Assembly (NCBI RefSeq): GCF_022448905.1
Contig: NZ_JAKVCW010000009.1
Coordinates: 1 to 64,000, forward strand
Direction of reading: 5' to 3'
Length of the DNA stretch: 64,000 nt
Source: Shimia sp.
GTDB lineage: Bacteria > Pseudomonadota > Alphaproteobacteria > Rhodobacterales > Rhodobacteraceae
The first letter of the stretch is position 1; each line of letters opens with the position of its first letter. Below the pieces are notes generated by a model. It did no database searches. It saw only the letters and a program-made list of their open reading frames with translations, and had not been told where the DNA came from. Both the position numbers and the translations under genes were made by a program. Below, in pieces: positions 1-64,000 of this stretch.

Positions 1-75
1 TGGTGCCCGGGGGCGGAATCGAACCACCGACACGAGGATTTTCAATCCACTGCTCTACCCCTGAGCTACCCGGGC
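1..75 (-). tRNA. tRNA-Phe (GAA)
   Basis: Read on the minus strand this is a full cloverleaf of 75 nt. The acceptor strands GCCCGGG and CCCGGGC pair, followed by discriminator A and an encoded CCA. The anticodon loop TTGAAAA gives anticodon GAA (phenylalanine), and the T-arm carries GGTTCGATTCC. It lies just downstream of yacG on the same strand. The 3' CCA is exactly at the window edge. Confidence 0.97.
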
Positions 76-152
76 ACGGGAAGGCGTCTCGCCTTGGGTG
101 CAGGCCTTCTATGTCAGCCAATCGGGGCTGTCCAGAGGAAAAAGACAAAAAG

Positions 153-335
153 TCAGTGCAAACGCGAAGTTTGTTTTTCCATCTCTTCCAGCGCCTCAAT
201 CGCCTCCTCAGGATCCTGCGAAGGCACCGCATAATCGCCGCCAAACCACTTGCCCAGATCGATGTCGGCGCAGCGTTTGGAGCAGAACGGGCGATAGCTT
301 TGCACCGTGTCTTTTTTACAGATCGGACAACTCAT
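153..335 (-). CDS. yacG: YacG-type zinc-binding DNA gyrase inhibitor
   Basis: A 60-residue protein with the YacG zinc knuckle: CPIC near residues 3-6 and a second pair in FCSKRC near residues 18-22, followed by the family signature DIDLGKW. YacG proteins bind zinc and inhibit DNA gyrase by binding GyrB. Its ATG overlaps the rng stop codon (ATGA), so it is translated as the last gene of the maf-rng-yacG operon. Length is normal for the family. The acidic C-terminal tail (EEAIEALEEMEKQ) is also typical. Confidence 0.93.
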   Translation of the reverse strand: MSCPICKKDTVQSYRPFCSKRCADIDLGKWFGGDYAVPSQDPEEAIEALEEMEKQTSRLH

Positions 336-1357
336 TTTAGCACCTCTGACAGGGCCGCGCGGGCGTTTTTGCGCTGCAATTCATAGTGCCCCAGCGGGGT
401 CCAGCCCACCAATGTGGTGTCAATGGTGTCGCGCTTAAACGCTGCGCGCAGCGCGCTCTCAAAGCCGCGGCGGTCCTTCTTGGGCATCGGCGCCAGGTCG
501 AGCACAATCTGCCCGCCAAGCCCGCGCACGCGCAGCGCTCGTGGCAGCGCTTTGGCCACCGCAAAATTGGCTTTGGTGCCGGCTGCCGGTGAAGTGTCTT
601 TGCCGGTGTTCACATCCACCGCCACCAGCGCGCGGGTCGGTTCGACATACATGTCAGCACCGCCGCCCAAAGGCACGCGCGCACCCTGCGCCTCTTCCAG
701 CGCGTCGAGCACGCCGTGGGTGTCAAAGCTGCCGGCTTCGGTCACCACTTCGGCAGGCTCGGACCAGTCGCGCCACGCCGCCACATGCGGACCATCCCCA
801 TCTATCAGCTTCTCGGCTGGGCCGTCGACGTCCGCCATCACCTGTTCTGCTAGATCGAGCATCGCGGCGATGTCTTCGGCCACGTCGGCATCCTCGGCCT
901 CGGCACAAGCGGAACGGAGAATAATACCCGCCTCCGGCGCTTCGGCCACTTCGTGCGCGACGCCCAACAAAGCATCGCGCCGATCATCATCGCGGATTGA
1001 GCGGCTGACATTCACACCAGGGGCGCCGGGCGTGACAATCGCATAGCGGCTTTTGAACAAGACCTTATGGGTCACCGGAATCGCCTTTCCCGGCTCCGCC
1101 AGCCCAGTCACCTGCACCAAAAGAACATCGCCTGGCGCCATGCCTTTGACCTGACGCAAAAATGCCATGCCGTCCGGGGTTTTCAAGAACATGCCGCCCT
1201 GCCCTTTCACAGGCCGGTCCGCCACCGCGCGATAGATCGTGCCCGGGCGCGGAGCGTCTTGGCTGTCAATCAAAAGGTCATCGAGCTGACCATCCACCAT
1301 CAAGGCCGCAGCTTCGCGTCCCTCGATGCGGTCCAAAATGATCTGACGTCCCTTCAT
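332..1357 (-). CDS. rng: Ribonuclease E/G family protein
   Basis: A 341-residue short RNase E/G-type endoribonuclease. The catalytic-region signatures are visible: [10 protein letters not shown] near residues 239-248 with the metal-binding Asp, then [27 protein letters not shown] with the second Asp. It lacks the long acidic C-terminal scaffold of RNase E and is shorter than E. coli RNase G, as is usual for this group of alphaproteobacteria. Expected role is single-strand RNA cleavage in rRNA and mRNA processing. It starts with ATG overlapping the maf stop (ATGA) and ends overlapping yacG, so translation is coupled on both sides. Confidence 0.88.
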
Positions 1358-1932
1358 GTGCGCTCCTTATAAAGCGGGTAGCCGGCCGCTTGCAGCAGGC
1401 CAGCGGTTTCGGCCACGGGCAGGCCAACAATGCCGGTAAATGAGCCGGAAATCCACGGGATGAAGGCCCCGGCGGGGCCCTGAATCGCATAACCGCCCGC
1501 CTTGCCCTGCCAATCCATGGTGGCGAGATAGGCGTTGAGCTCTTCATTGGACAGCCGCTTCATTTTCACCGCGCTGACCACGTCGCGCTCAAACAGCTGG
1601 TCACCTTTGCGCACCGCCACGGCGGTGATCACCCGGTGACGTCGGCCAGACAGCGCCATCAGAAACTCCGCCGCCTCGGCTGCGTCCTGCGGCTTGCCCA
1701 TGATGCGACGGCCCAGCGCCACAGTGGTATCGGCGCAGAGCACGACATCTTCAGAGGTCGCCTCAACTGCCAACGCTTTCTCACGCGCAATCCGCACACA
1801 ATAGGGGCGCGGCAGTTCGTTATTATTGGGGTCTTCATTGATATCAGGGGGACAAATGGCATCTGCAACCACCCCGATCTGAGCCAACAATTCTTTGCGG
1901 CGCGGACTGCCCGAGCCAAGTATCAACCGCAT
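1354..1932 (-). CDS. maf: Maf-like nucleoside triphosphate pyrophosphatase
   Basis: A 192-residue Maf protein. The start [16 protein letters not shown] has the diagnostic S-x-S-P-R-R motif of the nucleotide-binding cleft, and [16 protein letters not shown] and [12 protein letters not shown] follow as in the family. Maf proteins hydrolyse non-canonical or canonical NTPs to NMP and pyrophosphate (house-cleaning). I place the start at 1932 because AGAGG sits 6 nt upstream and the homologous N-terminus begins there; the frame stays open a further 16 codons. It is first in the maf-rng-yacG operon, with a terminator separating it from infA. Confidence 0.92.
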
Positions 1933-1951
1933 CCCGGACCTCTTAAATGCG

Positions 1952-1976
1952 AAAAGGCGGCCCGTTTCGGGGCCGC
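1952..1976 (-). terminator. Rho-independent terminator after infA
   Basis: On the minus strand a GCGGCCC / GGGCCGC stem with a 6-nt loop is followed by C and TTTT. It lies between the infA stop and the maf start, so it separates the two transcripts. Confidence 0.75.
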
Positions 1977-1998
1977 ACATTGGCTTAGTGTCAAACGC

Positions 1999-2217
1999 TT
2001 ACTTGAAGCGGTAGTTGATCCGACCTTTGGTCAGATCGTAAGGGGTCATCTCGACTTGAACCTTGTCGCCAGCCAGAACACGGATGCGGTTTTTGCGCAT
2101 CTTGCCTGCCGTATGTGCGATGATCTCATGGCCGTTTTCCAGCTCGACCCGAAACGTCGCATTCGGCAGGAGTTCCTTCACGACACCGGGAAATTCGAGC
2201 AGTTCTTCCTTCGCCAT
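1999..2217 (-). CDS. infA: Translation initiation factor IF-1
   Basis: A 72-residue S1/OB-fold protein beginning [19 protein letters not shown], with the family's [20 protein letters not shown] and a C-terminal [14 protein letters not shown]-1 binds the ribosomal A site during initiation. The start at 2217 follows a clear AAAGGAGAGACC ribosome binding site; ten more in-frame codons upstream are not part of the conserved protein. A hairpin terminator follows. Confidence 0.98.
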
Positions 2218-2359
2218 GGTCTCTCCTTTGATTAGCACCTGCAGCATTTTGCAGACGTGCGCCTAAATGAGGGCTTTTTCCCTTTTTTTCAAGGGTCAAA
2301 ACCAAAAGAAGCCGATTTATCCGAAGATACCTCGACATTTCCTCCCATTAGCCACCAGT

Positions 2360-4111
2360 TCACTGGTGATCCGGCAGGCGGCTGAGCCAGCCCCCTGCCT
2401 GGGCTTCATACTTGCGCCAACCATCGGCACTGCCCTTGTAAATCTTCTTGCGCACTTGTTCCTGCGACGCGGTGCGCACCACATTTGCGCTGTCCTGCGG
2501 CGCCAGACAGGCCTCTTGCCACTCCAGACCAAGCGCCTGGATCAGGTTGAGAATTTGCGTGTCCGGGTCCCCAACGAGCGCCTCGTAGTCGACATCAATG
2601 ATACGGTTGGGAAACCGCTCATGCCAGAACGCCATCAGGTCCTGATAGAGTTCAAAATACCGGATCAGGCTTTCGACATCATTGGTGAAGCCCAGACTAT
2701 CGCTGGCATAGAAATGTCGGAAGTTAGACCAACAACAGGCCTTTGGATTGCGATGCACATGCACGATTCGCGCCTTGGGCATTGCTGTCGCGATATGCCC
2801 AATCAGACGGAAATTCTGCGGCATCTTATCGGTGATGAACGCCCCGCTGCCGGTTTGCGTCAAACGCGCCAAATAGGCCTGTCGCAACTGAGTCGCCTGT
2901 GCGGCCTCAAGCGGAGAACCCAGCAGATTCATCTGCTTCACCACCTGCGCCAGATAATCCAGCTCGCCCTTTTGAACGACCTGAGAATGACGGCCAATAA
3001 TAGTCTCGGTCAGGGAGGACCCCGCCCGCGGCATACCCACGATAAATACTGGTGTTGGATCGCCCTCTGGCTCATCCACATCAAGAACCGGTTGGTTGGC
3101 AAATTGCTGCTTCAGCCCCTCAATCAACCGGGCTTCGGTGTCGATGTTGAAACGGGATTCTTTAAACCGAAGCGCGTTGGCCGCCAGCAGATTGCGATAG
3201 GCCTCGGCATACTCCTTGCGTTCTTCGTGAACGGCGACTTTGGCAAAGCCAAACTTGAGCGCATCCGTCGGCGCAGGATTGCGCTTCAACTGCGCCGCAA
3301 TACGGTCTTCAAAATCAGTGATTTGTGAGGGTTTCTGGCTGTTGGCAAAGTTACAGTAGGCAATGCTGTAGCCGGGTGCGATATCCATCACTTGCCGCCA
3401 TTGCGCCAACGCGTCCGCTTTGCGACCAAGCGCATTCAGCACCGATGCATGGTTGCTCAACAGGGCCGCATTTTCAGGCCAAAGCGACAGACCGTGTTCC
3501 AATAGTTCCAAACCGGTCTCAAGCTGCCCCAAGGCGTACATAAGTCTGGCTGCCTGCAACACCGGGCCGACGTCGTCAGGCGCCAACTTACAAGCAATCG
3601 AGTAACATTCTAACGCCAGAATCTGCTGCCCCGACTCCTCAAAGGCCTCCCCGAGATCCATGGCATAGGCCGGCTGATCCGCACCATGTTTGAGCGCATC
3701 CCCCAAGAGCGCGATCGCATTCTCGACCTCGCCCATAGCCAACAATGCGCGCCCCAATCCGTTCAGCGCAGCCGCATGTGTCGGCGCCTTTTTGAGAAAG
3801 GCAACAAACAGCGGAACCGCCAATGCGGGACGTCCCACCTTTGTGAGTCCCAACGGCAACTCAATGGCAGCCTCTTCATGCTGCGCCAATTGCGCAGCTT
3901 TTGTAAGGAAGCTCTCTGCGGCGAGGGCATCCCCCAACTGCTGCGCCGAAAAACCAGCCAGTGCATGCAATCCAACATGATCTGGCTGCACCTTGAGCGC
4001 CTTTTGCGCACGGAACATCACCTTGCGAAATTCGCCTTTGTCATAAAGCGATTGAATCACCCCAAGATCGGAGGCTTTGTTTGTTGAAACGCCTGACAGC
4101 TTCTGCCGCAT
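2360..4111 (-). CDS. TPR-repeat sulfotransferase
   Basis: A 583-residue two-part protein. Residues about 15-260 are tandem tetratricopeptide-like helices (for example HVGLHALAGFSAQQLGDALAAESFL). Residues about 330-560 are a sulfotransferase domain with the PAPS phosphate loop FIVGMPRAGSSLTETII and the 3'-phosphate site region RIVHVHRNPKACCWSNF. It should transfer sulfate from PAPS to an unknown acceptor. I chose the ATG at 4111, behind AAGGGAC; a GTG lies 8 codons upstream. The gene sits between infA and the phosphatase gene inside an otherwise housekeeping string, with about 85-140 bp free on each side, and looks like an insertion into it. A PAPS synthase is encoded at 26361-28436. Confidence 0.85.
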   Translation of the reverse strand: MRQKLSGVSTNKASDLGVIQSLYDKGEFRKVMFRAQKALKVQPDHVGLHALAGFSAQQLGDALAAESFLTKAAQLAQHEEAAIELPLGLTKVGRPALAVPLFVAFLKKAPTHAAALNGLGRALLAMGEVENAIALLGDALKHGADQPAYAMDLGEAFEESGQQILALECYSIACKLAPDDVGPVLQAARLMYALGQLETGLELLEHGLSLWPENAALLSNHASVLNALGRKADALAQWRQVMDIAPGYSIAYCNFANSQKPSQITDFEDRIAAQLKRNPAPTDALKFGFAKVAVHEERKEYAEAYRNLLAANALRFKESRFNIDTEARLIEGLKQQFANQPVLDVDEPEGDPTPVFIVGMPRAGSSLTETIIGRHSQVVQKGELDYLAQVVKQMNLLGSPLEAAQATQLRQAYLARLTQTGSGAFITDKMPQNFRLIGHIATAMPKARIVHVHRNPKACCWSNFRHFYASDSLGFTNDVESLIRYFELYQDLMAFWHERFPNRIIDVDYEALVGDPDTQILNLIQALGLEWQEACLAPQDSANVVRTASQEQVRKKIYKGSADGWRKYEAQAGGWLSRLPDHQ

Positions 4112-4198
4112 AGTGAGTCCCTTGCTGAAATCCACGCAAGACTCTCAAAACATGGCAAACAAAAGGTTATCAGCCTGAAAAATTGCGCAGAAAACGGA

Positions 4199-4663
4199 CT
4201 AGCCCCACCGCTCTCGCAGAAAGGCCACAATCTCGTCACGCGCAGTGCGATAGGCCGCCAGCTTGGCCTCGCGCCCGTCCCCGGCCTGCGCCCCGCTGGG
4301 GTCCGAGACCGGCCAGAACTCCAGCTCAAGATGGTCAAACCGGGTGAGGTCTTCAGCTTTGCTGCGGCTCGCCGGGGTCAGCGCCACCACCATGTCAAAG
4401 CTCGACAACTCCTCGCCACGCTTTTCCATCTCTTCAAAACTGCGGGTGCGGTGCCGGTTCAGCTCCACGCCAATCTCGGAACAGACCGCAATGGCAAATC
4501 CATCAATCTCCAGATCACTTCGGATGCCCGCGGATTGCACATAGACGTCCTGACCATAGAACTTCTTCATGATGCCTTCCGCCATCGGCGAACGCACCGC
4601 GTTCTGGTCACAACAGAACAACACCGATTGCGGCAAAGGTTGCTTCTGATCCGCGTCCGACAC
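4199..4663 (-). CDS. Low-molecular-weight protein tyrosine phosphatase family protein
   Basis: A 154-residue protein. The phosphatase loop C-x5-R is seen as CDQNAVRSPMAEG near residues 18-30, and the general-acid DP pair as VSDPSG near residues 118-123. It could act on phosphotyrosine or as an ArsC-type reductase relative; the sequence does not decide between them. It lies 5 nt after the UPF0262 gene, so the two are co-transcribed. Its second residue before the catalytic Cys is also Cys (FCCDQN), which is common in this branch. Confidence 0.85.
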   Translation of the reverse strand: MSDADQKQPLPQSVLFCCDQNAVRSPMAEGIMKKFYGQDVYVQSAGIRSDLEIDGFAIAVCSEIGVELNRHRTRSFEEMEKRGEELSSFDMVVALTPASRSKAEDLTRFDHLELEFWPVSDPSGAQAGDGREAKLAAYRTARDEIVAFLRERWG

Positions 4664-4668
4664 CCGCG

Positions 4669-5148
4669 TCAGCCCCCGAAATGCAGAACGCAGATCAAAG
4701 TGAACAGGCGGCGGGCTGTATCGGTGTCGATCTCCGCCTTGCCTTCCAGACGTTCCTGCAACACACGCGCCCCTTCGTTGTGAATCCCACGGCGCGCCAT
4801 ATCGATGGTCTCGATCTGGCTGGGCGGCAGGTTCTTCACCGCATCAAAATAGCTTTCACAAATCGCCCAATAGTCTTTCACCACCTGACGGAACGGCGAC
4901 AGGCTGAGATGGAACTCGGCCGCCTTTTCCCCACCTTCGGTGGTCACATCAAACACCAGACGCTTTTCACGGATCGACAGATCCACAGAGAACGGCCCGT
5001 CCGGCACCATGCGGTCATCGCGTTTGGGCAGAGAAAAACTGTTCTCTTCCAACAGATCAAAAATCGCCACCTTGCGCTCCTGATCAATCTCCGGCGTGGG
5101 AGGTGGCAGATTGCGGTCATCGATTTGGATGTGGCTGATCCGGGACAT
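4669..5148 (-). CDS. UPF0262 family protein
   Basis: A 159-residue conserved protein of unknown function, recognised by MSRISHIQIDDRNL at the N-terminus and the DYWAICESYFDAVKNLPPSQIE and RRGIHNEGA stretches. The start at 5148 gives the family's usual length. It is restricted largely to alphaproteobacteria and is found beside hisD and a low-molecular-weight phosphatase in related genomes, as here. No catalytic motif is evident. No membrane segment is visible, so it is probably cytoplasmic. Confidence 0.85.
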   Translation of the reverse strand: MSRISHIQIDDRNLPPPTPEIDQERKVAIFDLLEENSFSLPKRDDRMVPDGPFSVDLSIREKRLVFDVTTEGGEKAAEFHLSLSPFRQVVKDYWAICESYFDAVKNLPPSQIETIDMARRGIHNEGARVLQERLEGKAEIDTDTARRLFTLICVLHFGG

Positions 5149-5286
5149 GGTAGGCTCGTGCGTTTTTGCGATGCAGCATGAGTAGCGCACCGCCCCCCGC
5201 TTTGTCCATTGGTTGCCTCTGTCGCAGCCATTGACAGCGCGTCGCTGCTGCGCAATCCAACTTGAGCCCACTTGAAAGGACTTGCG

Positions 5287-6057
5287 ATGTCACAGCCCCT
5301 GCCCGCCTTTGACCTCACCGGCCAGAACGCCTTGATCACCGGCAGCACCGACGGGCTGGGCAAAGCCGCGGCGGAACTGTTTGCGCAGGCCGGCGCCCAT
5401 GTCTGGATCAACGGGCGCAAAGCAGATCGCTGCGAAGCCGTGGCGGATGGCCTACGCGCAACAGGCAACAAAGCCACCGCCCTGCCGTTTGATGTTGCCG
5501 ATGACACCGCCGCCCAACAGGCCTTTGAAACGCTCGCCGAGGCTGGCGGGCTCTCTATTCTGGTCAACAACGTCGGCCAACGAGACCGCCGCACGCTACC
5601 GGAATTTACACGGGACGACCTGCAATCCTTACTGAACGTCGACCTGATCTCGCCCTTTCGCCTCTCCCAACGCGCATCCGAGCAGATGCGCCAAAAGGGC
5701 TACGGGCGGATTGTGAACGTCTCCTCCATCGCCGGTCTGATCGCGCAATCGGGTGACGCGGCCTACACCTCGGCCAAGGCCGGTATCAACGGCATGACCA
5801 AAGCTTTGGCGGCCGAACTTGGCACCGATGGCATCAACGTGAACGCTGTGGCGCCGGGTTTTTTCAAAACCGCGCCCAATGCCGCCGCAGCACAAGATCC
5901 CCAACTTGCCGAGAAACTGCAAAACGCCACCGCACTAAAACGCTGGGGCAACCCCGAAGAGCTCGCCCCCGCCATCCTCTTCCTCGCCAGCCCCGCCGCA
6001 AGCTATGTGACCGGACAGATCTGGGCCGTAGATGGCGGCTACACCAGCCACTACTAG
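5287..6057 (+). CDS. SDR family oxidoreductase
   Basis: A 256-residue classical short-chain dehydrogenase/reductase. The cofactor motif is TGSTDGLGKAAAE near residues 15-27, the NNVG structural motif follows, then the catalytic Ser in VNVSSIAGL and YTSAK as the Y-x3-K pair. The C-terminus has VTGQIWAVDGGYTSHY. The ATG at 5287 is preceded by GAAAGGA. Gluconate 5-dehydrogenase-like proteins look similar, but the substrate cannot be read from the sequence. It is the only plus-strand gene between UPF0262 and hisD, and converges on hisD. Confidence 0.87.
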   Translation: MSQPLPAFDLTGQNALITGSTDGLGKAAAELFAQAGAHVWINGRKADRCEAVADGLRATGNKATALPFDVADDTAAQQAFETLAEAGGLSILVNNVGQRDRRTLPEFTRDDLQSLLNVDLISPFRLSQRASEQMRQKGYGRIVNVSSIAGLIAQSGDAAYTSAKAGINGMTKALAAELGTDGINVNAVAPGFFKTAPNAAAAQDPQLAEKLQNATALKRWGNPEELAPAILFLASPAASYVTGQIWAVDGGYTSHY

Positions 6058-6078
6058 AGCCTGTGGCACATTCTCATT

Positions 6079-6127
6079 CCCCAAATATCCTGGGGAGTCA
6101 CAGCCTGCTGTGACGGGGCTAAGCCCC
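6079..6127. repeat. Cluster of three small inverted repeats between SDR and hisD
   Basis: Three hairpins lie back to back in the 70-bp gap between two converging genes: CCCCA/TGGGG (6079-6095), GTCACAG/CTGTGAC (6097-6114) and GGGGC/GCCCC (6115-6127). There is no clean T run, so they are more likely transcript-end stabilisers or a weak bidirectional terminator than a standard terminator. Confidence 0.5.
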
Positions 6128-7429
6128 TTACTTGTTCAACGCATCCAGACGCGCGCGCACGCTCAAACCGTGCGCTTCTAGGCTTTCGGAAATCGCCAAA
6201 GTCTCCGCTGCCGGGCCAATTGCTTTCAAGGCTTCCGGCGTCATCTTCGACAGGGTAGTGCGCTTGATGAAATCCATCACCGACAGGCCAGAGCTGAACC
6301 GTGCCGAGCGGGCGGTCGGCAGAACGTGGTTCGGCCCACCCACATAGTCACCAATGGCTTCCGGCGTATATTGACCAAGGAAAATTGCACCCGCATGGGT
6401 GATCTTTTCAGACAGCGCGTCCGGGTCCGCCACACACAGCTCCAGGTGCTCCGGCGCTATCCGGTTGGACAGTTCCGCCGCCTGATCCAGATCTGCCACA
6501 GTGATCACCGCGCCAAAGTCCCGCCAGCTGGCGCCAGCAATCTCGCGCCGATCCAGCGTTTCCAGACGTTTGTCGACCGCATCTGCAACTGCTTGCCCGA
6601 AGGCTGCATCATCCGTGATCAAAATCGATTGCGCGCTTTCGTCATGCTCCGCCTGACTCAGCAGGTCGAGCGCAATCCAATCCGGATTGTTGTCTTTGTC
6701 TGCAATCACCAAAATCTCGCTTGGCCCGGCAATCATGTCGATGCCCACTTTGCCAAACACCCGGCGTTTGGCCGCCGCCACAAAAGCGTTGCCCGGACCG
6801 GTGATCTTATCCACCGGCGCAATTGTGTCAGTGCCATAGGCCAGCGCCGCCACCGCCTGCGCCCCGCCAATGCGATAGACCTCGTCCACCCCCGACAGCC
6901 GTGCAGCCAACAGCACCAGCGGGTTCGCCACCCCATTCGGCGTCGGCACCACAATCGCCAAACGCCCCACGCCCGCCACTTTGGCCGGGATCGCGTTCAT
7001 CAACACCGACGACGGGTAGCTCGCCAATCCACCGGGCACATAGAGCCCCGCCGCCGACACCGGCGTCCAGCGCCAGCCCAGCGTGGCCCCACTCTCATCG
7101 GTCCAGCTTTCATCCTTTGGCATCTGCCGCGCGTGATAGGCCTTCACCCGCTCCGCCGCCAATTCCAGCGCCGCGCGGTCTGCGTCCGTCACCTGCGCAC
7201 AATAGCTGTCGATCTCTTCTTCCGAGAACCGCAGCGTCTCCGGCGTCAGTTCCAGACGGTCAAACTTTGCCGTCAGCTCAATAACCGCCGCGTCCCCGCG
7301 ATGGCGCACGTCTGCAATGATGTCGGCCACAACGGCGTCCACATCCGGGCTGTCTTCACGCTTCGCCCCCAGGAGGGCGGTGAAGGCGGCTTCAAAATCA
7401 GCAGCTTGCGCATCAAGAAAAACGGGCAT
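6128..7429 (-). CDS. hisD: Histidinol dehydrogenase
   Basis: A 433-residue enzyme for the last two steps of histidine synthesis: histidinol to histidinal to histidine with two NAD+. The family signatures are present: GPGNAFVAAAKRRVFGKVGIDMIAGPSEI, the zinc and catalytic-site region LDLLSQAEHDESAQS, APEHLEL, and GGPNHVLPTARSARFSSGLSV. Length is normal. GGAGAG lies before the ATG. It is not in a his operon but in a mixed housekeeping string with murA, as known for related Rhodobacterales. Confidence 0.97.
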   Translation of the reverse strand: MPVFLDAQAADFEAAFTALLGAKREDSPDVDAVVADIIADVRHRGDAAVIELTAKFDRLELTPETLRFSEEEIDSYCAQVTDADRAALELAAERVKAYHARQMPKDESWTDESGATLGWRWTPVSAAGLYVPGGLASYPSSVLMNAIPAKVAGVGRLAIVVPTPNGVANPLVLLAARLSGVDEVYRIGGAQAVAALAYGTDTIAPVDKITGPGNAFVAAAKRRVFGKVGIDMIAGPSEILVIADKDNNPDWIALDLLSQAEHDESAQSILITDDAAFGQAVADAVDKRLETLDRREIAGASWRDFGAVITVADLDQAAELSNRIAPEHLELCVADPDALSEKITHAGAIFLGQYTPEAIGDYVGGPNHVLPTARSARFSSGLSVMDFIKRTTLSKMTPEALKAIGPAAETLAISESLEAHGLSVRARLDALNK

Positions 7430-7479
7430 TTGGTCTCTCCGTAAAGGTCACGCCTTCTTAGACCGCGCCCCTAGGAGGC

Positions 7480-7971
7480 TCAAGCGTCAAGCTGTCTCAG
7501 CATCAGAACATCGTCGCGCGGCTGCCCGTCAACAATCACAGAGCGCGGACGCAGGCCGATTTGCTGAAAGCCACAAGCCTGATACAGCGCCTGCGCGCCC
7601 AAATTCTGGTTGTCCACGCAAAGCTCCAACTGCAACACACCCATTTGCAGCGCCGCCTCCACGGCCGCGTCCAGCAAAGCCCGCGCCAATCCACGCCGCC
7701 GCGCAGAGGGATGCACATACAACGGACCAAGATCCGCCATGTGGCGTAGACGCTCTGGGCCACCCCGCCGAAGCGCGACAAGGCCCACAAGCGTTTCGCC
7801 CTCAAAGGCGCCAATCACCTCACCTGCCGACAGCTTTGCCACCAAGGCGCTGTCCGGTATGGCCACGGCTTCCGCAGCGGTCAGCAAAAACGCCGACGGA
7901 TCCGCGCTTAAGCCGTGCAACCATAAGCCGCGGTAGGCTTGTAAATCATCAGCGGTCAAAACTCTGATCAT
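7480..7971 (-). CDS. GNAT family N-acetyltransferase
   Basis: A 163-residue GNAT protein. The acetyl-CoA binding motif is seen in LGPLYVHPSARRRGLARALLDAAVE (R-x-x-G-x-A type), followed by LELCVDNQNLGAQALYQACGF. It starts with ATGA overlap on the DUF2948 gene and ends 50 nt before hisD, so it belongs to the murA transcript. The acceptor cannot be told; ribosomal protein or small-molecule acetylation are both possible. Confidence 0.87.
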   Translation of the reverse strand: MIRVLTADDLQAYRGLWLHGLSADPSAFLLTAAEAVAIPDSALVAKLSAGEVIGAFEGETLVGLVALRRGGPERLRHMADLGPLYVHPSARRRGLARALLDAAVEAALQMGVLQLELCVDNQNLGAQALYQACGFQQIGLRPRSVIVDGQPRDDVLMLRQLDA

Positions 7972-8450
7972 TCCGGATGGCTTGGAGCCGTTCTGGAGGG
8001 CGCTTTGTAAGGCCGAGTCACGTCTTTCAACGTCACTTCCAGCGCTTCCACCGTCAAGCGGATCGCGCCATCGCCTGCCAAGGTCAGGATCACCGCGCCG
8101 TCGGCATCTTCGCCCGCTTCAAAGGACACGGACAACACCGACAGAATGGTGTCCGCGTCGCCGCGCTCCACGCCTTGGGAGGCCACCGACACCACATTAT
8201 CGACCACCAGAAGGCTTTGCACCCGTTCCACCGAGCGCTTGCGGCGCTCCGCAGCGGTTTTGTCTTCCCAGCGGAAGCGATTCAGCAGTACGGCAAAACG
8301 GCGTTCTTTGGGTAACCACTGCATCTCGGACGCCGGAAAAATCGCATCCTGCGCTAGCGTCGACACCACCTGCAAATCCTCCGCATCCAACGCGCCGAGA
8401 TTTAGCGGGTGATCACCGCCATCTTCAAACCGTGCATCCTGCTGCGTCAC
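7968..8450 (-). CDS. DUF2948 family protein
   Basis: A 160-residue protein of unknown function. It has the conserved [22 protein letters not shown] opening and [13 protein letters not shown], as in DUF2948 members found next to murA in alphaproteobacteria. No catalytic residues, signal peptide or membrane segments are visible. It overlaps murA by 4 nt and the GNAT gene by 4 nt, indicating translational coupling. Confidence 0.8.
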
Positions 8451-9715
8451 TGCTCCTGTACCCTTTCAATATGGGCCCCCACACCGCCCAGCTTCTCTTC
8501 AATCCGCTCATAGCCGCGATCCAGGTGATAGACGCGGCTCACAATAGTCTCGCCTTCCGCCGCCAATCCAGCCAAAATCAACGACACAGAGGCCCGTAAA
8601 TCGGTCGCCATCACACGCGCGCCTTTGAGCTTCTCCACACCATGCACCGTTGCGGTACCGCCGTGCACCTCGATATTCGCGCCCATACGAATAAGTTCCG
8701 GCGCGTGCATAAAGCGGTTCTCAAAAATCTTCTCTTCCAGCACCGATGTACCTTCGGCGGTGCACATCATCGCCATGAACTGCGCTTGCAGATCGGTTGG
8801 GAAGCCCGGGAACGGCTCGGTGGTCACATCCACCGCTTTCACCCGGCCATTCTTACGAGCCACTTTCAGACCCTTTTCGGTCTCTTCCACATCAATGCCC
8901 GCCTCGTGAAGCTTGGCCACAAAGCTCTCAACCAAATCCAGCCGCCCGCCGAGCAGTTCGACTTCCCCACCACAGAACGCCGGCGCCAGCATAAAGGTGC
9001 CCAGCTCAATCCGGTCGGTGACAACAGGGTGGGTCGCACCATGCAAACGGTCCACGCCCTGTACTGTGATTTCTGAGGTGCCGTGCCCATCAATCTGCGC
9101 GCCCATCGAGCGCAGGCAGGTGGCCAGGTCCACAATCTCCGGCTCCCGCGCGGCGTTCTTGATCACTGTGGTGCCTTTGGCCAGCGTCGCCGCCATCAGG
9201 ATGTTCTCGGTGGCGCCCACAGAGGCAAAGGCCAGTTCGATCACGGCTCCCTTCAGACCGTTAGGCGCCTTGGCGTGTAGATAGCCGTCTTTCAGCTCAA
9301 TCTCTGCGCCCAGCTTCTCCAGACCAAAGATGTGCAAATCCATAGGACGCGCGCCAATCGCGCAGCCGCCCGGCAGCGACACAACCGCATGGCCCAACCG
9401 CGCCAGCATCGGCCCCAGCACCAGATTGGAGGCGCGCATCTTCCGCACAATGTCATAGTCGGCAATGTGGTTGTTGATGTCATGGCTCGACATCGCAAGC
9501 ACCTTGCCGTCCTGCAGGCTGGTCACTTCAGCCCCCAGCGAGCCCAGCAACTGGCTCATGGTTTTGATATCGCTCAGCCGTGGTGCATTGGTCAGCGTCA
9601 GCGGCTCTTCGCTCAACAGCGTGGCCGGCATCAGCGTCAGACAGGCGTTTTTGGCACCCGCAATCGGGATCTGACCCTTAAGCGACCCGTTGCCGCGTAC
9701 AATAATCGAATCCAT
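8447..9715 (-). CDS. murA: UDP-N-acetylglucosamine 1-carboxyvinyltransferase
   Basis: A 422-residue MurA, the first committed enzyme of peptidoglycan synthesis (transfer of enolpyruvyl from PEP to UDP-GlcNAc). Visible family features are the start [24 protein letters not shown], the loop [14 protein letters not shown] with the active-site Cys (the usual fosfomycin target), and [14 protein letters not shown]. Its ATG directly follows the TAA of the preceding 58-codon gene. It leads the murA-DUF2948-GNAT-hisD string. Confidence 0.97.
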
Positions 9716-9892
9716 TTAATCCTGCCCTTTACTCTTCACTGCCTCAGTTGAGTCGGTTGTCTCACTCTGCGCACGCGCTTTGGCCTGCGCTTTCCGGCGC
9801 CCCATATTGGCTTTTAACGCCGCCTTGAGCCGATCTTCACGGCTGCTGGCAGTTTTTTTGGCTTTATTTACAGGGGTCGATTTGTGTTCCAT
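9716..9892 (-). CDS. Small basic protein directly upstream of murA
   Basis: A 58-codon frame beginning MEHKSTPVNKAKKTASSRED and continuing with RLKAALKANMGRRKAQAKARAQSE. It is strongly basic in its first 45 residues and probably helical or disordered. Its TAA abuts the murA ATG (TAAATG), which suggests coupled translation. Codon usage is normal and the frame has no interruption. Small proteins of this type sit before murA in related Rhodobacteraceae as far as I recall. No function is known; RNA or ribosome binding is only a guess from the charge. The ribosome binding site is weak. Confidence 0.7.
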   Translation of the reverse strand: MEHKSTPVNKAKKTASSREDRLKAALKANMGRRKAQAKARAQSETTDSTEAVKSKGQD

Positions 9893-9935
9893 GCAGTTTC
9901 TTTACATGAGGTGCAAAAAAGGGTCCAGATTGCGC

Positions 9936-9964
9936 TTGCACATGTTGAAGTTTGGTCCTAAACA
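9936..9964 (+). promoter_or_regulatory. Likely sigma-70 promoter of tRNA-Thr
   Basis: TTGCAC (-35) and TAAACA (-10) are separated by exactly 17 bp and end 15 bp before the tRNA-Thr 5' end, a spacing expected for a tRNA promoter. Confidence 0.5.
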
Positions 9965-9979
9965 CCGCGCCACGGTAAC

Positions 9980-10054
9980 GCTGCTGTAGCTCAGTGGTAG
10001 AGCGCACCCTTGGTAAGGGTGAGGTCGGGAGTTCAATCCTCCCCAGCAGCACCA
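9980..10054 (+). tRNA. tRNA-Thr (GGT)
   Basis: A 75-nt cloverleaf. The acceptor GCTGCTG pairs with CAGCAGC, followed by A and encoded CCA. The anticodon stem CACCC/GGGTG frames loop TTGGTAA with anticodon GGT (threonine), and the T-arm is GGAGTTCAATCCTCC. It stands alone between the murA string and the RTX leader region. Confidence 0.97.
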
Positions 10055-10834
10055 CCGGATCTCCCGCTAAATTTGGTATACGCTTTCACAGACGGTGGCT
10101 GCTCCGATTTTGTCTGACTAGAGCAAACAATTGCGCACTCTAACCGCTCGCGCATTGACACCTCCCTGCTCTCTGATTTGCCCCGCGCATTCATAAGGCA
10201 AGGAATCGCCTTATCAAAGTCACGCTCCCCACCTTCCGAAAGCGACAATTTGCCCCTGAGGCAGATGGCGATTCGACAGGCGTCGTTCTAGAGTCGGGAT
10301 CAATCCCGAAAAAATTCGAAACTTGTCCATGAAACGAAAACAATCAGCGCCTTCGATCTGTGTCGCGCAGATCACAGCACATGGGCCTCCCGAACCCGAT
10401 CAATTGGTTCACATCTGGAAACGACAGAACCTCAAAACCATGACGCAAGGGAAACCCTAGGCAATAAGGGCGCAAGTATGGCGTCGCCCGGCACTGCTTT
10501 GCCGTACTACCCGCCCAATTTAGGCCTCAAACAGGAAACAATCCAAATAATACCCCTACAAACATTAACCAAAACTTAACGCTTAATCCTGCCGCAATCG
10601 CACCGCTTTTCGTCAAATTGTGCAGGTTTTTGTTTCTTCCTTGCCTCGATTGCATCATATTTGGAGTAAGTCCAACTGGGGGACGAGTTCTGGCTTGGGG
10701 CAGCCAAACGATACGTAGAGGGCATCTAGCGATGCCGCGCAACTCACGCCAAATGGCGCAGAGGCACCTTTTCTGTTAGGTGTGGACTGCCCTCTGGCGA
10801 TCCGCGCGGCTTACGCGGTGGAAAAGAGGGTACC
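10055..10834. other. Long non-coding leader region before the RTX gene
   Basis: About 780 bp without a credible gene. It is more AT-rich than its surroundings. It holds a 16-bp palindrome at 10294-10309 (TCGGGAT-CA-ATCCCGA, followed by AAAAA, possibly a terminator for the tRNA), a CtrA-type box at 10565-10579, and a long presumptive 5' leader ending in AAAGAGGG before the RTX start. Short frames on the minus strand show no conserved features. Confidence 0.6.
10565..10579 (+). promoter_or_regulatory. CtrA-type binding site TTAA-N7-TTAA
   Basis: TTAACCAAAACTTAA is an exact match to the full CtrA consensus TTAA-N7-TTAA. A third TTAA follows at 10583. It lies about 255 bp upstream of the RTX start, within the leader region. 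CtrA is the alphaproteobacterial response regulator that in Rhodobacterales controls motility, gene transfer agents and cell-surface functions. Regulation of the RTX gene by it is inference. Confidence 0.55.
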
Positions 10835-13800
10835 ATGGCTGATCCAAACGGTCCGGGAATTGTAGACGGCACACAAACTGACGACGATATGTCCGTAGGA
10901 TTCGTCGACACAGAAGGCGATACAATCGACAATAACGGCAACGTCATCAGTGCCCAAGACGGCGACGATGCAATCGTCGCTGGTGCCGGAGACGACACCA
11001 TTTTTGCGGGCAACGGCGACGACACGGTCCACGCGGGTGCAGGCAATGATGAAGTCTACGGTGACGAAGTTGGCACGCAAGACGGCACCGATGAACCAGG
11101 TGATGACGTTCTTGCCGGAGAAGGCGGAAGCGATACCATCGATGGGATGGACGGCAATGACACCATCTATGGTGGCTACGAGCCAGGCTCCACACCGACT
11201 CCGACACCTGGTGGTATCCAAAGCTTCAATTGGAGCGGAGTTGGCAGCCCGGCAGACGGTGATGACCTAGCATCGTCCTTCGTGCAGAACACCGGTTCCG
11301 TTTCCGTAACCCTTACCTCTTCTGCCGGCTCGGGTGGGTCCAACACCTTTGAAGACGAGACGCAGGTTCTGGACGGCATCAACACCGGCGACGAAACCGG
11401 CGATGCCAACAGCGCCGCGCGTATCGCCACTGGCACAGGACAGAATGCGGCAACCTCTCAAACGCTCGCGTTCTCCGAAGCGGTTGAAAACGTTCAGTTC
11501 CGCATCAACGACATCGATGAAAACTCTGTGGTTAAGGTGCTGGCTTGGGACGCCCAAGGCAATCCTGTCGAAGTCACCTTCACAGCAGAAGACCTGACAA
11601 ACCTGCACTTGGTGGATATTGACGGTGTTCCGGGCAACGAAGCGGCCATCTCCGACGGCAGCACTCCGGGTGATTCCACCACCGCCGCGAACTCGGTTTT
11701 GGTTACAGTTCCCGGACCAGTTGCCGAAATGGAAATTCGTTTGGTCAACCTCGGCGAAGAGCCTGCGGACGTGACAGTGTCCGACATCTTCTTTGAAGGT
11801 GGCCCGAGCGTCATCGAAGAGGACGGTGATGACGTGCTCACCGGTGGAGAGGGTGACGACCTAATCTATGGACAGGAGGGCGACGATCTCCTTACCGGCG
11901 GAGAAGGCATGGATACTCTGATGAGTGGCGACGATGCCGACACCATCCAAGGAGCGACCCACCTTGATTTCGTTTATGGTGGCGAAGGCGGCAATGATGA
12001 TGACACGCTCGATCTTCGGGGTATGGGTCCAGTTTCAATCGTCTACACCGATCCCGAAAGCGAAGAAGGTGTTGTCGTTATTCGGGAAACCGGCGAAGCA
12101 ATTGCCTTCACCGAGATCGAAAACATCCTATTTGATGAACAAGTTGCGCCAGACGGCATCGTACAGGGCACCTCGGACGGCGATGTGATCGACATCAACT
12201 ACGACGGCGACCCGAATGGCGATTTTGTCGACAACGACGACGCCATCCTGCCAGGCCAAGAAGGTAACGACGACATTATTATCGCTGGCGAAGGCGACGA
12301 TACAGTCATTGCCGCCCTGGATGACGACCTCGTTTTTGCCGGTGACGGCGACGACATTGTCGACAGTAGCTTTGGCTCAGACACCCTTTTTGGCCAAGAT
12401 GGTGACGACTACCTCGACGGTCGGGAAGATGACGACTACCTGCGTGGCGGCGACGGCAACGACACCATTTTCGGTGGCGATGGAAATGACCTCGCTGGTG
12501 GCGACGATGGTGACGACTTCATTGCAACAGGCAGCGGCGACGATACCGCTTCTGGCAATGAAGGTGACGACTACATCGACGCCTTTACCGGAAACGACGA
12601 AGTGTCCGGTGACGCTGGCAACGACACACTGCTCGGCAATGACGGCGATGACACTGTATCTGGTGGTGAAGGCAATGACATTCTGGTCGGCGGTGCGGGC
12701 GATGACCGCCTATTTGCAGGCAACGGGGATGACACCATCTTCGCAGGCGGCGGCAGTGACTACGCCGAAGGCGGCGCCGGTGACGACCGTTTGGTTTCTG
12801 CTGGCGGCGATACAATGCTGGGTGGTGATGACCGTGACACCTTCTACGGTGCGGCCGGGGACGAAATCATCGGGGGTGAAGGCGGCGTTGACGAAGATAC
12901 GTTAATCATCAACGGCCCTGCTGAAATCGAGTACGTCGGCGGGGATCCTGCGTCCGAAGCTGGCACGATCTTCTATCTCGACGGTGGAGGCAACCGGACT
13001 GGCGAAACTCTGGTATTCTCGGAAATTGAAACCGTTGTCATTCGCGAACTGTCAGGCGACGGCGTCGTTGAAGGCACTGCCTCCGGCGAATTGATCGACG
13101 GTTCCTACATCGGTGACCCCGAAGGTGACTTGGTCGACAACTTCGATGGGTTTGACAACATCACGAGAACAGACCTGTTCTCCGAAACACCTAACAGCTT
13201 CGTAGAGTCGCCCGGTGGCCCCTTCACCAACAGCCAAGATGACGCCATTCTTGCCGGCGGTGGCGACGACACCGTTATTGGTGGGGTTGGCGACGATGTT
13301 ATCTTTGGTGGCGAAGGTGATGATGTCCTTGAGGGTGGTTTTGGCCGCGATGACCTCATCGGGGGCGCTGGCAACGACCTCATGACCAACACTGCCGGTG
13401 TTTCGCGCATGTTCGGCGGGGAAGGCGACGACACTTTTGTAGGGGGAATCCAGTCCGATCTCATGTACGGCGGAGTCGGTAACGACTCCTTCAGCGGCAA
13501 CCTCGGTAACGACATCATCGCAGGAGGCGAGGGTGACGACACAATTGATGGCGGCTTGGGTGGCGACACCATCAGCGGTGGAGACGGAAACGACAGCATC
13601 ATTGGCGGCCTGGGTGATGACGAAATCACCACGGGCGCAGGTAACAACTATGTGGATGCAGGCCTTGGCGACAACCTCGTCATTGCCGAAGAGGGCAACG
13701 ATAGCTTAATTGGTGATGCGGGGGATGACGCTTTTGAAGCAGGCGCAGGCGACGATACCGTTGACTCGGGTGCTGGCAATGACAACGTTCTTGGCGAAGC

Positions 13801-15112
13801 TGGAGACGATCTCATTATCGGGGGTGCGGGCGAGGACACTCTAGATGGCGGTGAGGGGAATGATGCAATTACCGGTGGTACGCCCGGCATTGTAGGACTG
13901 GCATCGGTTGGGCAAACACCTGATACGATTATTGGTGGAGGTGGCAATGATACGCTTAACGGTGATTCAGGCGACGATCTAATCGACGGCGGTGACGACG
14001 ACGACCTGATTGGCGGCGGTATAGGCGGCGATACAATCATTGGCGGAGCCGGAAATGACGAAATCTTCGGTGAGGAAACAATTGATCTCATCACGGGAGA
14101 TTTGGCAGAGCGACCAGATGATTTTGATGATGCTCTTGCATTAGAACCCGGAGACGACTCAATCGATGGCGGCGCTGGAAGCGACACTATCTACGGTGAG
14201 GAAGGAAACGACACTATCATCGGTGGCGAAGGTGCTGACGAAATCACTGGTGGCCTGGGTACAGATGTGTTGTTTGGCGGCGATGATGAGGACGAGTTCT
14301 TCGTAGATCGGGCATCGGAGGGCATCGGAGACGAAATCTTCGGCGGAGACGGTGGCGTCGATCAGGATGAACTTTCGCTATTCGGGGAACAAGGGGTAGA
14401 CTGGCGCCTAACAGACTTAGTGGCCGACAGCGATGGAAATGGCAGGGATGGCACTGTCGAGTTTTTGGATAGCTCAGGTGATGAAGCTGTAGTTATAGGT
14501 CGGATGAGTTTCGAGAATATTGAAATCATTCCCTGCTTTACACCGAACACCCGGATCCTAACCCCAATGGGCGAAGTGGCGGTAGAGAATCTGCGGGAAG
14601 GCGATCAAGTTGTGACACGCGACAATGGTTTGCAGACCATCCGTTGGGCAGGCCGCAAGCATGTGTCTGGCCGTGACCTGATGGTGCGTCCTGAACTGCG
14701 TCCGATCCTGATCAAACAGGGTGCATTGGGGCCAAACCAGCCAGAGCGCGATATGATGGTCTCACCATCCCACCGCATGCTGCTGGTGTCTGAGCAAGCC
14801 GAGCTGCTCTTTGAAGAGCGCGAAGTTCTGGTCGCAGCCAAGCACCTGACCCACCTTGATGGCGTGGAGCAGATCGACGTGGTTGGCGTAGACTACATCC
14901 ACTTCCTCTGTGACAACCATGAAGTGGTCCTCGCAGACGGCGCATGGAGCGAAAGCTTCCAGCCGGGTGAATACTCCATGAACGGCATCGGCAAAGAGCA
15001 GCGCGACGAAATCTACGCCCTGTTCCCGGAGCTGCAGCAACGTGAAGGTCTGGCCGGTTACACCGCCGCCCGCCTGTCGCTGAAGCGCCACGAGGCAAAG
15101 CTGCTGGGCTGA
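10835..15112 (+). CDS. Giant RTX calcium-binding protein with C-terminal Hint domain
   Basis: A 1425-residue, very acidic secreted protein. By eye it has about 50 RTX-like nonapeptides (GGxGxDxux, such as GGEGDDTIDGGLGGDTI) in blocks at roughly residues 40-115, 330-375, 460-700, 805-1010 and 1020-1170. A beta-rich insert lies at about residues 125-330. Two linker modules of the form GDPxGDxVDN lie near residues 455 and 760. The Hint domain starts at Cys1234 (CFTPNTRILTPMGEVAVENL), has the SPSHRML block and ends in a short tail. There is no N-terminal signal, as expected for type I secretion, but no secretion genes lie in the window. Calcium-dependent folding outside the cell and self-cleavage at Cys1234 are inferences from the families. 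Confidence 0.9.
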   Translation: MADPNGPGIVDGTQTDDDMSVGFVDTEGDTIDNNGNVISAQDGDDAIVAGAGDDTIFAGNGDDTVHAGAGNDEVYGDEVGTQDGTDEPGDDVLAGEGGSDTIDGMDGNDTIYGGYEPGSTPTPTPGGIQSFNWSGVGSPADGDDLASSFVQNTGSVSVTLTSSAGSGGSNTFEDETQVLDGINTGDETGDANSAARIATGTGQNAATSQTLAFSEAVENVQFRINDIDENSVVKVLAWDAQGNPVEVTFTAEDLTNLHLVDIDGVPGNEAAISDGSTPGDSTTAANSVLVTVPGPVAEMEIRLVNLGEEPADVTVSDIFFEGGPSVIEEDGDDVLTGGEGDDLIYGQEGDDLLTGGEGMDTLMSGDDADTIQGATHLDFVYGGEGGNDDDTLDLRGMGPVSIVYTDPESEEGVVVIRETGEAIAFTEIENILFDEQVAPDGIVQGTSDGDVIDINYDGDPNGDFVDNDDAILPGQEGNDDIIIAGEGDDTVIAALDDDLVFAGDGDDIVDSSFGSDTLFGQDGDDYLDGREDDDYLRGGDGNDTIFGGDGNDLAGGDDGDDFIATGSGDDTASGNEGDDYIDAFTGNDEVSGDAGNDTLLGNDGDDTVSGGEGNDILVGGAGDDRLFAGNGDDTIFAGGGSDYAEGGAGDDRLVSAGGDTMLGGDDRDTFYGAAGDEIIGGEGGVDEDTLIINGPAEIEYVGGDPASEAGTIFYLDGGGNRTGETLVFSEIETVVIRELSGDGVVEGTASGELIDGSYIGDPEGDLVDNFDGFDNITRTDLFSETPNSFVESPGGPFTNSQDDAILAGGGDDTVIGGVGDDVIFGGEGDDVLEGGFGRDDLIGGAGNDLMTNTAGVSRMFGGEGDDTFVGGIQSDLMYGGVGNDSFSGNLGNDIIAGGEGDDTIDGGLGGDTISGGDGNDSIIGGLGDDEITTGAGNNYVDAGLGDNLVIAEEGNDSLIGDAGDDAFEAGAGDDTVDSGAGNDNVLGEAGDDLIIGGAGEDTLDGGEGNDAITGGTPGIVGLASVGQTPDTIIGGGGNDTLNGDSGDDLIDGGDDDDLIGGGIGGDTIIGGAGNDEIFGEETIDLITGDLAERPDDFDDALALEPGDDSIDGGAGSDTIYGEEGNDTIIGGEGADEITGGLGTDVLFGGDDEDEFFVDRASEGIGDEIFGGDGGVDQDELSLFGEQGVDWRLTDLVADSDGNGRDGTVEFLDSSGDEAVVIGRMSFENIEIIPCFTPNTRILTPMGEVAVENLREGDQVVTRDNGLQTIRWAGRKHVSGRDLMVRPELRPILIKQGALGPNQPERDMMVSPSHRMLLVSEQAELLFEEREVLVAAKHLTHLDGVEQIDVVGVDYIHFLCDNHEVVLADGAWSESFQPGEYSMNGIGKEQRDEIYALFPELQQREGLAGYTAARLSLKRHEAKLLG

Positions 15113-15138
15113 GCCCCACAGTCACAAGTTCGCTATCG

Positions 15139-15174
15139 GAGAGGTCGACCTTCGGGTCGGCCTTTCTCGTTTTT
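15139..15174 (+). terminator. Rho-independent terminator of the RTX gene
   Basis: The stem GAGAGGTCGACC with loop TTCG and GGTCGGCCTTTCTC is followed by G and TTTTT, 27 nt after the RTX stop codon. Confidence 0.85.
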
Positions 15175-15255
15175 GGGGCAGTAACCTAGCGCTGGACAGT
15201 TGCGCCGGAATGCCGTCAATTTGCTTAACACGCAAAGTTCTGACCGGAGCCCACC

Positions 15256-16032
15256 ATGCCAGCGCCACACAACCCTTTCAAAGCCGCCCTTGCCAACAAA
15301 CAGCCGCAGATCGGTTGTTGGATGTGTTTTGGCGAGACCGTCGCGGCCGAGCTGATGAGCACCACGGGATTTGACTGGCTTGTGGTGGATGGCGAACACG
15401 GCCCCAATGATCTGCGCTCCATCACCGATCAACTGCGCGCACTGGAGCCAACCAGCAGCCACGCAGTGGTGCGCGTGCCTATTGGCGAAGACTGGGTGCT
15501 CAAACAAGTGCTGGATGCCGGCGCGCAAACCGTTCTGGTACCGATGGTCGACACGGGTGCGCACGCCGAGGCGATTGTACGCGCTTGCCGCTATGCGCCT
15601 GACGGCGTACGCGGCATGGGCGGCTACGGTGCGCGCGTCACCCAATTTGGCAACATTCAAGACTACGGTACCACCGCCAACGCGGAAATCTGCGTGCTGG
15701 TGCAGGCAGAAACCCGTGCGGCCATTGCAAACCTCGACGACATTCTCGCGGTAGACGGCGTGGAAGGCGTGTTCATTGGCCCCGCCGACCTCTCCGCCGA
15801 CATGGGCTTCCCGGGCCAACCCGAAGCGACCGAAGTGCAGGCCGTCATCAAAGACGCCATCACCCGCATCGCCGCAGCAGGTAAAGCCCCCGGAATCCTG
15901 ACCTTTTCAATGGAGGCCGCAAAAACCTACCTCGACCTCGGCGCGACCTTTGTGGCGGTCGGCATTGACACAGTGGTGCTGGCCCAAGCCGCCCGCGCGC
16001 TCAGCGAAGACGCCAAAGCGCTGATCCCCTAA
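15256..16032 (+). CDS. HpcH/HpaI family aldolase
   Basis: A 258-residue class II pyruvate aldolase. The metal and substrate residues of the family are seen: WLVVDGEHGPND with the catalytic His, VVRVPIGED with the pyruvate-binding Arg, VLVQAETRAAI and FIGPADLSADMG with the metal-binding Glu and Asp. Reactions in this family are retro-aldol cleavage of 4-hydroxy-2-oxo acids to pyruvate and an aldehyde, for example 4-hydroxy-2-oxoheptanedioate or 2-keto-3-deoxy sugar acids. Which substrate applies here is open. It stands alone and ends one base from the converging VOC gene. Confidence 0.88.
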   Translation: MPAPHNPFKAALANKQPQIGCWMCFGETVAAELMSTTGFDWLVVDGEHGPNDLRSITDQLRALEPTSSHAVVRVPIGEDWVLKQVLDAGAQTVLVPMVDTGAHAEAIVRACRYAPDGVRGMGGYGARVTQFGNIQDYGTTANAEICVLVQAETRAAIANLDDILAVDGVEGVFIGPADLSADMGFPGQPEATEVQAVIKDAITRIAAAGKAPGILTFSMEAAKTYLDLGATFVAVGIDTVVLAQAARALSEDAKALIP

Positions 16033-16033
16033 C

Positions 16034-16423
16034 TCAGGCAGCTGGGTCCTGCTCCAGCCGCCACGGCGGAAACCGGCGATCCAGTCCAGCGTGAAACAAA
16101 CACAGCTGATTGCCACTTGGATCGCGGAACCGCGCCGTGCGCCAACGATAGATCTGATCCGTCGGCGGACAGTCAAATTTCACGCCTTTCTCCAGCAACT
16201 CAGCGTAGCTGCGATCAACGTCATCCACCTCGAAGTACAGCACTGTGTTTCCCAAAATCGGCGCATCTTTCAGGTACAGGGAAAAAGTCGTTGAGCCAGA
16301 TGGCATCTCAAAACGCGCGTATTCTCCCCGAGCCGAGACAATGAGCCGTAACCCAAGCGTTTGATAAAACTCAACGCTGTCGTCAAAGTTGCTTACCTCC
16401 ACCAAGACTTGATTCAGGTCCAT
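16034..16423 (-). CDS. VOC family (glyoxalase-like) protein
   Basis: A 129-residue single vicinal-oxygen-chelate domain built of two beta-alpha-beta3 halves: NQVLVEVSNFDDSVEFYQTLGLRL and VLYFEVDDVDRSYAELLEKGV, ending RFRDPSGNQLCLFH. Candidate metal ligands are few, so it could be a glyoxalase, a dioxygenase-like enzyme or a resistance-type binding protein. It is convergent with the HpaI-type gene and monocistronic. Confidence 0.8.
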   Translation of the reverse strand: MDLNQVLVEVSNFDDSVEFYQTLGLRLIVSARGEYARFEMPSGSTTFSLYLKDAPILGNTVLYFEVDDVDRSYAELLEKGVKFDCPPTDQIYRWRTARFRDPSGNQLCLFHAGLDRRFPPWRLEQDPAA

Positions 16424-16536
16424 GTCGCGCTCTCCAATCGTTTGAACACTGGCAGCCTAAGGCCTCAAGCTCACTTCAGGTAAAGATCTTTTAAGTAAAA
16501 TTTTTCAATGCCTTAAAATTTCAGATGCGCAAAAAT

Positions 16537-16561
16537 AAAAAAGGCGCCCGCTTAGGGCGCC
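16537..16561 (-). terminator. Terminator after the full-length DUF3604 frame
   Basis: On the minus strand GGCGCCC and GGGCGCC form a 7-bp stem with a 5-nt loop, then TTTTTT. It begins 25 nt after the distal TGA at 16586, not near the internal TAA at 16730, which supports 16586 as the ancestral gene end. Confidence 0.8.
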
Positions 16562-16585
16562 CCTAGTGTTGTAGATGCGTGCCAA

Positions 16586-18559
16586 TCACCCCTTCGGCGG
16601 TGTGTACCAGATCGGTGAGGAATAGGCCCGTTCCTGATGGATCAGCTGCGCCTCCGCTGGCAGTTCAATGTCATAGCGCAGCTTGTCATAAACCACCCAA
16701 CGCGGGGTCGGGATTTCCAACACCCGGACTTAATAGAACGCAGGCTCCGTGGCATCAAAATCCGGATCGGTCCACACCGAGGTCAGCTCAGACGCGCCAA
16801 TGGTGTTGGACCAACTTGCGGTCTCGATATCCACGGTGTTGCCCACCGCAGGCACTTTGCCATTGGCATCCATCTCGCGCCCGTCCGACCAGGCCACGTC
16901 ATAGACCTTTTCGTGCAGTTTCCCTTCGGCATCCATCCAGCCTTTGATCACCTGCATCCGGTCAAGATTGGCGCCAATCGGATCGCGCAGTGCCGCGAGC
17001 AGGAAGCTCGGCGCGCCGTCGCCCTCTTGCTGCGGCAAATCGGCTCCCATCGGCACACCTTTGGCATAACCCAACACCGCCGGGTTGCGCGAACGACCGT
17101 CAGCCTCGCCAAAGTCCCAGCCACCAAAGAACCGCAAGCCAATCCGTGGCCCGGTGGTCGCGTAGGTCTCTTTACGCTTGAAGGCATCAAAGATCGCAGA
17201 GCGGGTGTTCTCCGTCGCCCAAACCGCGGTGTAGCCCGACGCGACCATCTGATGCCCCTCAATGCGACCCAGATCGCTGGCGATAAACGGATGTTCAATC
17301 CGTGTGGGCGAAGGCTCCACGCTTACCGACTTGGAGAAGAAGTTCTCCTCCTCTGCCGTTGTTAAACCCGTGTGGCTGTCCGTGGCACCACCTATGCCAA
17401 ACTTATACGGGTTCACGCCGAATTTCTTCTCCAGCGCCAAGCCCAGTTTCAACGCCTCCCGGGCATATTCCCCGGCCAGCATCTCTTCCGTTTTTAACTC
17501 CGTGAGGTCGAGGTTGCCCGTATCCCAGTTCTCATAATCGGCAAACTCGTCATCCGGGCTCAAGAACGGGTGTGCCTCGCCGTCGCCCTTGATCTGGGTG
17601 ATCTCGTAATGCGGCTCCCACTTGGCGCGCAACTGCACATATTCCTCATCCACCTTGCCCCCATGGTAGGTGTCTTCTGTGGGGAACATCCAGCCATTGG
17701 ACAGGTTGCCGTTGTGGGCAAAGGCCACGGCCCGCCCGCCAGTTTTCTCCTGATACTCTTCCAGCCAATTCCACAGGTGATAGGGATCGGTGTCGCCATA
17801 GGGCGGCTGCGTCACCGGCGGCACGACTTGTAGCGCCCGCATCGGACCATCACGCAGCATCACATTGCGGTGCAGGTTGAAGCCCTTGGGCACAGAGGTC
17901 CATTCAAAGCCGATAAAGGCGGTGAACCGCCCCGGATCATTGTGTTCCTCCGCCGCATTCACAATCTTTTCCCAGGTAAAGGCAAAGGGATCCGCGCCTG
18001 GGCTGTAACTCTCCACAATCAACTCCGGCAGCGTCATCTGTGAGAAGTTGGTGATCAGATCAAACGCCGTTTTCCCGGCCTCTGCCCCACCTTTTTTATA
18101 GCCCTCATACCATTCGCGCCCTTTTGGGTCGGCCAAAATCCCCGGCTTGCCCGCCTGCAAATCTGGCGCAAAGCCCATCAGGTCGGTGTGATCTGTCAGC
18201 ACCATCCAATCCAGCGGTCGGCTCAGCTTCACCGGTTGTCCGGTGGAGGACACCACCTGCTCGCCTTTGGCAAATCGCCAGGCGTCATCCGGCCCCAAAA
18301 TATTGCCAAACGCCCCCGCATCGAGCGACAGCCCGGTGTGCAAATGGGTCTCGCCCCATAGCGGGAAGGTTGGGAACGACCGGTTGGCATAAGGCGAAAA
18401 CGGCGCATCGGCAAAGCCGCTCTCCGCCGCCTCTTCAGAGGGCACAACCTGCGCCTTACCCTGTGTCGCGAGCAGGAGCGTCGCCGCACCCAATGCCGCC
18501 GCACAAACCAACGCACGCCTCGACGTTGTCTGATTGATCGAAGTAACCGTTGAAACCAT
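16586..18559 (-). pseudogene. DUF3604 protein gene interrupted by an in-frame TAA
   Basis: From ATG 18559 (SD AGGAGGTG, 5 nt away) the frame runs 609 codons to a TAA at 16730-16732. The same frame then continues for 48 sense codons to TGA at 16586-16588, reading [28 protein letters not shown] and [15 protein letters not shown]. This is the conserved DUF3604 C-terminus. The codon before the TAA is Tyr and a second Tyr is expected there, so a single change of TAT or TAC to TAA explains it. The N-terminus has a signal peptide ([22 protein letters not shown]), and [14 protein letters not shown] and [10 protein letters not shown] suggest a PHP-like metal site. Function of the family is unknown. 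It may be a recent nonsense mutation, a sequencing error, or a shortened protein that still works. Confidence 0.85.
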
Positions 18560-18998
18560 GTGACACCTCCTAGTGGGAATTAATGCACGCCCAAATAGCC
18601 AGGCACCGCAGATCAAATATTCAAGTTGAGGTCCTATGCGTCCAACGCTACCGAAAATCTGCGCAAAACCAAGGAAAATCGACTCTGAGAATCCCCTTTT
18701 GCTTGCACTGCCACACTTCAAAACACCCAAGTTTTTGCGCAAATCTTAGGCAAAGGCTTGGCGCTCAGCCCTGCAACTCTTTCTACAAATCTTTGAAAAT
18801 GCTCTGGCCTAACCCTTAAAAACCAAGGATATGGAAGGCAGTGAACGGACGCTGCGCAGGCCGTTGCACCTCTGAGGCAAAGCCGCCGCTGAAGTTTATC
18901 TTGCAGACACGGCAGGCCAGTTTCTAGGGTGAATGCGCTAGAAATTCAGCGGTTTTGCCTCCTGTCGGAACGCAACTCGCCCAGCCAGAGGGACAGAT
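18560..18998. other. Divergent intergenic region between DUF3604 and the BMP importer
   Basis: About 440 bp without a gene between two divergent transcripts. The right third holds the paired leader element described separately (18874-18961), then GAGGGACAG as the ribosome binding site for the ABC ATPase gene. The left part has no recognisable content beyond the strong DUF3604 ribosome binding site. Confidence 0.6.
18874..18961 (+). promoter_or_regulatory. Candidate structured leader RNA (riboswitch-like) before the BMP importer
   Basis: The strand 18874-18891 (GAGGCAAAGCCG, a 3-nt bulge, then CTG) pairs with 18947-18961 (CAGCGGTTTTGCCTC): 12 uninterrupted pairs with one G-U, plus 3 more after the bulge. 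Inside lie a 5-bp hairpin (CTTGC / GCAGG, 7-nt loop) and a 7-bp hairpin (TTTCTAG 18921-18927 / CTAGAAA 18938-18944). This gives a three-way junction ending 37 nt before the ATPase start codon. The layout resembles purine riboswitches and shares AGTTTCTA with their J2/3 segment, but the loop sequences do not match, so I leave the class unassigned. Confidence 0.5.
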
Positions 18999-20546
18999 AT
19001 GAGCACACCACTACTCTCCATCAAGGGGTTGACCAAGACCTACCCCGGCGTGGTGGCCAACGATGATGTCTCGTTTGACATCGGTACCAACGAGGTGCAC
19101 GCCCTGCTTGGCGAAAACGGCGCCGGAAAATCCACGCTGGTGAAAATGATCTACGGTCTGGTGAAGCCCGACAGCGGCACCATGACCTGGAACGGCCAGC
19201 CCTTTGCGCCCGCCGAACCCAAGGCCGCCCGCGCCTCTGGCGTGGCAATGGTGTTTCAACACTTCTCGCTGTTTGATGCACTCTCGGTGGCAGAGAACGT
19301 GGCGCTTGGCATGGAGAACCCGCCGGCCATGCGCGACCTCGCCCGCCGCATCCGCCGCGTGTCCGAAACCTACGGCCTGCCACTGGACCCCAACCGCACC
19401 GTAGGCGACCTCTCTGCTGGGGAACGCCAGCGCGTGGAAATCATCCGCTGCCTGCTGCAAGACCCGAAACTGCTGATCATGGACGAGCCGACCTCGGTGC
19501 TGACCCCGCAGGAAGTCGAGATCCTGTTCCAGACCCTGAACAAGCTGAAGGCCGAGGGCACCTCGATCCTCTATATTTCCCACAAGCTCGAAGAAATCCG
19601 CGCGCTTTGTGACCACGCCACCATTCTGCGCCTTGGCAAAAACGTCGGCGAATGTGTCCCCGCCGAGACCTCTGCCCGCGACATGGCGGAAATGATGGTG
19701 GGCGACACGCTGCAAACCCCCACCCGCACCACCGAGAAAGCGGGCGAAGTTGTGCTGGATGTCTCCGGCCTGACATTGGAGCCAACCAACCCGTTTGGCA
19801 CCACGCTCAAGAACATACACTTCACCGTGCGCGCAGGCGAGATCCTCGGCATCGGCGGCGTGGCGGGCAACGGTCAGGACGAGCTTTTGGCCGCGCTCTC
19901 CGGCGAGTCGCTCACCTGGCCGGACTCGATCAAAGTCAAAGGCAAAGACGTGGCCAACCTCGGCCCCAACGCGCGCCGCGATTTGGGCATTCTGGCCGCA
20001 CCAGAAGAGCGCCTCGGCCATGCCGCTGCACCCGACCTGAGCCTGACCGAAAACGCCCTGCTCACTGGTGCCATCCGCGAAGGCCTGACCAGCAACGGCT
20101 TTGTGAACTGGTCCAAGACCACGGACTTTGCCGACACCATCATCAAAGAGTTTGACGTGCGCACGCCGGGCAACCACGTGGCGGCTCGTGCGCTTTCTGG
20201 GGGCAACCTGCAGAAATTTGTGATCGGCCGCGAAGTGCTGCAACGCCCGGAAGTGTTGGTGGTGAACCAACCAACATGGGGCGTAGATGCCGCCGCAGCA
20301 GCCTCGATCCGGCAGGCCCTGCTGGACTTGGCCGCAGGCGGCGCCGCAATTGTGGTGATCTCCCAAGACCTTGATGAACTTATGGAAATCTCCGACCGCT
20401 TTGGCGCGCTGAACGAAGGCCGCATGTCTGACATCCGCCCTGCCGCCGGTCTCTCGATTGATGAAATTGGCCTGATGATGGGCGGTGCCCATGGCATGGA
20501 AGTTGCCCATGTGGGCGATGAAGAACAAGAAGGAGCAAGCGCATGA
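18999..20546 (+). CDS. BMP-type ABC importer, double ATPase subunit
   Basis: A 515-residue ATP-binding protein with two fused nucleotide-binding domains, as in nucleoside and sugar importers. Domain 1 has Walker A GENGAGKST near residues 39-47, signature LSAGERQRVEI and Walker B LLIMDEPTSVL. Domain 2 has a degenerate Walker A (GGVAGNGQDEL) and signature LSGGNLQKFVIG, the normal asymmetry for this class. It energises import together with the two permeases and the binding protein that follow. It overlaps the first permease by 4 nt. Purine nucleosides are the usual BMP-family substrate; the exact ligand is inference. Confidence 0.92.
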   Translation: MSTPLLSIKGLTKTYPGVVANDDVSFDIGTNEVHALLGENGAGKSTLVKMIYGLVKPDSGTMTWNGQPFAPAEPKAARASGVAMVFQHFSLFDALSVAENVALGMENPPAMRDLARRIRRVSETYGLPLDPNRTVGDLSAGERQRVEIIRCLLQDPKLLIMDEPTSVLTPQEVEILFQTLNKLKAEGTSILYISHKLEEIRALCDHATILRLGKNVGECVPAETSARDMAEMMVGDTLQTPTRTTEKAGEVVLDVSGLTLEPTNPFGTTLKNIHFTVRAGEILGIGGVAGNGQDELLAALSGESLTWPDSIKVKGKDVANLGPNARRDLGILAAPEERLGHAAAPDLSLTENALLTGAIREGLTSNGFVNWSKTTDFADTIIKEFDVRTPGNHVAARALSGGNLQKFVIGREVLQRPEVLVVNQPTWGVDAAAAASIRQALLDLAAGGAAIVVISQDLDELMEISDRFGALNEGRMSDIRPAAGLSIDEIGLMMGGAHGMEVAHVGDEEQEGASA

Positions 20547-21622
20547 TCGCGCTGGAAAAACGCCCCACCCCGTCGCGCGCGCTGTCGCTCGCCACACCGC
20601 TGATCGCGGTCGCCATCACCATGTTTATGGGCGGCCTGCTGTTTTCTGTGCTGGGCAAAAACCCGTTTGAGGCCATCCGCACCATCTTCTGGGATCCGGT
20701 GCTGGGCGAGTTTGCCTTCTACTACCGCCCGCAATTGTTGGTGAAAGCCGCGCCGCTGGTGCTGATCGCCATTGGCCTTTCACTGGGCTTTAAAGCCGGT
20801 ATCTGGAACATCGGCGCCGAAGGCCAATACATCATGGGAGCGATCTGTGGTGCCGCAGTGGGCCTTGCCTTCTACCCCACCGAAACCCGCCTGATCTTCC
20901 CGCTGATGATTGTCGCCGGCGCACTTGGCGGCTGGGCCTGGGGCATGATCCCCGCCCTTCTCAAAGTCCGCTTTGGCACCAATGAAATCCTTGTGTCGTT
21001 GATGCTGGTCTACGTGGCCGACCAACTGCTGGCATCCATGTCGCTGGGCCTGTTGCGCAACCCCGAAGGCATGGGCTTCCCCGGCTCGCGCAACTTCTCC
21101 GACTACCCGGCGGCCAACAGCTGGATCAACGAAGCCGCTGGCCTGCACTGGGGCATGGCTTTTGCCTTCATCGCAGTGATCTTCTCTTACATCCTACTCA
21201 ACCGCCACATTCTGGGCTTCAACATCCGCCTCACCGGCGAAGCCCCGCGCGCGGCGCGGTTCGCAGGGGTGAACCCCACCCGCCTGATCCTGTTCTGCCT
21301 CGGCACCTCTGGCGCATTGGCAGGTCTGGCAGGCCTGTTTGAAGTCACCGGCCCCTCTGGTCAAATCAACATCGACTTCGCATCAGGCTATGGCTTCACC
21401 GCCATCATCGTCGCCTTCCTCGGCCGCCTGCACCCAGTTGGCATCCTGCTCGCAGCCCTGCTGATGGCGCTGACCTACGTGGGCGGCGATCTGGCCCAGG
21501 GCAACCTTGGCCTGCCGTCAGCAGCTATTCAGGTCTTTCAGGGCATGCTCCTGTTCTTCCTGCTGGCTCTGGACCTGCTGACCAACTACCGCGTGGTGCT
21601 AAAGAAAAAGGGAGCCGCATAA
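20543..21622 (+). CDS. BMP-type ABC importer, permease subunit 1
   Basis: A 359-residue inner-membrane permease of the BPD_transp_2 type with about ten hydrophobic segments. The family motif GFKAGIWNIGAEGQYIMGAI is near residues 82-101, and NPTRLILFCLGTSGALAGLAGL lies in the second half. It starts inside the ATPase stop region (ATGA) and its stop overlaps the start of permease 2 (TAATG), so the four importer genes form one coupled unit. Confidence 0.9.
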   Translation: MIALEKRPTPSRALSLATPLIAVAITMFMGGLLFSVLGKNPFEAIRTIFWDPVLGEFAFYYRPQLLVKAAPLVLIAIGLSLGFKAGIWNIGAEGQYIMGAICGAAVGLAFYPTETRLIFPLMIVAGALGGWAWGMIPALLKVRFGTNEILVSLMLVYVADQLLASMSLGLLRNPEGMGFPGSRNFSDYPAANSWINEAAGLHWGMAFAFIAVIFSYILLNRHILGFNIRLTGEAPRAARFAGVNPTRLILFCLGTSGALAGLAGLFEVTGPSGQINIDFASGYGFTAIIVAFLGRLHPVGILLAALLMALTYVGGDLAQGNLGLPSAAIQVFQGMLLFFLLALDLLTNYRVVLKKKGAA

Positions 21623-22542
21623 TGGACCTTTCCGCAATCAATCCCGTCCTGCTGATCGCTTCTTTGATGGTCGCAGCCACCCCGCTCCTTCTCGCCGCCA
21701 TCGGTGAGCTGGTTGTCGAACGCGCGGGCGTTCTGAACCTCGGTGTAGAGGGCATGATGATCATTGGCGCCATCTCCGGCTTTGCCATCGCAGTGGAAAC
21801 CACCTCCCCAATGGTTGGCCTGGTCGCGGCCATGATCGCCGGCGCGGTGCTCTCGCTGCTGTTTGCCTTCCTGACCCAGTTTGCGCTGGCCAATCAGGTG
21901 GCCTCCGGTCTGGCACTCACGCTCTTTGGCCTCGGCCTGTCGGCGCTCATGGGGCAGTCATATGTGGGCATCAAACCCCCGGCCATGGCAAAGCTCGACA
22001 TACCGGTGCTCTCCGATATTCCGGTGCTTGGCCCGATCCTGTTCAGCCACGACCCCGTGCTCTACATCGGCCTCGCGCTCACTGCGGCGGTCTACTGGTT
22101 CCTCAAGAAATCCCGCGGCGGTCTGATCCTGCGCGCGGTTGGGGAAAGCCACGACGCCGCCCATGCGCTTGGCTACAACGTCATCCGCGTGCGCATCCTC
22201 GCCATCATGTTTGGCGGCGCCTGTGCCGGTCTGGGCGGTGCCTATATTTCACTCATCCGCGTGCCACAGTGGACCGAAGGCATGACCGCCGGTGTCGGCT
22301 GGATCGCTTTGGCCCTTGTGGTCTTCGCCTCCTGGAAGCCGTGGCGCGTCTTGCTGGGTGCCTATCTTTTTGGCGGGATTAACGTTTTGCAGCTCAATCT
22401 GCAGGCAGCGGGTATTGCCATTCCGGTGGAATACTTGGCAATGTCACCGTATCTGATAACCATCCTCGTTCTGGTCATCATGTCGGCTGACAAAAGCGGC
22501 GCACCCGCATCTCTTGGCCGCACATTCCACGCCTCGCAATGA
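21622..22542 (+). CDS. BMP-type ABC importer, permease subunit 2
   Basis: A 306-residue inner-membrane permease. ERAGVLNLGVEGMMIIGAISGF is the signature of this subunit type, and ALGYNVIRVRILAIMFGGACAGLGGAY is the conserved cytoplasmic loop region. It pairs with the larger permease just upstream to form the channel. It is followed after 44 bp by the binding-protein gene. Confidence 0.9.
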   Translation: MDLSAINPVLLIASLMVAATPLLLAAIGELVVERAGVLNLGVEGMMIIGAISGFAIAVETTSPMVGLVAAMIAGAVLSLLFAFLTQFALANQVASGLALTLFGLGLSALMGQSYVGIKPPAMAKLDIPVLSDIPVLGPILFSHDPVLYIGLALTAAVYWFLKKSRGGLILRAVGESHDAAHALGYNVIRVRILAIMFGGACAGLGGAYISLIRVPQWTEGMTAGVGWIALALVVFASWKPWRVLLGAYLFGGINVLQLNLQAAGIAIPVEYLAMSPYLITILVLVIMSADKSGAPASLGRTFHASQ

Positions 22543-22586
22543 GGCACCTAAACAAAAAACTGCCACCAACAGGGGGACTACCCGAA

Positions 22587-23669
22587 ATGAAATTGACCAA
22601 ACTTTTGACAAGCGCAGCTGTCGCGCTGGGTCTGGCGACCTCCGCCATGGCCGACGACAAAACCAAAGTAGGCTTCGTCTATGTTGGCCCAGTGGGCGAC
22701 GGCGGCTGGACTTATGAGCACAACAAGGGCCGTCTGGCCGTAGAAGAGCACTTTGGCGACAAGGTCGAAACCACCTTTGTTGAAAGCGTACCAGAAGGTG
22801 CCGACGCCGAGCGTGTGATCACCCAGATGGCGCTTCAGGGCGCGGACCTGATCTTCACCACCTCTTTTGGCTACATGGACCCAACCATCAACGTTGCCAA
22901 GAAATTCCCAAAAGTGAAGTTTGAGCACGCCACCGGCTACAAACAGGCCGACAACGTGTCCGTTTACTCCGCGCGCTTCTACGAAGGCCGCGCGGTTCAG
23001 GGCCACATCGCGGGCAAGATGACCAAAACCAACAAAATTGGTTACATCGCCTCCTTCCCGATCCCAGAAGTGATCCGCGGCATCAACTCCGCCTACATCC
23101 ACGCCAAGAAAGTGAACCCGGACGTCGAGTTCTCCATCATCTGGGCCTACACCTGGTTTGATCCTGCCAAAGAAGCCGACGCTGCCAAAGCTCTGATCGA
23201 GCAAGGCGCCGATGTGATCCTGCAGCACACCGACTCCACCGCGCCACAGGCAGCCGCGCAGGCTGCTGGCAACGTAGTGACCTTTGGTCAGGCGTCTGAC
23301 ATGGGCGAGTACGCCCCGTTTCCACGCGTGTCCTCCATCATCGATGACTGGGCGCCTTACTACATCGCACGTACTCAGGCTGTGATGGACGGTTCCTGGG
23401 AGTCCGTATCCACTTGGGACGGCATCGGCGCTGGCATGGTTGGCATCGGTGAAATCTCCGACGCGGTTCCAGCAGACGTAAAAGCCGAAGCGCTGGCTCT
23501 GGTTGAGAGCCTGGCAGACGGCTCCTACCACGCCTTCACCGGCCCGCTGAACAAGCAGGACGGCACCCCATGGCTGGCAGAAGGTGAAACCGCGCAGGAC
23601 TACGGTGACGACGGTCTGGCCGGCATGAACTTCTACCTCGAAGGCATCACCGCCGAGATCCCAAACTAA
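22587..23669 (+). CDS. BMP family substrate-binding protein
   Basis: A 360-residue periplasmic binding protein. Residues 1-23 form a Sec signal peptide ending AMA, and the mature chain begins DDKTKVGFVYVGPVGDGGWTYEHNKGR, the BMP (basic membrane protein) opening. It lacks a lipobox, so it is soluble in the periplasm. AGGGGGA precedes the ATG. It should deliver ligand to the permeases encoded upstream; BMP proteins mostly bind purine nucleosides. A strong terminator follows, closing the importer operon. Confidence 0.92.
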   Translation: MKLTKLLTSAAVALGLATSAMADDKTKVGFVYVGPVGDGGWTYEHNKGRLAVEEHFGDKVETTFVESVPEGADAERVITQMALQGADLIFTTSFGYMDPTINVAKKFPKVKFEHATGYKQADNVSVYSARFYEGRAVQGHIAGKMTKTNKIGYIASFPIPEVIRGINSAYIHAKKVNPDVEFSIIWAYTWFDPAKEADAAKALIEQGADVILQHTDSTAPQAAAQAAGNVVTFGQASDMGEYAPFPRVSSIIDDWAPYYIARTQAVMDGSWESVSTWDGIGAGMVGIGEISDAVPADVKAEALALVESLADGSYHAFTGPLNKQDGTPWLAEGETAQDYGDDGLAGMNFYLEGITAEIPN

Positions 23670-23696
23670 GCTGATCCCTCAAAGATCATCTACGAA

Positions 23697-23724
23697 GGCC
23701 CGCCAATTCGGCGGGCCTTTTCTT
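23697..23724 (+). terminator. Rho-independent terminator of the BMP importer operon
   Basis: GGCCCGCC and GGCGGGCC form a perfect 8-bp stem around AATTC, followed by TTTTCTT. Confidence 0.92.
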
Positions 23725-23807
23725 ATGGTCGGCAATCAAAACACCGCCATTTGACAGCAACCACCGCTTGCACCCAAAGTTATCCCATACCCCAAAAGGA
23801 TTTTGTG

Positions 23808-25592
23808 ATGACTCGTTTGACAGCCACCCTTGGCGGACTTGCCCTGACCACCGTCCTCTCCGCGCCCCTTCTGGCACAGGAGATCGCCGACACCATCTAC
23901 TCCGGCGGCCCGATCCTCACCGTCAACGACGCCGCCCCCCGTGCTGAGGCCGTCGCCGTCAAGGACGGCCGCATTATCGCCGTGGGGACACAGGCGGACA
24001 TGCTCGCCCATCAAGGCGATACCACCGAGGTATTTGATCTGGACGGCCGCGCCATGTTGCCCGGCTTTGTCGACAGCCATGGCCACGCAGTTATGGGCGG
24101 CCTGCAAGCGCTCTCTGCCAACCTGCTTGCCCCGCCGGATGGCGAGGTGCAGGACATCGCCTCCCTGCAAGACACCCTACGCGCCTGGATTGCAGACAAC
24201 CAAGCCGCCATCGAGGCCTCCAACCTGATTGTTGGCTTTGGCTATGACCAATCGCAACTGGCCGAGCTACGCCACCCGACCAAAGACGACCTCGACGCTG
24301 TGTCCAAAGACGTGCCGATCATCATCGTGCATCAGTCCGGCCACTTCGGCGCCGCCAATTCCGCCGCGCTGGCCGCAGCCGACATCACCCGCGAGACCCC
24401 AATCCCACCCGGTGGCGTGATCCGCTATGCCGAGGACGGTGCACCCAACGGCGTGTTAGAAGAAAACGCCTTCTTCCTTGTATTGGGCAAGCTCATGGGT
24501 GGCATTGGTGAGGACGGCTTCAAGGCCTTCGCCCGCGCCGGAACGCAACTTTGGGCCAGCTTCGGCTACACCACCGCACAAGAAGGCCGCGCCACACCGC
24601 AAGTGGCCGAAATTGCAAGAGCGGTGGCCGCTGCAGGAGAGCTCCCCGTCGACCTCGCCATCTATCCCGATGTGTTGGTGGACCGCGATTACATCCTCGC
24701 CAACCAATCCGACACCTATGAAAACGGCGTGCGCATCGCCGGGGCGAAACTCACCATCGACGGCTCCCCGCAAGGTTTCACTGCCCTGCGTGACCGGCCT
24801 TACTATGATCCGGTTGGCACCTATCCGCCTGGCTACAAGGGCTATGCTGCCGCCAGCGAAGATCAGATCAATGACGCCATCGCGTGGGCGTTTGAAAACA
24901 ACATCCAGATCCTGACGCATTCCAATGGCGAAGGCGCCTCCGACATGCTGCTCGCCGCCATTAAAGCCGCCGAGGCCAAACACGGACTGGCGGACCGCCG
25001 CCCAGTGCTGATCCACGGTCAATTCCTGCGCGAGGATCAGGTGGCGGAGATGCGCGACCTCAACGTCTTTCCGTCACTCTTCCCGATGCACACGTTTTAC
25101 TGGGGCGACTGGCACCGCGACCACACGGTTGGCCCAATCAACGCAGACAACATCTCCCCCACCGGCTGGGTCCGCGAACGCGGCATGATGTTTGGCACCC
25201 ATCACGACGCCCCTGTCGCCTTCCCCGACAGCATGCGGGTGCTCTCGGCCACAGTGACGCGCCGCACCCGCTCGGGGGACATTCTAGGTCCCCACCACCG
25301 CGTCGATGTGATAACCGCCCTCAAGGCGATGACGCTCTGGCCTGCTTATCAGCACTTTGAAGAAGACATGAAAGGCAGCATCGAGGTGGGCAAAGTGGCG
25401 GATTTTGTGATCCTGTCCGACGACCCCACAGCGGTGGATCCGGAAACCCTCGCCGAGATCAAAGTGCAGGTCACCATCAAACGCGACAAAGAAATCTACC
25501 GTGCCCCGGGCGGGCCTCAAAAAGCCGATTTGATCGCGCCGATGGGCCACCACATTTTGGACGTCGCCCATGCCGCCACCCGCAGCAACTGA
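23808..25592 (+). CDS. Exported amidohydrolase (Amidohydro_3 / YtcJ type)
   Basis: A 594-residue metal-dependent hydrolase with a signal peptide (TLGGLALTTVLSAPLLAQ), so probably periplasmic. The metal-binding pair is in DSHGHAVMG, with further candidate ligands in LTHSNGEG, LIHGQF and GTHHDAP, and the C-terminal beta-domain closes with GKVADFVILSDDP. Members hydrolyse C-N bonds in cyclic or linear amides. The start at 23808 follows AAAAGGA; codons further upstream do not fit a signal peptide. It directly follows the importer operon but has its own leader. A joint role in processing the imported compound is inference. Confidence 0.85.
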   Translation: MTRLTATLGGLALTTVLSAPLLAQEIADTIYSGGPILTVNDAAPRAEAVAVKDGRIIAVGTQADMLAHQGDTTEVFDLDGRAMLPGFVDSHGHAVMGGLQALSANLLAPPDGEVQDIASLQDTLRAWIADNQAAIEASNLIVGFGYDQSQLAELRHPTKDDLDAVSKDVPIIIVHQSGHFGAANSAALAAADITRETPIPPGGVIRYAEDGAPNGVLEENAFFLVLGKLMGGIGEDGFKAFARAGTQLWASFGYTTAQEGRATPQVAEIARAVAAAGELPVDLAIYPDVLVDRDYILANQSDTYENGVRIAGAKLTIDGSPQGFTALRDRPYYDPVGTYPPGYKGYAAASEDQINDAIAWAFENNIQILTHSNGEGASDMLLAAIKAAEAKHGLADRRPVLIHGQFLREDQVAEMRDLNVFPSLFPMHTFYWGDWHRDHTVGPINADNISPTGWVRERGMMFGTHHDAPVAFPDSMRVLSATVTRRTRSGDILGPHHRVDVITALKAMTLWPAYQHFEEDMKGSIEVGKVADFVILSDDPTAVDPETLAEIKVQVTIKRDKEIYRAPGGPQKADLIAPMGHHILDVAHAATRSN

Positions 25593-25789
25593 GCAAAAAA
25601 ATCGCTCTTGGTTCGCCGCAGAGTGCGTGCCAAGGGCTTACCCCACGTCGATCACGCCCTTCTCACAAAAACGTTTGTCATTTTATTTCAACAATTTAAA
25701 AGCACCGACCTATTCTTTTGCACAAATCCTCTGATCCATTTGATCCCTCCTCTGCGTAGCTTTTGCATCAACATTGGAGAGGAAATCAC

Positions 25790-26290
25790 ATGTTCAGACG
25801 CACCTTCATCGCATCCGTTATGGGCGCAGCTATGGCCGTAACAACCGCCACCTTCGCCATGGCGGATGGCCACGGCAAAAAAGACATCGTCGACACCGCC
25901 GTTGGTGCTGGCAGCTTCACCACCCTGGTTGCCGCCGTTCAGGCCGCGGGCCTCGTGGACACTCTGAAAGGTGATGGCCCCTTCACCGTATTTGCCCCAA
26001 CCGACGAAGCGTTTGCCGCGCTGCCTGCTGGCACCGTTGAGGACCTGCTGAAGCCGGAAAACAAAGACAAACTGGTGTCTATTCTGACCTACCACGTGGT
26101 GCCCGCCAAGGTGATGTCCGGCGACATCGCGGGCAAGAAAGCCACCGTGGCGACGGTTGAGGGCGAGAAACTCAACGTGAACGCCCGCAACGGCGTCAAG
26201 GTCAACGGCGCCAAAGTGGTGTCCGCAGACATTGGCGCCTCCAACGGTGTGATCCACGTGATCGACAAAGTGCTGATCCCGGAAGGCTAA
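25790..26290 (+). CDS. Secreted fasciclin (FAS1) domain protein
   Basis: A 166-residue protein with a signal peptide ([25 protein letters not shown]) and one FAS1 domain. The conserved H1 and H2 segments are [15 protein letters not shown] and [21 protein letters not shown], with YHVVPAKV between them. FAS1 domains serve cell adhesion or extracellular matrix contacts. GAGAGG precedes the ATG at 25790. It is monocistronic and ends at a bidirectional terminator. Confidence 0.93.
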
Positions 26291-26310
26291 GACCAACCAC
26301 CACTCACAAA

Positions 26311-26338
26311 AAAAGGCGCGGGACATCCCGCGCCTTTT
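26311..26338. terminator. Bidirectional terminator between the fasciclin and PAPS synthase genes
   Basis: A stem GGCGCGGG / CCCGCGCC with loop ACAT (26315-26334) is flanked by a run of A on the left and TTTT on the right, so it can stop transcripts from both converging genes. Confidence 0.88.
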
Positions 26339-26360
26339 CCAATTTCAAATGCCAGACGGC

Positions 26361-28436
26361 TTAGCCGGAGATCAGGCCGAGGCTTTCCAGCTTCAGGATC
26401 ACCTGATGGGCACAGTTGTCCACATCGGCACCTTCGGTCTCCACACGCAGCTCTGGGTTCTCTGGCACGTCATATGGGTCAGAAATACCGGTGAACTCTT
26501 TGATCTTACCTTCGCGCGCCAGCTTATAGAGGCCTTTGCGGTCACGGCGTTCACATTCCTCAATCGAGGTCGCCACGTGCACTTCTACAAAGGCACCAAA
26601 GCCTTCGATGTCTTCACGTACGGCACGACGTGTGGTGGCATATGGCGCGATTGGCGCACAGATCGCGATACCACCGTTTTTGGTGATCTCAGACGCCACA
26701 TAGCCGATCCGACGGATGTTCAGGTCACGGTGCTCTTTGGAGAAGCCCAGCTCGGAGCTGAGGTTTTTCCGCACAATGTCGCCATCCAGCAGCGTCACCG
26801 GACGACCACCCATTTCCATCAGCTTGACCATCAGAGCGTTTGCAATGGTGGATTTGCCGGAGCCGGAGAAGCCGGTGAAGAACACGGTGAAGCCCTGTTT
26901 CGCACGTGGTGGCTTGGTCTTGCGTAGCTCTTTCACAACTTCCGGGAAGGAGAACCACTCAGGGATTTCCAGACCTTCGGCCAGGCGACGACGCAGCTCG
27001 GTGCCGGAGATGTTCAGGATGGTGACATCGTCTTTGTCCTGAATTTCGTCCATTGGCTCGTACTGCGCACGCTCCTGCACCCACACCATGTGTTTGAAGT
27101 CGACCATAGTGATGCCGATTTCTTCTTCATGTGCACGGAACAGTTCCTGCGCGTCATAGGGCCCGTAGAAGTCTTCGCCTGCGGAGTTCTTACCGGGGCC
27201 AGCGTGATCGCGGCCAACGATGAAGTGGGTGCAGCCGTGGTTGGCGCGGATCAGACCGTGCCAAACCGCCTCACGTGGGCCAGCCATACGCATCGCCAGG
27301 TTCAGCAGGGACATGGAGGTGGTGGAGGCAGGATACTTGTCCAGAACCGCCTCATAGCAGCGCACGCGGGTGAAGTGATCCACATCGCCCGGCTTGGTCA
27401 TGCCCACAACAGGGTGGATCAACAGGTTGGCCTGCGCTTCTTTGGCGGCACGGAAAGTCAGTTCCTGGTGCGCACGGTGCAGCGGGTTGCGGGTTTGGAA
27501 CGCAACCACTTTGCGCCAGCCCATTTTGCGGAAGTAGGCGCGCAGCTCGTTTGGCGTGTCGCGACGGGCGCGGAAGTCATAGTGCACAGGCTGTTGAATG
27601 CCGGTCACCGGACCACCGAGGTACACTTTACCCGCGTGGTTGTGCAGGTAGTTCACCGCTGGGTGCGCGTCATCATCCGCCCCAAACACTTTTTCCGCTT
27701 CCAACGCTTTGTTGGGCACAAAATTGTCGGTCACGGTCATGGTGGCGAGGATCACGCCTTCCTGATCGCGCAGCGCAATGTCCTGGCCTTCTTCCAGACC
27801 CGCGGCAAATTCCTCGGACACATCCAGGTTGATCGGCATTGGCCACAGGGAGCCATCCGCCAGGCGCATGTTCTCAACAACACCGTTGTAGTCTTCTTCG
27901 CTCAGGAAGCCTTTGAGCGGGTTGAAGCCACCGTTCATCAGCAGTTCCAAGTCACAGATCTGACGCGGTGTCAGATCCCAGCTGACCAGATCGGCCGCTT
28001 CCACTTTCAGCTTCTGAGCACTCTCATAAGAAACATAGAGCTCAGGAATAGGAGCCAGATTGTTTTGCATTGGATGTGTCCTGTGTTTGATAGGAACCAG
28101 GCCGCTTGCCGAGCCTGTCAGTTCCGCATGGAGCGCCTCATATTCAGAGAGCTTGCGGGCGAGGAATTGATCTGTGAGCCGCACTTTCTCCGCCGCACCA
28201 CGCGCGGTGAGCGAATAGGCAAACCTCTGTCGTTTGTCCGGGCCCGCGCGATCACTAATGGTAATCAGCCCGGCTTCTGCCGCAGCGCGCAGTTGTGCAT
28301 TCAGACGCCCCAAAGAAATCCCCACCGCCGCCGCAGTGGCGCGCTGTGATGCTTCTGGCGCCTGATCAAGCTGGCGCAGAAGGCGGAAGAGCACGTCTTC
28401 CTCATCTGATGTGGGTTTGGCGGTCTGAAATGACAT
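26361..28436 (-). CDS. MarR-like winged helix fused to ATP sulfurylase and APS kinase
   Basis: One uninterrupted 691-codon frame with three parts. Residues about 10-105 are a MarR/EPS-type winged helix (EEDVLFRLLRQL, ATAAAVGISLGRLNAQL, RFAYSLTARGAAEKVRLT). Residues about 123-510 are ATP sulfurylase, with QTRNPLHRAHQEL as the QxRN and HxxH motifs. Residues about 515-691 are APS kinase, with Walker A FTGFSGSGKST and LLDGDIVRKN. The enzyme parts make PAPS from sulfate and ATP. An internal ATG at 28070 (MQNNLAPIPEL) with AGGA 8 nt upstream is where a stand-alone enzyme of 569 residues would start. Both a fused and a separate product are therefore possible. A 20-bp palindrome lies upstream. Confidence 0.85.
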   Translation of the reverse strand: MSFQTAKPTSDEEDVLFRLLRQLDQAPEASQRATAAAVGISLGRLNAQLRAAAEAGLITISDRAGPDKRQRFAYSLTARGAAEKVRLTDQFLARKLSEYEALHAELTGSASGLVPIKHRTHPMQNNLAPIPELYVSYESAQKLKVEAADLVSWDLTPRQICDLELLMNGGFNPLKGFLSEEDYNGVVENMRLADGSLWPMPINLDVSEEFAAGLEEGQDIALRDQEGVILATMTVTDNFVPNKALEAEKVFGADDDAHPAVNYLHNHAGKVYLGGPVTGIQQPVHYDFRARRDTPNELRAYFRKMGWRKVVAFQTRNPLHRAHQELTFRAAKEAQANLLIHPVVGMTKPGDVDHFTRVRCYEAVLDKYPASTTSMSLLNLAMRMAGPREAVWHGLIRANHGCTHFIVGRDHAGPGKNSAGEDFYGPYDAQELFRAHEEEIGITMVDFKHMVWVQERAQYEPMDEIQDKDDVTILNISGTELRRRLAEGLEIPEWFSFPEVVKELRKTKPPRAKQGFTVFFTGFSGSGKSTIANALMVKLMEMGGRPVTLLDGDIVRKNLSSELGFSKEHRDLNIRRIGYVASEITKNGGIAICAPIAPYATTRRAVREDIEGFGAFVEVHVATSIEECERRDRKGLYKLAREGKIKEFTGISDPYDVPENPELRVETEGADVDNCAHQVILKLESLGLISG

Positions 28437-28453
28437 TAACAAACGACTCAAAG

Positions 28454-28473
28454 TGTGTTCACGCGTGAACACA
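28454..28473. promoter_or_regulatory. 20-bp perfect palindrome, probable operator
   Basis: TGTGTTCACGCGTGAACACA reads the same on both strands. It lies 17 bp upstream of the winged-helix / PAPS synthase start, inside the 124-bp gap after the cyclase gene. Position and symmetry fit an operator for a dimeric regulator, possibly the winged-helix protein itself. Confidence 0.65.
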
Positions 28474-28560
28474 TAGGGCGGTTTGGCAAAATCTCAAAGC
28501 CTTATTTGGCTTTTGCATAGCAAATATGCTACCGTTGCAATGCTGCAACGCAGCGCGACC

Positions 28561-30243
28561 TCACACCGTTTCGGCCTGCTTGGACAGCACCGCAGGCAAG
28601 GCCGCCGCCCGCTTCAGCGCCAAAGCCCGGACTGGCTGCGCCACGCCGCGCAACTCCAACACCTCAAGTGTATGTACCTCCGGATCATGCCCCGCCGCGG
28701 CCAACACAGCTTCGGACACCAGCACCTCCACGCCCAGCGCCTTGGTTTGCCCCTCCAAGCGGCTGGCAGCATTCACGGTGTCGCCAATGATAGTGCGCGG
28801 CGCGAGATTCACCGCGCCAATTTCGCCAAGCACCAACTCCCCCAAATGCACCCCCATACCGATCGCAACTGGCGTCGCATTTTCCGCTTTCAGGGTCTGA
28901 TTAAACACCTGCAAGGCCGAACTGATCCCCGCCGCCGCCTCAATTGCCGCCTTTGCCGAAGCCTCTTCACTGTCGAGCTCAAACACCGCCAGCAGCCCAT
29001 CACCCAGATACTTATCCACCGTACCCCCGACACCAGTGATCGACGGCACAATCGCATCAAAGAAACGGTTCAACAGAAACACGACATCGTAAGGCAACTG
29101 TCCCGTGGTGCGCGCCGTAAAACTCCGCATATCCAGAAACAGGATCGCCAACCGCCGCTCTTGCCCGAGGCTCTGATGTGCCCGCGCCTGCTGCCCATCA
29201 CTGCGAAACACCCGCAGCACGGTTGCCGGCTCCTTGGGCCGTAACTGACAGGCCAACCGCGCATTAGGCGGTGCATTCACCGCCGCCAAACTGTCCGCCT
29301 CCGCCTTCTCCGGCGGGTGCAACAACTCTGCGCCTTCCTCGACAATCACCCGACAGGTGGTGCAACGCCCACGACCACCACACAGCGCCATATGCGGCAC
29401 CCCGGCCACGCGCGACATCTCCAGCAAAGTCATACCCGGCTGCCCGGAAATCTCCGGCCCATCAACATAGCGAATACGCACCGCACGGCGCGCCCCGATA
29501 AAGCGCCGCCCAAAATGCACCGCCATGGTCAGCACCAAGAGCCCGACAAAAACACCCAGCAAGCTGCGGTTGATCTCGGCCAGTCGCGCAAAGGTCTCCA
29601 CCGTCGGAAAGCCGTAACTCTCCCGCAAGGCCGCACCGCCTTCCGGATCAAACAGCCGCATATTCTGCAACCGCCCCTGCACCAGAAACCCGGCCAGCGC
29701 AAAGGCTGGTACCAAGGTCGCGAGCGACAACATCACCGGCAACACCCGCCGCCAACTGGGCAGCACCCGCAGCCACATATGCAGACCAATACAGGCGTGA
29801 ATCCACACCACCAGCAGCAGAGCCGCCTGCTGCCAGCCGCTGGGCGAATTCCAGATCAGACCGGCAATGAAGCCCATCTCTGGCTCCACCTCAAACCGGT
29901 TCTCGGCCACCCGCGTGTGTACAATATGGGTCATCAACAACAGCGGGATCAGCAACCCCAACAGCACCTGCCCCGCCTCCGACGCGGGCATGCGCAGCGT
30001 GCGTTTCCGCGCCAAGCGGTACAAAGCCAACCCCATATGGGTCAACAACGCCCCATAGAGCGCGAGCTGCCCCAACGGATTGCTGGTCACAGCTTCCAAC
30101 CCATCCTGTGCCCACTCCATCGCCTCAAGAGAAAACAGCCCCATGCCAATATTGAAGAAGTGAAACAGCACATAACAAAAAAGGATCAACCCCGACACGA
30201 TGCGCGCCTTTGTGCGCCAATTGCCCTGCCACAATCTGTTCAC
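28561..30243 (-). CDS. Membrane adenylate cyclase with 2Fe-2S ferredoxin domain
   Basis: A 560-residue protein starting with GTG behind AAAGGA. Residues about 1-240 hold several membrane helices resembling a succinate-dehydrogenase-type haem-binding anchor (His in FHFFNIGMG, TH in LLTHMGLALY and LLMTHIVHTR). Residues about 250-345 are a plant-type 2Fe-2S domain with Cys in ALCGGRGRCTTCRV and a fourth in LACQLRP. Residues about 360-535 are a class III cyclase: FLDMRSFTA and LGDGLLAVF carry the metal Asp residues, DKYLGDG the purine-contact Lys, IIGDTVNAASR the Asp, Asn and Arg of the active site. It is predicted to make cAMP at the membrane in response to redox state; the redox control is inference. 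Confidence 0.9.
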   Translation of the reverse strand: MNRLWQGNWRTKARIVSGLILFCYVLFHFFNIGMGLFSLEAMEWAQDGLEAVTSNPLGQLALYGALLTHMGLALYRLARKRTLRMPASEAGQVLLGLLIPLLLMTHIVHTRVAENRFEVEPEMGFIAGLIWNSPSGWQQAALLLVVWIHACIGLHMWLRVLPSWRRVLPVMLSLATLVPAFALAGFLVQGRLQNMRLFDPEGGAALRESYGFPTVETFARLAEINRSLLGVFVGLLVLTMAVHFGRRFIGARRAVRIRYVDGPEISGQPGMTLLEMSRVAGVPHMALCGGRGRCTTCRVIVEEGAELLHPPEKAEADSLAAVNAPPNARLACQLRPKEPATVLRVFRSDGQQARAHQSLGQERRLAILFLDMRSFTARTTGQLPYDVVFLLNRFFDAIVPSITGVGGTVDKYLGDGLLAVFELDSEEASAKAAIEAAAGISSALQVFNQTLKAENATPVAIGMGVHLGELVLGEIGAVNLAPRTIIGDTVNAASRLEGQTKALGVEVLVSEAVLAAAGHDPEVHTLEVLELRGVAQPVRALALKRAAALPAVLSKQAETV

Positions 30244-30343
30244 CGGTGCCGTCCTTTATCTGGGGTCCCTTCATGAGAGACTGACCAACCGCGCCCGATG
30301 GGTCAAGGCGCAGCCCCCTGCGCATCTGCGCACAACCGCAAAG

Positions 30344-30371
30344 AAAAACGGGGCCGCAAACACGACCCCGC
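30344..30371 (-). terminator. Rho-independent terminator after trxB
   Basis: On the minus strand CGGGGTCG pairs with CGGCCCCG (one G-U) around a 6-nt loop, followed by TTTTT. It lies 25 nt after the trxB stop. Confidence 0.82.
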
Positions 30372-30395
30372 TTCAATCTCACTTTCGTAAAAAAC

Positions 30396-31337
30396 TCACT
30401 CGTTTTCGGCGATAAACTTCTCAGCATCCAGCGCCGCCATACAGCCCATGCCCGCCGAGGTCACCGCCTGACGGTAGACATGGTCGGTTAAATCACCCGC
30501 CGCAAACACGCCGGGGATAGAGGTCTTGGAGGTACCTGCCTCAACCTTCACGTACCCACCGTTGTGCAGCTCCAGCTGATCTTTCACCAACTCGCTCGCA
30601 GGCGCGTGGCCAATCGCGATGAACACACCCGCCGCCGGGATCTCTTTGATCTCGCCAGTGTCTACGTGCTTCACCTTCACGCCGGTCACACCTTTTGGAT
30701 TGTCGTCGCCAACAACTTCTTCCAGCGTGTGGAACCACAGCGTCTCGATCTTCTCATGCTTCAACAGACGGTCCTGCAGGATTTTCTCCGCTCGCAGCTC
30801 ATCCCGACGGTGGATCAAGGTCACTTTGGAGGCGAAGTTGGTCAAAAACAGCGCTTCCTCAACGGCAGTGTTGCCGCCACCGACAACCACAATCTCCTGA
30901 CCGCGATAGAAGAACCCGTCACAGGTCGCACAGGCCGAAACACCAAAGCCCTTAAACGCCTCTTCGCTCTCCAGCCCCAGCCACTTGGCGCGTGCACCAG
31001 TTGCCAAAATAACCGCATCCGCAGTGTAAAGCGTGCCGCTGTCACCTTTCGCCTTGAACGGACGCTCGCTCAGGTCGAGGTCCACAATCATGTCGCCGAT
31101 GATCTCACAGCCCATCGCGCGGGCGTGCGCTTCCATCTTCTGCATAAGCTCCGGGCCCTGCACTTCCACAAACGACGGGTAGTTCTCCACCTCGGTTGTG
31201 GTGGTCAGCTGCCCACCCGGCTCGATGCCCTGCACCAGCACCGGCTCCAGCATCGCGCGGCTCGCATAAACGCCCGCCGTATAGCCCGCAGGCCCGGACC
31301 CAATGATCAGAACCTTGGTGTGTTTTGTCTCGCCCAT
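30396..31337 (-). CDS. trxB: Thioredoxin-disulfide reductase
   Basis: A 313-residue flavoprotein that passes electrons from NADPH to thioredoxin. The FAD motif [18 protein letters not shown] is near the N-terminus, the redox-active disulfide is CATC in [14 protein letters not shown] near residue 135, the NADPH motif [15 protein letters not shown] follows and the FAD tail motif [11 protein letters not shown] closes the protein. The ATG at 31337 fits the family start. It is divergent from the Lrp-type regulator gene, a pairing known in Rhodobacteraceae. Confidence 0.97.
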
Positions 31338-31555
31338 GAAAGGCACCTTTCCGCGTTGCAAAGTCTAAGTCGGTAGCCGATATAGCCCTCCGCACACGTC
31401 AGGAAAAGCCCAAGACCAAAAACCAAAACGTGTGGTCCAAAAAATCAGCAGTCGGCAGAAAACCGTAAAAGGATATTGCGCTAACACGAAATATAATTGC
31501 GCACTTGCCCTTTGATGCTATAACAACCGCAAAATTAACCAACGAGACGAGATAC

Positions 31556-32056
31556 ATGCCCGGACACCGGCTAGATCCTATCGATCGCAAAATCCTCGCA
31601 GAGTTACAGGCCGACGGCCGCATGACCAATGTTGAGCTCGCCAAGCGAGTCGGCATCTCCGCCCCGCCCTGTCTGCGCCGCGTGCGCACGCTGGAAGACG
31701 CAGGCTACATCCGCGGCTACCACGCCGACGTCGACAGCCGCGAATTGGGCTTTGAGGTACAGGTCTTTGCCATGGTCGGCCTCGTCAGCCAGGCCGAAGC
31801 AGACCTCTCCGCCTTTGAAGACCGCTGCCGCGACTGGCCGCTGGTGCGCGAATGTCACATGCTCAATGGCGAGGTGGATTTCATCCTGAAATGCGTCGCC
31901 CCCGACCTCAGCACGTTCCAGACCTTCCTGACCGAAGACCTGACCTCCGCGCCCAATGTGGCCAGCGTGAAAACCTCGCTGGTGATCCGCGGCGCCAAGG
32001 ACACGCCCGGCGTGCCCTTTGAAGTGCTCGAAGAACGTCTCAGCCGCGACGCGTAA
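31556..32056 (+). CDS. Lrp/AsnC family transcriptional regulator
   Basis: A 166-residue regulator. The N-terminal helix-turn-helix is LDPIDRKILAELQADGRMTNVELAKRVGISAPPCLRRVRTLE in outline (residues about 6-48). The C-terminal RAM ligand-binding domain follows (VFAMVGLVSQAEADL, LNGEVDFILKCVAPD). The ATG at 31556 fits the family start, with GAGACGAG upstream. It is divergent from trxB across 218 bp; control of trxB or of itself is inferred from that placement only. Confidence 0.9.
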   Translation: MPGHRLDPIDRKILAELQADGRMTNVELAKRVGISAPPCLRRVRTLEDAGYIRGYHADVDSRELGFEVQVFAMVGLVSQAEADLSAFEDRCRDWPLVRECHMLNGEVDFILKCVAPDLSTFQTFLTEDLTSAPNVASVKTSLVIRGAKDTPGVPFEVLEERLSRDA

Positions 32057-32121
32057 ACCCCATCTCATCGTTATGGGAACGCCTCACATCGCTGCGAGGC
32101 GTTATCCTTCTTACCTGAGTT

Positions 32122-32844
32122 TTACGGCTGCCAGTCCTGAAACGGCGCGTGCACTTGCTCTGCTGCCGCCGCATAGCGGGCGTCGGATTTCGCGGCGACC
32201 ACCGCCGCAGACAAAGCCGCATTCAGCGCGTCTCCTTCCGCTCCAGTCGGCACGATCAAAGTAGAATCCCAAACAGCATACTTGGCGCGATGCAAATCGA
32301 TCATGCCCTCGGCCTTGATCACTCCATCCACCGCATCCTGCTCCATGATGAACGCATCGGTGCGCCCTTTGGCCAGTTTCTTAAGACCAATTTCGATTGA
32401 AGCGACCTCGTCCACGGCAAAGTCAAAGAAATGCGCATGTCCGATCATGGTCTCAACCCGCAAAGCGGTGAAATCTGAGTCCGCATTCAGAGGTGAATCT
32501 TTGCGCGAATAGACCACAAAGGTGACATCCAAAAGCGGTTCGTCAATATACTGGAATTCCGGCGGACTGCCGGCGCCCGTATCGATCAACGGCGCATGTA
32601 CATCCGATTTACGCGTGGCCACATTCTGAATGGAGCGGCCAAACGGGAAGACCTGATAGCTAAAATCACCGCCGTCATAATGCTCGTCGACAATGCGCAA
32701 CAGATGTGGAAGCGTGCCTTCCGCGCCCCCATTTCCATCTGGCGCCGCAAGGCCGGGAATCTCCGCCAAACTGACTGACAATTCAGCTGCATATAGGGGT
32801 GTCATGAGGCACATCATGCTCAAAGTAGCTGCCATTTTTTTCAT
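32122..32844 (-). CDS. Periplasmic solute-binding protein (transporter substrate-binding domain)
   Basis: A 240-residue protein with a signal peptide (MKKMAATLSMMCLMTPLYAA) and a SBP_bac_3-like two-lobe pattern: LPHLLRIVDEHYDGGDFSYQVFPFGRSIQNV, then RVETMIGHAHFFDF and AKGRTDAFIMEQDAV. No permease or ATPase gene is adjacent, so it is an orphan binding protein or a sensor-associated protein. A near-cognate arrangement is often seen for amino-acid-type ligands, but the ligand cannot be read. Confidence 0.7.
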   Translation of the reverse strand: MKKMAATLSMMCLMTPLYAAELSVSLAEIPGLAAPDGNGGAEGTLPHLLRIVDEHYDGGDFSYQVFPFGRSIQNVATRKSDVHAPLIDTGAGSPPEFQYIDEPLLDVTFVVYSRKDSPLNADSDFTALRVETMIGHAHFFDFAVDEVASIEIGLKKLAKGRTDAFIMEQDAVDGVIKAEGMIDLHRAKYAVWDSTLIVPTGAEGDALNAALSAAVVAAKSDARYAAAAEQVHAPFQDWQP

Positions 32845-33236
32845 GATTTTTCTCCTTCTCCAAAAATCGAGAAGGAGGCTAGGATCGAAATCCCTAACTA
32901 AGTTTGAAAGAAAAAATCAGCGCGTTGGTGCTTTTTTGCGGCATTTTAAACTGCTCACCATGCGATGCAAAAGCACCCCTAAACCTGTTATTTTTGACAG
33001 CATCGACACATTCCTGAAACTGGCCGTGCGCGTATGATTGCCTGCCTTTTGGCCCGACTATCGGCCGAATCATCCAATACACTCCATGTAAGTGCCACAA
33101 CTCGAGATCAGGACAAAAAACCTCCCTACGACCCCAGTAAATTCGGATATTATATTGTTTTAAATACTGTATTTACATTTGACCTAAAGCCGTCTTGGAG
33201 TCCTACATTGCCTCAAACACATTTCCAGAGGCCCCC
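32845..33236. other. Divergent AT-rich intergenic region
   Basis: About 390 bp between the divergent solute-binding-protein and quinone-reductase genes. Short frames show no coding features. The right end is strongly AT-rich and carries a 15-bp palindrome (33161-33175) listed separately. Confidence 0.6.
33161..33175. promoter_or_regulatory. 15-bp palindrome upstream of the quinone reductase
   Basis: TAAATACTGTATTTA is a perfect inverted repeat around a central T. It lies 61 bp upstream of the start codon in the AT-rich promoter region, a fitting place for an operator. No regulator gene is adjacent. Confidence 0.45.
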
Positions 33237-33830
33237 ATGCACGTTCTCACCGTTCTCGATCACCCCAACCCCAACTCCTTCAGCCATGCCACTGCGCAAC
33301 ACTTCATGGCCGGAGCAGAAGCCGCAGGACACAGCACCGAATTGGCGGACTTGCACGCTGAAGGTTTCAACCCGCTGTGGACCATGGCGGATATCGAAAG
33401 CGATGGAAAAACCAACGTTCCCGCCGATGTTACGCGAGAACAAGACCGCATCGCGCGCGCCGACGCAATCTGTCTGATCTTCCCGCTGTTCTGGTGGGGC
33501 ATGCCCTCCATGACCAAAGGCTGGGTCGATCGGGTCTGGAGCTGGGGCTGGGCCTATGACCAACTCGACAACACCGAAAAATCCCTACAACGCAATCGCA
33601 GCGGACTTCTGCTGGTCCCGGCAGGCGCCCGCTCTGACGAAATCGAAAGCAAAGGCTACCGCGCCGCTCTCGACACTTGTTGGACAGACGGCACTTTTGG
33701 CTTCTTTGGCTTCTCTCCCCGCCGCATGGAATTGCTCTATGGGTCCACCGGCTCAGAGCCGCGCCGCAAGGCGCTGCTCCAACAAAGCTATGACAGTGGC
33801 GTCACCTTGCCGCCACCCGTAGGGGCCTAA
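33237..33830 (+). CDS. NAD(P)H dehydrogenase (quinone) / flavodoxin-fold oxidoreductase
   Basis: A 197-residue protein of the NQO1/MdaB-type flavodoxin fold. LTVLDHPNPNSFSHA near the N-terminus binds the FMN/FAD phosphate, and ICLIFPLFWWGMPSMTKGWVDRVW is the conserved flavin-contact segment. Expected activity is two-electron reduction of quinones with NAD(P)H in the cytoplasm. AGAGG lies before the ATG at 33237. The gene is followed at once by the remains of a cysteine hydrolase gene. Confidence 0.88.
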   Translation: MHVLTVLDHPNPNSFSHATAQHFMAGAEAAGHSTELADLHAEGFNPLWTMADIESDGKTNVPADVTREQDRIARADAICLIFPLFWWGMPSMTKGWVDRVWSWGWAYDQLDNTEKSLQRNRSGLLLVPAGARSDEIESKGYRAALDTCWTDGTFGFFGFSPRRMELLYGSTGSEPRRKALLQQSYDSGVTLPPPVGA

Positions 33831-33914
33831 CACAGGTCTGCAGCAAACCGGACACATCGCCCTTCGCTGCCTTTCGGAAGGCGCGCGGCGATTGCCCGGA
33901 CCAGCGCGCCGGAT

Positions 33915-34317
33915 ATGACCGGCTTTGAAAGCTCCGGCGCTGATTGGCTGGAAAGCTACAAACACTATTTTGAGCATAACCACGTGCTGGTGACCAGTCC
34001 GCACAAGGTCTACGGCCCGGGCAGCAACGACGTCGCGCTGCAACTGCGCAAGAAAGGCATCAACAAGGTCATCCTCGGCGGCATGTCGTAACCTCTGCAC
34101 CGAAAGCCACATGCGCTCCCTGATCGAGGTCGGCTTTGAGGTCATGGTGGTGACCGACGCCACAGCCGGGGCCATCACCGAGTTCTATGACGGTTACGCC
34201 GCCTCGCTGACCTATTTCAGCATGATCGCCAGCAAGGTGGACAACACGGACAACACCCTGGCCAAAGCCGCAGAGATGTGGCTGACCATCAAACACGCCG
34301 CCGCCGGCAGCCTGTAA
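33915..34317 (+). pseudogene. Remnant of a cysteine hydrolase (isochorismatase-like) gene
   Basis: Two adjacent frames together give the C-terminal part of an isochorismatase-fold hydrolase. The first reads MTGFESSGADWLESY and ends ..VILGGMS then TAA at 34089. The second, shifted by one base and starting at 34090, continues NLCTESHMRSLIEVGFEVMV and DATAGAITEFYDGY to a stop at 34317. The conserved text GGMSANLC would be restored by two bases between TCG and TAACCTC, so a 2-nt deletion caused the shift; it falls immediately before the catalytic Cys. The N-terminal portion with the catalytic Asp and Lys is also missing. The gene is dead. Confidence 0.85.
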
Positions 34318-34737
34318 CCCCTCAACTGTAACCCGGGACACATCTCGCGGGCAGAGTTTGGCGGCTCTGCCTGCCCTTCGTTTTGCACACCGCCACACCA
34401 CGGCGGACGACCTGTGCCTTTCCCTTCAGAGCCTGGTCGCTGATCCCGAAAAGATCTGGCGCAGCGTCTGGGTCCAGCGGCCCAGCGAGGCCTGCCGAGT
34501 GGTGGCTTGACGCAGGCGAGGCGATGGATCGGGGATCTTGTCAGCGACAGGGGCCAAGGGAGAGCCACAGGCCCTTTCCCTTTGGTGAGAGAGCGTCCTT
34601 TTTCTGACATTTATTAACGCCACCCCACCTCTTGTCAGACCCACACCCCCCACCTCCGCAAAACAGTCGTGATACCGACGCAATACCGACGTGGTTTTGA
34701 GGCTGCACAGATAGCTGAGACAAAGGTTAACCCACCA
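34318..34737. other. Gene-free stretch after the hydrolase remnant
   Basis: About 420 bp. A GGCAGAG / CTCTGCC hairpin at 34350-34371 may end transcripts from the left. The rest has no frame with recognisable protein features and no clear repeats; it may be decayed sequence belonging to the adjacent pseudogene. Confidence 0.5.
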
Positions 34738-35433
34738 TCACACGTGGCTGGTCAACCCGCCGTCCACACGCCAATTCTGGCCAGTCACATAACTGCCTTC
34801 ACCAGCCAGATAACTCACCAGAGAAGACACCTCCTCACTGCGCCCATAGCGCCCCATCGGAATACGGGCTTTGCGATCTTCGGTTTCTGGCAGGCTGTCG
34901 ATGAACCCCGGCAAGATATTGTTCATACGCACATTTTCGGCGGCGAACTTGTCGGCAAACAACTTGGTGAAACTCGCCAAACCCGCCCGAAATACACCAG
35001 ACGTCGGAAACAACGGGTCCGGTTCAAACGCAGCAAAGGTCGAGATATTGATGATCGATCCGCCCCCCTGCTTGGCCATAATCGGCGCCACAATCCGTGC
35101 AGGCCGGATCACATTCATCAGGTAGTACTCCATCCCGAGGTGCCAGTCGTCGTCACTGATCTCCAGAATGTCCCCTTTGGGCCCATGTCCCGCAGAATTC
35201 ACCAGAACATCTACCCGCGCCCACTTGGAAAGCGCCTTATCTACAAACACTTGCAGGTCTTCCGGCACAAGATTGGACCCGGTCACGCCAACCCCGCCCA
35301 ACGCATCCGCCAAAGCTTCCCCTTTGCCGGAAGAAGACAGAATGCCTACCTCAAACCCGTCTGATTTCAATCTCTTAGCCGCATCCGCGCCCATACCGCT
35401 GCCACCAGCGGTGATCAGTGCCACCTTGGTCAT
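34738..35433 (-). CDS. Atypical SDR protein lacking the Y-x3-K pair
   Basis: A 231-residue Rossmann-fold protein of the SDR type: ALITAGGSGMGADAAKRL (cofactor motif), VNSAGHG (NAG motif) and IINISTFAAF (Ser) are present, and VTGQNWRVDGGLTSHV closes it. Where Y-x3-K is expected the sequence is PTSGVFRAGLASF, so Tyr and Lys appear replaced by Ser and Arg. It may use another mechanism or bind without catalysis. AAAAGGAG lies before ATG 35433. It is divergent from a LysR gene with a palindrome between them, so it is probably that regulator's target. Confidence 0.82.
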   Translation of the reverse strand: MTKVALITAGGSGMGADAAKRLKSDGFEVGILSSSGKGEALADALGGVGVTGSNLVPEDLQVFVDKALSKWARVDVLVNSAGHGPKGDILEISDDDWHLGMEYYLMNVIRPARIVAPIMAKQGGGSIINISTFAAFEPDPLFPTSGVFRAGLASFTKLFADKFAAENVRMNNILPGFIDSLPETEDRKARIPMGRYGRSEEVSSLVSYLAGEGSYVTGQNWRVDGGLTSHV

Positions 35434-35505
35434 ATCAAGCTCCTTTTGAGGCCCAACCCTGCCCAATTTGGCGGCTTTTGACCAATCATGCTTCATTGCT
35501 TAGAG

Positions 35506-35520
35506 TGTAGAAAATCTACA
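35506..35520. promoter_or_regulatory. LysR-type operator palindrome
   Basis: TGTAGAAAATCTACA is a perfect 6-bp inverted repeat around AAA and has the T-rich/A-rich ends typical of LysR boxes. It lies 10 bp before the LysR start codon, between the divergent SDR and LysR genes. Confidence 0.65.
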
Positions 35521-35530
35521 TCCGAGACCA

Positions 35531-36403
35531 ATGACTCGCATCAACCTCAACAGCCTATCCATGTTTGACGCTGCCGCCCAACACGGCAGTTTTCGCCGTG
35601 CGGCTGAGGCGCTTCACCTGACGCAAGGCGCCGTGGCGCAGCAGGTACGCAACCTCGAGAAACAGACCCAGACCCAGCTGTTTCACCGGCTGCCACAAGG
35701 TCTCTCGCTTACGGAAGAAGGCCGCGCTTATCACGAGACTGTCTCGGCCGCGTTGCAACAGATCGAAACCGCCACCCGCGCCCTGAAGCCCGCGACACAA
35801 TCAATCACCCTGTCAGTGCCGCCCTCGCTCGCTTCAAAATGGCTGGTGCCTCGATTGGCAAACTTCGCGGCGCAGCACCCGGACATCTCCCTGCATATCC
35901 ACGCTTCGGAAACCCGCACGGATTTCGCCAAGGATCCGGTCGACATCGCCATTCGTCAAGGGCAGGTGCCTTTGGTGCCCAACACTCATTGCGAGCCACT
36001 GGCCCCATTGGATCTGGTTGCCGTGGCGCGCCCTTCGACCAACCCCACTTCGCTCTCACTGGCGGACACGGTGACGCTTCCTTTGATCGAGGACGGGCAC
36101 AACCGCTGGAAAACTCTCTGCGAAGACAGAGGGCTACCCTATCCAGACACTGTGCTCTCCTTTAATCAAACCGCCTTGGCCATTGACGCGGCGATCACAG
36201 GTCAAGGCGTGACCTTGGCCCCGCGCCTGCTTGTTCAGGACGCGCTAAACCAAGGCCACCTGACCGTCCTTTGGCACCCTGCCGAAACCCCAGAGGCTTA
36301 CCACCTACTACATCCCACATCTCGCCGTAGACACAGGAAGGCTGTTGTGTCGTGGCTCAAACAAGAGGTCGTAGCTGGGCCCAATACCACGCCTCTTGCG
36401 TAA
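35531..36403 (+). CDS. LysR family transcriptional regulator (GcvA-like)
   Basis: A 290-residue regulator. Residues about 4-62 form the winged helix-turn-helix (NSLSMFDAAAQHGSFRRAAEALHLTQGAVAQQVRNLE). Residues about 90-285 form the co-inducer domain, beginning ITLSVPPSLASKWLVPRL as in GcvA-like members. It is divergent from the atypical SDR gene and is followed 50 bp later by an aldo-keto reductase gene on the same strand. The effector is unknown. Confidence 0.92.
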   Translation: MTRINLNSLSMFDAAAQHGSFRRAAEALHLTQGAVAQQVRNLEKQTQTQLFHRLPQGLSLTEEGRAYHETVSAALQQIETATRALKPATQSITLSVPPSLASKWLVPRLANFAAQHPDISLHIHASETRTDFAKDPVDIAIRQGQVPLVPNTHCEPLAPLDLVAVARPSTNPTSLSLADTVTLPLIEDGHNRWKTLCEDRGLPYPDTVLSFNQTALAIDAAITGQGVTLAPRLLVQDALNQGHLTVLWHPAETPEAYHLLHPTSRRRHRKAVVSWLKQEVVAGPNTTPLA

Positions 36404-36453
36404 GGGCGCAAAAACCACTTTCCCCGAAATGGTTCACATGGCAACGTCCTGCC

Positions 36454-37392
36454 ATGACGCAGACAATTTCCAGCCCCAACGGCACCCTGATCAGCCGCTT
36501 CGCTTTTGGCACCATGCAGTTTGGCGGCACCGCCTCGGAGCGCGACAGCGCCGAGATGTTTGAGGCCTGCCTTGACGCGGACATCACCCATTTTGACACC
36601 GCATATCTGTACACAGATGGCGCCAGCGAGACGATCCTCGGCAAACTGGCCGCGCCGCATCGCGAGCGCTTGGTGATCGCGACAAAGGTTGGCTACCGCG
36701 GCGGTGCGGGTGCAGAAAATCTGCGGTCGCAATTTGATGTATCGCGTAAGCGGCTCAACATGGACCACGTCGATATTCTCTATTTGCACCGCTTTGATGC
36801 GAACACGCCAATTGAGGAAACTCTTGAAACCTTTGCGCAATTCAAGGCCGACGGACAGGTCACTCACATAGGCCTCTCCAATTTCGCCGCCTGGCAAGTT
36901 GTGAAAGCCGCCTGGGCGGCCTCAAAACTGGACCTGACAATCGACCTGCTGCAGCCAATGTACAGCCTTGTGAAACGTCAGGCTGAAGTCGAGATTCTGC
37001 CCATGTGCGCTGATCTTGGCATCTTGCCAGCCACCTATTCCCCGCTTGGCGGCGGTCTGCTCACCGGCAAATACAGTGCCAAAGATGCAGATGGGCGCCT
37101 TGCCACAGATGAGCGCTATGCCGCCCGCTATGACGTTGATTGGATGCGCAAAACCGCTGCCGATCTTTCCGAACTGGCCGCTGCGCGGGACGTACACCCC
37201 GCGACATTGGCCGCCGCTTGGGTTACCAAACACAGCGCCGCGCCCAGCCCGATCCTCTCCGCACGCAACCTCGCACAGCTCGAGCCCTCGCTGGCCGCGA
37301 CACGCTTTGACATGGACGATGCGCTCTACGCCGAGATCACCGCGCTCAGCCAAACACCCGCCCCCGCCACAGACAGATTGGACGAAGCATGA
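36454..37392 (+). CDS. Aldo/keto reductase
   Basis: A 312-residue (beta/alpha)8 NADPH-dependent oxidoreductase. The Asp and Tyr of the catalytic tetrad lie in THFDTAYLYTDGASE, the Lys in LVIATKVG and the His in LYLHRFD; the cofactor-phosphate segment is near SARNLAQLEPSL. The ribosome binding site before ATG 36454 is weak, so it may depend on coupling to upstream translation. Its stop overlaps the FAD oxidase gene by 4 nt. The substrate is unknown; aryl-alcohol or sugar dehydrogenase-type members look similar. Confidence 0.88.
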   Translation: MTQTISSPNGTLISRFAFGTMQFGGTASERDSAEMFEACLDADITHFDTAYLYTDGASETILGKLAAPHRERLVIATKVGYRGGAGAENLRSQFDVSRKRLNMDHVDILYLHRFDANTPIEETLETFAQFKADGQVTHIGLSNFAAWQVVKAAWAASKLDLTIDLLQPMYSLVKRQAEVEILPMCADLGILPATYSPLGGGLLTGKYSAKDADGRLATDERYAARYDVDWMRKTAADLSELAAARDVHPATLAAAWVTKHSAAPSPILSARNLAQLEPSLAATRFDMDDALYAEITALSQTPAPATDRLDEA

Positions 37393-38465
37393 TTGATTTC
37401 CTCATCATCGGCGGTGGCATCGGCGGCATCTCCGCCGCTGCCCGTCTTGCCCCTTTGGGAAAAACCGTTGTTCTGGAACGAGAATCTGCCCTCGGCTACC
37501 ACGCCTCCGGCCGGTCCGCCGCAATGTTTGAACCCAACTACGGCTCCCCCAGCACCGTGGAACTCAGCCACGCGAGCGGCGACTTCTTCCAATCCGAGGA
37601 TGGCGGCTTCCTCTCACCACGCGGCGTGATGTTCCTCGCCGCCAAAGGCGAAGACGACGCCTTCAAACGCTGCTGCGAGAGCTTTGACGCCGCCCCGATG
37701 TACTTGGAACAGGCCGTCGACATGGTGCCGATCCTCAATACAGAGGCCATCGGCAATGTCGCGCACCATCACTCCGGCGAAGACATCGACACCGACCGGC
37801 TGATCCAGTGGTTTGCCAAGACCTGCCGCGCCCAGGGTGGGGAGGTCCATACAAGCCAAGAAGTGACCAAAATCACAAAGCTTTCCGACGGTTGGGAGGT
37901 TATGGCAAACGGCGAAACCTATACCGCCAAATTGTTGCTGAACGCTGCCGGGGCTTGGGTGGACGAGGTCGCCAAACTCGCGGGCATCACGCCTCTCAAC
38001 GCCACGCCCCTGCGCCGCTCCATGGCGCGCATTCCAGCGCCGGGCGGGCATGACGTGAGCCGTTGGCCCATGCTGCTCGACATTCACGAAAACTGGTATT
38101 CCAAACCCGACGCGGGCAGCCTGATCGTGTCTCCCGCAGAGGAAGATCCGATGCCACCGTTTGATGCCTGGCCGGATGACATGGTCATCGCCGAAGGCCT
38201 TGCCCGCTACCAGGAATTTGTCACCGAAGAAGTCACCCGCGTCGAAGCCACATGGGCGGGCCTGCGCAGCTTTTCACCCGACCGCAATCTGGTGATCGGC
38301 CCCGACGCTGACGAGCCCAGTTTCTTCTGGGTGGCCTGTCAGGGCGGCTATGGCTTCCAATCCTGCCCCGCTGTGGCGCAACTGGTCGCGGACCTGATTT
38401 CCGGACAGACGCCCACAATCGATCGCGAGGTCATTGCCGCCCTTGATCCCCGGAGGTTTGCCTGA
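37389..38465 (+). CDS. FAD-dependent oxidoreductase (DAO family)
   Basis: A 358-residue flavoprotein with the dinucleotide motif IIGGGIGGISAAARLAPLGKTVVLERE at the N-terminus, followed by HASGRSAAMFEPNYG as in D-amino-acid or glycine oxidase-like members, and AGLRSFSPDRNLVIGPD plus ACQGGYGFQSCPAVA at the C-terminal FAD site. It is coupled to the aldo-keto reductase gene (ATGA overlap) and to the DUF938 gene (TGATG overlap). Oxidation of an amine or hydroxy acid is likely; the substrate is not known. Confidence 0.87.
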   Translation: MIDFLIIGGGIGGISAAARLAPLGKTVVLERESALGYHASGRSAAMFEPNYGSPSTVELSHASGDFFQSEDGGFLSPRGVMFLAAKGEDDAFKRCCESFDAAPMYLEQAVDMVPILNTEAIGNVAHHHSGEDIDTDRLIQWFAKTCRAQGGEVHTSQEVTKITKLSDGWEVMANGETYTAKLLLNAAGAWVDEVAKLAGITPLNATPLRRSMARIPAPGGHDVSRWPMLLDIHENWYSKPDAGSLIVSPAEEDPMPPFDAWPDDMVIAEGLARYQEFVTEEVTRVEATWAGLRSFSPDRNLVIGPDADEPSFFWVACQGGYGFQSCPAVAQLVADLISGQTPTIDREVIAALDPRRFA

Positions 38466-39124
38466 TGCCCCGCCGCCTCAACCTGCCAGACAGCGCCTCG
38501 GTTGCCACGCCAGACAGCGGCGGCAAGCTCTTTGCCCCGTCCGCCGCCCGCAATACAGAACCGTTGACCAAGGCTCTGGCGGATTTCGTGCCGTCTCAAG
38601 GCCGCGCCTTGGAGATCGCCAGCGGCACCGGCCAGCACATCGTCTCTTATGCCAAGGCGTTCCCACAGGTCATGTGGCAACCCACCGAAATTGCCGAAGA
38701 CCGGATCGCCAGTATTGCAGCCTATCTGGCCGAAACCGCACTCACCAACGTGGAAACCCCGATCCTCCTCGACGCCACAGCGCCGGGCTGGGGCGGCACA
38801 TCCGTCCCAGTAGACCTGATCCTGCTCAGCAATCTGCTGCACTTGATCAGTCAAGCTGAAGCTGAGGTACTCATCTCGGAATCGGCCAAAACCCTAGCGC
38901 CAGGCGGGAGCCTTGTCATCTACGGTCCGTTCTCGCGTGATGGAGTTTTGGTCTCCGACGGGGACGTCCAATTCGATCAAAGCCTGCGCGCACAAGACCC
39001 TGAAATCGGGTACAAATCGGATGTCGCCATCCAGGCTTTTGGCGCCTCCTGCGGCCTAATGCCCAATAAGGCCATTGAGATGCCTGCCAACAACCTACTC
39101 CTAACTTGGCAAGCACCAGCTTAG
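38465..39124 (+). CDS. DUF938 (UPF0585) methyltransferase-like protein
   Basis: A 219-residue protein with a class I SAM-binding fold. The glycine motif is ALEIASGTGQHIVSYAKAFP near residues 48-67, and LILLSNLLHLIS and LAPGGSLVIYGPF follow as motif IV and V equivalents. The DUF938 signature SAARNTEPL is near residue 26. No substrate is known for the family. Its ATG shares a base with the preceding stop, making it the last gene of a three-gene unit. Confidence 0.85.
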   Translation: MPRRLNLPDSASVATPDSGGKLFAPSAARNTEPLTKALADFVPSQGRALEIASGTGQHIVSYAKAFPQVMWQPTEIAEDRIASIAAYLAETALTNVETPILLDATAPGWGGTSVPVDLILLSNLLHLISQAEAEVLISESAKTLAPGGSLVIYGPFSRDGVLVSDGDVQFDQSLRAQDPEIGYKSDVAIQAFGASCGLMPNKAIEMPANNLLLTWQAPA

Positions 39125-39223
39125 GACGCCACGTCACGCTCCCCTTTTTTGCGTCGCACCTGATCGAGATCAAATTCACATTCCCCAAGCGGAATATGAT
39201 GCACGCAAACCAAGGAGATTCCC

Positions 39224-39562
39224 ATGAGCTGGATCAACAAGATTTCTGAAACCCGCACCCAACTGCGCGGATTGAACAAAGTCATCCCCGACACCGCCCG
39301 CGCCTTTGGCGGATTGAGCAAAACCGTGAAAGAAGGCGGCGTGCTTGACGTGAAGACCAAGGAATTTGTCGCGCTTGGCATGGCCGTGGTCAGCCGCTGT
39401 GAACCTTGTATCTCCCTACACTGTGACGCCCTCGTGCGGGCCGGCGCCACCAAGGAAGAAGTGGCCGATGTACTGGCCATGGTGATCCAGATGGGCGGTG
39501 GGCCAGCGATGATGTATGCGGCAAAAGCACAGGAGTGTTTTGAAGAGCTCACTGCGGGCTGA
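39224..39562 (+). CDS. AhpD-like carboxymuconolactone decarboxylase family protein
   Basis: A 112-residue small helical protein with the AhpD-type active-site motif C-x2-C-x3-H, seen as CEPCISLHCDAL near residues 60-71, preceded by the conserved ELVALG-like stretch TKEFVALGMAVV. It probably acts as a peroxidase or disulfide reductase in oxidative stress defence. A ribosome binding site (AAGGAGA) precedes the ATG. It is monocistronic or co-transcribed with the EF-hand gene 61 bp downstream. Confidence 0.9.
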   Translation: MSWINKISETRTQLRGLNKVIPDTARAFGGLSKTVKEGGVLDVKTKEFVALGMAVVSRCEPCISLHCDALVRAGATKEEVADVLAMVIQMGGGPAMMYAAKAQECFEELTAG

Positions 39563-39623
39563 CACTGCCCCGATTGCCACTTATGGTTGGGTCCAATTGT
39601 TCCGCAACACATTGGACCTCCCC

Positions 39624-40022
39624 ATGCGACGCTCTCTTGTTTTGGCTGGCTTTCTGGCCTGCACCACCGCCTTCACCGCACAAGCCGCTGACATCTCCAG
39701 CTGGAGCTTCGGCAGCGACGGCACCATCACATGGGCCGACGTGGAAGAGCTGCGCAAAACCATCTTTGAGACCTTTGACACCGATGGAGATGGTGCGCTC
39801 AGCAACGAGGAATACACCGCCTTTGACAAAGCTCGCGCGGAGGCCGCTGACAAAGACGCCTCCTCCCTGCTCTTGCGCGCGGTGTCTGGTTTGGGCCGGG
39901 AAAACACAGACCTGAATCTCGACGGCTCGGTCACCCGCTCGGAACTGGAAACCGCTCTGCGCAGCTGGTTTGAACGGGTGGACGCCAACAACGACGGCGT
40001 AATCAACAAAGGCGAATACTAA
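39624..40022 (+). CDS. Exported EF-hand calcium-binding protein
   Basis: A 132-residue protein with a signal peptide (SLVLAGFLACTTAFTAQA) and three EF-hand loops: DTDGDGALSNEE, DLNLDGSVTRSE and DANNDGVINKGE. It should bind calcium in the periplasm. The start at 39624 is chosen because it begins the signal peptide; no strong ribosome binding site is seen. It ends directly at a strong terminator. Confidence 0.88.
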   Translation: MRRSLVLAGFLACTTAFTAQAADISSWSFGSDGTITWADVEELRKTIFETFDTDGDGALSNEEYTAFDKARAEAADKDASSLLLRAVSGLGRENTDLNLDGSVTRSELETALRSWFERVDANNDGVINKGEY

Positions 40023-40026
40023 ACAG

Positions 40027-40056
40027 AAAACGCCCCGCACATTTGCGGGGCGTTTT
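40027..40056. terminator. Bidirectional terminator between EF-hand and DMGDH-like genes
   Basis: AAAACGCCCCGC and GCGGGGCGTTTT form a perfect 12-bp inverted repeat around ACATTT, with A and T tracts on either side, lying between two converging genes. Confidence 0.93.
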
Positions 40057-40073
40057 CTATTCCTCCAGGCAAC

Positions 40074-42581
40074 TTAGCCATCTTTGCGGATGGTCTCGTT
40101 TTTTGGATCATACGGGCTGTCGCAGGTCACGGTGGCATCCCACAGCTGATCCAGCATTTTGACCTTCAGCTTGGTGCCTTCCACCGCCAGTTCCGGCTTC
40201 ACGTAGCCCATGCCGATACTCTTCTCAAAGGCCACCGAGTAGCCGCCAGAGGTCAAACGCCCAACGCGCTCACCTTCCGGCGTGTAAAGCACCTCACGGC
40301 CCCATGGGTCCGCATCTTCTGGGCCGTCGATCAGCAAGGTACAGCACTTCACCCGCACGCCCAGCGCTTCCATTTCAGCCTTGCCGTGGAAGTCTTTGGA
40401 CAGGTCGATGAAGCGTGGCAGGTCGGCCTCGGCTGGCGTCGCATCCCGCCCCAACTCAGTGCCAAACGCGCGATAAGACTTCTCCTGACGCAGCCAGTTC
40501 TGCGCCCGCGCACCGACCAACTTCAAGTCGAACTCCGCGCCAGCCTCGGTGATCAAATCCCAGAGGTAGTTCTGCATCTCAATTGGGTGGTGCAGCTCCC
40601 AACCCAACTCACCGGTATAGGCCACACGGATCGCATTTACCGGACACATGCCCAGCTCGATCTGCCGCGCCGACAGCCACGGGAAGCGTTTGTTGGACAA
40701 TGCTGTATCCGGTTCCGCATCGCTGATGACCTTCTTCAGCACATCGCGGGATTTTGGACCAGCAATGGCAAACACCCCCCACTGCGTGGTCACATCCTGG
40801 ATCTCGATGTAGCCAAACTCCTCCATCTTGTCCTCGGCCGCCTTGCGCAGGAAGTCCGCGTCGTATTCGGTCCAAGCCCCTGCGGAGACAAGATAATAGT
40901 TGTTCTCGCCATTGCGCACGATGGTGTATTCGGTGCGCGTGGTCCCCGCCGCCGTTAGCGCATAGGTCAGGTTGATGCGCCCCACTTTGGGCAGTTTGTT
41001 GCAGGTGAACCAGTCGAGGAACTGCGTCGCACCGGGCCCCTTGACCACATGTTTGGTAAAGGCCGTCGCGTCAATCAGGCCCACGCCCTCACGGATCGCT
41101 TTCGCTTCATCCATGGCATATTGCCACCAGCCACCCCGGCGGAAGCTGCGGCTCTGCTCATCAAAGTTCGATGGCGCATCCAGCGGGCCATAGTAGTTTG
41201 GCCGCTCCCAACCATTGACCCAGCCAAACTGCGCACCTTTTGCTTTCTGACGATCAAACGCAGGCGAGGTCCGCAGCGGACGGCACGCCGGGCGCTCTTC
41301 GTCCGGGTGGTGCAGGATGTAGACGTGCTCATAGCACTCTTCGTTTTTGCGCGCGGCAAATTCGGTGGTCATCCAGTTCTGCGAATAGCGTTTCGGGTCG
41401 AGCGACGCCATATCGATCTCGGCCTCGCCATCCACCATCATCTGCGCAAGATAGTACCCCGTGCCGCCCGCCGCGGTGATGCCGAAAGAAAACCCTTCCG
41501 CCAGCCACATGTTGCGCAGCCCCGGCGCTGCCCCCACCAGAGGGTTGCCGTCCGGCGTGTAGCAAATTGGACCGTTGAAGTCGTCTTTCAGGCCGCTTTC
41601 CGCACAGGACGGCACACGCTCCGCCATCGCCATGTACTGATCCGCAATCCGGTCCAGATCGAGCGGGAACAAGTCGGCGCGGAAGCTGTCCGGCACCCCG
41701 TGCTCAAACCGCGCCGGTGCGCCATGTTCATAGATGCCCAGAATCCAGCCACCACGTTCCTCACGCGCATAGCTCTCATTGTCCGCATCCCGCACGACCG
41801 GGTGTTCCGGGTTGCCCGCTTCACGCCATTTCACCAGCTCAGGGTCTTGGTCCATCACGATGAAGGTGTGCTCCACCGGGATCGCAGGCATCTTAATGCC
41901 CAGCATCTTCGCGGTGCGCTGCGCGTGGTTACCCGACGCGGTCACCACATGCTCGGCAGTGATGACAAAGGTCTCATCGCTCGGCACAAGGTTGCCGCCC
42001 TTCTCCACCATCTTGGTGCAGGTCACTTCCCAGTGGGTGCCATTCCAGTGAAACGCATCCGCCTGGATTTTGCGGACAATCTCAACGCCACGCTGACGCG
42101 CGCCTTTGGCCATCGCCATGGTCACGTCCGCCGGGTTGATATAGCCGTCCTCAGTGTGGAACAGCGCGCCTTTGAGGTCATCAGTCTTGATCAGCGGCCA
42201 ACGCTCGCTGATCTGATCCGGAGACAGCCACTCATACTTCACACCACAGGTCTCAGCCGTAGAAGCATAGAGCATGAACTCATCCATACGGTCCTGCGTC
42301 TGCGCCATGCGCAAGTTGCCCACCACAGCAAACCCAGCGTTCAGCCCGGTCTCTTCTTCCAGCGTCTTATAAAAATCCACCGAATACTGGTGAATGTGGG
42401 TCGTCGCATAAGACATATTGAACAGCGGCAGCAGGCCCGCCGCGTGCCAGGTCGAACCGGAGGTCAGCTCATCCCGCTCAATCAGCATCACATCGTCCCA
42501 GCCCGCTTTGGCAAGGTGATAGGCAATCGACGTGCCAACGGCACCGCCGCCAACAACAAGGGCTTTTACGTTTGTTTTCAT
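40074..42581 (-). CDS. Dimethylglycine/sarcosine dehydrogenase-like flavoprotein with GcvT domain
   Basis: An 835-residue two-domain enzyme. Residues about 1-400 are a DAO-type FAD domain (ALVVGGGAVGTSIAYHLAKAG, then SGSTWHAAGLLP, whose His is the covalent flavin site in mitochondrial relatives). Residues about 430-830 are a folate-binding GcvT-like half, with RVAYTGELGWELH and a C-terminal barrel GRLTSGGYSVAFEKSIGMGYV. Such enzymes oxidatively demethylate N-methylated glycines, passing the one-carbon unit to tetrahydrofolate, and serve glycine-betaine breakdown in marine bacteria. The exact substrate is not settled. The start at 42581 begins the dinucleotide fold. It is divergent from panC. 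Confidence 0.85.
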   Translation of the reverse strand: MKTNVKALVVGGGAVGTSIAYHLAKAGWDDVMLIERDELTSGSTWHAAGLLPLFNMSYATTHIHQYSVDFYKTLEEETGLNAGFAVVGNLRMAQTQDRMDEFMLYASTAETCGVKYEWLSPDQISERWPLIKTDDLKGALFHTEDGYINPADVTMAMAKGARQRGVEIVRKIQADAFHWNGTHWEVTCTKMVEKGGNLVPSDETFVITAEHVVTASGNHAQRTAKMLGIKMPAIPVEHTFIVMDQDPELVKWREAGNPEHPVVRDADNESYAREERGGWILGIYEHGAPARFEHGVPDSFRADLFPLDLDRIADQYMAMAERVPSCAESGLKDDFNGPICYTPDGNPLVGAAPGLRNMWLAEGFSFGITAAGGTGYYLAQMMVDGEAEIDMASLDPKRYSQNWMTTEFAARKNEECYEHVYILHHPDEERPACRPLRTSPAFDRQKAKGAQFGWVNGWERPNYYGPLDAPSNFDEQSRSFRRGGWWQYAMDEAKAIREGVGLIDATAFTKHVVKGPGATQFLDWFTCNKLPKVGRINLTYALTAAGTTRTEYTIVRNGENNYYLVSAGAWTEYDADFLRKAAEDKMEEFGYIEIQDVTTQWGVFAIAGPKSRDVLKKVISDAEPDTALSNKRFPWLSARQIELGMCPVNAIRVAYTGELGWELHHPIEMQNYLWDLITEAGAEFDLKLVGARAQNWLRQEKSYRAFGTELGRDATPAEADLPRFIDLSKDFHGKAEMEALGVRVKCCTLLIDGPEDADPWGREVLYTPEGERVGRLTSGGYSVAFEKSIGMGYVKPELAVEGTKLKVKMLDQLWDATVTCDSPYDPKNETIRKDG

Positions 42582-42762
42582 GAGACAGGCGACTCCCCTG
42601 AGCATAATCCTTTTGCGCAAACTGTACCGGATTGCCGAAATTGCGCACGGTCCAGCCGACGCTTGATTGCACAATTGCGACGCCACGTTGCCGCAAAAAG
42701 CCTTGCTGCATCGCAGCGGGGGCATTACACCCCACAACCACCTTGAAGGGAGACAGGCAAGA

Positions 42763-43605
42763 ATGCGTATTTGCCGCTCGATTTCGGACTGCCGCGCCGC
42801 AGTCAAAGAGCTTCGCGCCACCGGTGAAACTGTGGCAATGGTGCCCACCATGGGCTTTCTGCACGCGGGTCACATGTCCCTTGTAGAAACCGCCAAGGCA
42901 GAGGCCAACCATGTGGTTGTCTCAATCTTTGTGAACCCCACCCAATTTGGCGAAAGCGCCGATCTGGACGCCTACCCCCGCGACGAAGAGCGCGACCTTG
43001 CAATGCTGCGCGACGCAGGTGTTGCTCTGGTCTTCCTGCCAGAAGTGGACACCATGTATCCGGCCGGTGATGAAACCATCGTGGAAACCACGCGTTTGGC
43101 CAATATGCTGCACGGTGAAGTCCGCCCCGGCCACTTCCGCGGCGTAACCACCGTGGTCGCGCGCCTGTTCAACATCGTGCAGCCGGATGTGGCTGTCTTT
43201 GGCGAAAAGGACTACCAGCAGCTTCAGGTCATCAAGCGCATGGTAGCCGACCTACACATGCCGCTCACCATCGTGGGTGCGCCAACGGTGCGAGAGCCCG
43301 ACGGCCTCGCCATGTCCTCGCGCAACGTGCGCCTGTCGGCAGAGGATCGCCAAGCTGCGCTGGTGCTCTCCAAATCCCTCGCCGCCGCCGAAGCCGCCGC
43401 AACCGATGCCACGGTCGCCGACCTGCGCAAAACTATCGCAGACACCATCGAGGATGAGCCACGTGCTGTCCTCAAAGGGCTGGACATCGTCGCCGCCGAA
43501 ACGCTCAATACCATCGACGGGCCGCTCACAGGCCCCACCGCCATCATGATCTCCGTTGCCTTCGGCGACATTCTCCTGATTGACCAAAGGGTTGTCACAC
43601 CATGA
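42763..43605 (+). CDS. panC: Pantoate-beta-alanine ligase (pantothenate synthetase)
   Basis: A 280-residue ATP-dependent ligase for the last step of pantothenate synthesis. [19 protein letters not shown] holds the HIGH-type motif, with [34 protein letters not shown] and [17 protein letters not shown] as further family signatures. ATG 42763 follows AAGGGAGA. Its stop overlaps panB by 4 nt, so the two form a coupled coenzyme A precursor operon. Confidence 0.97.
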
Positions 43606-44411
43606 GCACACAGACCCCCATCCGCCGCACCACGGTGCCACAGATCGCCAACCGCAAGGGTGGCGAGCCGATTGTCAGCCTCACCAGCTACCACGCCCAC
43701 ACCGCTGCCATCGTCGACAAATTCGCCGACTTCATTCTGGTTGGCGACAGCCTCGGCATGGTCATGCACGGCATGGAAAGCACCGTGGGCGTGCCGCTCG
43801 ATCTGATGATCATGCACGGCAAAGCCGTTGTGCGCGGCACCCAAAAAGCGCTGGTGGTCGTGGACATGCCCTTTGGCACTTACGAGGAAAGCCCCGCCGT
43901 GGCCTTCCGCAACGCCGCCAAGATCATGAAAGAAACCGGCTGCGGCGCAGTCAAACTCGAAGGCGGCAAGCGTATGGCGGAAACCATCCGATTCCTCACC
44001 GAACGTGGCATCCCAGTGATGGCCCACATTGGTCTCACACCGCAATCCAGCCACGTCATGGGCGGCTTCAAAACTCAGGGCCGCGATGAAGACACCTGGG
44101 CGATGCACGAAGAAGACGCGCAAGCCGTGGCTGAGGCTGGCGCCTTCGCCATCGTGCTTGAAGGCATGGTGGAACCCCTCGCGGCCAAGATCACCAAGCA
44201 AATCCCGATCCCAACCATCGGCATCGGCGCCTCTGCGGAATGTGACGGCCAAATCCTCGTGCTTGAAGACATGCTCGGCCTGAACGAATGGACGCCCAAG
44301 TTTGTGAAAGTCTACGGCGACCTCGGCCCCGCGATTGAGCGCGCCGTCAGCCAATACGCCCACGAGGTCAAAACCCGCAGCTTCCCAAGTGAGGACGAGG
44401 TCTACCGCTAA
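43602..44411 (+). CDS. panB: 3-methyl-2-oxobutanoate hydroxymethyltransferase
   Basis: A 269-residue enzyme making ketopantoate from 2-oxoisovalerate and methylene-tetrahydrofolate. [28 protein letters not shown] carries the metal-binding Asp, [13 protein letters not shown] the second ligand region, and [10 protein letters not shown] and [10 protein letters not shown] follow. It is translationally coupled to panC. The order panC-panB without panD is common in this group. A strong terminator follows. Confidence 0.97.
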
Positions 44412-44483
44412 GCCCTCAGGCTTCCTTTGGCCTCAATTATCCCCGCCGGAGGCACCTGCTCTCTCGGCGCACTCAAACAGCAA

Positions 44484-44512
44484 AAAGCCCCGGGCAACCG
44501 CCGGGGCTTTTC
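44484..44512. terminator. Terminator after panB, probably bidirectional
   Basis: AAAAGCCCCGG and CCGGGGCTTTT form an 11-bp inverted repeat, followed by CTTTTTCT. It also faces the end of the converging serine hydrolase gene. Confidence 0.92.
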
Positions 44513-44532
44513 TTTTTCTCTGTCGCGACTTT

Positions 44533-45807
44533 TTAAAGTGGCGCGACCGCTTCCAGGATCGCAGGCACAATCTCAACAAACAAAAGCGTGTTCATACGTT
44601 CGGTCTCGGTCTGCGGATAGCCACCATTCATCGCAATCACCGTGTCCGTCGCTGGCTCCATCACCAGCGTCTGACCGTGAATGCCCACAAAAACGATAAT
44701 CTTGTGGCCTTTGATGTTCAGCACGCGGATCTGATCTTTGTACCAGCCGTCCGGTGCCAGCGCCGCCTCTTTGCCAACAGACCAGGCCGCCCGCACGCGG
44801 TCATTGCCTTGCCACAGCGCCTCAAGGAACGCCTGAGGCACCAGTTGCTCACCCAAATAGTTCTGCCCCTCGTTGAGGAACACCCGCCCCATTTTAGCCA
44901 GATCCCGCGTGCGCATGTTCAAGCCGCCGGAAGCCACCGTATTGCCCGCGGCATCCGCCTGGAAATAGGCCGGCCCTTCGGCCCCCAATTTGCTCCAGAT
45001 TTTTGCTTCAAGGTAATCCGCCAACCTCTCGCCGGTGGCCTTCTCCACAATCAGCCCCAAAATCTCGGTGTTTGGGTCCTGATACTGATAATGCGTGCCC
45101 GGTGCGTATTTCTGGCTGTCGATGGTCAGCAGGTAATCCTGAATGCCGTTGAGCCCGCTGTCATTGGGGCCATTCCATTCTTGCGACTGCGTGAACTTCG
45201 GGTCCCAGGACAAAAACGGCGGCGTCTTGATGTCCAACCCGGAATTCATATCCGCCACATCCTGAACCGAGACACCCTCAAACGCTGTACCTTTGAACTC
45301 GGGCAGATAAGCCTCCACTGGATTGGACATATCCAACTTACCCTCAGCCGCCGCAATCCCGGCCAACGTCGCGGTAAAGGACTTAGTCACCGACATGTCC
45401 AGATGCGTGCTCTCCGGCGTCATCCCGTTCCAGAAATGCTGGTGCAACAGCCGGTCGCCTTTGAGCACCACCATCGAATGGTTCTTCAGGCGGTACTTCA
45501 GCAGTGTATCCAGCGTGTGCTCGCCGTCCGCATCCAGACCGGTCAGCTTGGTGAAATCGAGCGATCCGGTCTCATCTTTCCACTCCTCCGGCGCCACTGC
45601 GCTCCCGGGGTCCACAACATAGTGCCGCGTGAATTTGTAAGCGTTGGGGAAGGTCACCGACGCATGTTCACCGGTGTCCCAGTTGGCTTGCGAAATGCCA
45701 AAATGTTCAACTTGCGCCAGGAAATCCTCATCCACGGGCTGCAACTCTGCAGCCATCGCCATTGAGGAAAAAGAAACACAGCCCACCAGAGCCATATGCT
45801 TGAACAT
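44533..45807 (-). CDS. Exported beta-lactamase-fold serine hydrolase
   Basis: A 424-residue protein with a signal peptide (MALVGCVSFSSMAMA) and a class C beta-lactamase / penicillin-binding fold. The nucleophile motif S-x-x-K is MSVTKSF near residues 145-151, the second motif Y-x-x is YQYQDPN, and HGQTLVMEP sits at the KTG-equivalent position. Such proteins are mostly esterases, D-aminopeptidases or 6-aminohexanoate-dimer hydrolases; resistance activity is not implied. GGGAG lies upstream of ATG 45807. It is probably monocistronic. Confidence 0.85.
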   Translation of the reverse strand: MFKHMALVGCVSFSSMAMAAELQPVDEDFLAQVEHFGISQANWDTGEHASVTFPNAYKFTRHYVVDPGSAVAPEEWKDETGSLDFTKLTGLDADGEHTLDTLLKYRLKNHSMVVLKGDRLLHQHFWNGMTPESTHLDMSVTKSFTATLAGIAAAEGKLDMSNPVEAYLPEFKGTAFEGVSVQDVADMNSGLDIKTPPFLSWDPKFTQSQEWNGPNDSGLNGIQDYLLTIDSQKYAPGTHYQYQDPNTEILGLIVEKATGERLADYLEAKIWSKLGAEGPAYFQADAAGNTVASGGLNMRTRDLAKMGRVFLNEGQNYLGEQLVPQAFLEALWQGNDRVRAAWSVGKEAALAPDGWYKDQIRVLNIKGHKIIVFVGIHGQTLVMEPATDTVIAMNGGYPQTETERMNTLLFVEIVPAILEAVAPL

Positions 45808-45987
45808 GGTTTGGTACTCCCAAAAGTAATCGTTCAAAACCGAGGGTAACTTCACCACCATGACGTGCGATGATCTCGGTCTCAAAGAAGACTTAGGGAA
45901 GGTTGCCGACAAAAGAAGCAAGGCACTCACAAAAATGTGACCACTCGGCCATTTTTGGCCGAGCGAACCACTACTGAATTGATAAGA

Positions 45988-47385
45988 TTAGAAAATCTTA
46001 CCCGGATTCATGATGCCATCCGGGTCGATGGCCGCTTTGATCGCCGCCATGACGTCCACCGCACCGCCCAGTTCTTTACGCAGATACGGCTTTTTGCCCT
46101 GTCCAATGCCATGCTCACCGGTACAGGTCCCGCCCATCTCGATCGCCACATCGTTGAGCCAGCTGACATAGCCCTGCGCCGCAGCCACCTCATCGGGGTT
46201 ATCCATATCAACAAGCGGCAGCATGTGGAAATTGCCGTCCCCGACGTGCCCCACAACGGTGGAGATCAGCCCGAGCTCATCCGCCTTTTCCTTGGCCGCG
46301 GTCACACATTCCGCCAGCCGCGAAATTGGCACACAGACATCGGTGGAAATGCCTTTGGCGCCGGGACGCAACGCCAGCGCCGCCCAATACATGTCATGCC
46401 GCGCCTGCCACAGTTTGCTGCGATCCTCGGCCTTCTGCGTCCACTCAAACCCGGTGCCGCCAACCTCTTCGGCGATATGGCCAAACATCTCGGCTTGCTC
46501 TGCCACGCCTGTTTCTGAGCCGTGGAACTCCAGTAGCAACAAATGCTGCTCCGGCAGATCCAACTTCGAATAGTCATTGGCCGCCTTCACCGCGAGCGAA
46601 TCCAGCAACTCAATTCGCGCCACCGGGATGCCATACTGAATGGTCATCATCACCGCCTGACAGGCCGCATCAATGGTCTCAAACGAACAGCGCGCCGAGG
46701 ACATCGCCTCCGGAATACCCTGCAGCTTCAGCGTGATCTCGGTGATGATGCCCAAGGTGCCTTCCGAGCCAACCATCAGACGGGTCAGATCATAGCCTGC
46801 ACTGGATTTTTTGGCGCGACTTGCGGTGCGGATCACCTCACCAGATGGCAGCACCACCTCAAGGCTCAGGATGTTGTCTTTCATCGTGCCATAGCGCACC
46901 GCATTGGTGCCGCTGGCGCGGGTGGAGGCCATGCCCCCCAGCGACGCATTGGCCCCGGGATCAATTGGGAAAAACAAGCCCTGGTCACGCAGTTCCAGAT
47001 TCAACTGTTCCCGCGTCACCCCCGGCTGCACCACACAATCAAGGTCCTCGGCGTTCACCGCCACAACTTTGTTCATCTCGGTCAGGTCAATACACACACC
47101 ACCTGCCGGTGCATTCACGTGTCCCTCCAGCGAGGTCCCTGTGCCATAGGCAATCACCGGCACCTTATGCGTGGCGCAGGTCTTCACGATATCGCTCACC
47201 TCTTGGGTGGACTTGGCAAAGATTACCGCATCCGGCGCCTGTGTCTTGATCCAAGTGGTGGTGTGCCCGTGCTGCTCACGCATCGACTGGCCGGTGTGAA
47301 ACGCCTCGCCGAATTGCTGTTTCAACACACCCAACGCCGCCGCAATTCCCTCTTCATTGCGCGGCAAATCCACTGCCAATCCCAT
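45988..47385 (-). CDS. FAD-binding oxidase of the GlcD / D-lactate dehydrogenase type
   Basis: A 465-residue flavoprotein with an FAD_binding_4 domain (PVIAYGTGTSLEGHVNAPAGGVCIDL, then DPGANASLGGMASTRASGTNAVRYG) and an FAD_oxidase_C domain ending TCTGEHGIGQGKKPYL and ALDPDGIMNPGKIF-like text. It oxidises a D-2-hydroxy acid such as D-lactate or glycolate. I prefer ATG 47385, behind GAAGGGGAG, over a GTG two codons upstream. It reads as the eukaryotic-type D-lactate dehydrogenase (cytochrome) branch; substrate is inference. Confidence 0.87.
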   Translation of the reverse strand: MGLAVDLPRNEEGIAAALGVLKQQFGEAFHTGQSMREQHGHTTTWIKTQAPDAVIFAKSTQEVSDIVKTCATHKVPVIAYGTGTSLEGHVNAPAGGVCIDLTEMNKVVAVNAEDLDCVVQPGVTREQLNLELRDQGLFFPIDPGANASLGGMASTRASGTNAVRYGTMKDNILSLEVVLPSGEVIRTASRAKKSSAGYDLTRLMVGSEGTLGIITEITLKLQGIPEAMSSARCSFETIDAACQAVMMTIQYGIPVARIELLDSLAVKAANDYSKLDLPEQHLLLLEFHGSETGVAEQAEMFGHIAEEVGGTGFEWTQKAEDRSKLWQARHDMYWAALALRPGAKGISTDVCVPISRLAECVTAAKEKADELGLISTVVGHVGDGNFHMLPLVDMDNPDEVAAAQGYVSWLNDVAIEMGGTCTGEHGIGQGKKPYLRKELGGAVDVMAAIKAAIDPDGIMNPGKIF

Positions 47386-47453
47386 GGGCACTCCCCTTCT
47401 CCATGTCGGTATGCGCCATGGCTACGCGGCACCTACCTCAAGGTCAAGCGCGG

Positions 47454-49235
47454 CTATTCGCCATAGGCCAGCCCCTCGCGGCGATTGTCCGCGCCCCCCT
47501 GCAATCCGTCCCCAACGGCAATTGCGTGCAGGCCGGAATTCAGGTCCCGTGCATTCACTTTGTAGCCCATGCCGGTCAGCGGCTCGCCAATCTCCATCGC
47601 CGCGCTTTCCGCTTCAATGTCATAGGTGCCAAAGCGGTTCACCAGATGCGGCAGATCAATTGCCTGCTGCACGTCCATGCCCCAATCCAGATGCGCGATG
47701 ATGGTTTTGGCCACATACCCGATGATCCGGCTACCGCCAGGGCTGCCCACCACCAGAGTTGGTTTACCATCCTTCAGCACAATGGTTGGCGCCATGGAAG
47801 AGCGCGGCCGTTTGCCCGGCTCCACCCGATTGGCCACCGGCACGCCGTCACGATGGGAGCGGAAAGAGAAATCCGTCAGCTCGTTGTTGAGCAAGAACCC
47901 ATTGGTCATCACCCGGCTGCCAAAGCCGTTTTCAATCGTCGTCGTCATGGACAAAGCGTTGCCGTAGCTGTCGACAATAGAAATGTGAGATGTGGAGGGC
48001 TGCGCAAAGCTTTCGCCATCCGCATAGTGCAATGCATGGTCAAACTCCGGCGCGCCCGGCTCCACGCTTTCCAAAGCCGCAGTGCCTTCCAACAGCTTCG
48101 CCCGCTCAGCAAGGTAGTCGGCTGCAAGCAACCCAGAGCTTGGCACCGGCACATAGTCACTGTCGGCCATGTAGCGACCCCGATCCGCGAAGGCGAGGCG
48201 GGAGGCATCGCCAATCAAGCGCCAGGCATCCGCACTGTCAGGCCCAAGCCCTGCAATGTCATAAGGCTGCACCAACCCAAGAATTTGCCCCACGGTCAGC
48301 CCGCCAGTTGATGGCGGCCCCATGCCACAGACATCATGCGCGCGGTACGCCACACAGACCGCAGGTCGCTCCTTGACCTGATACAGCGCCAAATCCACCG
48401 CGCTCAGCACGCCTGGATTGTTGGCGTCTTGCCCCGCCCCCACAATATCTGCCGCGATCTCACCTGTGTAAAACGGGGCCGCGCCCTGCGCTGCCATCAA
48501 GCGCAGGCTCTTGGCGTAATCCATGTTGAACAGGATATCACCTTCCGCCAGCGGTTTGCCCCCGGGTAGGAAGTAGCCAGCGGTAACGGGATGAGACGCA
48601 AGCCGTTCCGCATCCCGTGCCACGGATGCCGCCATGCGCGGCGACACAGGGAAGCCGATTTCTGCATGGCGAATGGCGGGCAAAAACAGACTTGGCCACT
48701 GGCTGCGTCCCCATTTTCGGTGCGCCACCTCCATCAACATCGGTGTCCCAGGCACGCCCACAGACCGCCCGCCCACAACCGCCTCGAAAAACTTCAATGT
48801 CTCGCCGTTTTCATCCTGAAACAGGCGTGGCGTGGCCGCCAATGGCGCGGTTTCGCGCCCATCCAGCGTCGTCACCTCGCCGCTTTCGGCGTCATACCAA
48901 ACCAAGAAGGCACCGCCGCCCAAACCTGAACTCTGCGGCTCGACCAGCCCCAGAACAGCCTGCACCGCCACCATGGCATCCGCCGCCGTGCCTCCGTCGC
49001 GCAACACTTCCGCGCCAGCCTCTACCGCCAAGGGGTGCGCCGCCGCCACCATCCAATCCTTTGCCTCGGTGGGCGCGCCTTGCGTCTTCGCGGCGAGAGC
49101 TGCCTGCAGGCTTTGCGGCACGTTCATGCCCAACGCGGAGCCTTCCTCCGGCGCCACACCATCCGCCGCCTCCTGTGCACCCGACACGGACGCCAACAAG
49201 CAAGTAACAGAAACCGCTGATAAAAATCGCTTCAT
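47454..49235 (-). CDS. ggt: Gamma-glutamyltransferase
   Basis: A 593-residue exported proenzyme with signal peptide (FLSAVSVTCLLASVSGA). The self-cleavage site and new N-terminal Thr lie in QPSTSHISIVDSYGNALSMTTTIENGFGS, and SPGGSRIIG is the conserved substrate-binding turn. After autocleavage the two subunits transfer or hydrolyse the gamma-glutamyl group of glutathione in the periplasm. Length and motifs are standard. It precedes the GlcD-type gene on the same strand by 68 bp. Confidence 0.95.
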   Translation of the reverse strand: MKRFLSAVSVTCLLASVSGAQEAADGVAPEEGSALGMNVPQSLQAALAAKTQGAPTEAKDWMVAAAHPLAVEAGAEVLRDGGTAADAMVAVQAVLGLVEPQSSGLGGGAFLVWYDAESGEVTTLDGRETAPLAATPRLFQDENGETLKFFEAVVGGRSVGVPGTPMLMEVAHRKWGRSQWPSLFLPAIRHAEIGFPVSPRMAASVARDAERLASHPVTAGYFLPGGKPLAEGDILFNMDYAKSLRLMAAQGAAPFYTGEIAADIVGAGQDANNPGVLSAVDLALYQVKERPAVCVAYRAHDVCGMGPPSTGGLTVGQILGLVQPYDIAGLGPDSADAWRLIGDASRLAFADRGRYMADSDYVPVPSSGLLAADYLAERAKLLEGTAALESVEPGAPEFDHALHYADGESFAQPSTSHISIVDSYGNALSMTTTIENGFGSRVMTNGFLLNNELTDFSFRSHRDGVPVANRVEPGKRPRSSMAPTIVLKDGKPTLVVGSPGGSRIIGYVAKTIIAHLDWGMDVQQAIDLPHLVNRFGTYDIEAESAAMEIGEPLTGMGYKVNARDLNSGLHAIAVGDGLQGGADNRREGLAYGE

Positions 49236-49305
49236 GACCCACTCCCAAACCAAAATGCAATCCGGCAACCCAAGGTTACGGTCGCCGCTTGAAAATCAGC
49301 TTAGG

Positions 49306-49857
49306 TCAGGACAGCCCCTGCACCAACAACGGATAGCTGCTCAGGATCTCATAGACCGCGCCCTCCGAGGTCAAAGCCGAACGATACAAGGCGATTTCGC
49401 TCACCTGGATCGGATCAATTTCCAGTGAGGCCCCGCGCGACAGGGCCGCCTGCACCCGCTCCGGCGGCTGTTTCCCGTCGCGAAACCGGCTCAGCGTCAC
49501 ATGCGGACGAAACCGACGTTTTTCTAAGCCAATGCCAAGCCGCCGCGCGGCTTGAGCCACATCCGCCTGCAACGCCATCAACACCGGGTCAGGCGCCGCC
49601 AACAGCCCAAAGGACCGGCTGCGCGGCGCGCCAAAAATATCCATGCCCTTAAGGTGCAGCTCAAACTGCGAATGCCGGATCAGCTCCAGCTCTTCGTGTA
49701 ACGCTTCCAGCATCTCTACCGGCTGGTCGTTCAGAAACGCCAACGTCAGATGCAAATTGGACGCTGGCACCTCGCGCCCCACAGCAATCCGCCCCTGCAC
49801 ATCCAGAAGCGCTTCCGCCTCTGGCCCGTCCAACGGAATGCCAACGAAAGCGCGCAT
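49306..49857 (-). CDS. thpR: RNA 2',3'-cyclic phosphodiesterase (2'-5' RNA ligase family)
   Basis: A 183-residue 2H phosphoesterase. Both catalytic H-x-T-L motifs are present: NLHLTLAFL near residues 41-49 and PHVTLSRF near residues 125-132. The family opens 2',3'-cyclic phosphates on RNA ends. It lies 6 bp downstream of the 2-hydroxyacid dehydrogenase gene, so the two are co-transcribed. Confidence 0.92.
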   Translation of the reverse strand: MRAFVGIPLDGPEAEALLDVQGRIAVGREVPASNLHLTLAFLNDQPVEMLEALHEELELIRHSQFELHLKGMDIFGAPRSRSFGLLAAPDPVLMALQADVAQAARRLGIGLEKRRFRPHVTLSRFRDGKQPPERVQAALSRGASLEIDPIQVSEIALYRSALTSEGAVYEILSSYPLLVQGLS

Positions 49858-49863
49858 GATGCC

Positions 49864-50850
49864 TTAGAGCATCGCCGGAACCACCAGATCCGGTGGCCGG
49901 TGCCCATCATCGAAGGTCTTGATGTTGATGAGGACTTTCTCCCCCATCTCGATCCGCCCTTCCACCGTGGCAGACCCCATATGCGGCATCAGCACCACAT
50001 TGGGATGTCCTCGCAGATCCGGGTGGATTTCATGCCCGTGCTCATACACGTCCAAGCCAGCCCCCGCGATTTCGCCAGCTTTGAGCATCCGCACCATGGC
50101 GTTCTCGTCAATCACCTCGCCACGCGAAGTATTAATGATCACGGAAGAAGGCTTCATTAGCTTCAAACGCCGCGCATTCAGCAGGTGGAACGTCGACGGC
50201 GTGTGCGGACAGTTCACCGACACCACATCCATGCGCGCCAGCATCTGATCGAGGCTCTCCCAATAGGTCGCCTCATATTGCTGTTCGATCTCTGGGCGTA
50301 GGCGGCGACGGTTGTGGTAATGGATCTGCATGCCACAGGCCTGCGCGCGCCGCGCCACGGCCGTGCCCACGCGGCCCATGCCCAGAATGCCGAGCCGCTT
50401 GCCGCTCACACGACCGCCCAAAAGCGCGGTAGGCGCCCAGCCGTCCCATTCGCCGGACTGCATACGCTGCACCCCTTCGCCAACCCGGCGGGTTACACCC
50501 AGGATCAGCGCCAGCGCCATATCCGCCGTATCATCGGCCGACACGCCCGGCGTGTTGGACACAAGCACGCCACGTTGACGGGCAGAAGCCACATCGATGT
50601 GATCCACACCCGCGCCGTAATTGGCAATCAGCTTCAACCGCTCGCCAGATTGGGCAATCAAATTGGCGTCAATCTTGTCGCTCAAGGTGGGCACCAAAAC
50701 GTCCGCGTCTTTCATCGCCTCGGCCAGCTGCTCGCGGCTCATCGGCGTATCATCGTCGCGCAGGCGTACGTCAAAGAGTTCTGACAGTCGTGTTTCAACA
50801 GCTTCCGGTAAGCGTCGCGTAACGACAACACTCAGACGTTGCTTTGGCAT
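49864..50850 (-). CDS. D-2-hydroxyacid dehydrogenase (glyoxylate/hydroxypyruvate reductase type)
   Basis: A 328-residue NAD(P)-dependent enzyme. The cofactor motif is GILGMGRVGTAVARRA, the substrate Arg lies in NTSRGEVIDE, the Glu in the DVYEHGHEIHPDL region and the catalytic His in LMPHMGSAT. It interconverts glyoxylate and glycolate or hydroxypyruvate and glycerate. GGGAGG lies 6 nt before ATG 50850. Together with the GlcD-type gene in the neighbourhood it may serve two-carbon metabolism, which is only a suggestion. Confidence 0.9.
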   Translation of the reverse strand: MPKQRLSVVVTRRLPEAVETRLSELFDVRLRDDDTPMSREQLAEAMKDADVLVPTLSDKIDANLIAQSGERLKLIANYGAGVDHIDVASARQRGVLVSNTPGVSADDTADMALALILGVTRRVGEGVQRMQSGEWDGWAPTALLGGRVSGKRLGILGMGRVGTAVARRAQACGMQIHYHNRRRLRPEIEQQYEATYWESLDQMLARMDVVSVNCPHTPSTFHLLNARRLKLMKPSSVIINTSRGEVIDENAMVRMLKAGEIAGAGLDVYEHGHEIHPDLRGHPNVVLMPHMGSATVEGRIEMGEKVLINIKTFDDGHRPPDLVVPAML

Positions 50851-50959
50851 GCAGGGCCTCCCAATGCTTTCCAATTCGGCGCGTTGCTGCCACACTGCCC
50901 CACAGGTCAGTCAGGCACAAGAACCTGCGAGCGCCACCAGAGCAGAAAAATCAGGCAAT

Positions 50960-51484
50960 ATGTTCACCTTGGGTACAAAATCTCTCGTGAGCTTGGGCGC
51001 AGCTTTGCTATTGGCGCTCACAACATCTGTTGCGGCTGAGGCCCCGGCAGAGAAAAAACGTGGGCCGGTCACCAACCTGCCGATGCCGCGCTACGTGTCG
51101 CTGAAAGCCACAAAAGCCAACGTGCGCCGCGGCCCATCGCGCACCCACCGTATTGATTGGGTGTTCACCCGCAAATCCATGCCGCTGCAGATCACTGCCG
51201 AATATGGTCACTGGCGCCGTGTGCGCGACATCGAAGGCGCGGGCGGCTGGGTGCACTACTCCTTGCTCTCAGGTGTGCGCACCGTAATCGTGCAGAAAGA
51301 CATGCTGCCACTGGCAGTGCGCCCCGGCGAAAAGGTCGCCGCCGCCGCGCAGCTGGAACACGGGGTCATTGCCAAATTGGAAGAGTGCAACCCGGACTGG
51401 TGCCGCCTCAATGCGGGCGGCTACAAAGGCTGGGTTTTGAAAGAAGATCTTTGGGGCGTGGAAGCGGACGAAATCCGCGAGTGA
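50960..51484 (+). CDS. Exported SH3-domain protein
   Basis: A 174-residue protein with a signal peptide (SLVSLGAALLLALTTSVAAEA) and a bacterial SH3 domain pair: YVSLKATKANVRRGPSRTHRIDWV in outline, with VFTRKSMPLQITAEYGHWRRVRDIEGAGGWV, and a second half ending WCRLNAGGYKGWVLKEDLWG. It likely binds cell-wall material in the periplasm. The start at 50960 begins the signal peptide; the ribosome binding site is weak. Divergent from the 2-hydroxyacid dehydrogenase gene and convergent with rpe. Confidence 0.88.
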   Translation: MFTLGTKSLVSLGAALLLALTTSVAAEAPAEKKRGPVTNLPMPRYVSLKATKANVRRGPSRTHRIDWVFTRKSMPLQITAEYGHWRRVRDIEGAGGWVHYSLLSGVRTVIVQKDMLPLAVRPGEKVAAAAQLEHGVIAKLEECNPDWCRLNAGGYKGWVLKEDLWGVEADEIRE

Positions 51485-51505
51485 TCCCGCCCCAAACTCT
51501 GCGCT

Positions 51506-52195
51506 TTACTGCGCTGCTTCAGTGGCCGCGCGGATAGCGCGGATGTTCTCGCCGTAGACCTCTGCCTTGTCCACAGAGCCGCCCTTGAACACAGCAGAGC
51601 CTGCCACCAGAACGTCGGCACCGGCTTCGGCCACCAATGGCGCGGTTTCGGTGGTCACGCCGCCATCGATTTGAATGTGGATCTCACGGTCACCAATCAT
51701 CTGACGCAAGCGGCGGGTTTTCTCGACGCCGGAGTGAATGAACTTCTGACCGCCAAAGCCAGGGTTCACGGTCATGATCAGCACCATGTCCACCAGATCC
51801 AGCACATGCTCAATGCTCTCCAGCGGCGTGCCCGGGTTCAGGCTGACACCGGCTTTCACGCCCTGCGCTTTGATCGCTTGAATGGTGCGGTGAATGTGGG
51901 GACCTGCCTCCACATGCGCGGTGATCATGTCGGCACCCGCTTCGGCATAGGCCTCAATATACGGGTCTACCGGCGCGATCATCAGATGCACATCCATGAA
52001 GGTTTTGACGTGTGGACGGAACGCTTTCACGGCGGGTGGGCCAAAGGTCAGGTTTGGCACAAAATGCCCGTCCATCACATCCACATGCACCCAATCTGCG
52101 CCTTGATCCTCGATCGCACGGATTTCCTGGCCAAAGTTGGCAAAATCCGCTGAGAGAATGGACGGGGCAATTTTGATTTTGCGATCAAAGCTCAT
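51506..52195 (-). CDS. rpe: Ribulose-phosphate 3-epimerase
   Basis: A 229-residue TIM-barrel enzyme converting ribulose 5-phosphate and xylulose 5-phosphate. Metal ligands and catalytic Asp residues are seen in [34 protein letters not shown] and MDVHLMI, and IQIDGGVT and VLVAGSAVF form the phosphate site. ATG 52195 follows AAAAGGAG. It is monocistronic. Confidence 0.97.
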
Positions 52196-52496
52196 GTTGG
52201 GCTCCTTTTCCGGACCTGTGCCGGGCTTTGAAAGTGACCCTTGAGAGGCCACCAAACACCTGATTTCAGGCGATTCGAAACTGGCGGCAAAATGGCCTTT
52301 GACGAGTCAAAACACAATTGGGCACGGACAATCTGCCGCGCATTCTCATATTGCGCAGTTTTTGGGCGTTATCAAAGTTTTCGACTGATTTTTCATCATG
52401 CTCTTTTTCACTGGCTCAAATCAGCAGCACCCTATCTTTTGACCTCTCCTGAGTGATGCCAGCGATAAGGGAACCGGTCAGATCAGGACACACGCC
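52196..52496. other. Divergent region between rpe and the urease operon
   Basis: About 300 bp that must hold the rpe promoter and the urease operon promoter. It is AT-richer near 52360-52440 with runs of T. I see no clear sigma-54 site, riboswitch or perfect palindrome. The end includes CAGGACA, a possible ribosome binding site for ureD. Confidence 0.5.
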
Positions 52497-53348
52497 ATCA
52501 CCGCCTTTGCGCCCATATCACCGCCTCTTCAGGCCCAGCAGCCCCGCGCCATCGGCACGGCTGACATCCGCAGCAAACTGCGCGATGGCCTCTCTGTTTT
52601 GGACGACCTACGCCTGTCCGGCTCCAGCCGCGTGTTGTTCCCAAACGCCAACTATCCAAACGGGCGCACCGCTGCTCTGCAAGCTGTCCTGCTGAACACG
52701 GCAGGCGGCATCACCGGCGGAGATCAGTTTGATGTCAGCGCGCATGCAGGCGAAGGCAGCCATCTGACGCTCACAACCCAAGCCGCTGAGCGCGCCTATC
52801 GCAGCATCGACGTCCGCACAGGCCGCCTCGACAGTACACTCAGCCTCGCGCCCGGCGCGCGCATGGATTGGCTGCCTCAAGAAACCATCCTGTTTGACGG
52901 TGCCGCTCTGTCGCGCAGCCTCACCGTCGACATGCACAGCACGTCACGCTTCCTAATGGTGGAACCCATGATCTTTGGCCGCACCGCCATGGGTGAGACC
53001 GTACAGGCGGCAGACTTGTTTGATCGCATTACCGTGAAACGAGACGGCGACCTGCTTTTTGCCGACCGCGTGAAACTGTCCGGCAACGTCCAAAAGCACC
53101 TGAACCGCACCGCCATCGCTGGCGGTGCGCGCGCCATGGCCACTCTCCTGCTCGCCGCGCCGGATGCGGATCGCCATCTGGGCACACTGCGCAGCCACCT
53201 GCCGCACACCGCTGGCGCCAGCTTGATCCGCGAGGGGGTGCTATTTGCGCGCATTCTCGCAAGTGACGGCCATGCCCTGCGCCAATCCCTGATTCCCGCG
53301 CTGACCTACCTAAACGGCGCTGATCTTCCTCGAACATGGATGCTCTGA
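52497..53348 (+). CDS. ureD: Urease accessory protein UreD
   Basis: UreD is part of the UreD-F-G complex that activates urease with nickel. [21 protein letters not shown] and [12 protein letters not shown] are the family signatures. The start is unusual. The first standard initiation codon in frame is TTG 52599, which would remove a stretch that looks like UreD ([21 protein letters not shown]). The frame is open back to 52443 without ATG, GTG or TTG. I give ATC 52497, behind AGGA with 8-nt spacing, which yields 283 residues, the usual size; CTG 52449 is the other option. The product and stop are firm, the start is not. Confidence 0.8.
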
Positions 53349-53352
53349 CCCG

Positions 53353-53655
53353 ATGCAACTCACGCCCCGTGAAAAAGACAAACTGCTGATCGCCATGGCT
53401 GCAGAAGTGGCCCGCAAGCGCCTCGCCCGCGGCGTAAAGCTCAACCACCCGGAAGCCATCGCCCTGATCACCGACGCCGTGGTTGAAGGCGCACGCGACG
53501 GCAAATCTGTTGCCGACCTCATGCAATCCGGCGCCCGTGTCATCACGCGAGACCAATGCATGGATGGCATCGCCGACATGATCCACGAAGTACAAGTGGA
53601 GGCCACCTTCCCGGATGGCACCAAGCTTGTCACCGTGCACAACCCCATCCGCTAA
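53353..53655 (+). CDS. ureA: Urease gamma subunit
   Basis: A 100-residue subunit beginning [23 protein letters not shown], with [21 protein letters not shown] as in all UreA proteins. It assembles with UreB and UreC into the urease core, which hydrolyses urea to ammonia and carbamate. It starts 4 bp after the ureD stop and is followed by a small membrane-protein gene rather than directly by ureB. Confidence 0.97.
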
Positions 53656-53667
53656 AGGAGCCGTCAC

Positions 53668-53835
53668 ATGCAACGTTTTGCAATTGCCGCCGTGGCCACA
53701 ACCGCCGTGACGCCCGCGCTGGCGCACTCCGGCGCCCACCTGCATCCACATGCTGGCGACCCGGTATGGTTGCCAATCTTTGTTGGCACCGTCGTTGTTG
53801 GCGCTCTGGCACTCTTGGCGTGGAACCTGAAATGA
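53668..53835 (+). CDS. Small His-rich exported/membrane protein between ureA and ureB
   Basis: A 55-codon gene with AAAGGAG 7 nt before the ATG. It reads [31 protein letters not shown] and then one hydrophobic segment [18 protein letters not shown] ending NLK. The first 19 residues look like a signal peptide, leaving a mature peptide with a His cluster (HSGAHLHPH) and a single membrane helix. Its TGA overlaps the ureB ATG, so it is translated with the urease subunits. Nickel or proton handling is a guess from the His residues. I know of similar unannotated frames in related urease clusters. Confidence 0.75.
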
Positions 53836-54140
53836 TCCCAGGTGAACTGATCCCAGCCGAAGGCGAACTGACGCTCAACGGAGGCGCCGACGTGACCACC
53901 CTGATGGTGGCCAACACTGGCGACCGCCCGATCCAAGTCGGCAGCCACTATCACTTCGCCGAAACCAACCCGGCGCTGGAGTTTGACCGCACCGCCGCCC
54001 ACGGGTTGCGTCTGGACATCGCCGCCGGCACCGCCGTGCGCTTTGAGCCAGGGCAGCGGCGCGAAGTGCACCTGATCCCGATTTCCGGCGCCCGCCGAAT
54101 TTACGGCTTCAACCAGAAAGTCATGGGACCGCTCTCATGA
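53832..54140 (+). CDS. ureB: Urease beta subunit
   Basis: A 102-residue subunit starting [20 protein letters not shown], with the family text [22 protein letters not shown] and [27 protein letters not shown]. It is the structural urease beta chain. The ATG at 53832 overlaps the stop of the preceding small gene (ATGA). Confidence 0.97.
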
Positions 54141-54160
54141 CCTAACCCAAGGAGACTTTG

Positions 54161-54769
54161 ATGACGACGTTTGCAACTCACTCCATCACAACTTCACTGA
54201 GTGGTTATTTCTTTATGTCCCGCATGGTGGAGCGCCAGATGCGCATGACCCATGCCATGAACCGCGCATTGGTCAGCTCCATGCTCGCACCGTTCGGCAG
54301 CAGTGCCCCAAAGCCGGCGGTCACAAATGCGCCGGTCAAACAGGCCGCGCCAAAACGCAAACCTCGCGCCAAGTCGATTGCGACGACTAAAACCAAAGCC
54401 GCCGCACCTGCCTCCAACACGGCCACCAAACCTGCGCCCTCCGAACCGGAATTCAAATCCGCAACTCCGAAAACAAAGACTCCAGCCGCCCCAAAGTTAG
54501 CAACAAAAGTCAAAACAAAGGCACCAAAGAAAACCACAGCAAAGGCCAAAGCTGCCGTAGTGTCCAAAGCCACCAAAACCCAAAAATCAGTTGTGAAAAC
54601 TGACACACCAGCCAAACCCGCGGCAAAAGCAACAGCACCGACAGTGAAATCAGTCAAAGCTGAAGCGCCGACCGCACAGCCACCTGCAACGGTTTCCAAA
54701 GCCAAACGCCAGCCGTCAAAGCCTCCAGCCATGCCGACGGCAACACCAAAACCCAAGCAAAAATCCTGA
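54161..54769 (+). CDS. Lys/Ala/Pro-rich histone-H1-like protein between ureB and ureC
   Basis: A 202-residue protein with AAGGAGA before the ATG. Residues 1-45 look like a short ordered helix-forming head ([34 protein letters not shown]). Residues 46-202 are low-complexity and very basic, with repeated [14 protein letters not shown]-type text, like the tails of histone H1 or AlgP-type DNA-binding proteins. No catalytic motif is visible. It lies between two urease structural genes, 20 bp after ureB and 40 bp before ureC. A role is not known; the head may bind a partner and the tail nucleic acid or polyphosphate, which is inference. The base composition is more A-rich than neighbouring genes. 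Confidence 0.75.
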
Positions 54770-54809
54770 CGCGCCACGCGCCGCCTCAATCCAATCAAAG
54801 AGACCTTCG

Positions 54810-56522
54810 ATGCCCGCCAAAATCTCCCGCTCTGACTACGCCGCCATGTTTGGCCCCACCGTTGGGGACAAACTCCGCCTCGCGGACACCGATCTGGTGA
54901 TCGAGGTTGAGCGCGACCTGACCGGGCCATACGGCGAAGAGGTCAAGTTTGGCGGTGGCAAGGTGATCCGCGACGGCATGGGACAGGCGCAAACCACCCG
55001 CGCCGAAGGAGCGGTCGACACGGTTATCACCAACGCGCTGATCGTCGATCACACCGGCATCTACAAAGCCGACGTTGGCCTCAAAGACGGGCGCATCCAC
55101 AAGATCGGCAAAGCAGGCAACCCCGACACGCAGCCGAATGTGGACATCATCGTCGGCCCCGGCACCGAGGCCATTGCCGGCGAAGGTAAAATCCTCACTG
55201 CCGGTGGCTTTGACAGCCACATCCACTACATCTGCCCGCAACAGATCGAAGACGCGCTGCACTCCGGCCTGACCACGATGCTCGGCGGCGGCACCGGCCC
55301 CGCCCATGGCACGCTCGCCACAACCTGCACCCCGGGCCCGTGGCACATTGGCCGCATGCTGCAATCTGCAGACGCCTTCCCGATGAACCTCGCCTTCGCG
55401 GGCAAGGGCAACGCATCGCTGCCTGCTGCGCTTGAAGAGCAGATCAAAGGCGGCGCTTGCGCGCTCAAGCTACACGAAGACTGGGGCACCACACCTGCCG
55501 CTATCGATTGTTGCCTGTCGGTGGCAGACGATATGGACGTGCAAGTGATGATCCACACCGACACCCTCAATGAGTCGGGCTTCGTGGAAAACACCGTCGC
55601 CGCAATGAAAGGCCGGACTATTCATGCCTTCCACACCGAAGGCGCAGGCGGCGGTCACGCGCCGGACATCATCAAAATCTGTGGCGAAGAGCACGTGCTG
55701 CCCTCCTCCACCAACCCGACTCGTCCTTTCACTGTGAACACGGTGGATGAGCACCTCGACATGCTCATGGTCTGTCACCACCTCGACAAAGCCATTCCCG
55801 AAGACGTCGCCTTTGCCGAAAGCCGCATCCGCCGCGAGACGATTGCGGCCGAAGATATCCTGCACGACATGGGCGCCTTCTCGATCATCGCGTCCGACAG
55901 CCAAGCCATGGGACGCGTCGGCGAAGTGCTGATCCGTACCTGGCAGACGGCCGACAAGATGAAGAAACAACGCGGTCGCCTGCCCGAAGAAACCGGCGAA
56001 AACGACAACTTCCGCGTCCGCCGCTACATCGCCAAATACACCATCAACCCGGCCATCGCCCATGGCATCAGCCACCAAATCGGCTCGATTGAGGAAGGCA
56101 AACGCGCCGACCTCGTTTTGTGGTCCCCGGCCTTCTTTGGCGTGAAGCCGGAAATGGTGCTGATCGGCGGTTCCATCGTCTGCGCGCAAATGGGCGACCC
56201 CAATGCGTCGATCCCAACGCCTCAGCCGGTCTATTCCCGTCCCATGTTTGGCGCCTATGGCCGCGCCGTGGAAAACGCCGCCGTGGTCTTTGTGTCTGAG
56301 GCCGCGCAAGCCGAGGGCATCGGCAACAGCTTGGGCTTGGCAAAACAAACGCTCGCGGTCCAAAATACCCGCAACGTTGGCAAGTCAGACCTGAAACTCA
56401 ACGCGGCGACACCTGAAATTGAAGTCCATCCAGAGACTTACGAAGTGCGCGCCGATGGCGAGCTCCTAACTTGTCAGCCTGCCGAGGTGCTGCCGATGGC
56501 ACAGCGGTACTTTATGTTCTGA
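54810..56522 (+). CDS. ureC: Urease alpha (catalytic) subunit
   Basis: A 570-residue amidohydrolase-fold subunit carrying the two-nickel site. [12 protein letters not shown] holds the first His pair, [14 protein letters not shown] the carbamylated Lys and next ligand, [11 protein letters not shown] and [13 protein letters not shown] further His residues, and [22 protein letters not shown] the flap His. Full length and all metal ligands are present, so the enzyme should be active once matured. ATG 54810 follows AGAGA. Confidence 0.98.
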
Positions 56523-56535
56523 CCGGAGCCCCCAA

Positions 56536-57123
56536 ATGCGCGCAGCCCTCTTTGCCTTCACTTGCCTTGCCACACCTGTCTTTGCCCAATGCCCCACCGC
56601 AGCGGACATGGACACGGGCGTGCGCCTCACCGATCTGGACGGCATCACCGAGACCTACACCCGCGACGGTGCCCACTTCATCCGTGGCGCATGGGACGAC
56701 GGCCAGGACTACGGCACACGCTTCCTGCTGCTCAAAGGCCTCTATGTGGTGGAGCAATTTGACACCGAAGATGGCGACGTGGTCTCCGGCAGCCGCAGCA
56801 CCCACGCCTACCCGCTCAAACCGGCCGACGCGCCGGTCCCGGTTGCAGACGGACGCTGGGACACCGAAGTGATCACGTTGGATTCCGAAGGCACGCTGAC
56901 GACCCGCGAAAGCCATATCTTTGGCCCCAGCACGCAGGTCACCATTGGCGGCTGCTCATATGAGATGATGCCGGTCATTGGCATCTATCACGACGATGAC
57001 GGCTATGAGGAAACCCTGCACTACCTGCCGGAACTTGGCTTTGCCTATTTGGTGGAAACCCGCGCCAAGAACGAAAAGGCCGAGCGCTACACCTACATCC
57101 GCATTGAAGCCGTTGAAAAATAA
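56536..57123 (+). CDS. Exported protein of unknown function in the urease cluster
   Basis: A 195-residue protein with a signal peptide (MRAALFAFTCLATPVFAQ) and a mature part rich in beta-forming and aromatic residues (RLTDLDGITETYTRDGAHFIRG, GLYVVEQFDTEDGDVVSGS, YLPELGFAYLVE). There are two Cys in the mature protein (QCPT and GGCSY) that could form a disulfide. No family was recognised. It lies 13 bp after ureC on the same strand, so it is probably co-expressed with urease, but nothing in it points to nickel or urea. Confidence 0.7.
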   Translation: MRAALFAFTCLATPVFAQCPTAADMDTGVRLTDLDGITETYTRDGAHFIRGAWDDGQDYGTRFLLLKGLYVVEQFDTEDGDVVSGSRSTHAYPLKPADAPVPVADGRWDTEVITLDSEGTLTTRESHIFGPSTQVTIGGCSYEMMPVIGIYHDDDGYEETLHYLPELGFAYLVETRAKNEKAERYTYIRIEAVEK

Positions 57124-57253
57124 ATAAACTCTGACTCGCCTTGCATCAGATGCAAGACGGCTATGACGAAAGACCGACTGCACATGGCAACCGTTTTGAC
57201 CCATATTCAGAGCCAAGGGAGGACCATAGGTTTATACGAAACTGAGGTTCAAA

Positions 57254-57475
57254 ATGGCACTGACAGCTACACACACCGCACACCACTCGCTGGGTCACAT
57301 CCTGGCAGCTCCATTCCGCGTCATCGGCAACGGCCTGATCGCGATCATGGAAAGCAACAGCCGCGTGCAATACGTCGATCGTCTGAACGCGATGTCCGAC
57401 GAACAACTGGAAGCCAAAGGCATCAAGCGCGACGAAATCGTGCAGCACGTCTTCCGCGACCACATGCACCTGTAA
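57254..57475 (+). CDS. DUF1127 small protein
   Basis: A 73-residue basic protein. Its second half, LNAMSDEQLEAKGIKRDEIVQHVFRDH, matches the DUF1127 pattern (short helix with L-x-D-x-x-L-x-x-x-G-x-x-R). Small DUF1127 proteins with a longer N-terminal head occur in alphaproteobacteria and have been linked to RNA turnover and phosphate and carbon signalling in Agrobacterium and Rhodobacter. It has about 130 bp of its own leader with AAGGGAGGA further upstream. It lies in the urease cluster just before ureE. Confidence 0.8.
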   Translation: MALTATHTAHHSLGHILAAPFRVIGNGLIAIMESNSRVQYVDRLNAMSDEQLEAKGIKRDEIVQHVFRDHMHL

Positions 57476-57500
57476 TCTGTGCATTTGGGGGGCGCCCATC

Positions 57501-58016
57501 ATGAGCGCCCTTCCCACAGCACATGACTACCACACGCACGGCCACGCCCCGGAACAGGGGCGTGTGGCCCTGACCTACGAAGACCGCTTCCTGCGCCGCA
57601 AAACGTTGCGGCTTGAGGATGGCACCCGGATTCTCGTAGATCTGCCCAAAACCACATCTTTGGATCACGGCGGCGTTTTGCGCCTGACCGATGGTGGCGA
57701 AATCACCGTGATTGCCGCGCCGGAACCGCTTTTGCAGGTCACCGCGACGCATTTGCCACGCATCGCCTGGCACATCGGCAACCGGCATACCCCTTGTCAG
57801 ATCGAAGACACCCGCCTGCTCATTCAGCGCGACCACGTGATCAAAGAAATGCTGGAACTTCTGGGAGCAACCGTCACCGAAGTGACCGAGCCCTTTACGC
57901 CCGAAGGCGGGGCTTACGGCCATGGCCGCACCCACAGCCACGACCACAGCCACCCACACGCCCACGATCACACGATGGACCACGGCCATAGTCACAGCCA
58001 CGACCATGACCACTGA
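57501..58016 (+). CDS. ureE: Urease accessory protein UreE
   Basis: A 171-residue nickel metallochaperone. The body has LTYEDRFLRRKTLRLEDG and PRIAWHIGNRHTPCQIE, the latter with conserved metal-binding His. The C-terminal 30 residues are nearly all His, Asp and Ser (RTHSHDHSHPHAHDH, HGHSHSHDHDH), a nickel-binding tail. The tail codons overlap the ureF start by 11 nt. Confidence 0.95.
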   Translation: MSALPTAHDYHTHGHAPEQGRVALTYEDRFLRRKTLRLEDGTRILVDLPKTTSLDHGGVLRLTDGGEITVIAAPEPLLQVTATHLPRIAWHIGNRHTPCQIEDTRLLIQRDHVIKEMLELLGATVTEVTEPFTPEGGAYGHGRTHSHDHSHPHAHDHTMDHGHSHSHDHDH

Positions 58017-58650
58017 TCCGATCCTGACGTTGGCCCAATGGCTCTCGCCCGCCTTCCCGGTGGGCGCGTTCACCTACAGCCATGGACTTGAAGCGCTCGT
58101 GGACGCTGGCACGGTGCATGATGCCGACAGCTTTTCCGCGTGGCTGACCCACACGCTCCAACACGGCGCGGGCCAAAACGATGTGATCTTGCTGGCACAT
58201 GCCTACAACGCCGACACCGTCGAAGAACTGGCCGAGATCGACTCACTCGCCCGCGCCCTTGCGCCCTCTGCCGAACGCCTGCTTGAAACCGACCAACAGG
58301 GCGCCGCCTTTGCACGCACCGCTGCCGCCATCCACGATTTGGACCTCAGCACTTTGACCTATCCGGTGGCCGTTGGCCGTGCCGCACAGTTACAAAACCT
58401 GCCTTTACGCGACACCGCGCGCCTGTTCCTGCACGCCTTTGCCGCCAACCTGACTTCCGCCGCCACCCGCCTCGTGCCCTTGGGCCAAACCGAATCTCAG
58501 GCCACCCTCACCGCCGTGACACCGCTCTGCCAAGACGTGGCGGACCACGCGGTCACATTGTCACTGGATGACATTGCCGCGTCGACTTTTGCCTCTGACA
58601 TCGCTTCCATGCGCCACGAAACGCAATATTCGAGGCTCTTTCGCTCATGA
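58006..58650 (+). CDS. ureF: Urease accessory protein UreF
   Basis: A 214-residue all-helical protein with the UreF opening LTLAQWLSPAFPVGAFTYSHGLE and C-terminal [14 protein letters not shown]. UreF joins UreD and UreG in the activation complex. The ATG at 58006 lies inside the ureE tail; the frame is open further upstream but those residues come from the His-rich ureE coding region. It overlaps the DUF3995 gene by 4 nt. Confidence 0.95.
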   Translation: MTTDPILTLAQWLSPAFPVGAFTYSHGLEALVDAGTVHDADSFSAWLTHTLQHGAGQNDVILLAHAYNADTVEELAEIDSLARALAPSAERLLETDQQGAAFARTAAAIHDLDLSTLTYPVAVGRAAQLQNLPLRDTARLFLHAFAANLTSAATRLVPLGQTESQATLTAVTPLCQDVADHAVTLSLDDIAASTFASDIASMRHETQYSRLFRS

Positions 58651-59057
58651 CCTGGCTCGCCGTCCTGATTTCCGCTCTGCTGTTTGTCCCCGCTGTCCTG
58701 CACCTGCTCTGGGCCATCGGCGCCTGGGTGCCGATCCGCGACGAGGCGGCATTGGCCCGCGCCACCGTTGGCGCGCCCGGCATCACCAAAATGCCCGGCC
58801 CCATTCCCTGCGCGGTGGTGTTCGTGGCCCTGAGCTTTGCCGCCGCCTTACCCCATCTGACAACCTTCCCACTGCGCAGCCTGTTCTTGCTGGCCATCGC
58901 CGCCGTCTTCTTGCTGCGCGGCATCGCCGCCTACCTGCCCGCCTGGCGCAAACTGGTCCCCGAAGAGCCCTTCGCCACGCTGGATCAACGTTGCTACGGC
59001 CCGCTTTGCCTTCTATTGGGCGCAAGCTTCCTCCTTTTCACTCTTTCAGGAGCCTGA
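58647..59057 (+). CDS. DUF3995 membrane protein
   Basis: A 136-residue inner-membrane protein with four hydrophobic segments (about residues 3-26, 50-70, 75-98 and 115-134). [13 protein letters not shown] and [33 protein letters not shown] match DUF3995. Its function is unknown. It is wedged between ureF (ATGA overlap) and ureG (1-bp gap), so it is part of the urease operon. A role in nickel or urea movement is possible but unproven. Confidence 0.8.
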
Positions 59058-59058
59058 C

Positions 59059-59688
<630 letters not shown>

Positions 59689-59831
59689 GGCCCATGGTTG
59701 GGAAACTGTTCCACAAAATCCTGCCCCAGCCTTCTTCTAACCCTAAATTTCCCGGCCGGAGGCACCATCCGCTTCACCCTGTACCCAGCGCAGGTTAAAG
59801 AGCGCGGCAACAGCAACCGTCGAGACTCAGT

Positions 59832-60506
59832 ATGATCGACCTTCAAAACGTCAGCGTGTCTTTCGGTGAGCGCACCGTCCTGCACGACATCTCCCTGTCC
59901 CTAGCGGAACGTCGCATCGCCATCATCGGCGCCAACGGCTCCGGCAAGTCCACCTTCGCTCGCCTACTCAACGGCCTCGCACTGCCCACCTCCGGCGACG
60001 TCCTGGTCGATGGCCTCAACACCCGCAAAAAAGGCCGCGACGTGCGTCGCAAAGTTGGGTTTGTCTTCCAGAACCCAGACAATCAAATTGTCATGCCTGT
60101 GGTCGAAGAAGACCTCGCCTTTGGCATGAAAAACCTCGAATTCTCCAAAGCCGACATTGCCACCAAAACCGATGAAATCCTCGCGCGTTACAATATGAGC
60201 GACCTGCGCGAACATCCCGCGCATCTGCTCTCTGGCGGCCAAAAACAGCTGCTTGCCATCTCCGGTGTGCTTGTGATGACCCCCGACATTCTGGTGATGG
60301 ACGAACCCACCACGTTGCTGGATCTACGCAACAAACGCCGCATCGCCCGCGCCGTTGCCGCGTTGGATCAGATGGTCATCACCGTCACCCATGACCTCGA
60401 CCTGATCGCCGATTATGACCGCGTGATCGTGATCGATGAAGGTCAGATCTTTGCCGACGGCGCGCCTAAAGAGGTCATCCCTGCCTATGAAAGGCTCATG
60501 GCCTGA
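59832..60506 (+). CDS. bioM: Biotin transporter ATPase BioM
   Basis: A 224-residue energy-coupling-factor ATPase. Walker A is [13 protein letters not shown] near residues 34-46, then the Q-loop [12 protein letters not shown], signature [14 protein letters not shown] and Walker [13 protein letters not shown]. The NQI text is typical of ECF-type ATPases. It starts 143 bp after ureG and overlaps bioN by one base. With BioN and BioY it forms the three-part biotin importer known from Rhodobacter. Confidence 0.93.
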
Positions 60507-61102
60507 TGCTGGACCTCTACTCTCCCGGAACCTCGCTGCTGCACCGCCTGCCGCCGGCGGCCAAAATGCTGGCCATGCTGATCGGCGCCACCCTACTCTT
60601 TCTCAATGAAAGCCTACCAATCACTGTCGCTGCAACCCTTGGTATCCTGGCCCTCTACCCCATTGCACAGCTCACCCTAAAACAGGCCTTTGCGCAGATC
60701 CGCCCCCTGCTGATCATCTTTGTGCTGTTCTTCGCGGTGCAATGGTATTTCTCCGGCCTCGAACTGGCCGCTTACGTTGTCCTGCGCCTCACAGCGCTGA
60801 TCCTGCTGGCAAGCCTTGTGACCTTGACCACCCGCAGTAGCGACATGATCGACACCATGACGCGCGGCCTGCGTCACCTCAAACCGCTGGGCGTAAACCC
60901 GGAAAAGGTCAGCCTCGCCATATCACTCGCCCTGCGTTTCATCCCAGTGCTGGCCCAAATCACCCGAGAGGTCCGTGAAGCCCAAAAAACGCGCGGTCTC
61001 GAACGCTCCGTGATTGCCGTCGCCATGCCCATGGCGATCCGCGCCATCAAGATGGCGGACGATATTTCTGACGCCATCGATTCCCGAGGATATCGTTCCT
61101 GA
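60506..61102 (+). CDS. bioN: Biotin transporter transmembrane (T) component BioN
   Basis: A 198-residue inner-membrane protein with four or five hydrophobic segments (for example MLAMLIGATLLFLNE and LLIIFVLFFAVQWYF). The coupling helix motif is REVREAQKTRGLE near residues 155-167, the A-R-G-type contact to the ATPases. It links BioM to the biotin-binding BioY. Its ATG shares a base with the bioM stop. Confidence 0.92.
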   Translation: MLDLYSPGTSLLHRLPPAAKMLAMLIGATLLFLNESLPITVAATLGILALYPIAQLTLKQAFAQIRPLLIIFVLFFAVQWYFSGLELAAYVVLRLTALILLASLVTLTTRSSDMIDTMTRGLRHLKPLGVNPEKVSLAISLALRFIPVLAQITREVREAQKTRGLERSVIAVAMPMAIRAIKMADDISDAIDSRGYRS

Positions 61103-61193
61103 GTTGCGCTAACATCGCGCCCAGCGCTTGAGCATACCAGAACGCCTTCCCTATCCGTCCGTCAAACGAACAAGACCAAAAGGGACGGACCCC

Positions 61194-61754
61194 ATGGACA
61201 CCACAGCATCCCGTGGCCTCGCCACCAAAGACATCGTCTACATCGCTCTCTTCGCTGCTCTGACAGCAGCACTGGGCCTGATGCCACCAATCCACTTTGC
61301 TGGCGCGGCCCTACCTCCAATTTCCGCTCAGTCTCTGGGTGTGATGCTGGCTGGCGCCGTTCTCGGCTCAAAACGCGGCGGCCTTGCTCTGCTGTTGTTC
61401 ATCGGTCTGGTGGCGGTTGGCCTACCGCTTCTTTCCGGTGGACGCGGCGGCTTTGGCGTGCTGATGGGCACCTCCGGCGGCTTCCTACTGGTCTGGCCTC
61501 TGTGTGCCTACATCATCGGCTATCTGATGGAAAAAGACACCGCTGCCAACGCCATCAAAACCGGCCTTTATGTGGCTTTTGGTGGCATCGTCGTCATGTA
61601 TGCTGCAGGTATCCCGTGGATGGCCTTCATCGGCAAACTGGGCCTCACCAAATCCCTCACCATCATGGTGGCCTACATCCCCGGCGATCTGGTAAAGGTG
61701 GTACTGGCGACGATCATCGCCCGCGGTCTGCGCCGCGCCTACCCAAACCTCTGA
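61194..61754 (+). CDS. bioY: Biotin-binding S component BioY
   Basis: A 186-residue membrane protein with six predicted helices. The family marks are IVYIALFAALTAALGLMPPI at the start and GAVLGSKRGGLALLLFIGLVAVGLPLLSGGRGGFG, which is close to the biotin site. ATG 61194 follows AAAAGGGACGG. It sits 91 bp after bioN; the acyl-CoA synthetase gene starts 8 bp later, so transcription may continue. Confidence 0.95.
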   Translation: MDTTASRGLATKDIVYIALFAALTAALGLMPPIHFAGAALPPISAQSLGVMLAGAVLGSKRGGLALLLFIGLVAVGLPLLSGGRGGFGVLMGTSGGFLLVWPLCAYIIGYLMEKDTAANAIKTGLYVAFGGIVVMYAAGIPWMAFIGKLGLTKSLTIMVAYIPGDLVKVVLATIIARGLRRAYPNL

Positions 61755-61762
61755 GGACGCGG

Positions 61763-63268
61763 TTGCCTTTACGACACGCATTAGATCACCACGCACGCCA
61801 GCGCTCAGACGCGCTGGCGGTTGCTATTTCAGACACGCGCCTTACCTACGGCGCACTGTATGACCGGCTCAAACAACTTCACGCTGCGCTCAGCAAGCTG
61901 CCCCTGCAACCCCGCCCTGACCTGCCGCTACCAGACGGCGCCCGCAATTTTGCCCTCTCTATCGGCAATCACGCGCAAGCGCCCACACTGCTCGCAGCGG
62001 CGCTTGCCACGCCGCACGCCGTGACCCTGCTGGACCCACATTGGCCTGACGCGCTGCACCAACGTGTGCTCGCAAAACTGCCGCCTGACGCGCTGTTCTG
62101 CCTCTCAAGCCAAACCGGCCTGATCGATGCCGCCAAACGTCTCGGCATCCCGGCCATCTGTGTGGACACCGACGCATTTGAGACCTTCCTTGCCGCGCCC
62201 GAAGACATCCCTTTCACCGATCCGCGCGCGATTTTTATGGTCGGTTTCACCTCCGGCACCACATCTGAGCCCAAAGCCTTCGCACGCGCCCGTCACAGCT
62301 GGCGCGCCTCGCTTGACGCCAGCCGCCTTGCCTTTGCCTTGACCGAGCAGAGCCACACCTTTGTGCCCGGCCCACTGTCCCACGGCATCACACTCTATGC
62401 GCTCGCGGAAACCCTTGAGCTTGGCGCCACCTTTCACGCCTTGCCAAAATTTGACCTCGCCGAGGCCCACCGCGCCATGGCCCACACCCGCCGCATCGTC
62501 GCCGTGCCCAGCCTGCTTGGCGCGCTCTGTCGCGATAAACCGCTAGATCAGATTGTCGAAATCACCACCGCCGGAGCCAAACTCGATCCCGCCTTGCTCG
62601 AGAAAGCCCGCACCTTCTTCCCACGCGCCCGCATCCACGAGTACTACGGCGCCAGCGAACTTGGATTTGTCAGCCTCAACACCCACGGCCGCGAAAGCTC
62701 TTCGGCACCAGCCTACTCAGTGGGGCGTCCCTTCCCGCATGTGGAGCTCTCCTTGCGCCAGAATGGACAAGAAGTCGCCCAAGGCGAGCCCGGAACCATC
62801 TTTGTCCGCGGCGACCTGGCCATCGACGGCTACCTCTGGGGCGGCCGCAACTCCGGTTTCCGCCGCGAAGGCCCCTGGGCCACGGTCGGCGACGTTGGCA
62901 AGCTGAACTACGACGGCAGCCTCAGCCTCCTGGGGCGCGAGGGCGGCATGGTCATCACCGCAGGTCACAACGTCTACCCGCAAGAAATCGAAACCGCGCT
63001 GGCCGAAATCCCCGGCATCAACGGGGCGGCTGTTTTGGGCGTCGCCCATCAATCGCGCGGGCAGGAACTGGTCGCCATCCTCAACGGCGACACGCCGCTA
63101 GACGAAATCAAATCCCAACTCGCCATCCGCCTGCCGCGCTACAAACTGCCCAGGCACTTCTACCGGCTTAGCGACTGGCCCTTGACCACCTCCGGCAAAC
63201 CCGACCGCGGTCGCCTCCTGTCGTGGCTACACAAAAAGGACCCGCGCCTTGTCCCCGCCACTGGCTGA
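61763..63268 (+). CDS. AMP-binding acyl-CoA synthetase
   Basis: A 501-residue adenylate-forming enzyme starting with TTG (GAGGA 5 nt upstream). The P-loop-like motif is FMVGFTSGTTSEPKAF near residues 155-170, then HEYYGASELGFVSL, and TVGDVGKLNYDGSLSLLGREGGMVI with the hinge Asp; the catalytic Lys is near TTSGKPDRGRL. It joins a carboxylic acid to CoA via the acyl-adenylate. It overlaps the thiolase gene by 20 nt. Together they look like a fatty acid or small-acid activation and cleavage pair; the pimeloyl or biotin link suggested by adjacent bioY is only positional. Confidence 0.85.
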   Translation: MPLRHALDHHARQRSDALAVAISDTRLTYGALYDRLKQLHAALSKLPLQPRPDLPLPDGARNFALSIGNHAQAPTLLAAALATPHAVTLLDPHWPDALHQRVLAKLPPDALFCLSSQTGLIDAAKRLGIPAICVDTDAFETFLAAPEDIPFTDPRAIFMVGFTSGTTSEPKAFARARHSWRASLDASRLAFALTEQSHTFVPGPLSHGITLYALAETLELGATFHALPKFDLAEAHRAMAHTRRIVAVPSLLGALCRDKPLDQIVEITTAGAKLDPALLEKARTFFPRARIHEYYGASELGFVSLNTHGRESSSAPAYSVGRPFPHVELSLRQNGQEVAQGEPGTIFVRGDLAIDGYLWGGRNSGFRREGPWATVGDVGKLNYDGSLSLLGREGGMVITAGHNVYPQEIETALAEIPGINGAAVLGVAHQSRGQELVAILNGDTPLDEIKSQLAIRLPRYKLPRHFYRLSDWPLTTSGKPDRGRLLSWLHKKDPRLVPATG

Positions 63269-64000
63269 CCTGCTGCCTGACGATCGCCAGCCGGTGGTCA
63301 TCGCCGCCCGCCGCAGCGCCATTGGCCGCGCTGGCGGCATGTTTGCCAGCCTTGATGTCGAAGACCTCGCCGCCCCCGTCATGATGGCCACGCTCGCGGA
63401 TGCCAACGTCACGCCAGACCAAATCGACGACGTCATCCTCGGCAACGCCGCAGGCCCCGGTGGCAACATCGCCCGCCTCTCCGCCCTGCACGCAGGCTTC
63501 CCCACATCCATCCCAGGCGTCACCGTCGACCGCCAATGTGGCTCCGGCCTGGAAGCGGTGATGATGGCCTGCCACCTGATCATGGCCGGCGCGGGCACCA
63601 CCTACCTCGCAGGCGGGGTCGAAAGCCAATCCCGCGCGCCCCTACGCGCCCTACCCGCGAGCGGCACTCTGCCGGAACACAGCTACACCCGCGCCCGCTT
63701 CTCTCCCGAAGCCATCGGCGACCCGGAAATGGGCGCCGCCGCTGACACGGTTGCCCACCAGTTCAACATCTCCCGAGAGCGCCAAGACGCCTTCGCCTTG
63801 CGCTCCCAACAGCGCGCCGCGCAAGCCCAAGACGCAGGTGCCTTTGACGCCGAAATTGTCCCTATCGCTGGCCACGCCACCGACGAGTGCATCCGCGACA
63901 CGATGACAGCCGAGCGTCTCGCCCGCCTACGTCCGGCCTTTAGCACAGATGGCACCGTCACCGTCGGCAACGCCTGCCCTCTCAACGACGGCGCCGCCAC
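63249..64000 (+). CDS. Thiolase (acetyl-CoA acyltransferase), 3' end outside the window
   Basis: The first 250 residues of a thiolase, still open at the window edge. The nucleophilic Cys lies in VTVDRQCGSGLEAVMMA near residue 97, preceded by VIAARRSAIGRAGGMF and VILGNAAGPGGNIAR, and followed by AGGVESQSRAP and TVGNACPLNDGAA (the usual Asn is in this motif). The start is TTG 63249 behind AAGGA, inside the end of the acyl-CoA synthetase gene. It condenses or cleaves beta-ketoacyl-CoA. The second catalytic Cys and His are beyond the window. Confidence 0.88.
   Translation, partial: MSPPLADLLPDDRQPVVIAARRSAIGRAGGMFASLDVEDLAAPVMMATLADANVTPDQIDDVILGNAAGPGGNIARLSALHAGFPTSIPGVTVDRQCGSGLEAVMMACHLIMAGAGTTYLAGGVESQSRAPLRALPASGTLPEHSYTRARFSPEAIGDPEMGAAADTVAHQFNISRERQDAFALRSQQRAAQAQDAGAFDAEIVPIAGHATDECIRDTMTAERLARLRPAFSTDGTVTVGNACPLNDGAA

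Follow-up and report, generated by a model that had tools for sequence, protein, structure and literature searches.

A winged-helix PAPS synthase of marine roseobacters with two conserved starts in one frame and a putative operator of its own

Introduction

Does a single reading frame in Shimia sp. encode both a sulfate-activating enzyme and a regulator of its own gene? The question arises from a locus in the window, by which we mean the whole 64,000-nucleotide stretch of contig NZ_JAKVCW010000009.1 that was analyzed, where the original prediction had read a winged helix as running straight into ATP sulfurylase and APS kinase with no stop between them. The enzyme part was thought to possess a start codon of its own, so that the cell would make either a DNA-binding PAPS synthase or two products from one frame; a nearby palindrome was nominated as the gene's own operator, and a link to exopolysaccharide (EPS) sulfation was proposed. 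We have followed these proposals through a comparison of fused and unfused relatives, of stand-alone winged-helix genes, and of other sites in Shimia genomes.

Results

The frame opens with ATG 28436 on the reverse strand and encodes 691 aa without interruption (Table 1), as had been supposed; an alternative GTG at 28472, which would give 703 aa, falls within the palindrome. Searched separately against protein families, as had been proposed, the N-terminal and enzyme parts matched TIGR04176 (MarR_EPS) and NF004040 (bifunctional SAT/APS kinase), respectively. Membership of the latter family is clear, with a match to residues 121 to 690 of 1040 bits against a cut-off of 669, agreement from Pfam, and intact HxxH, GRDHAG, and P-loop columns, which we take to be the catalytic motifs: RNPLHRAH and GRDHAGPG in ATP sulfurylase and G-SGSGKST in the P-loop of APS kinase are invariant in 86/86 fused proteins. 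The TIGR04176 match (residues 12 to 106) lies close to the curated cut-off of 88, at 89.7 bits with residues 1 to 122 alone and 85.2 bits in the whole protein, and the fused relatives score approximately 76 to 99; we regard the winged helix as a borderline member of the MarR_EPS family. A model of residues 1 to 122 by themselves shows a winged-helix fold that ends in a long helix (mean pLDDT of 83.6) and whose best structural matches are mostly of the MarR family (top E value of 1.4e-4; TM of ~0.5), with archaeal Sso10a among them; the long C-terminal helix in the model, residues 78 to 107, perhaps has a role in dimerization. In the full-length model, which was used for the winged helix and linker only, residues 116 to 138 fell below a pLDDT of 50 and the sulfurylase domain was poorly predicted (pTM of 0.58), probably owing to a narrow alignment.

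Table 1. Features of the fused gene and its upstream region (window coordinates)
Feature	Position	Strand	Basis
Long frame: winged helix, linker, ATP sulfurylase, APS kinase; 691 aa	26361..28436	-	Single frame kept in 113 loci
APS kinase domain (residues 514-665)	26442..26897	-	Pfam; motif columns
ATP sulfurylase (PUA_2 and ATP-sulfurylase domains, residues 130-506)	26919..28049	-	Pfam; motif columns
Predicted internal start codon of short PAPS synthase (569 aa)	28068..28070	-	NTG in 113/113 loci
Linker, residues 108-122	28071..28115	-	Translated (pN/pS 0.25)
Predicted internal Shine-Dalgarno AGGA on rare Arg AGG codon	28079..28082	-	AGG conservation
Winged-helix domain, MarR_EPS type, residues 10-107	28116..28409	-	TIGR04176 match, structure model, structural matches
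GAG, weak Shine-Dalgarno of long start	28447..28449	-	Duplex energy -2.2 kcal/mol
Putative operator, 20-nt palindrome TGTGTTCACGCGTGAACACA, core GTTCA-N4-TGAAC (28457-28470)	28454..28473		Conservation
-10-like CTATGT, abutting operator core	28471..28476	-	Sequence inference
-35-like CTTTGA	28494..28499	-	Sequence inference

A family-wide search found the enzyme in 326/394 genomes, and 150 of those 326 matches were compared. The fused set comprises 113 loci, 25 from Shimia (window included) and 88 from other genera; the unfused set comprises 63 loci, 60 of the family and 3 from other families. No stop between winged helix and enzyme was found in any of the 113 fused loci. The winged helix lies in an open frame of 692 to 734 aa in 24/24 other Shimia genomes searched; named Shimia loci are 95 to 98% identical to the window gene over this domain. 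The joined frame recurs in 80/80 named loci, Phaeobacter and Leisingera strains among them, which are the best 80 of 319 matches, chosen for likeness and overlapping with the set of 113. A sequencing error hiding a stop, or a chance open frame, is ruled out by the 113 relatives. The further concern raised with the original prediction, that relatives would always have the two genes separated by a stop, was not borne out: none of the 63 unfused loci has a winged-helix gene of MarR_EPS type in its fetched DNA, which covers 2.9 kb or more of upstream sequence in 61 cases. The fusion, on this comparison, is real, widespread, and shared by many marine bacteria. At the threshold used, the enzyme is rare outside the family (7/289 class genomes, four of them within the family). 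In one distant class member (L291, genome G647) the frame that encodes it extends to 1101 aa and may represent another kind of N-terminal fusion.

The junction itself is conserved. Within the genus, pN/pS is 0.17 for the winged helix, 0.08 for the enzyme, and 0.25 for the linker, and we conclude from the last value that the linker is translated and under purifying selection; the chosen long start and the internal start are separated by 122 codons in 79/113 loci. The best enzyme tree has 37 changes between fused and unfused labels, at least 5 of them forced by strong branches, but is poorly resolved; the matching junction may point to a single fusion origin with many losses or replacements.

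The proposed start of the enzyme part, ATG 28070 with AGGA 8 nt away, is borne out by the comparison. The corresponding codon is ATG in 108 of the fused loci, GTG in 4, and TTG in 1 (72 ATG and 8 GTG in the best 80 of 319 named loci, which overlap with the 113), and an ordinary methionine is unlikely at this position because all five departures from ATG are themselves start codons. The arginine codon at -12 to -10 is AGG in 109/110 loci with arginine there, a codon used for only 46/5733 arginines elsewhere in the same frames, and since the adjoining codons differ at third positions across the fused loci, AGG is kept as RNA sequence and not for arginine alone. AGG stands at Shine-Dalgarno spacing before 111/113 internal starts, compared with 51/1744 other in-frame ATGs; the exceptions are L131 (CGGA) and L142, in which AGGA spans two other codons and precedes an ATG two codons earlier. 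Internal starts pair with the anti-Shine-Dalgarno sequence at a mean energy of -4.5 kcal/mol, compared with -2.15 kcal/mol for long starts (from 105 loci) and -1.86 kcal/mol for other enzyme ATGs; in the window, the internal and long starts give -4.0 and -2.2 kcal/mol, respectively. M123 aligns with the N terminus of unfused enzymes, 37/63 of which have ATG at exactly this column and others no more than a few codons away. By the measure of sequence conservation, selection keeps two starts, that of the fusion and the internal one, in one frame. Of the original alternatives, a DNA-binding PAPS synthase or two products, what stands is two conserved starts in one frame, from which both products are predicted.

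The long start is less distinct. A nearest-start rule applied to the 113 loci gave 97 ATG, 8 GTG, 1 TTG, and 7 loci without a usable codon, and anti-Shine-Dalgarno pairing there is no better than that of ordinary ATGs; the conserved sequence TTTGAGTC follows the operator at the weak Shine-Dalgarno of this start. Given so poorly marked a start, little of the long form may be made. The putative promoter elements, identified from consensus matches only, are separated by 17 nt; across 111 loci, a CTTTNC consensus lies at -29 to -24 from the operator, and a -10-like consensus lies around -8 to -1.

The nomination of the sequence immediately upstream as an operator fared well. In the window it is a perfect palindrome, and GTTCA-N4-TGAAC is perfect upstream of 111/113 fused genes, one of the two others lying at a contig end and the other having a single mismatch; it was present in the 80/80 named fused loci that form the best 80 of 319 matches. 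The motif was not found within 500 nt upstream of any of the 63 unfused genes or in 833 coding windows of 230 nt. Stand-alone MarR_EPS genes have GTTCA-N4/5-TGAAC within approximately 250 nt upstream in 22/34 cases, compared with 0/263 null windows from the same loci; the exact palindrome is missing at the other 12. These sites (L296 to L312 and L236 to L252, all Pseudomonadota) lie approximately 20 to 150 nt upstream of the winged-helix match, and the spacer is N5 in all 14 exact stand-alone sites outside the class-level set L236 to L252. The operator goes with the winged helix because it accompanies nearly all fused genes, no unfused gene, and most stand-alone MarR_EPS genes. The fused loci share ancestry and raw P values overstate their independence, and we therefore counted pairs on the enzyme tree: well-supported branches give 5 independent fused/unfused pairs, in which the operator follows the fusion in 4.9/5 on average, with a median P value of 0.06. 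We regard it as very probable that this palindrome serves the winged helix as its operator, the evidence for its recognition by that domain being good but not final. Within the upstream stretch searched, two palindromes lie in 7 of the 111 fused loci (L070, L109, L127, L136, L139, L140, and L142).

The recognition helix varies with the half-site. Among the stand-alone genes, an exact GTTCA palindrome accompanies leucine, isoleucine, or methionine before the helix glycine in 22/25 cases and valine, threonine, or phenylalanine in 0/9; the latter nine loci, which fall into few lineages, have GCTCA in one or both halves in six cases (a full palindrome at L308, imperfect in the others), GATCA palindromes in two, and nothing clear in one. 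The fused proteins have SLG at this position in 112/113 cases and go with GTTCA; the exception, L040, has valine yet keeps GTTCA. These pairs of helix residue and half-site likely constitute an operator code for the MarR_EPS family. Four winged-helix relatives (L249 to L252) are encoded in frames of 201 to 241 aa with an extra C-terminal part; the gene following those of L251 and L252 looks, by its motif, to be of the RfaH/NusG type.

The window genome contains 8 perfect sites of the operator type, that of the fused gene included; 5 of the other 7 lie in gene-like frames, 1 overlaps the first codons of a small gene, and 1 (L064, 1501 to 1514) is placed 22 nt ahead of a gene whose product resembles a DMT-family transporter. 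Twenty-four Shimia genomes, this one included, have 2 to 8 perfect sites each (mean, 4.9) against 0 to 5 (mean, 1.7) for a reversed-pattern control, an excess that in part reflects the recurrence of the same coding sites, and the only target seen throughout the genus is the fused gene itself. A regulon of many genes is not supported by this distribution, although the excess over the control may reflect some other targets; the fused gene appears to be the main target of the winged helix and perhaps the only one.

The neighborhood bears on the pathway served. The fused gene is the one ATP sulfurylase/APS kinase found in the window genome, and a PF01507 search of that genome yielded two matches (L149 and L150), which by their sequence motifs we read as CysH-type reductases, one of the E. 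coli type and one cysteine rich and APS reductase-like, both beside sulfite reductase-like genes; none read as CysD. No polysaccharide Pfam family was found in the nine neighboring proteins (eight with a Pfam match and one without). The neighborhood contains trxB and an Lrp gene, which many relatives share. An upstream trxB is present in 72/113 fused loci, where the sequence extends as far as 2.5 kb in only 50, and in 53/63 unfused loci, so that the two forms alternate in the same neighborhood. Among the plasmid records listed, ten of rhodobacteral origin have the enzyme in alignments that begin at residues 104 to 129, without the winged helix; the two copies inspected are unfused and lie near polysaccharide genes. 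The link to EPS sulfation is thus not upheld: the fused gene is most likely a sulfate-assimilation enzyme, because it is the sole sulfate-activating enzyme found in the genome, it shares the trxB neighborhood, and the two inspected plasmid copies near polysaccharide genes are unfused.

Further features of these loci were recorded. The window encodes at 28561 to 30243 on the reverse strand a protein of 560 aa that combines a ferredoxin (Fer2) domain with a class III adenylate cyclase domain, and a gene of this type lies near 27/113 fused and 16/63 unfused PAPS synthase loci. A gel protein of Roseobacter litoralis, given as 64.39 kDa in PMC4103551, has the size of an unfused form; we discarded it as evidence for two products because this species has unfused copies on plasmids.

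Discussion

We suggest that this gene encodes an autorepressing enzyme, a reading that we consider probable, in which one gene limits its own expression and so forms a feedback circuit for sulfate activation, with a repressor-enzyme and a shorter enzyme both translated from one mRNA. That mRNA would come from a single promoter; its weakly marked first start would yield the winged-helix PAPS synthase and the better-marked, conserved in-frame start would yield PAPS synthase alone. The winged helix would bind GTTCA-N4-TGAAC next to the -10-like element, covering the transcription start, and the long form at the operator would lower transcription of both products; contact between the -10-like element and the palindrome is what one would expect of a site at which a repressor occludes the transcription start. 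Long and short chains would probably coassemble through the enzyme part. From the sequences we infer the synthesis of both proteins, DNA binding, repression, and mixed oligomers. That occupancy of the enzyme part by ATP, APS, or PAPS may tune DNA binding is a speculative idea, made plausible by the examples of PutA and BirA. A complete loop within one frame, in which the enzyme domains would serve as the ATP/APS/PAPS sensor, the long form would coassemble with the short form, and the cassette, gained or lost together with its operator, would act as the switch for sulfate activation in a large part of the marine roseobacters, is a more tentative proposition that we regard as rather less likely than not.

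The same data can be read in other ways. Only the long protein might be made, with AGG and NTG kept for some other reason, such as a slow codon that helps the domains to fold apart; AGG is indeed rare in these genes and sits at a domain boundary, in a linker modeled with low confidence, but the codon that varies at the junction is always a start codon, its distance from AGG suits a ribosome-binding site, L142 keeps AGGA without an arginine codon there, and M123 coincides with the N terminus of the unfused enzymes, so that we find this account quite improbable. Somewhat less so, although still unlikely, is the view that only the short enzyme matters and that the fusion arose by chance when the stop between a repressor gene and an enzyme gene disappeared, the long protein being a repressor with a passive enzyme tail. 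The better marking of the internal start and the initiation of unfused relatives at or near the equivalent methionine accord with such a view; a link of this kind should break often, yet the linker is free of stops in all of the fused loci, the 122-codon junction prevails, and the unfused loci have no stand-alone winged-helix gene.

The placement of the winged helix in the MarR_EPS family and the proximity of two plasmid enzyme copies to polysaccharide genes invite a third account, in which polysaccharide sulfation draws its PAPS from the fused enzyme and the winged helix controls EPS genes. Those plasmid copies are, however, unfused, the fused gene lies by trxB and the Lrp gene as the only sulfate-activating enzyme found in the genome, and 0/7 of the other operator-type sites precede a gene recognized as EPS related; we consider this account very improbable. 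The autorepressing enzyme remains the reading that we prefer. If it is correct, it provides a named switch for the entry of sulfate into metabolism in a large group of marine bacteria, and PAPS synthase is to be counted among the self-regulating enzymes, unusual in that its DNA-binding part is optional at translation. A likely operator of MarR_EPS regulators, GTTCA-N4/5-TGAAC, also emerges from the comparison. In one open-access library, no paper on a winged-helix PAPS synthase was found by title or abstract, nor was one on a MarR_EPS operator under that family name.

Several known systems share parts of this design. MarR_EPS regulators have a related winged helix and a GTTCA palindrome close upstream of the gene, a feature of the family that emerged from this analysis and that the fused gene displays; these regulators are typically stand-alone proteins of ~105 aa in EPS loci, whereas here the domain scores near the family cut-off, is fused to a metabolic enzyme with no polysaccharide family nearby, and is accompanied by an N4 spacer. 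The enzyme part, with its catalytic motifs, is that of bifunctional SAT/APS kinases (NF004040), but the chains of structures 1i2d, 1m8p, 2gks, and 3cr8, presumably of fungal, Aquifex, and Thiobacillus origin, align to this part only and lack the winged helix. In BirA, the biotin ligase and repressor, a winged helix likewise precedes an adenylating enzyme, and some ligases lack the helix. Like BirA and PutA (proline utilization A), the long form combines, by sequence and model, a DNA-binding domain and an active enzyme in one chain; these two are described in PMC6978683 as "trigger enzymes" that repress genes of their own pathway. Unlike them, it would join PAPS synthase to a MarR_EPS domain, and its conserved internal start would provide a form without the DNA-binding part. 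Two in-frame starts that give a long and a short product are reported for phage endolysins (PMC9430671) and for Arabidopsis ATP sulfurylase (PMC4283515). The roseobacter gene, with a conserved internal Shine-Dalgarno and start codon, is predicted to behave similarly, with the difference that the part unique to its long product is a DNA-binding domain with a putative operator of its own.
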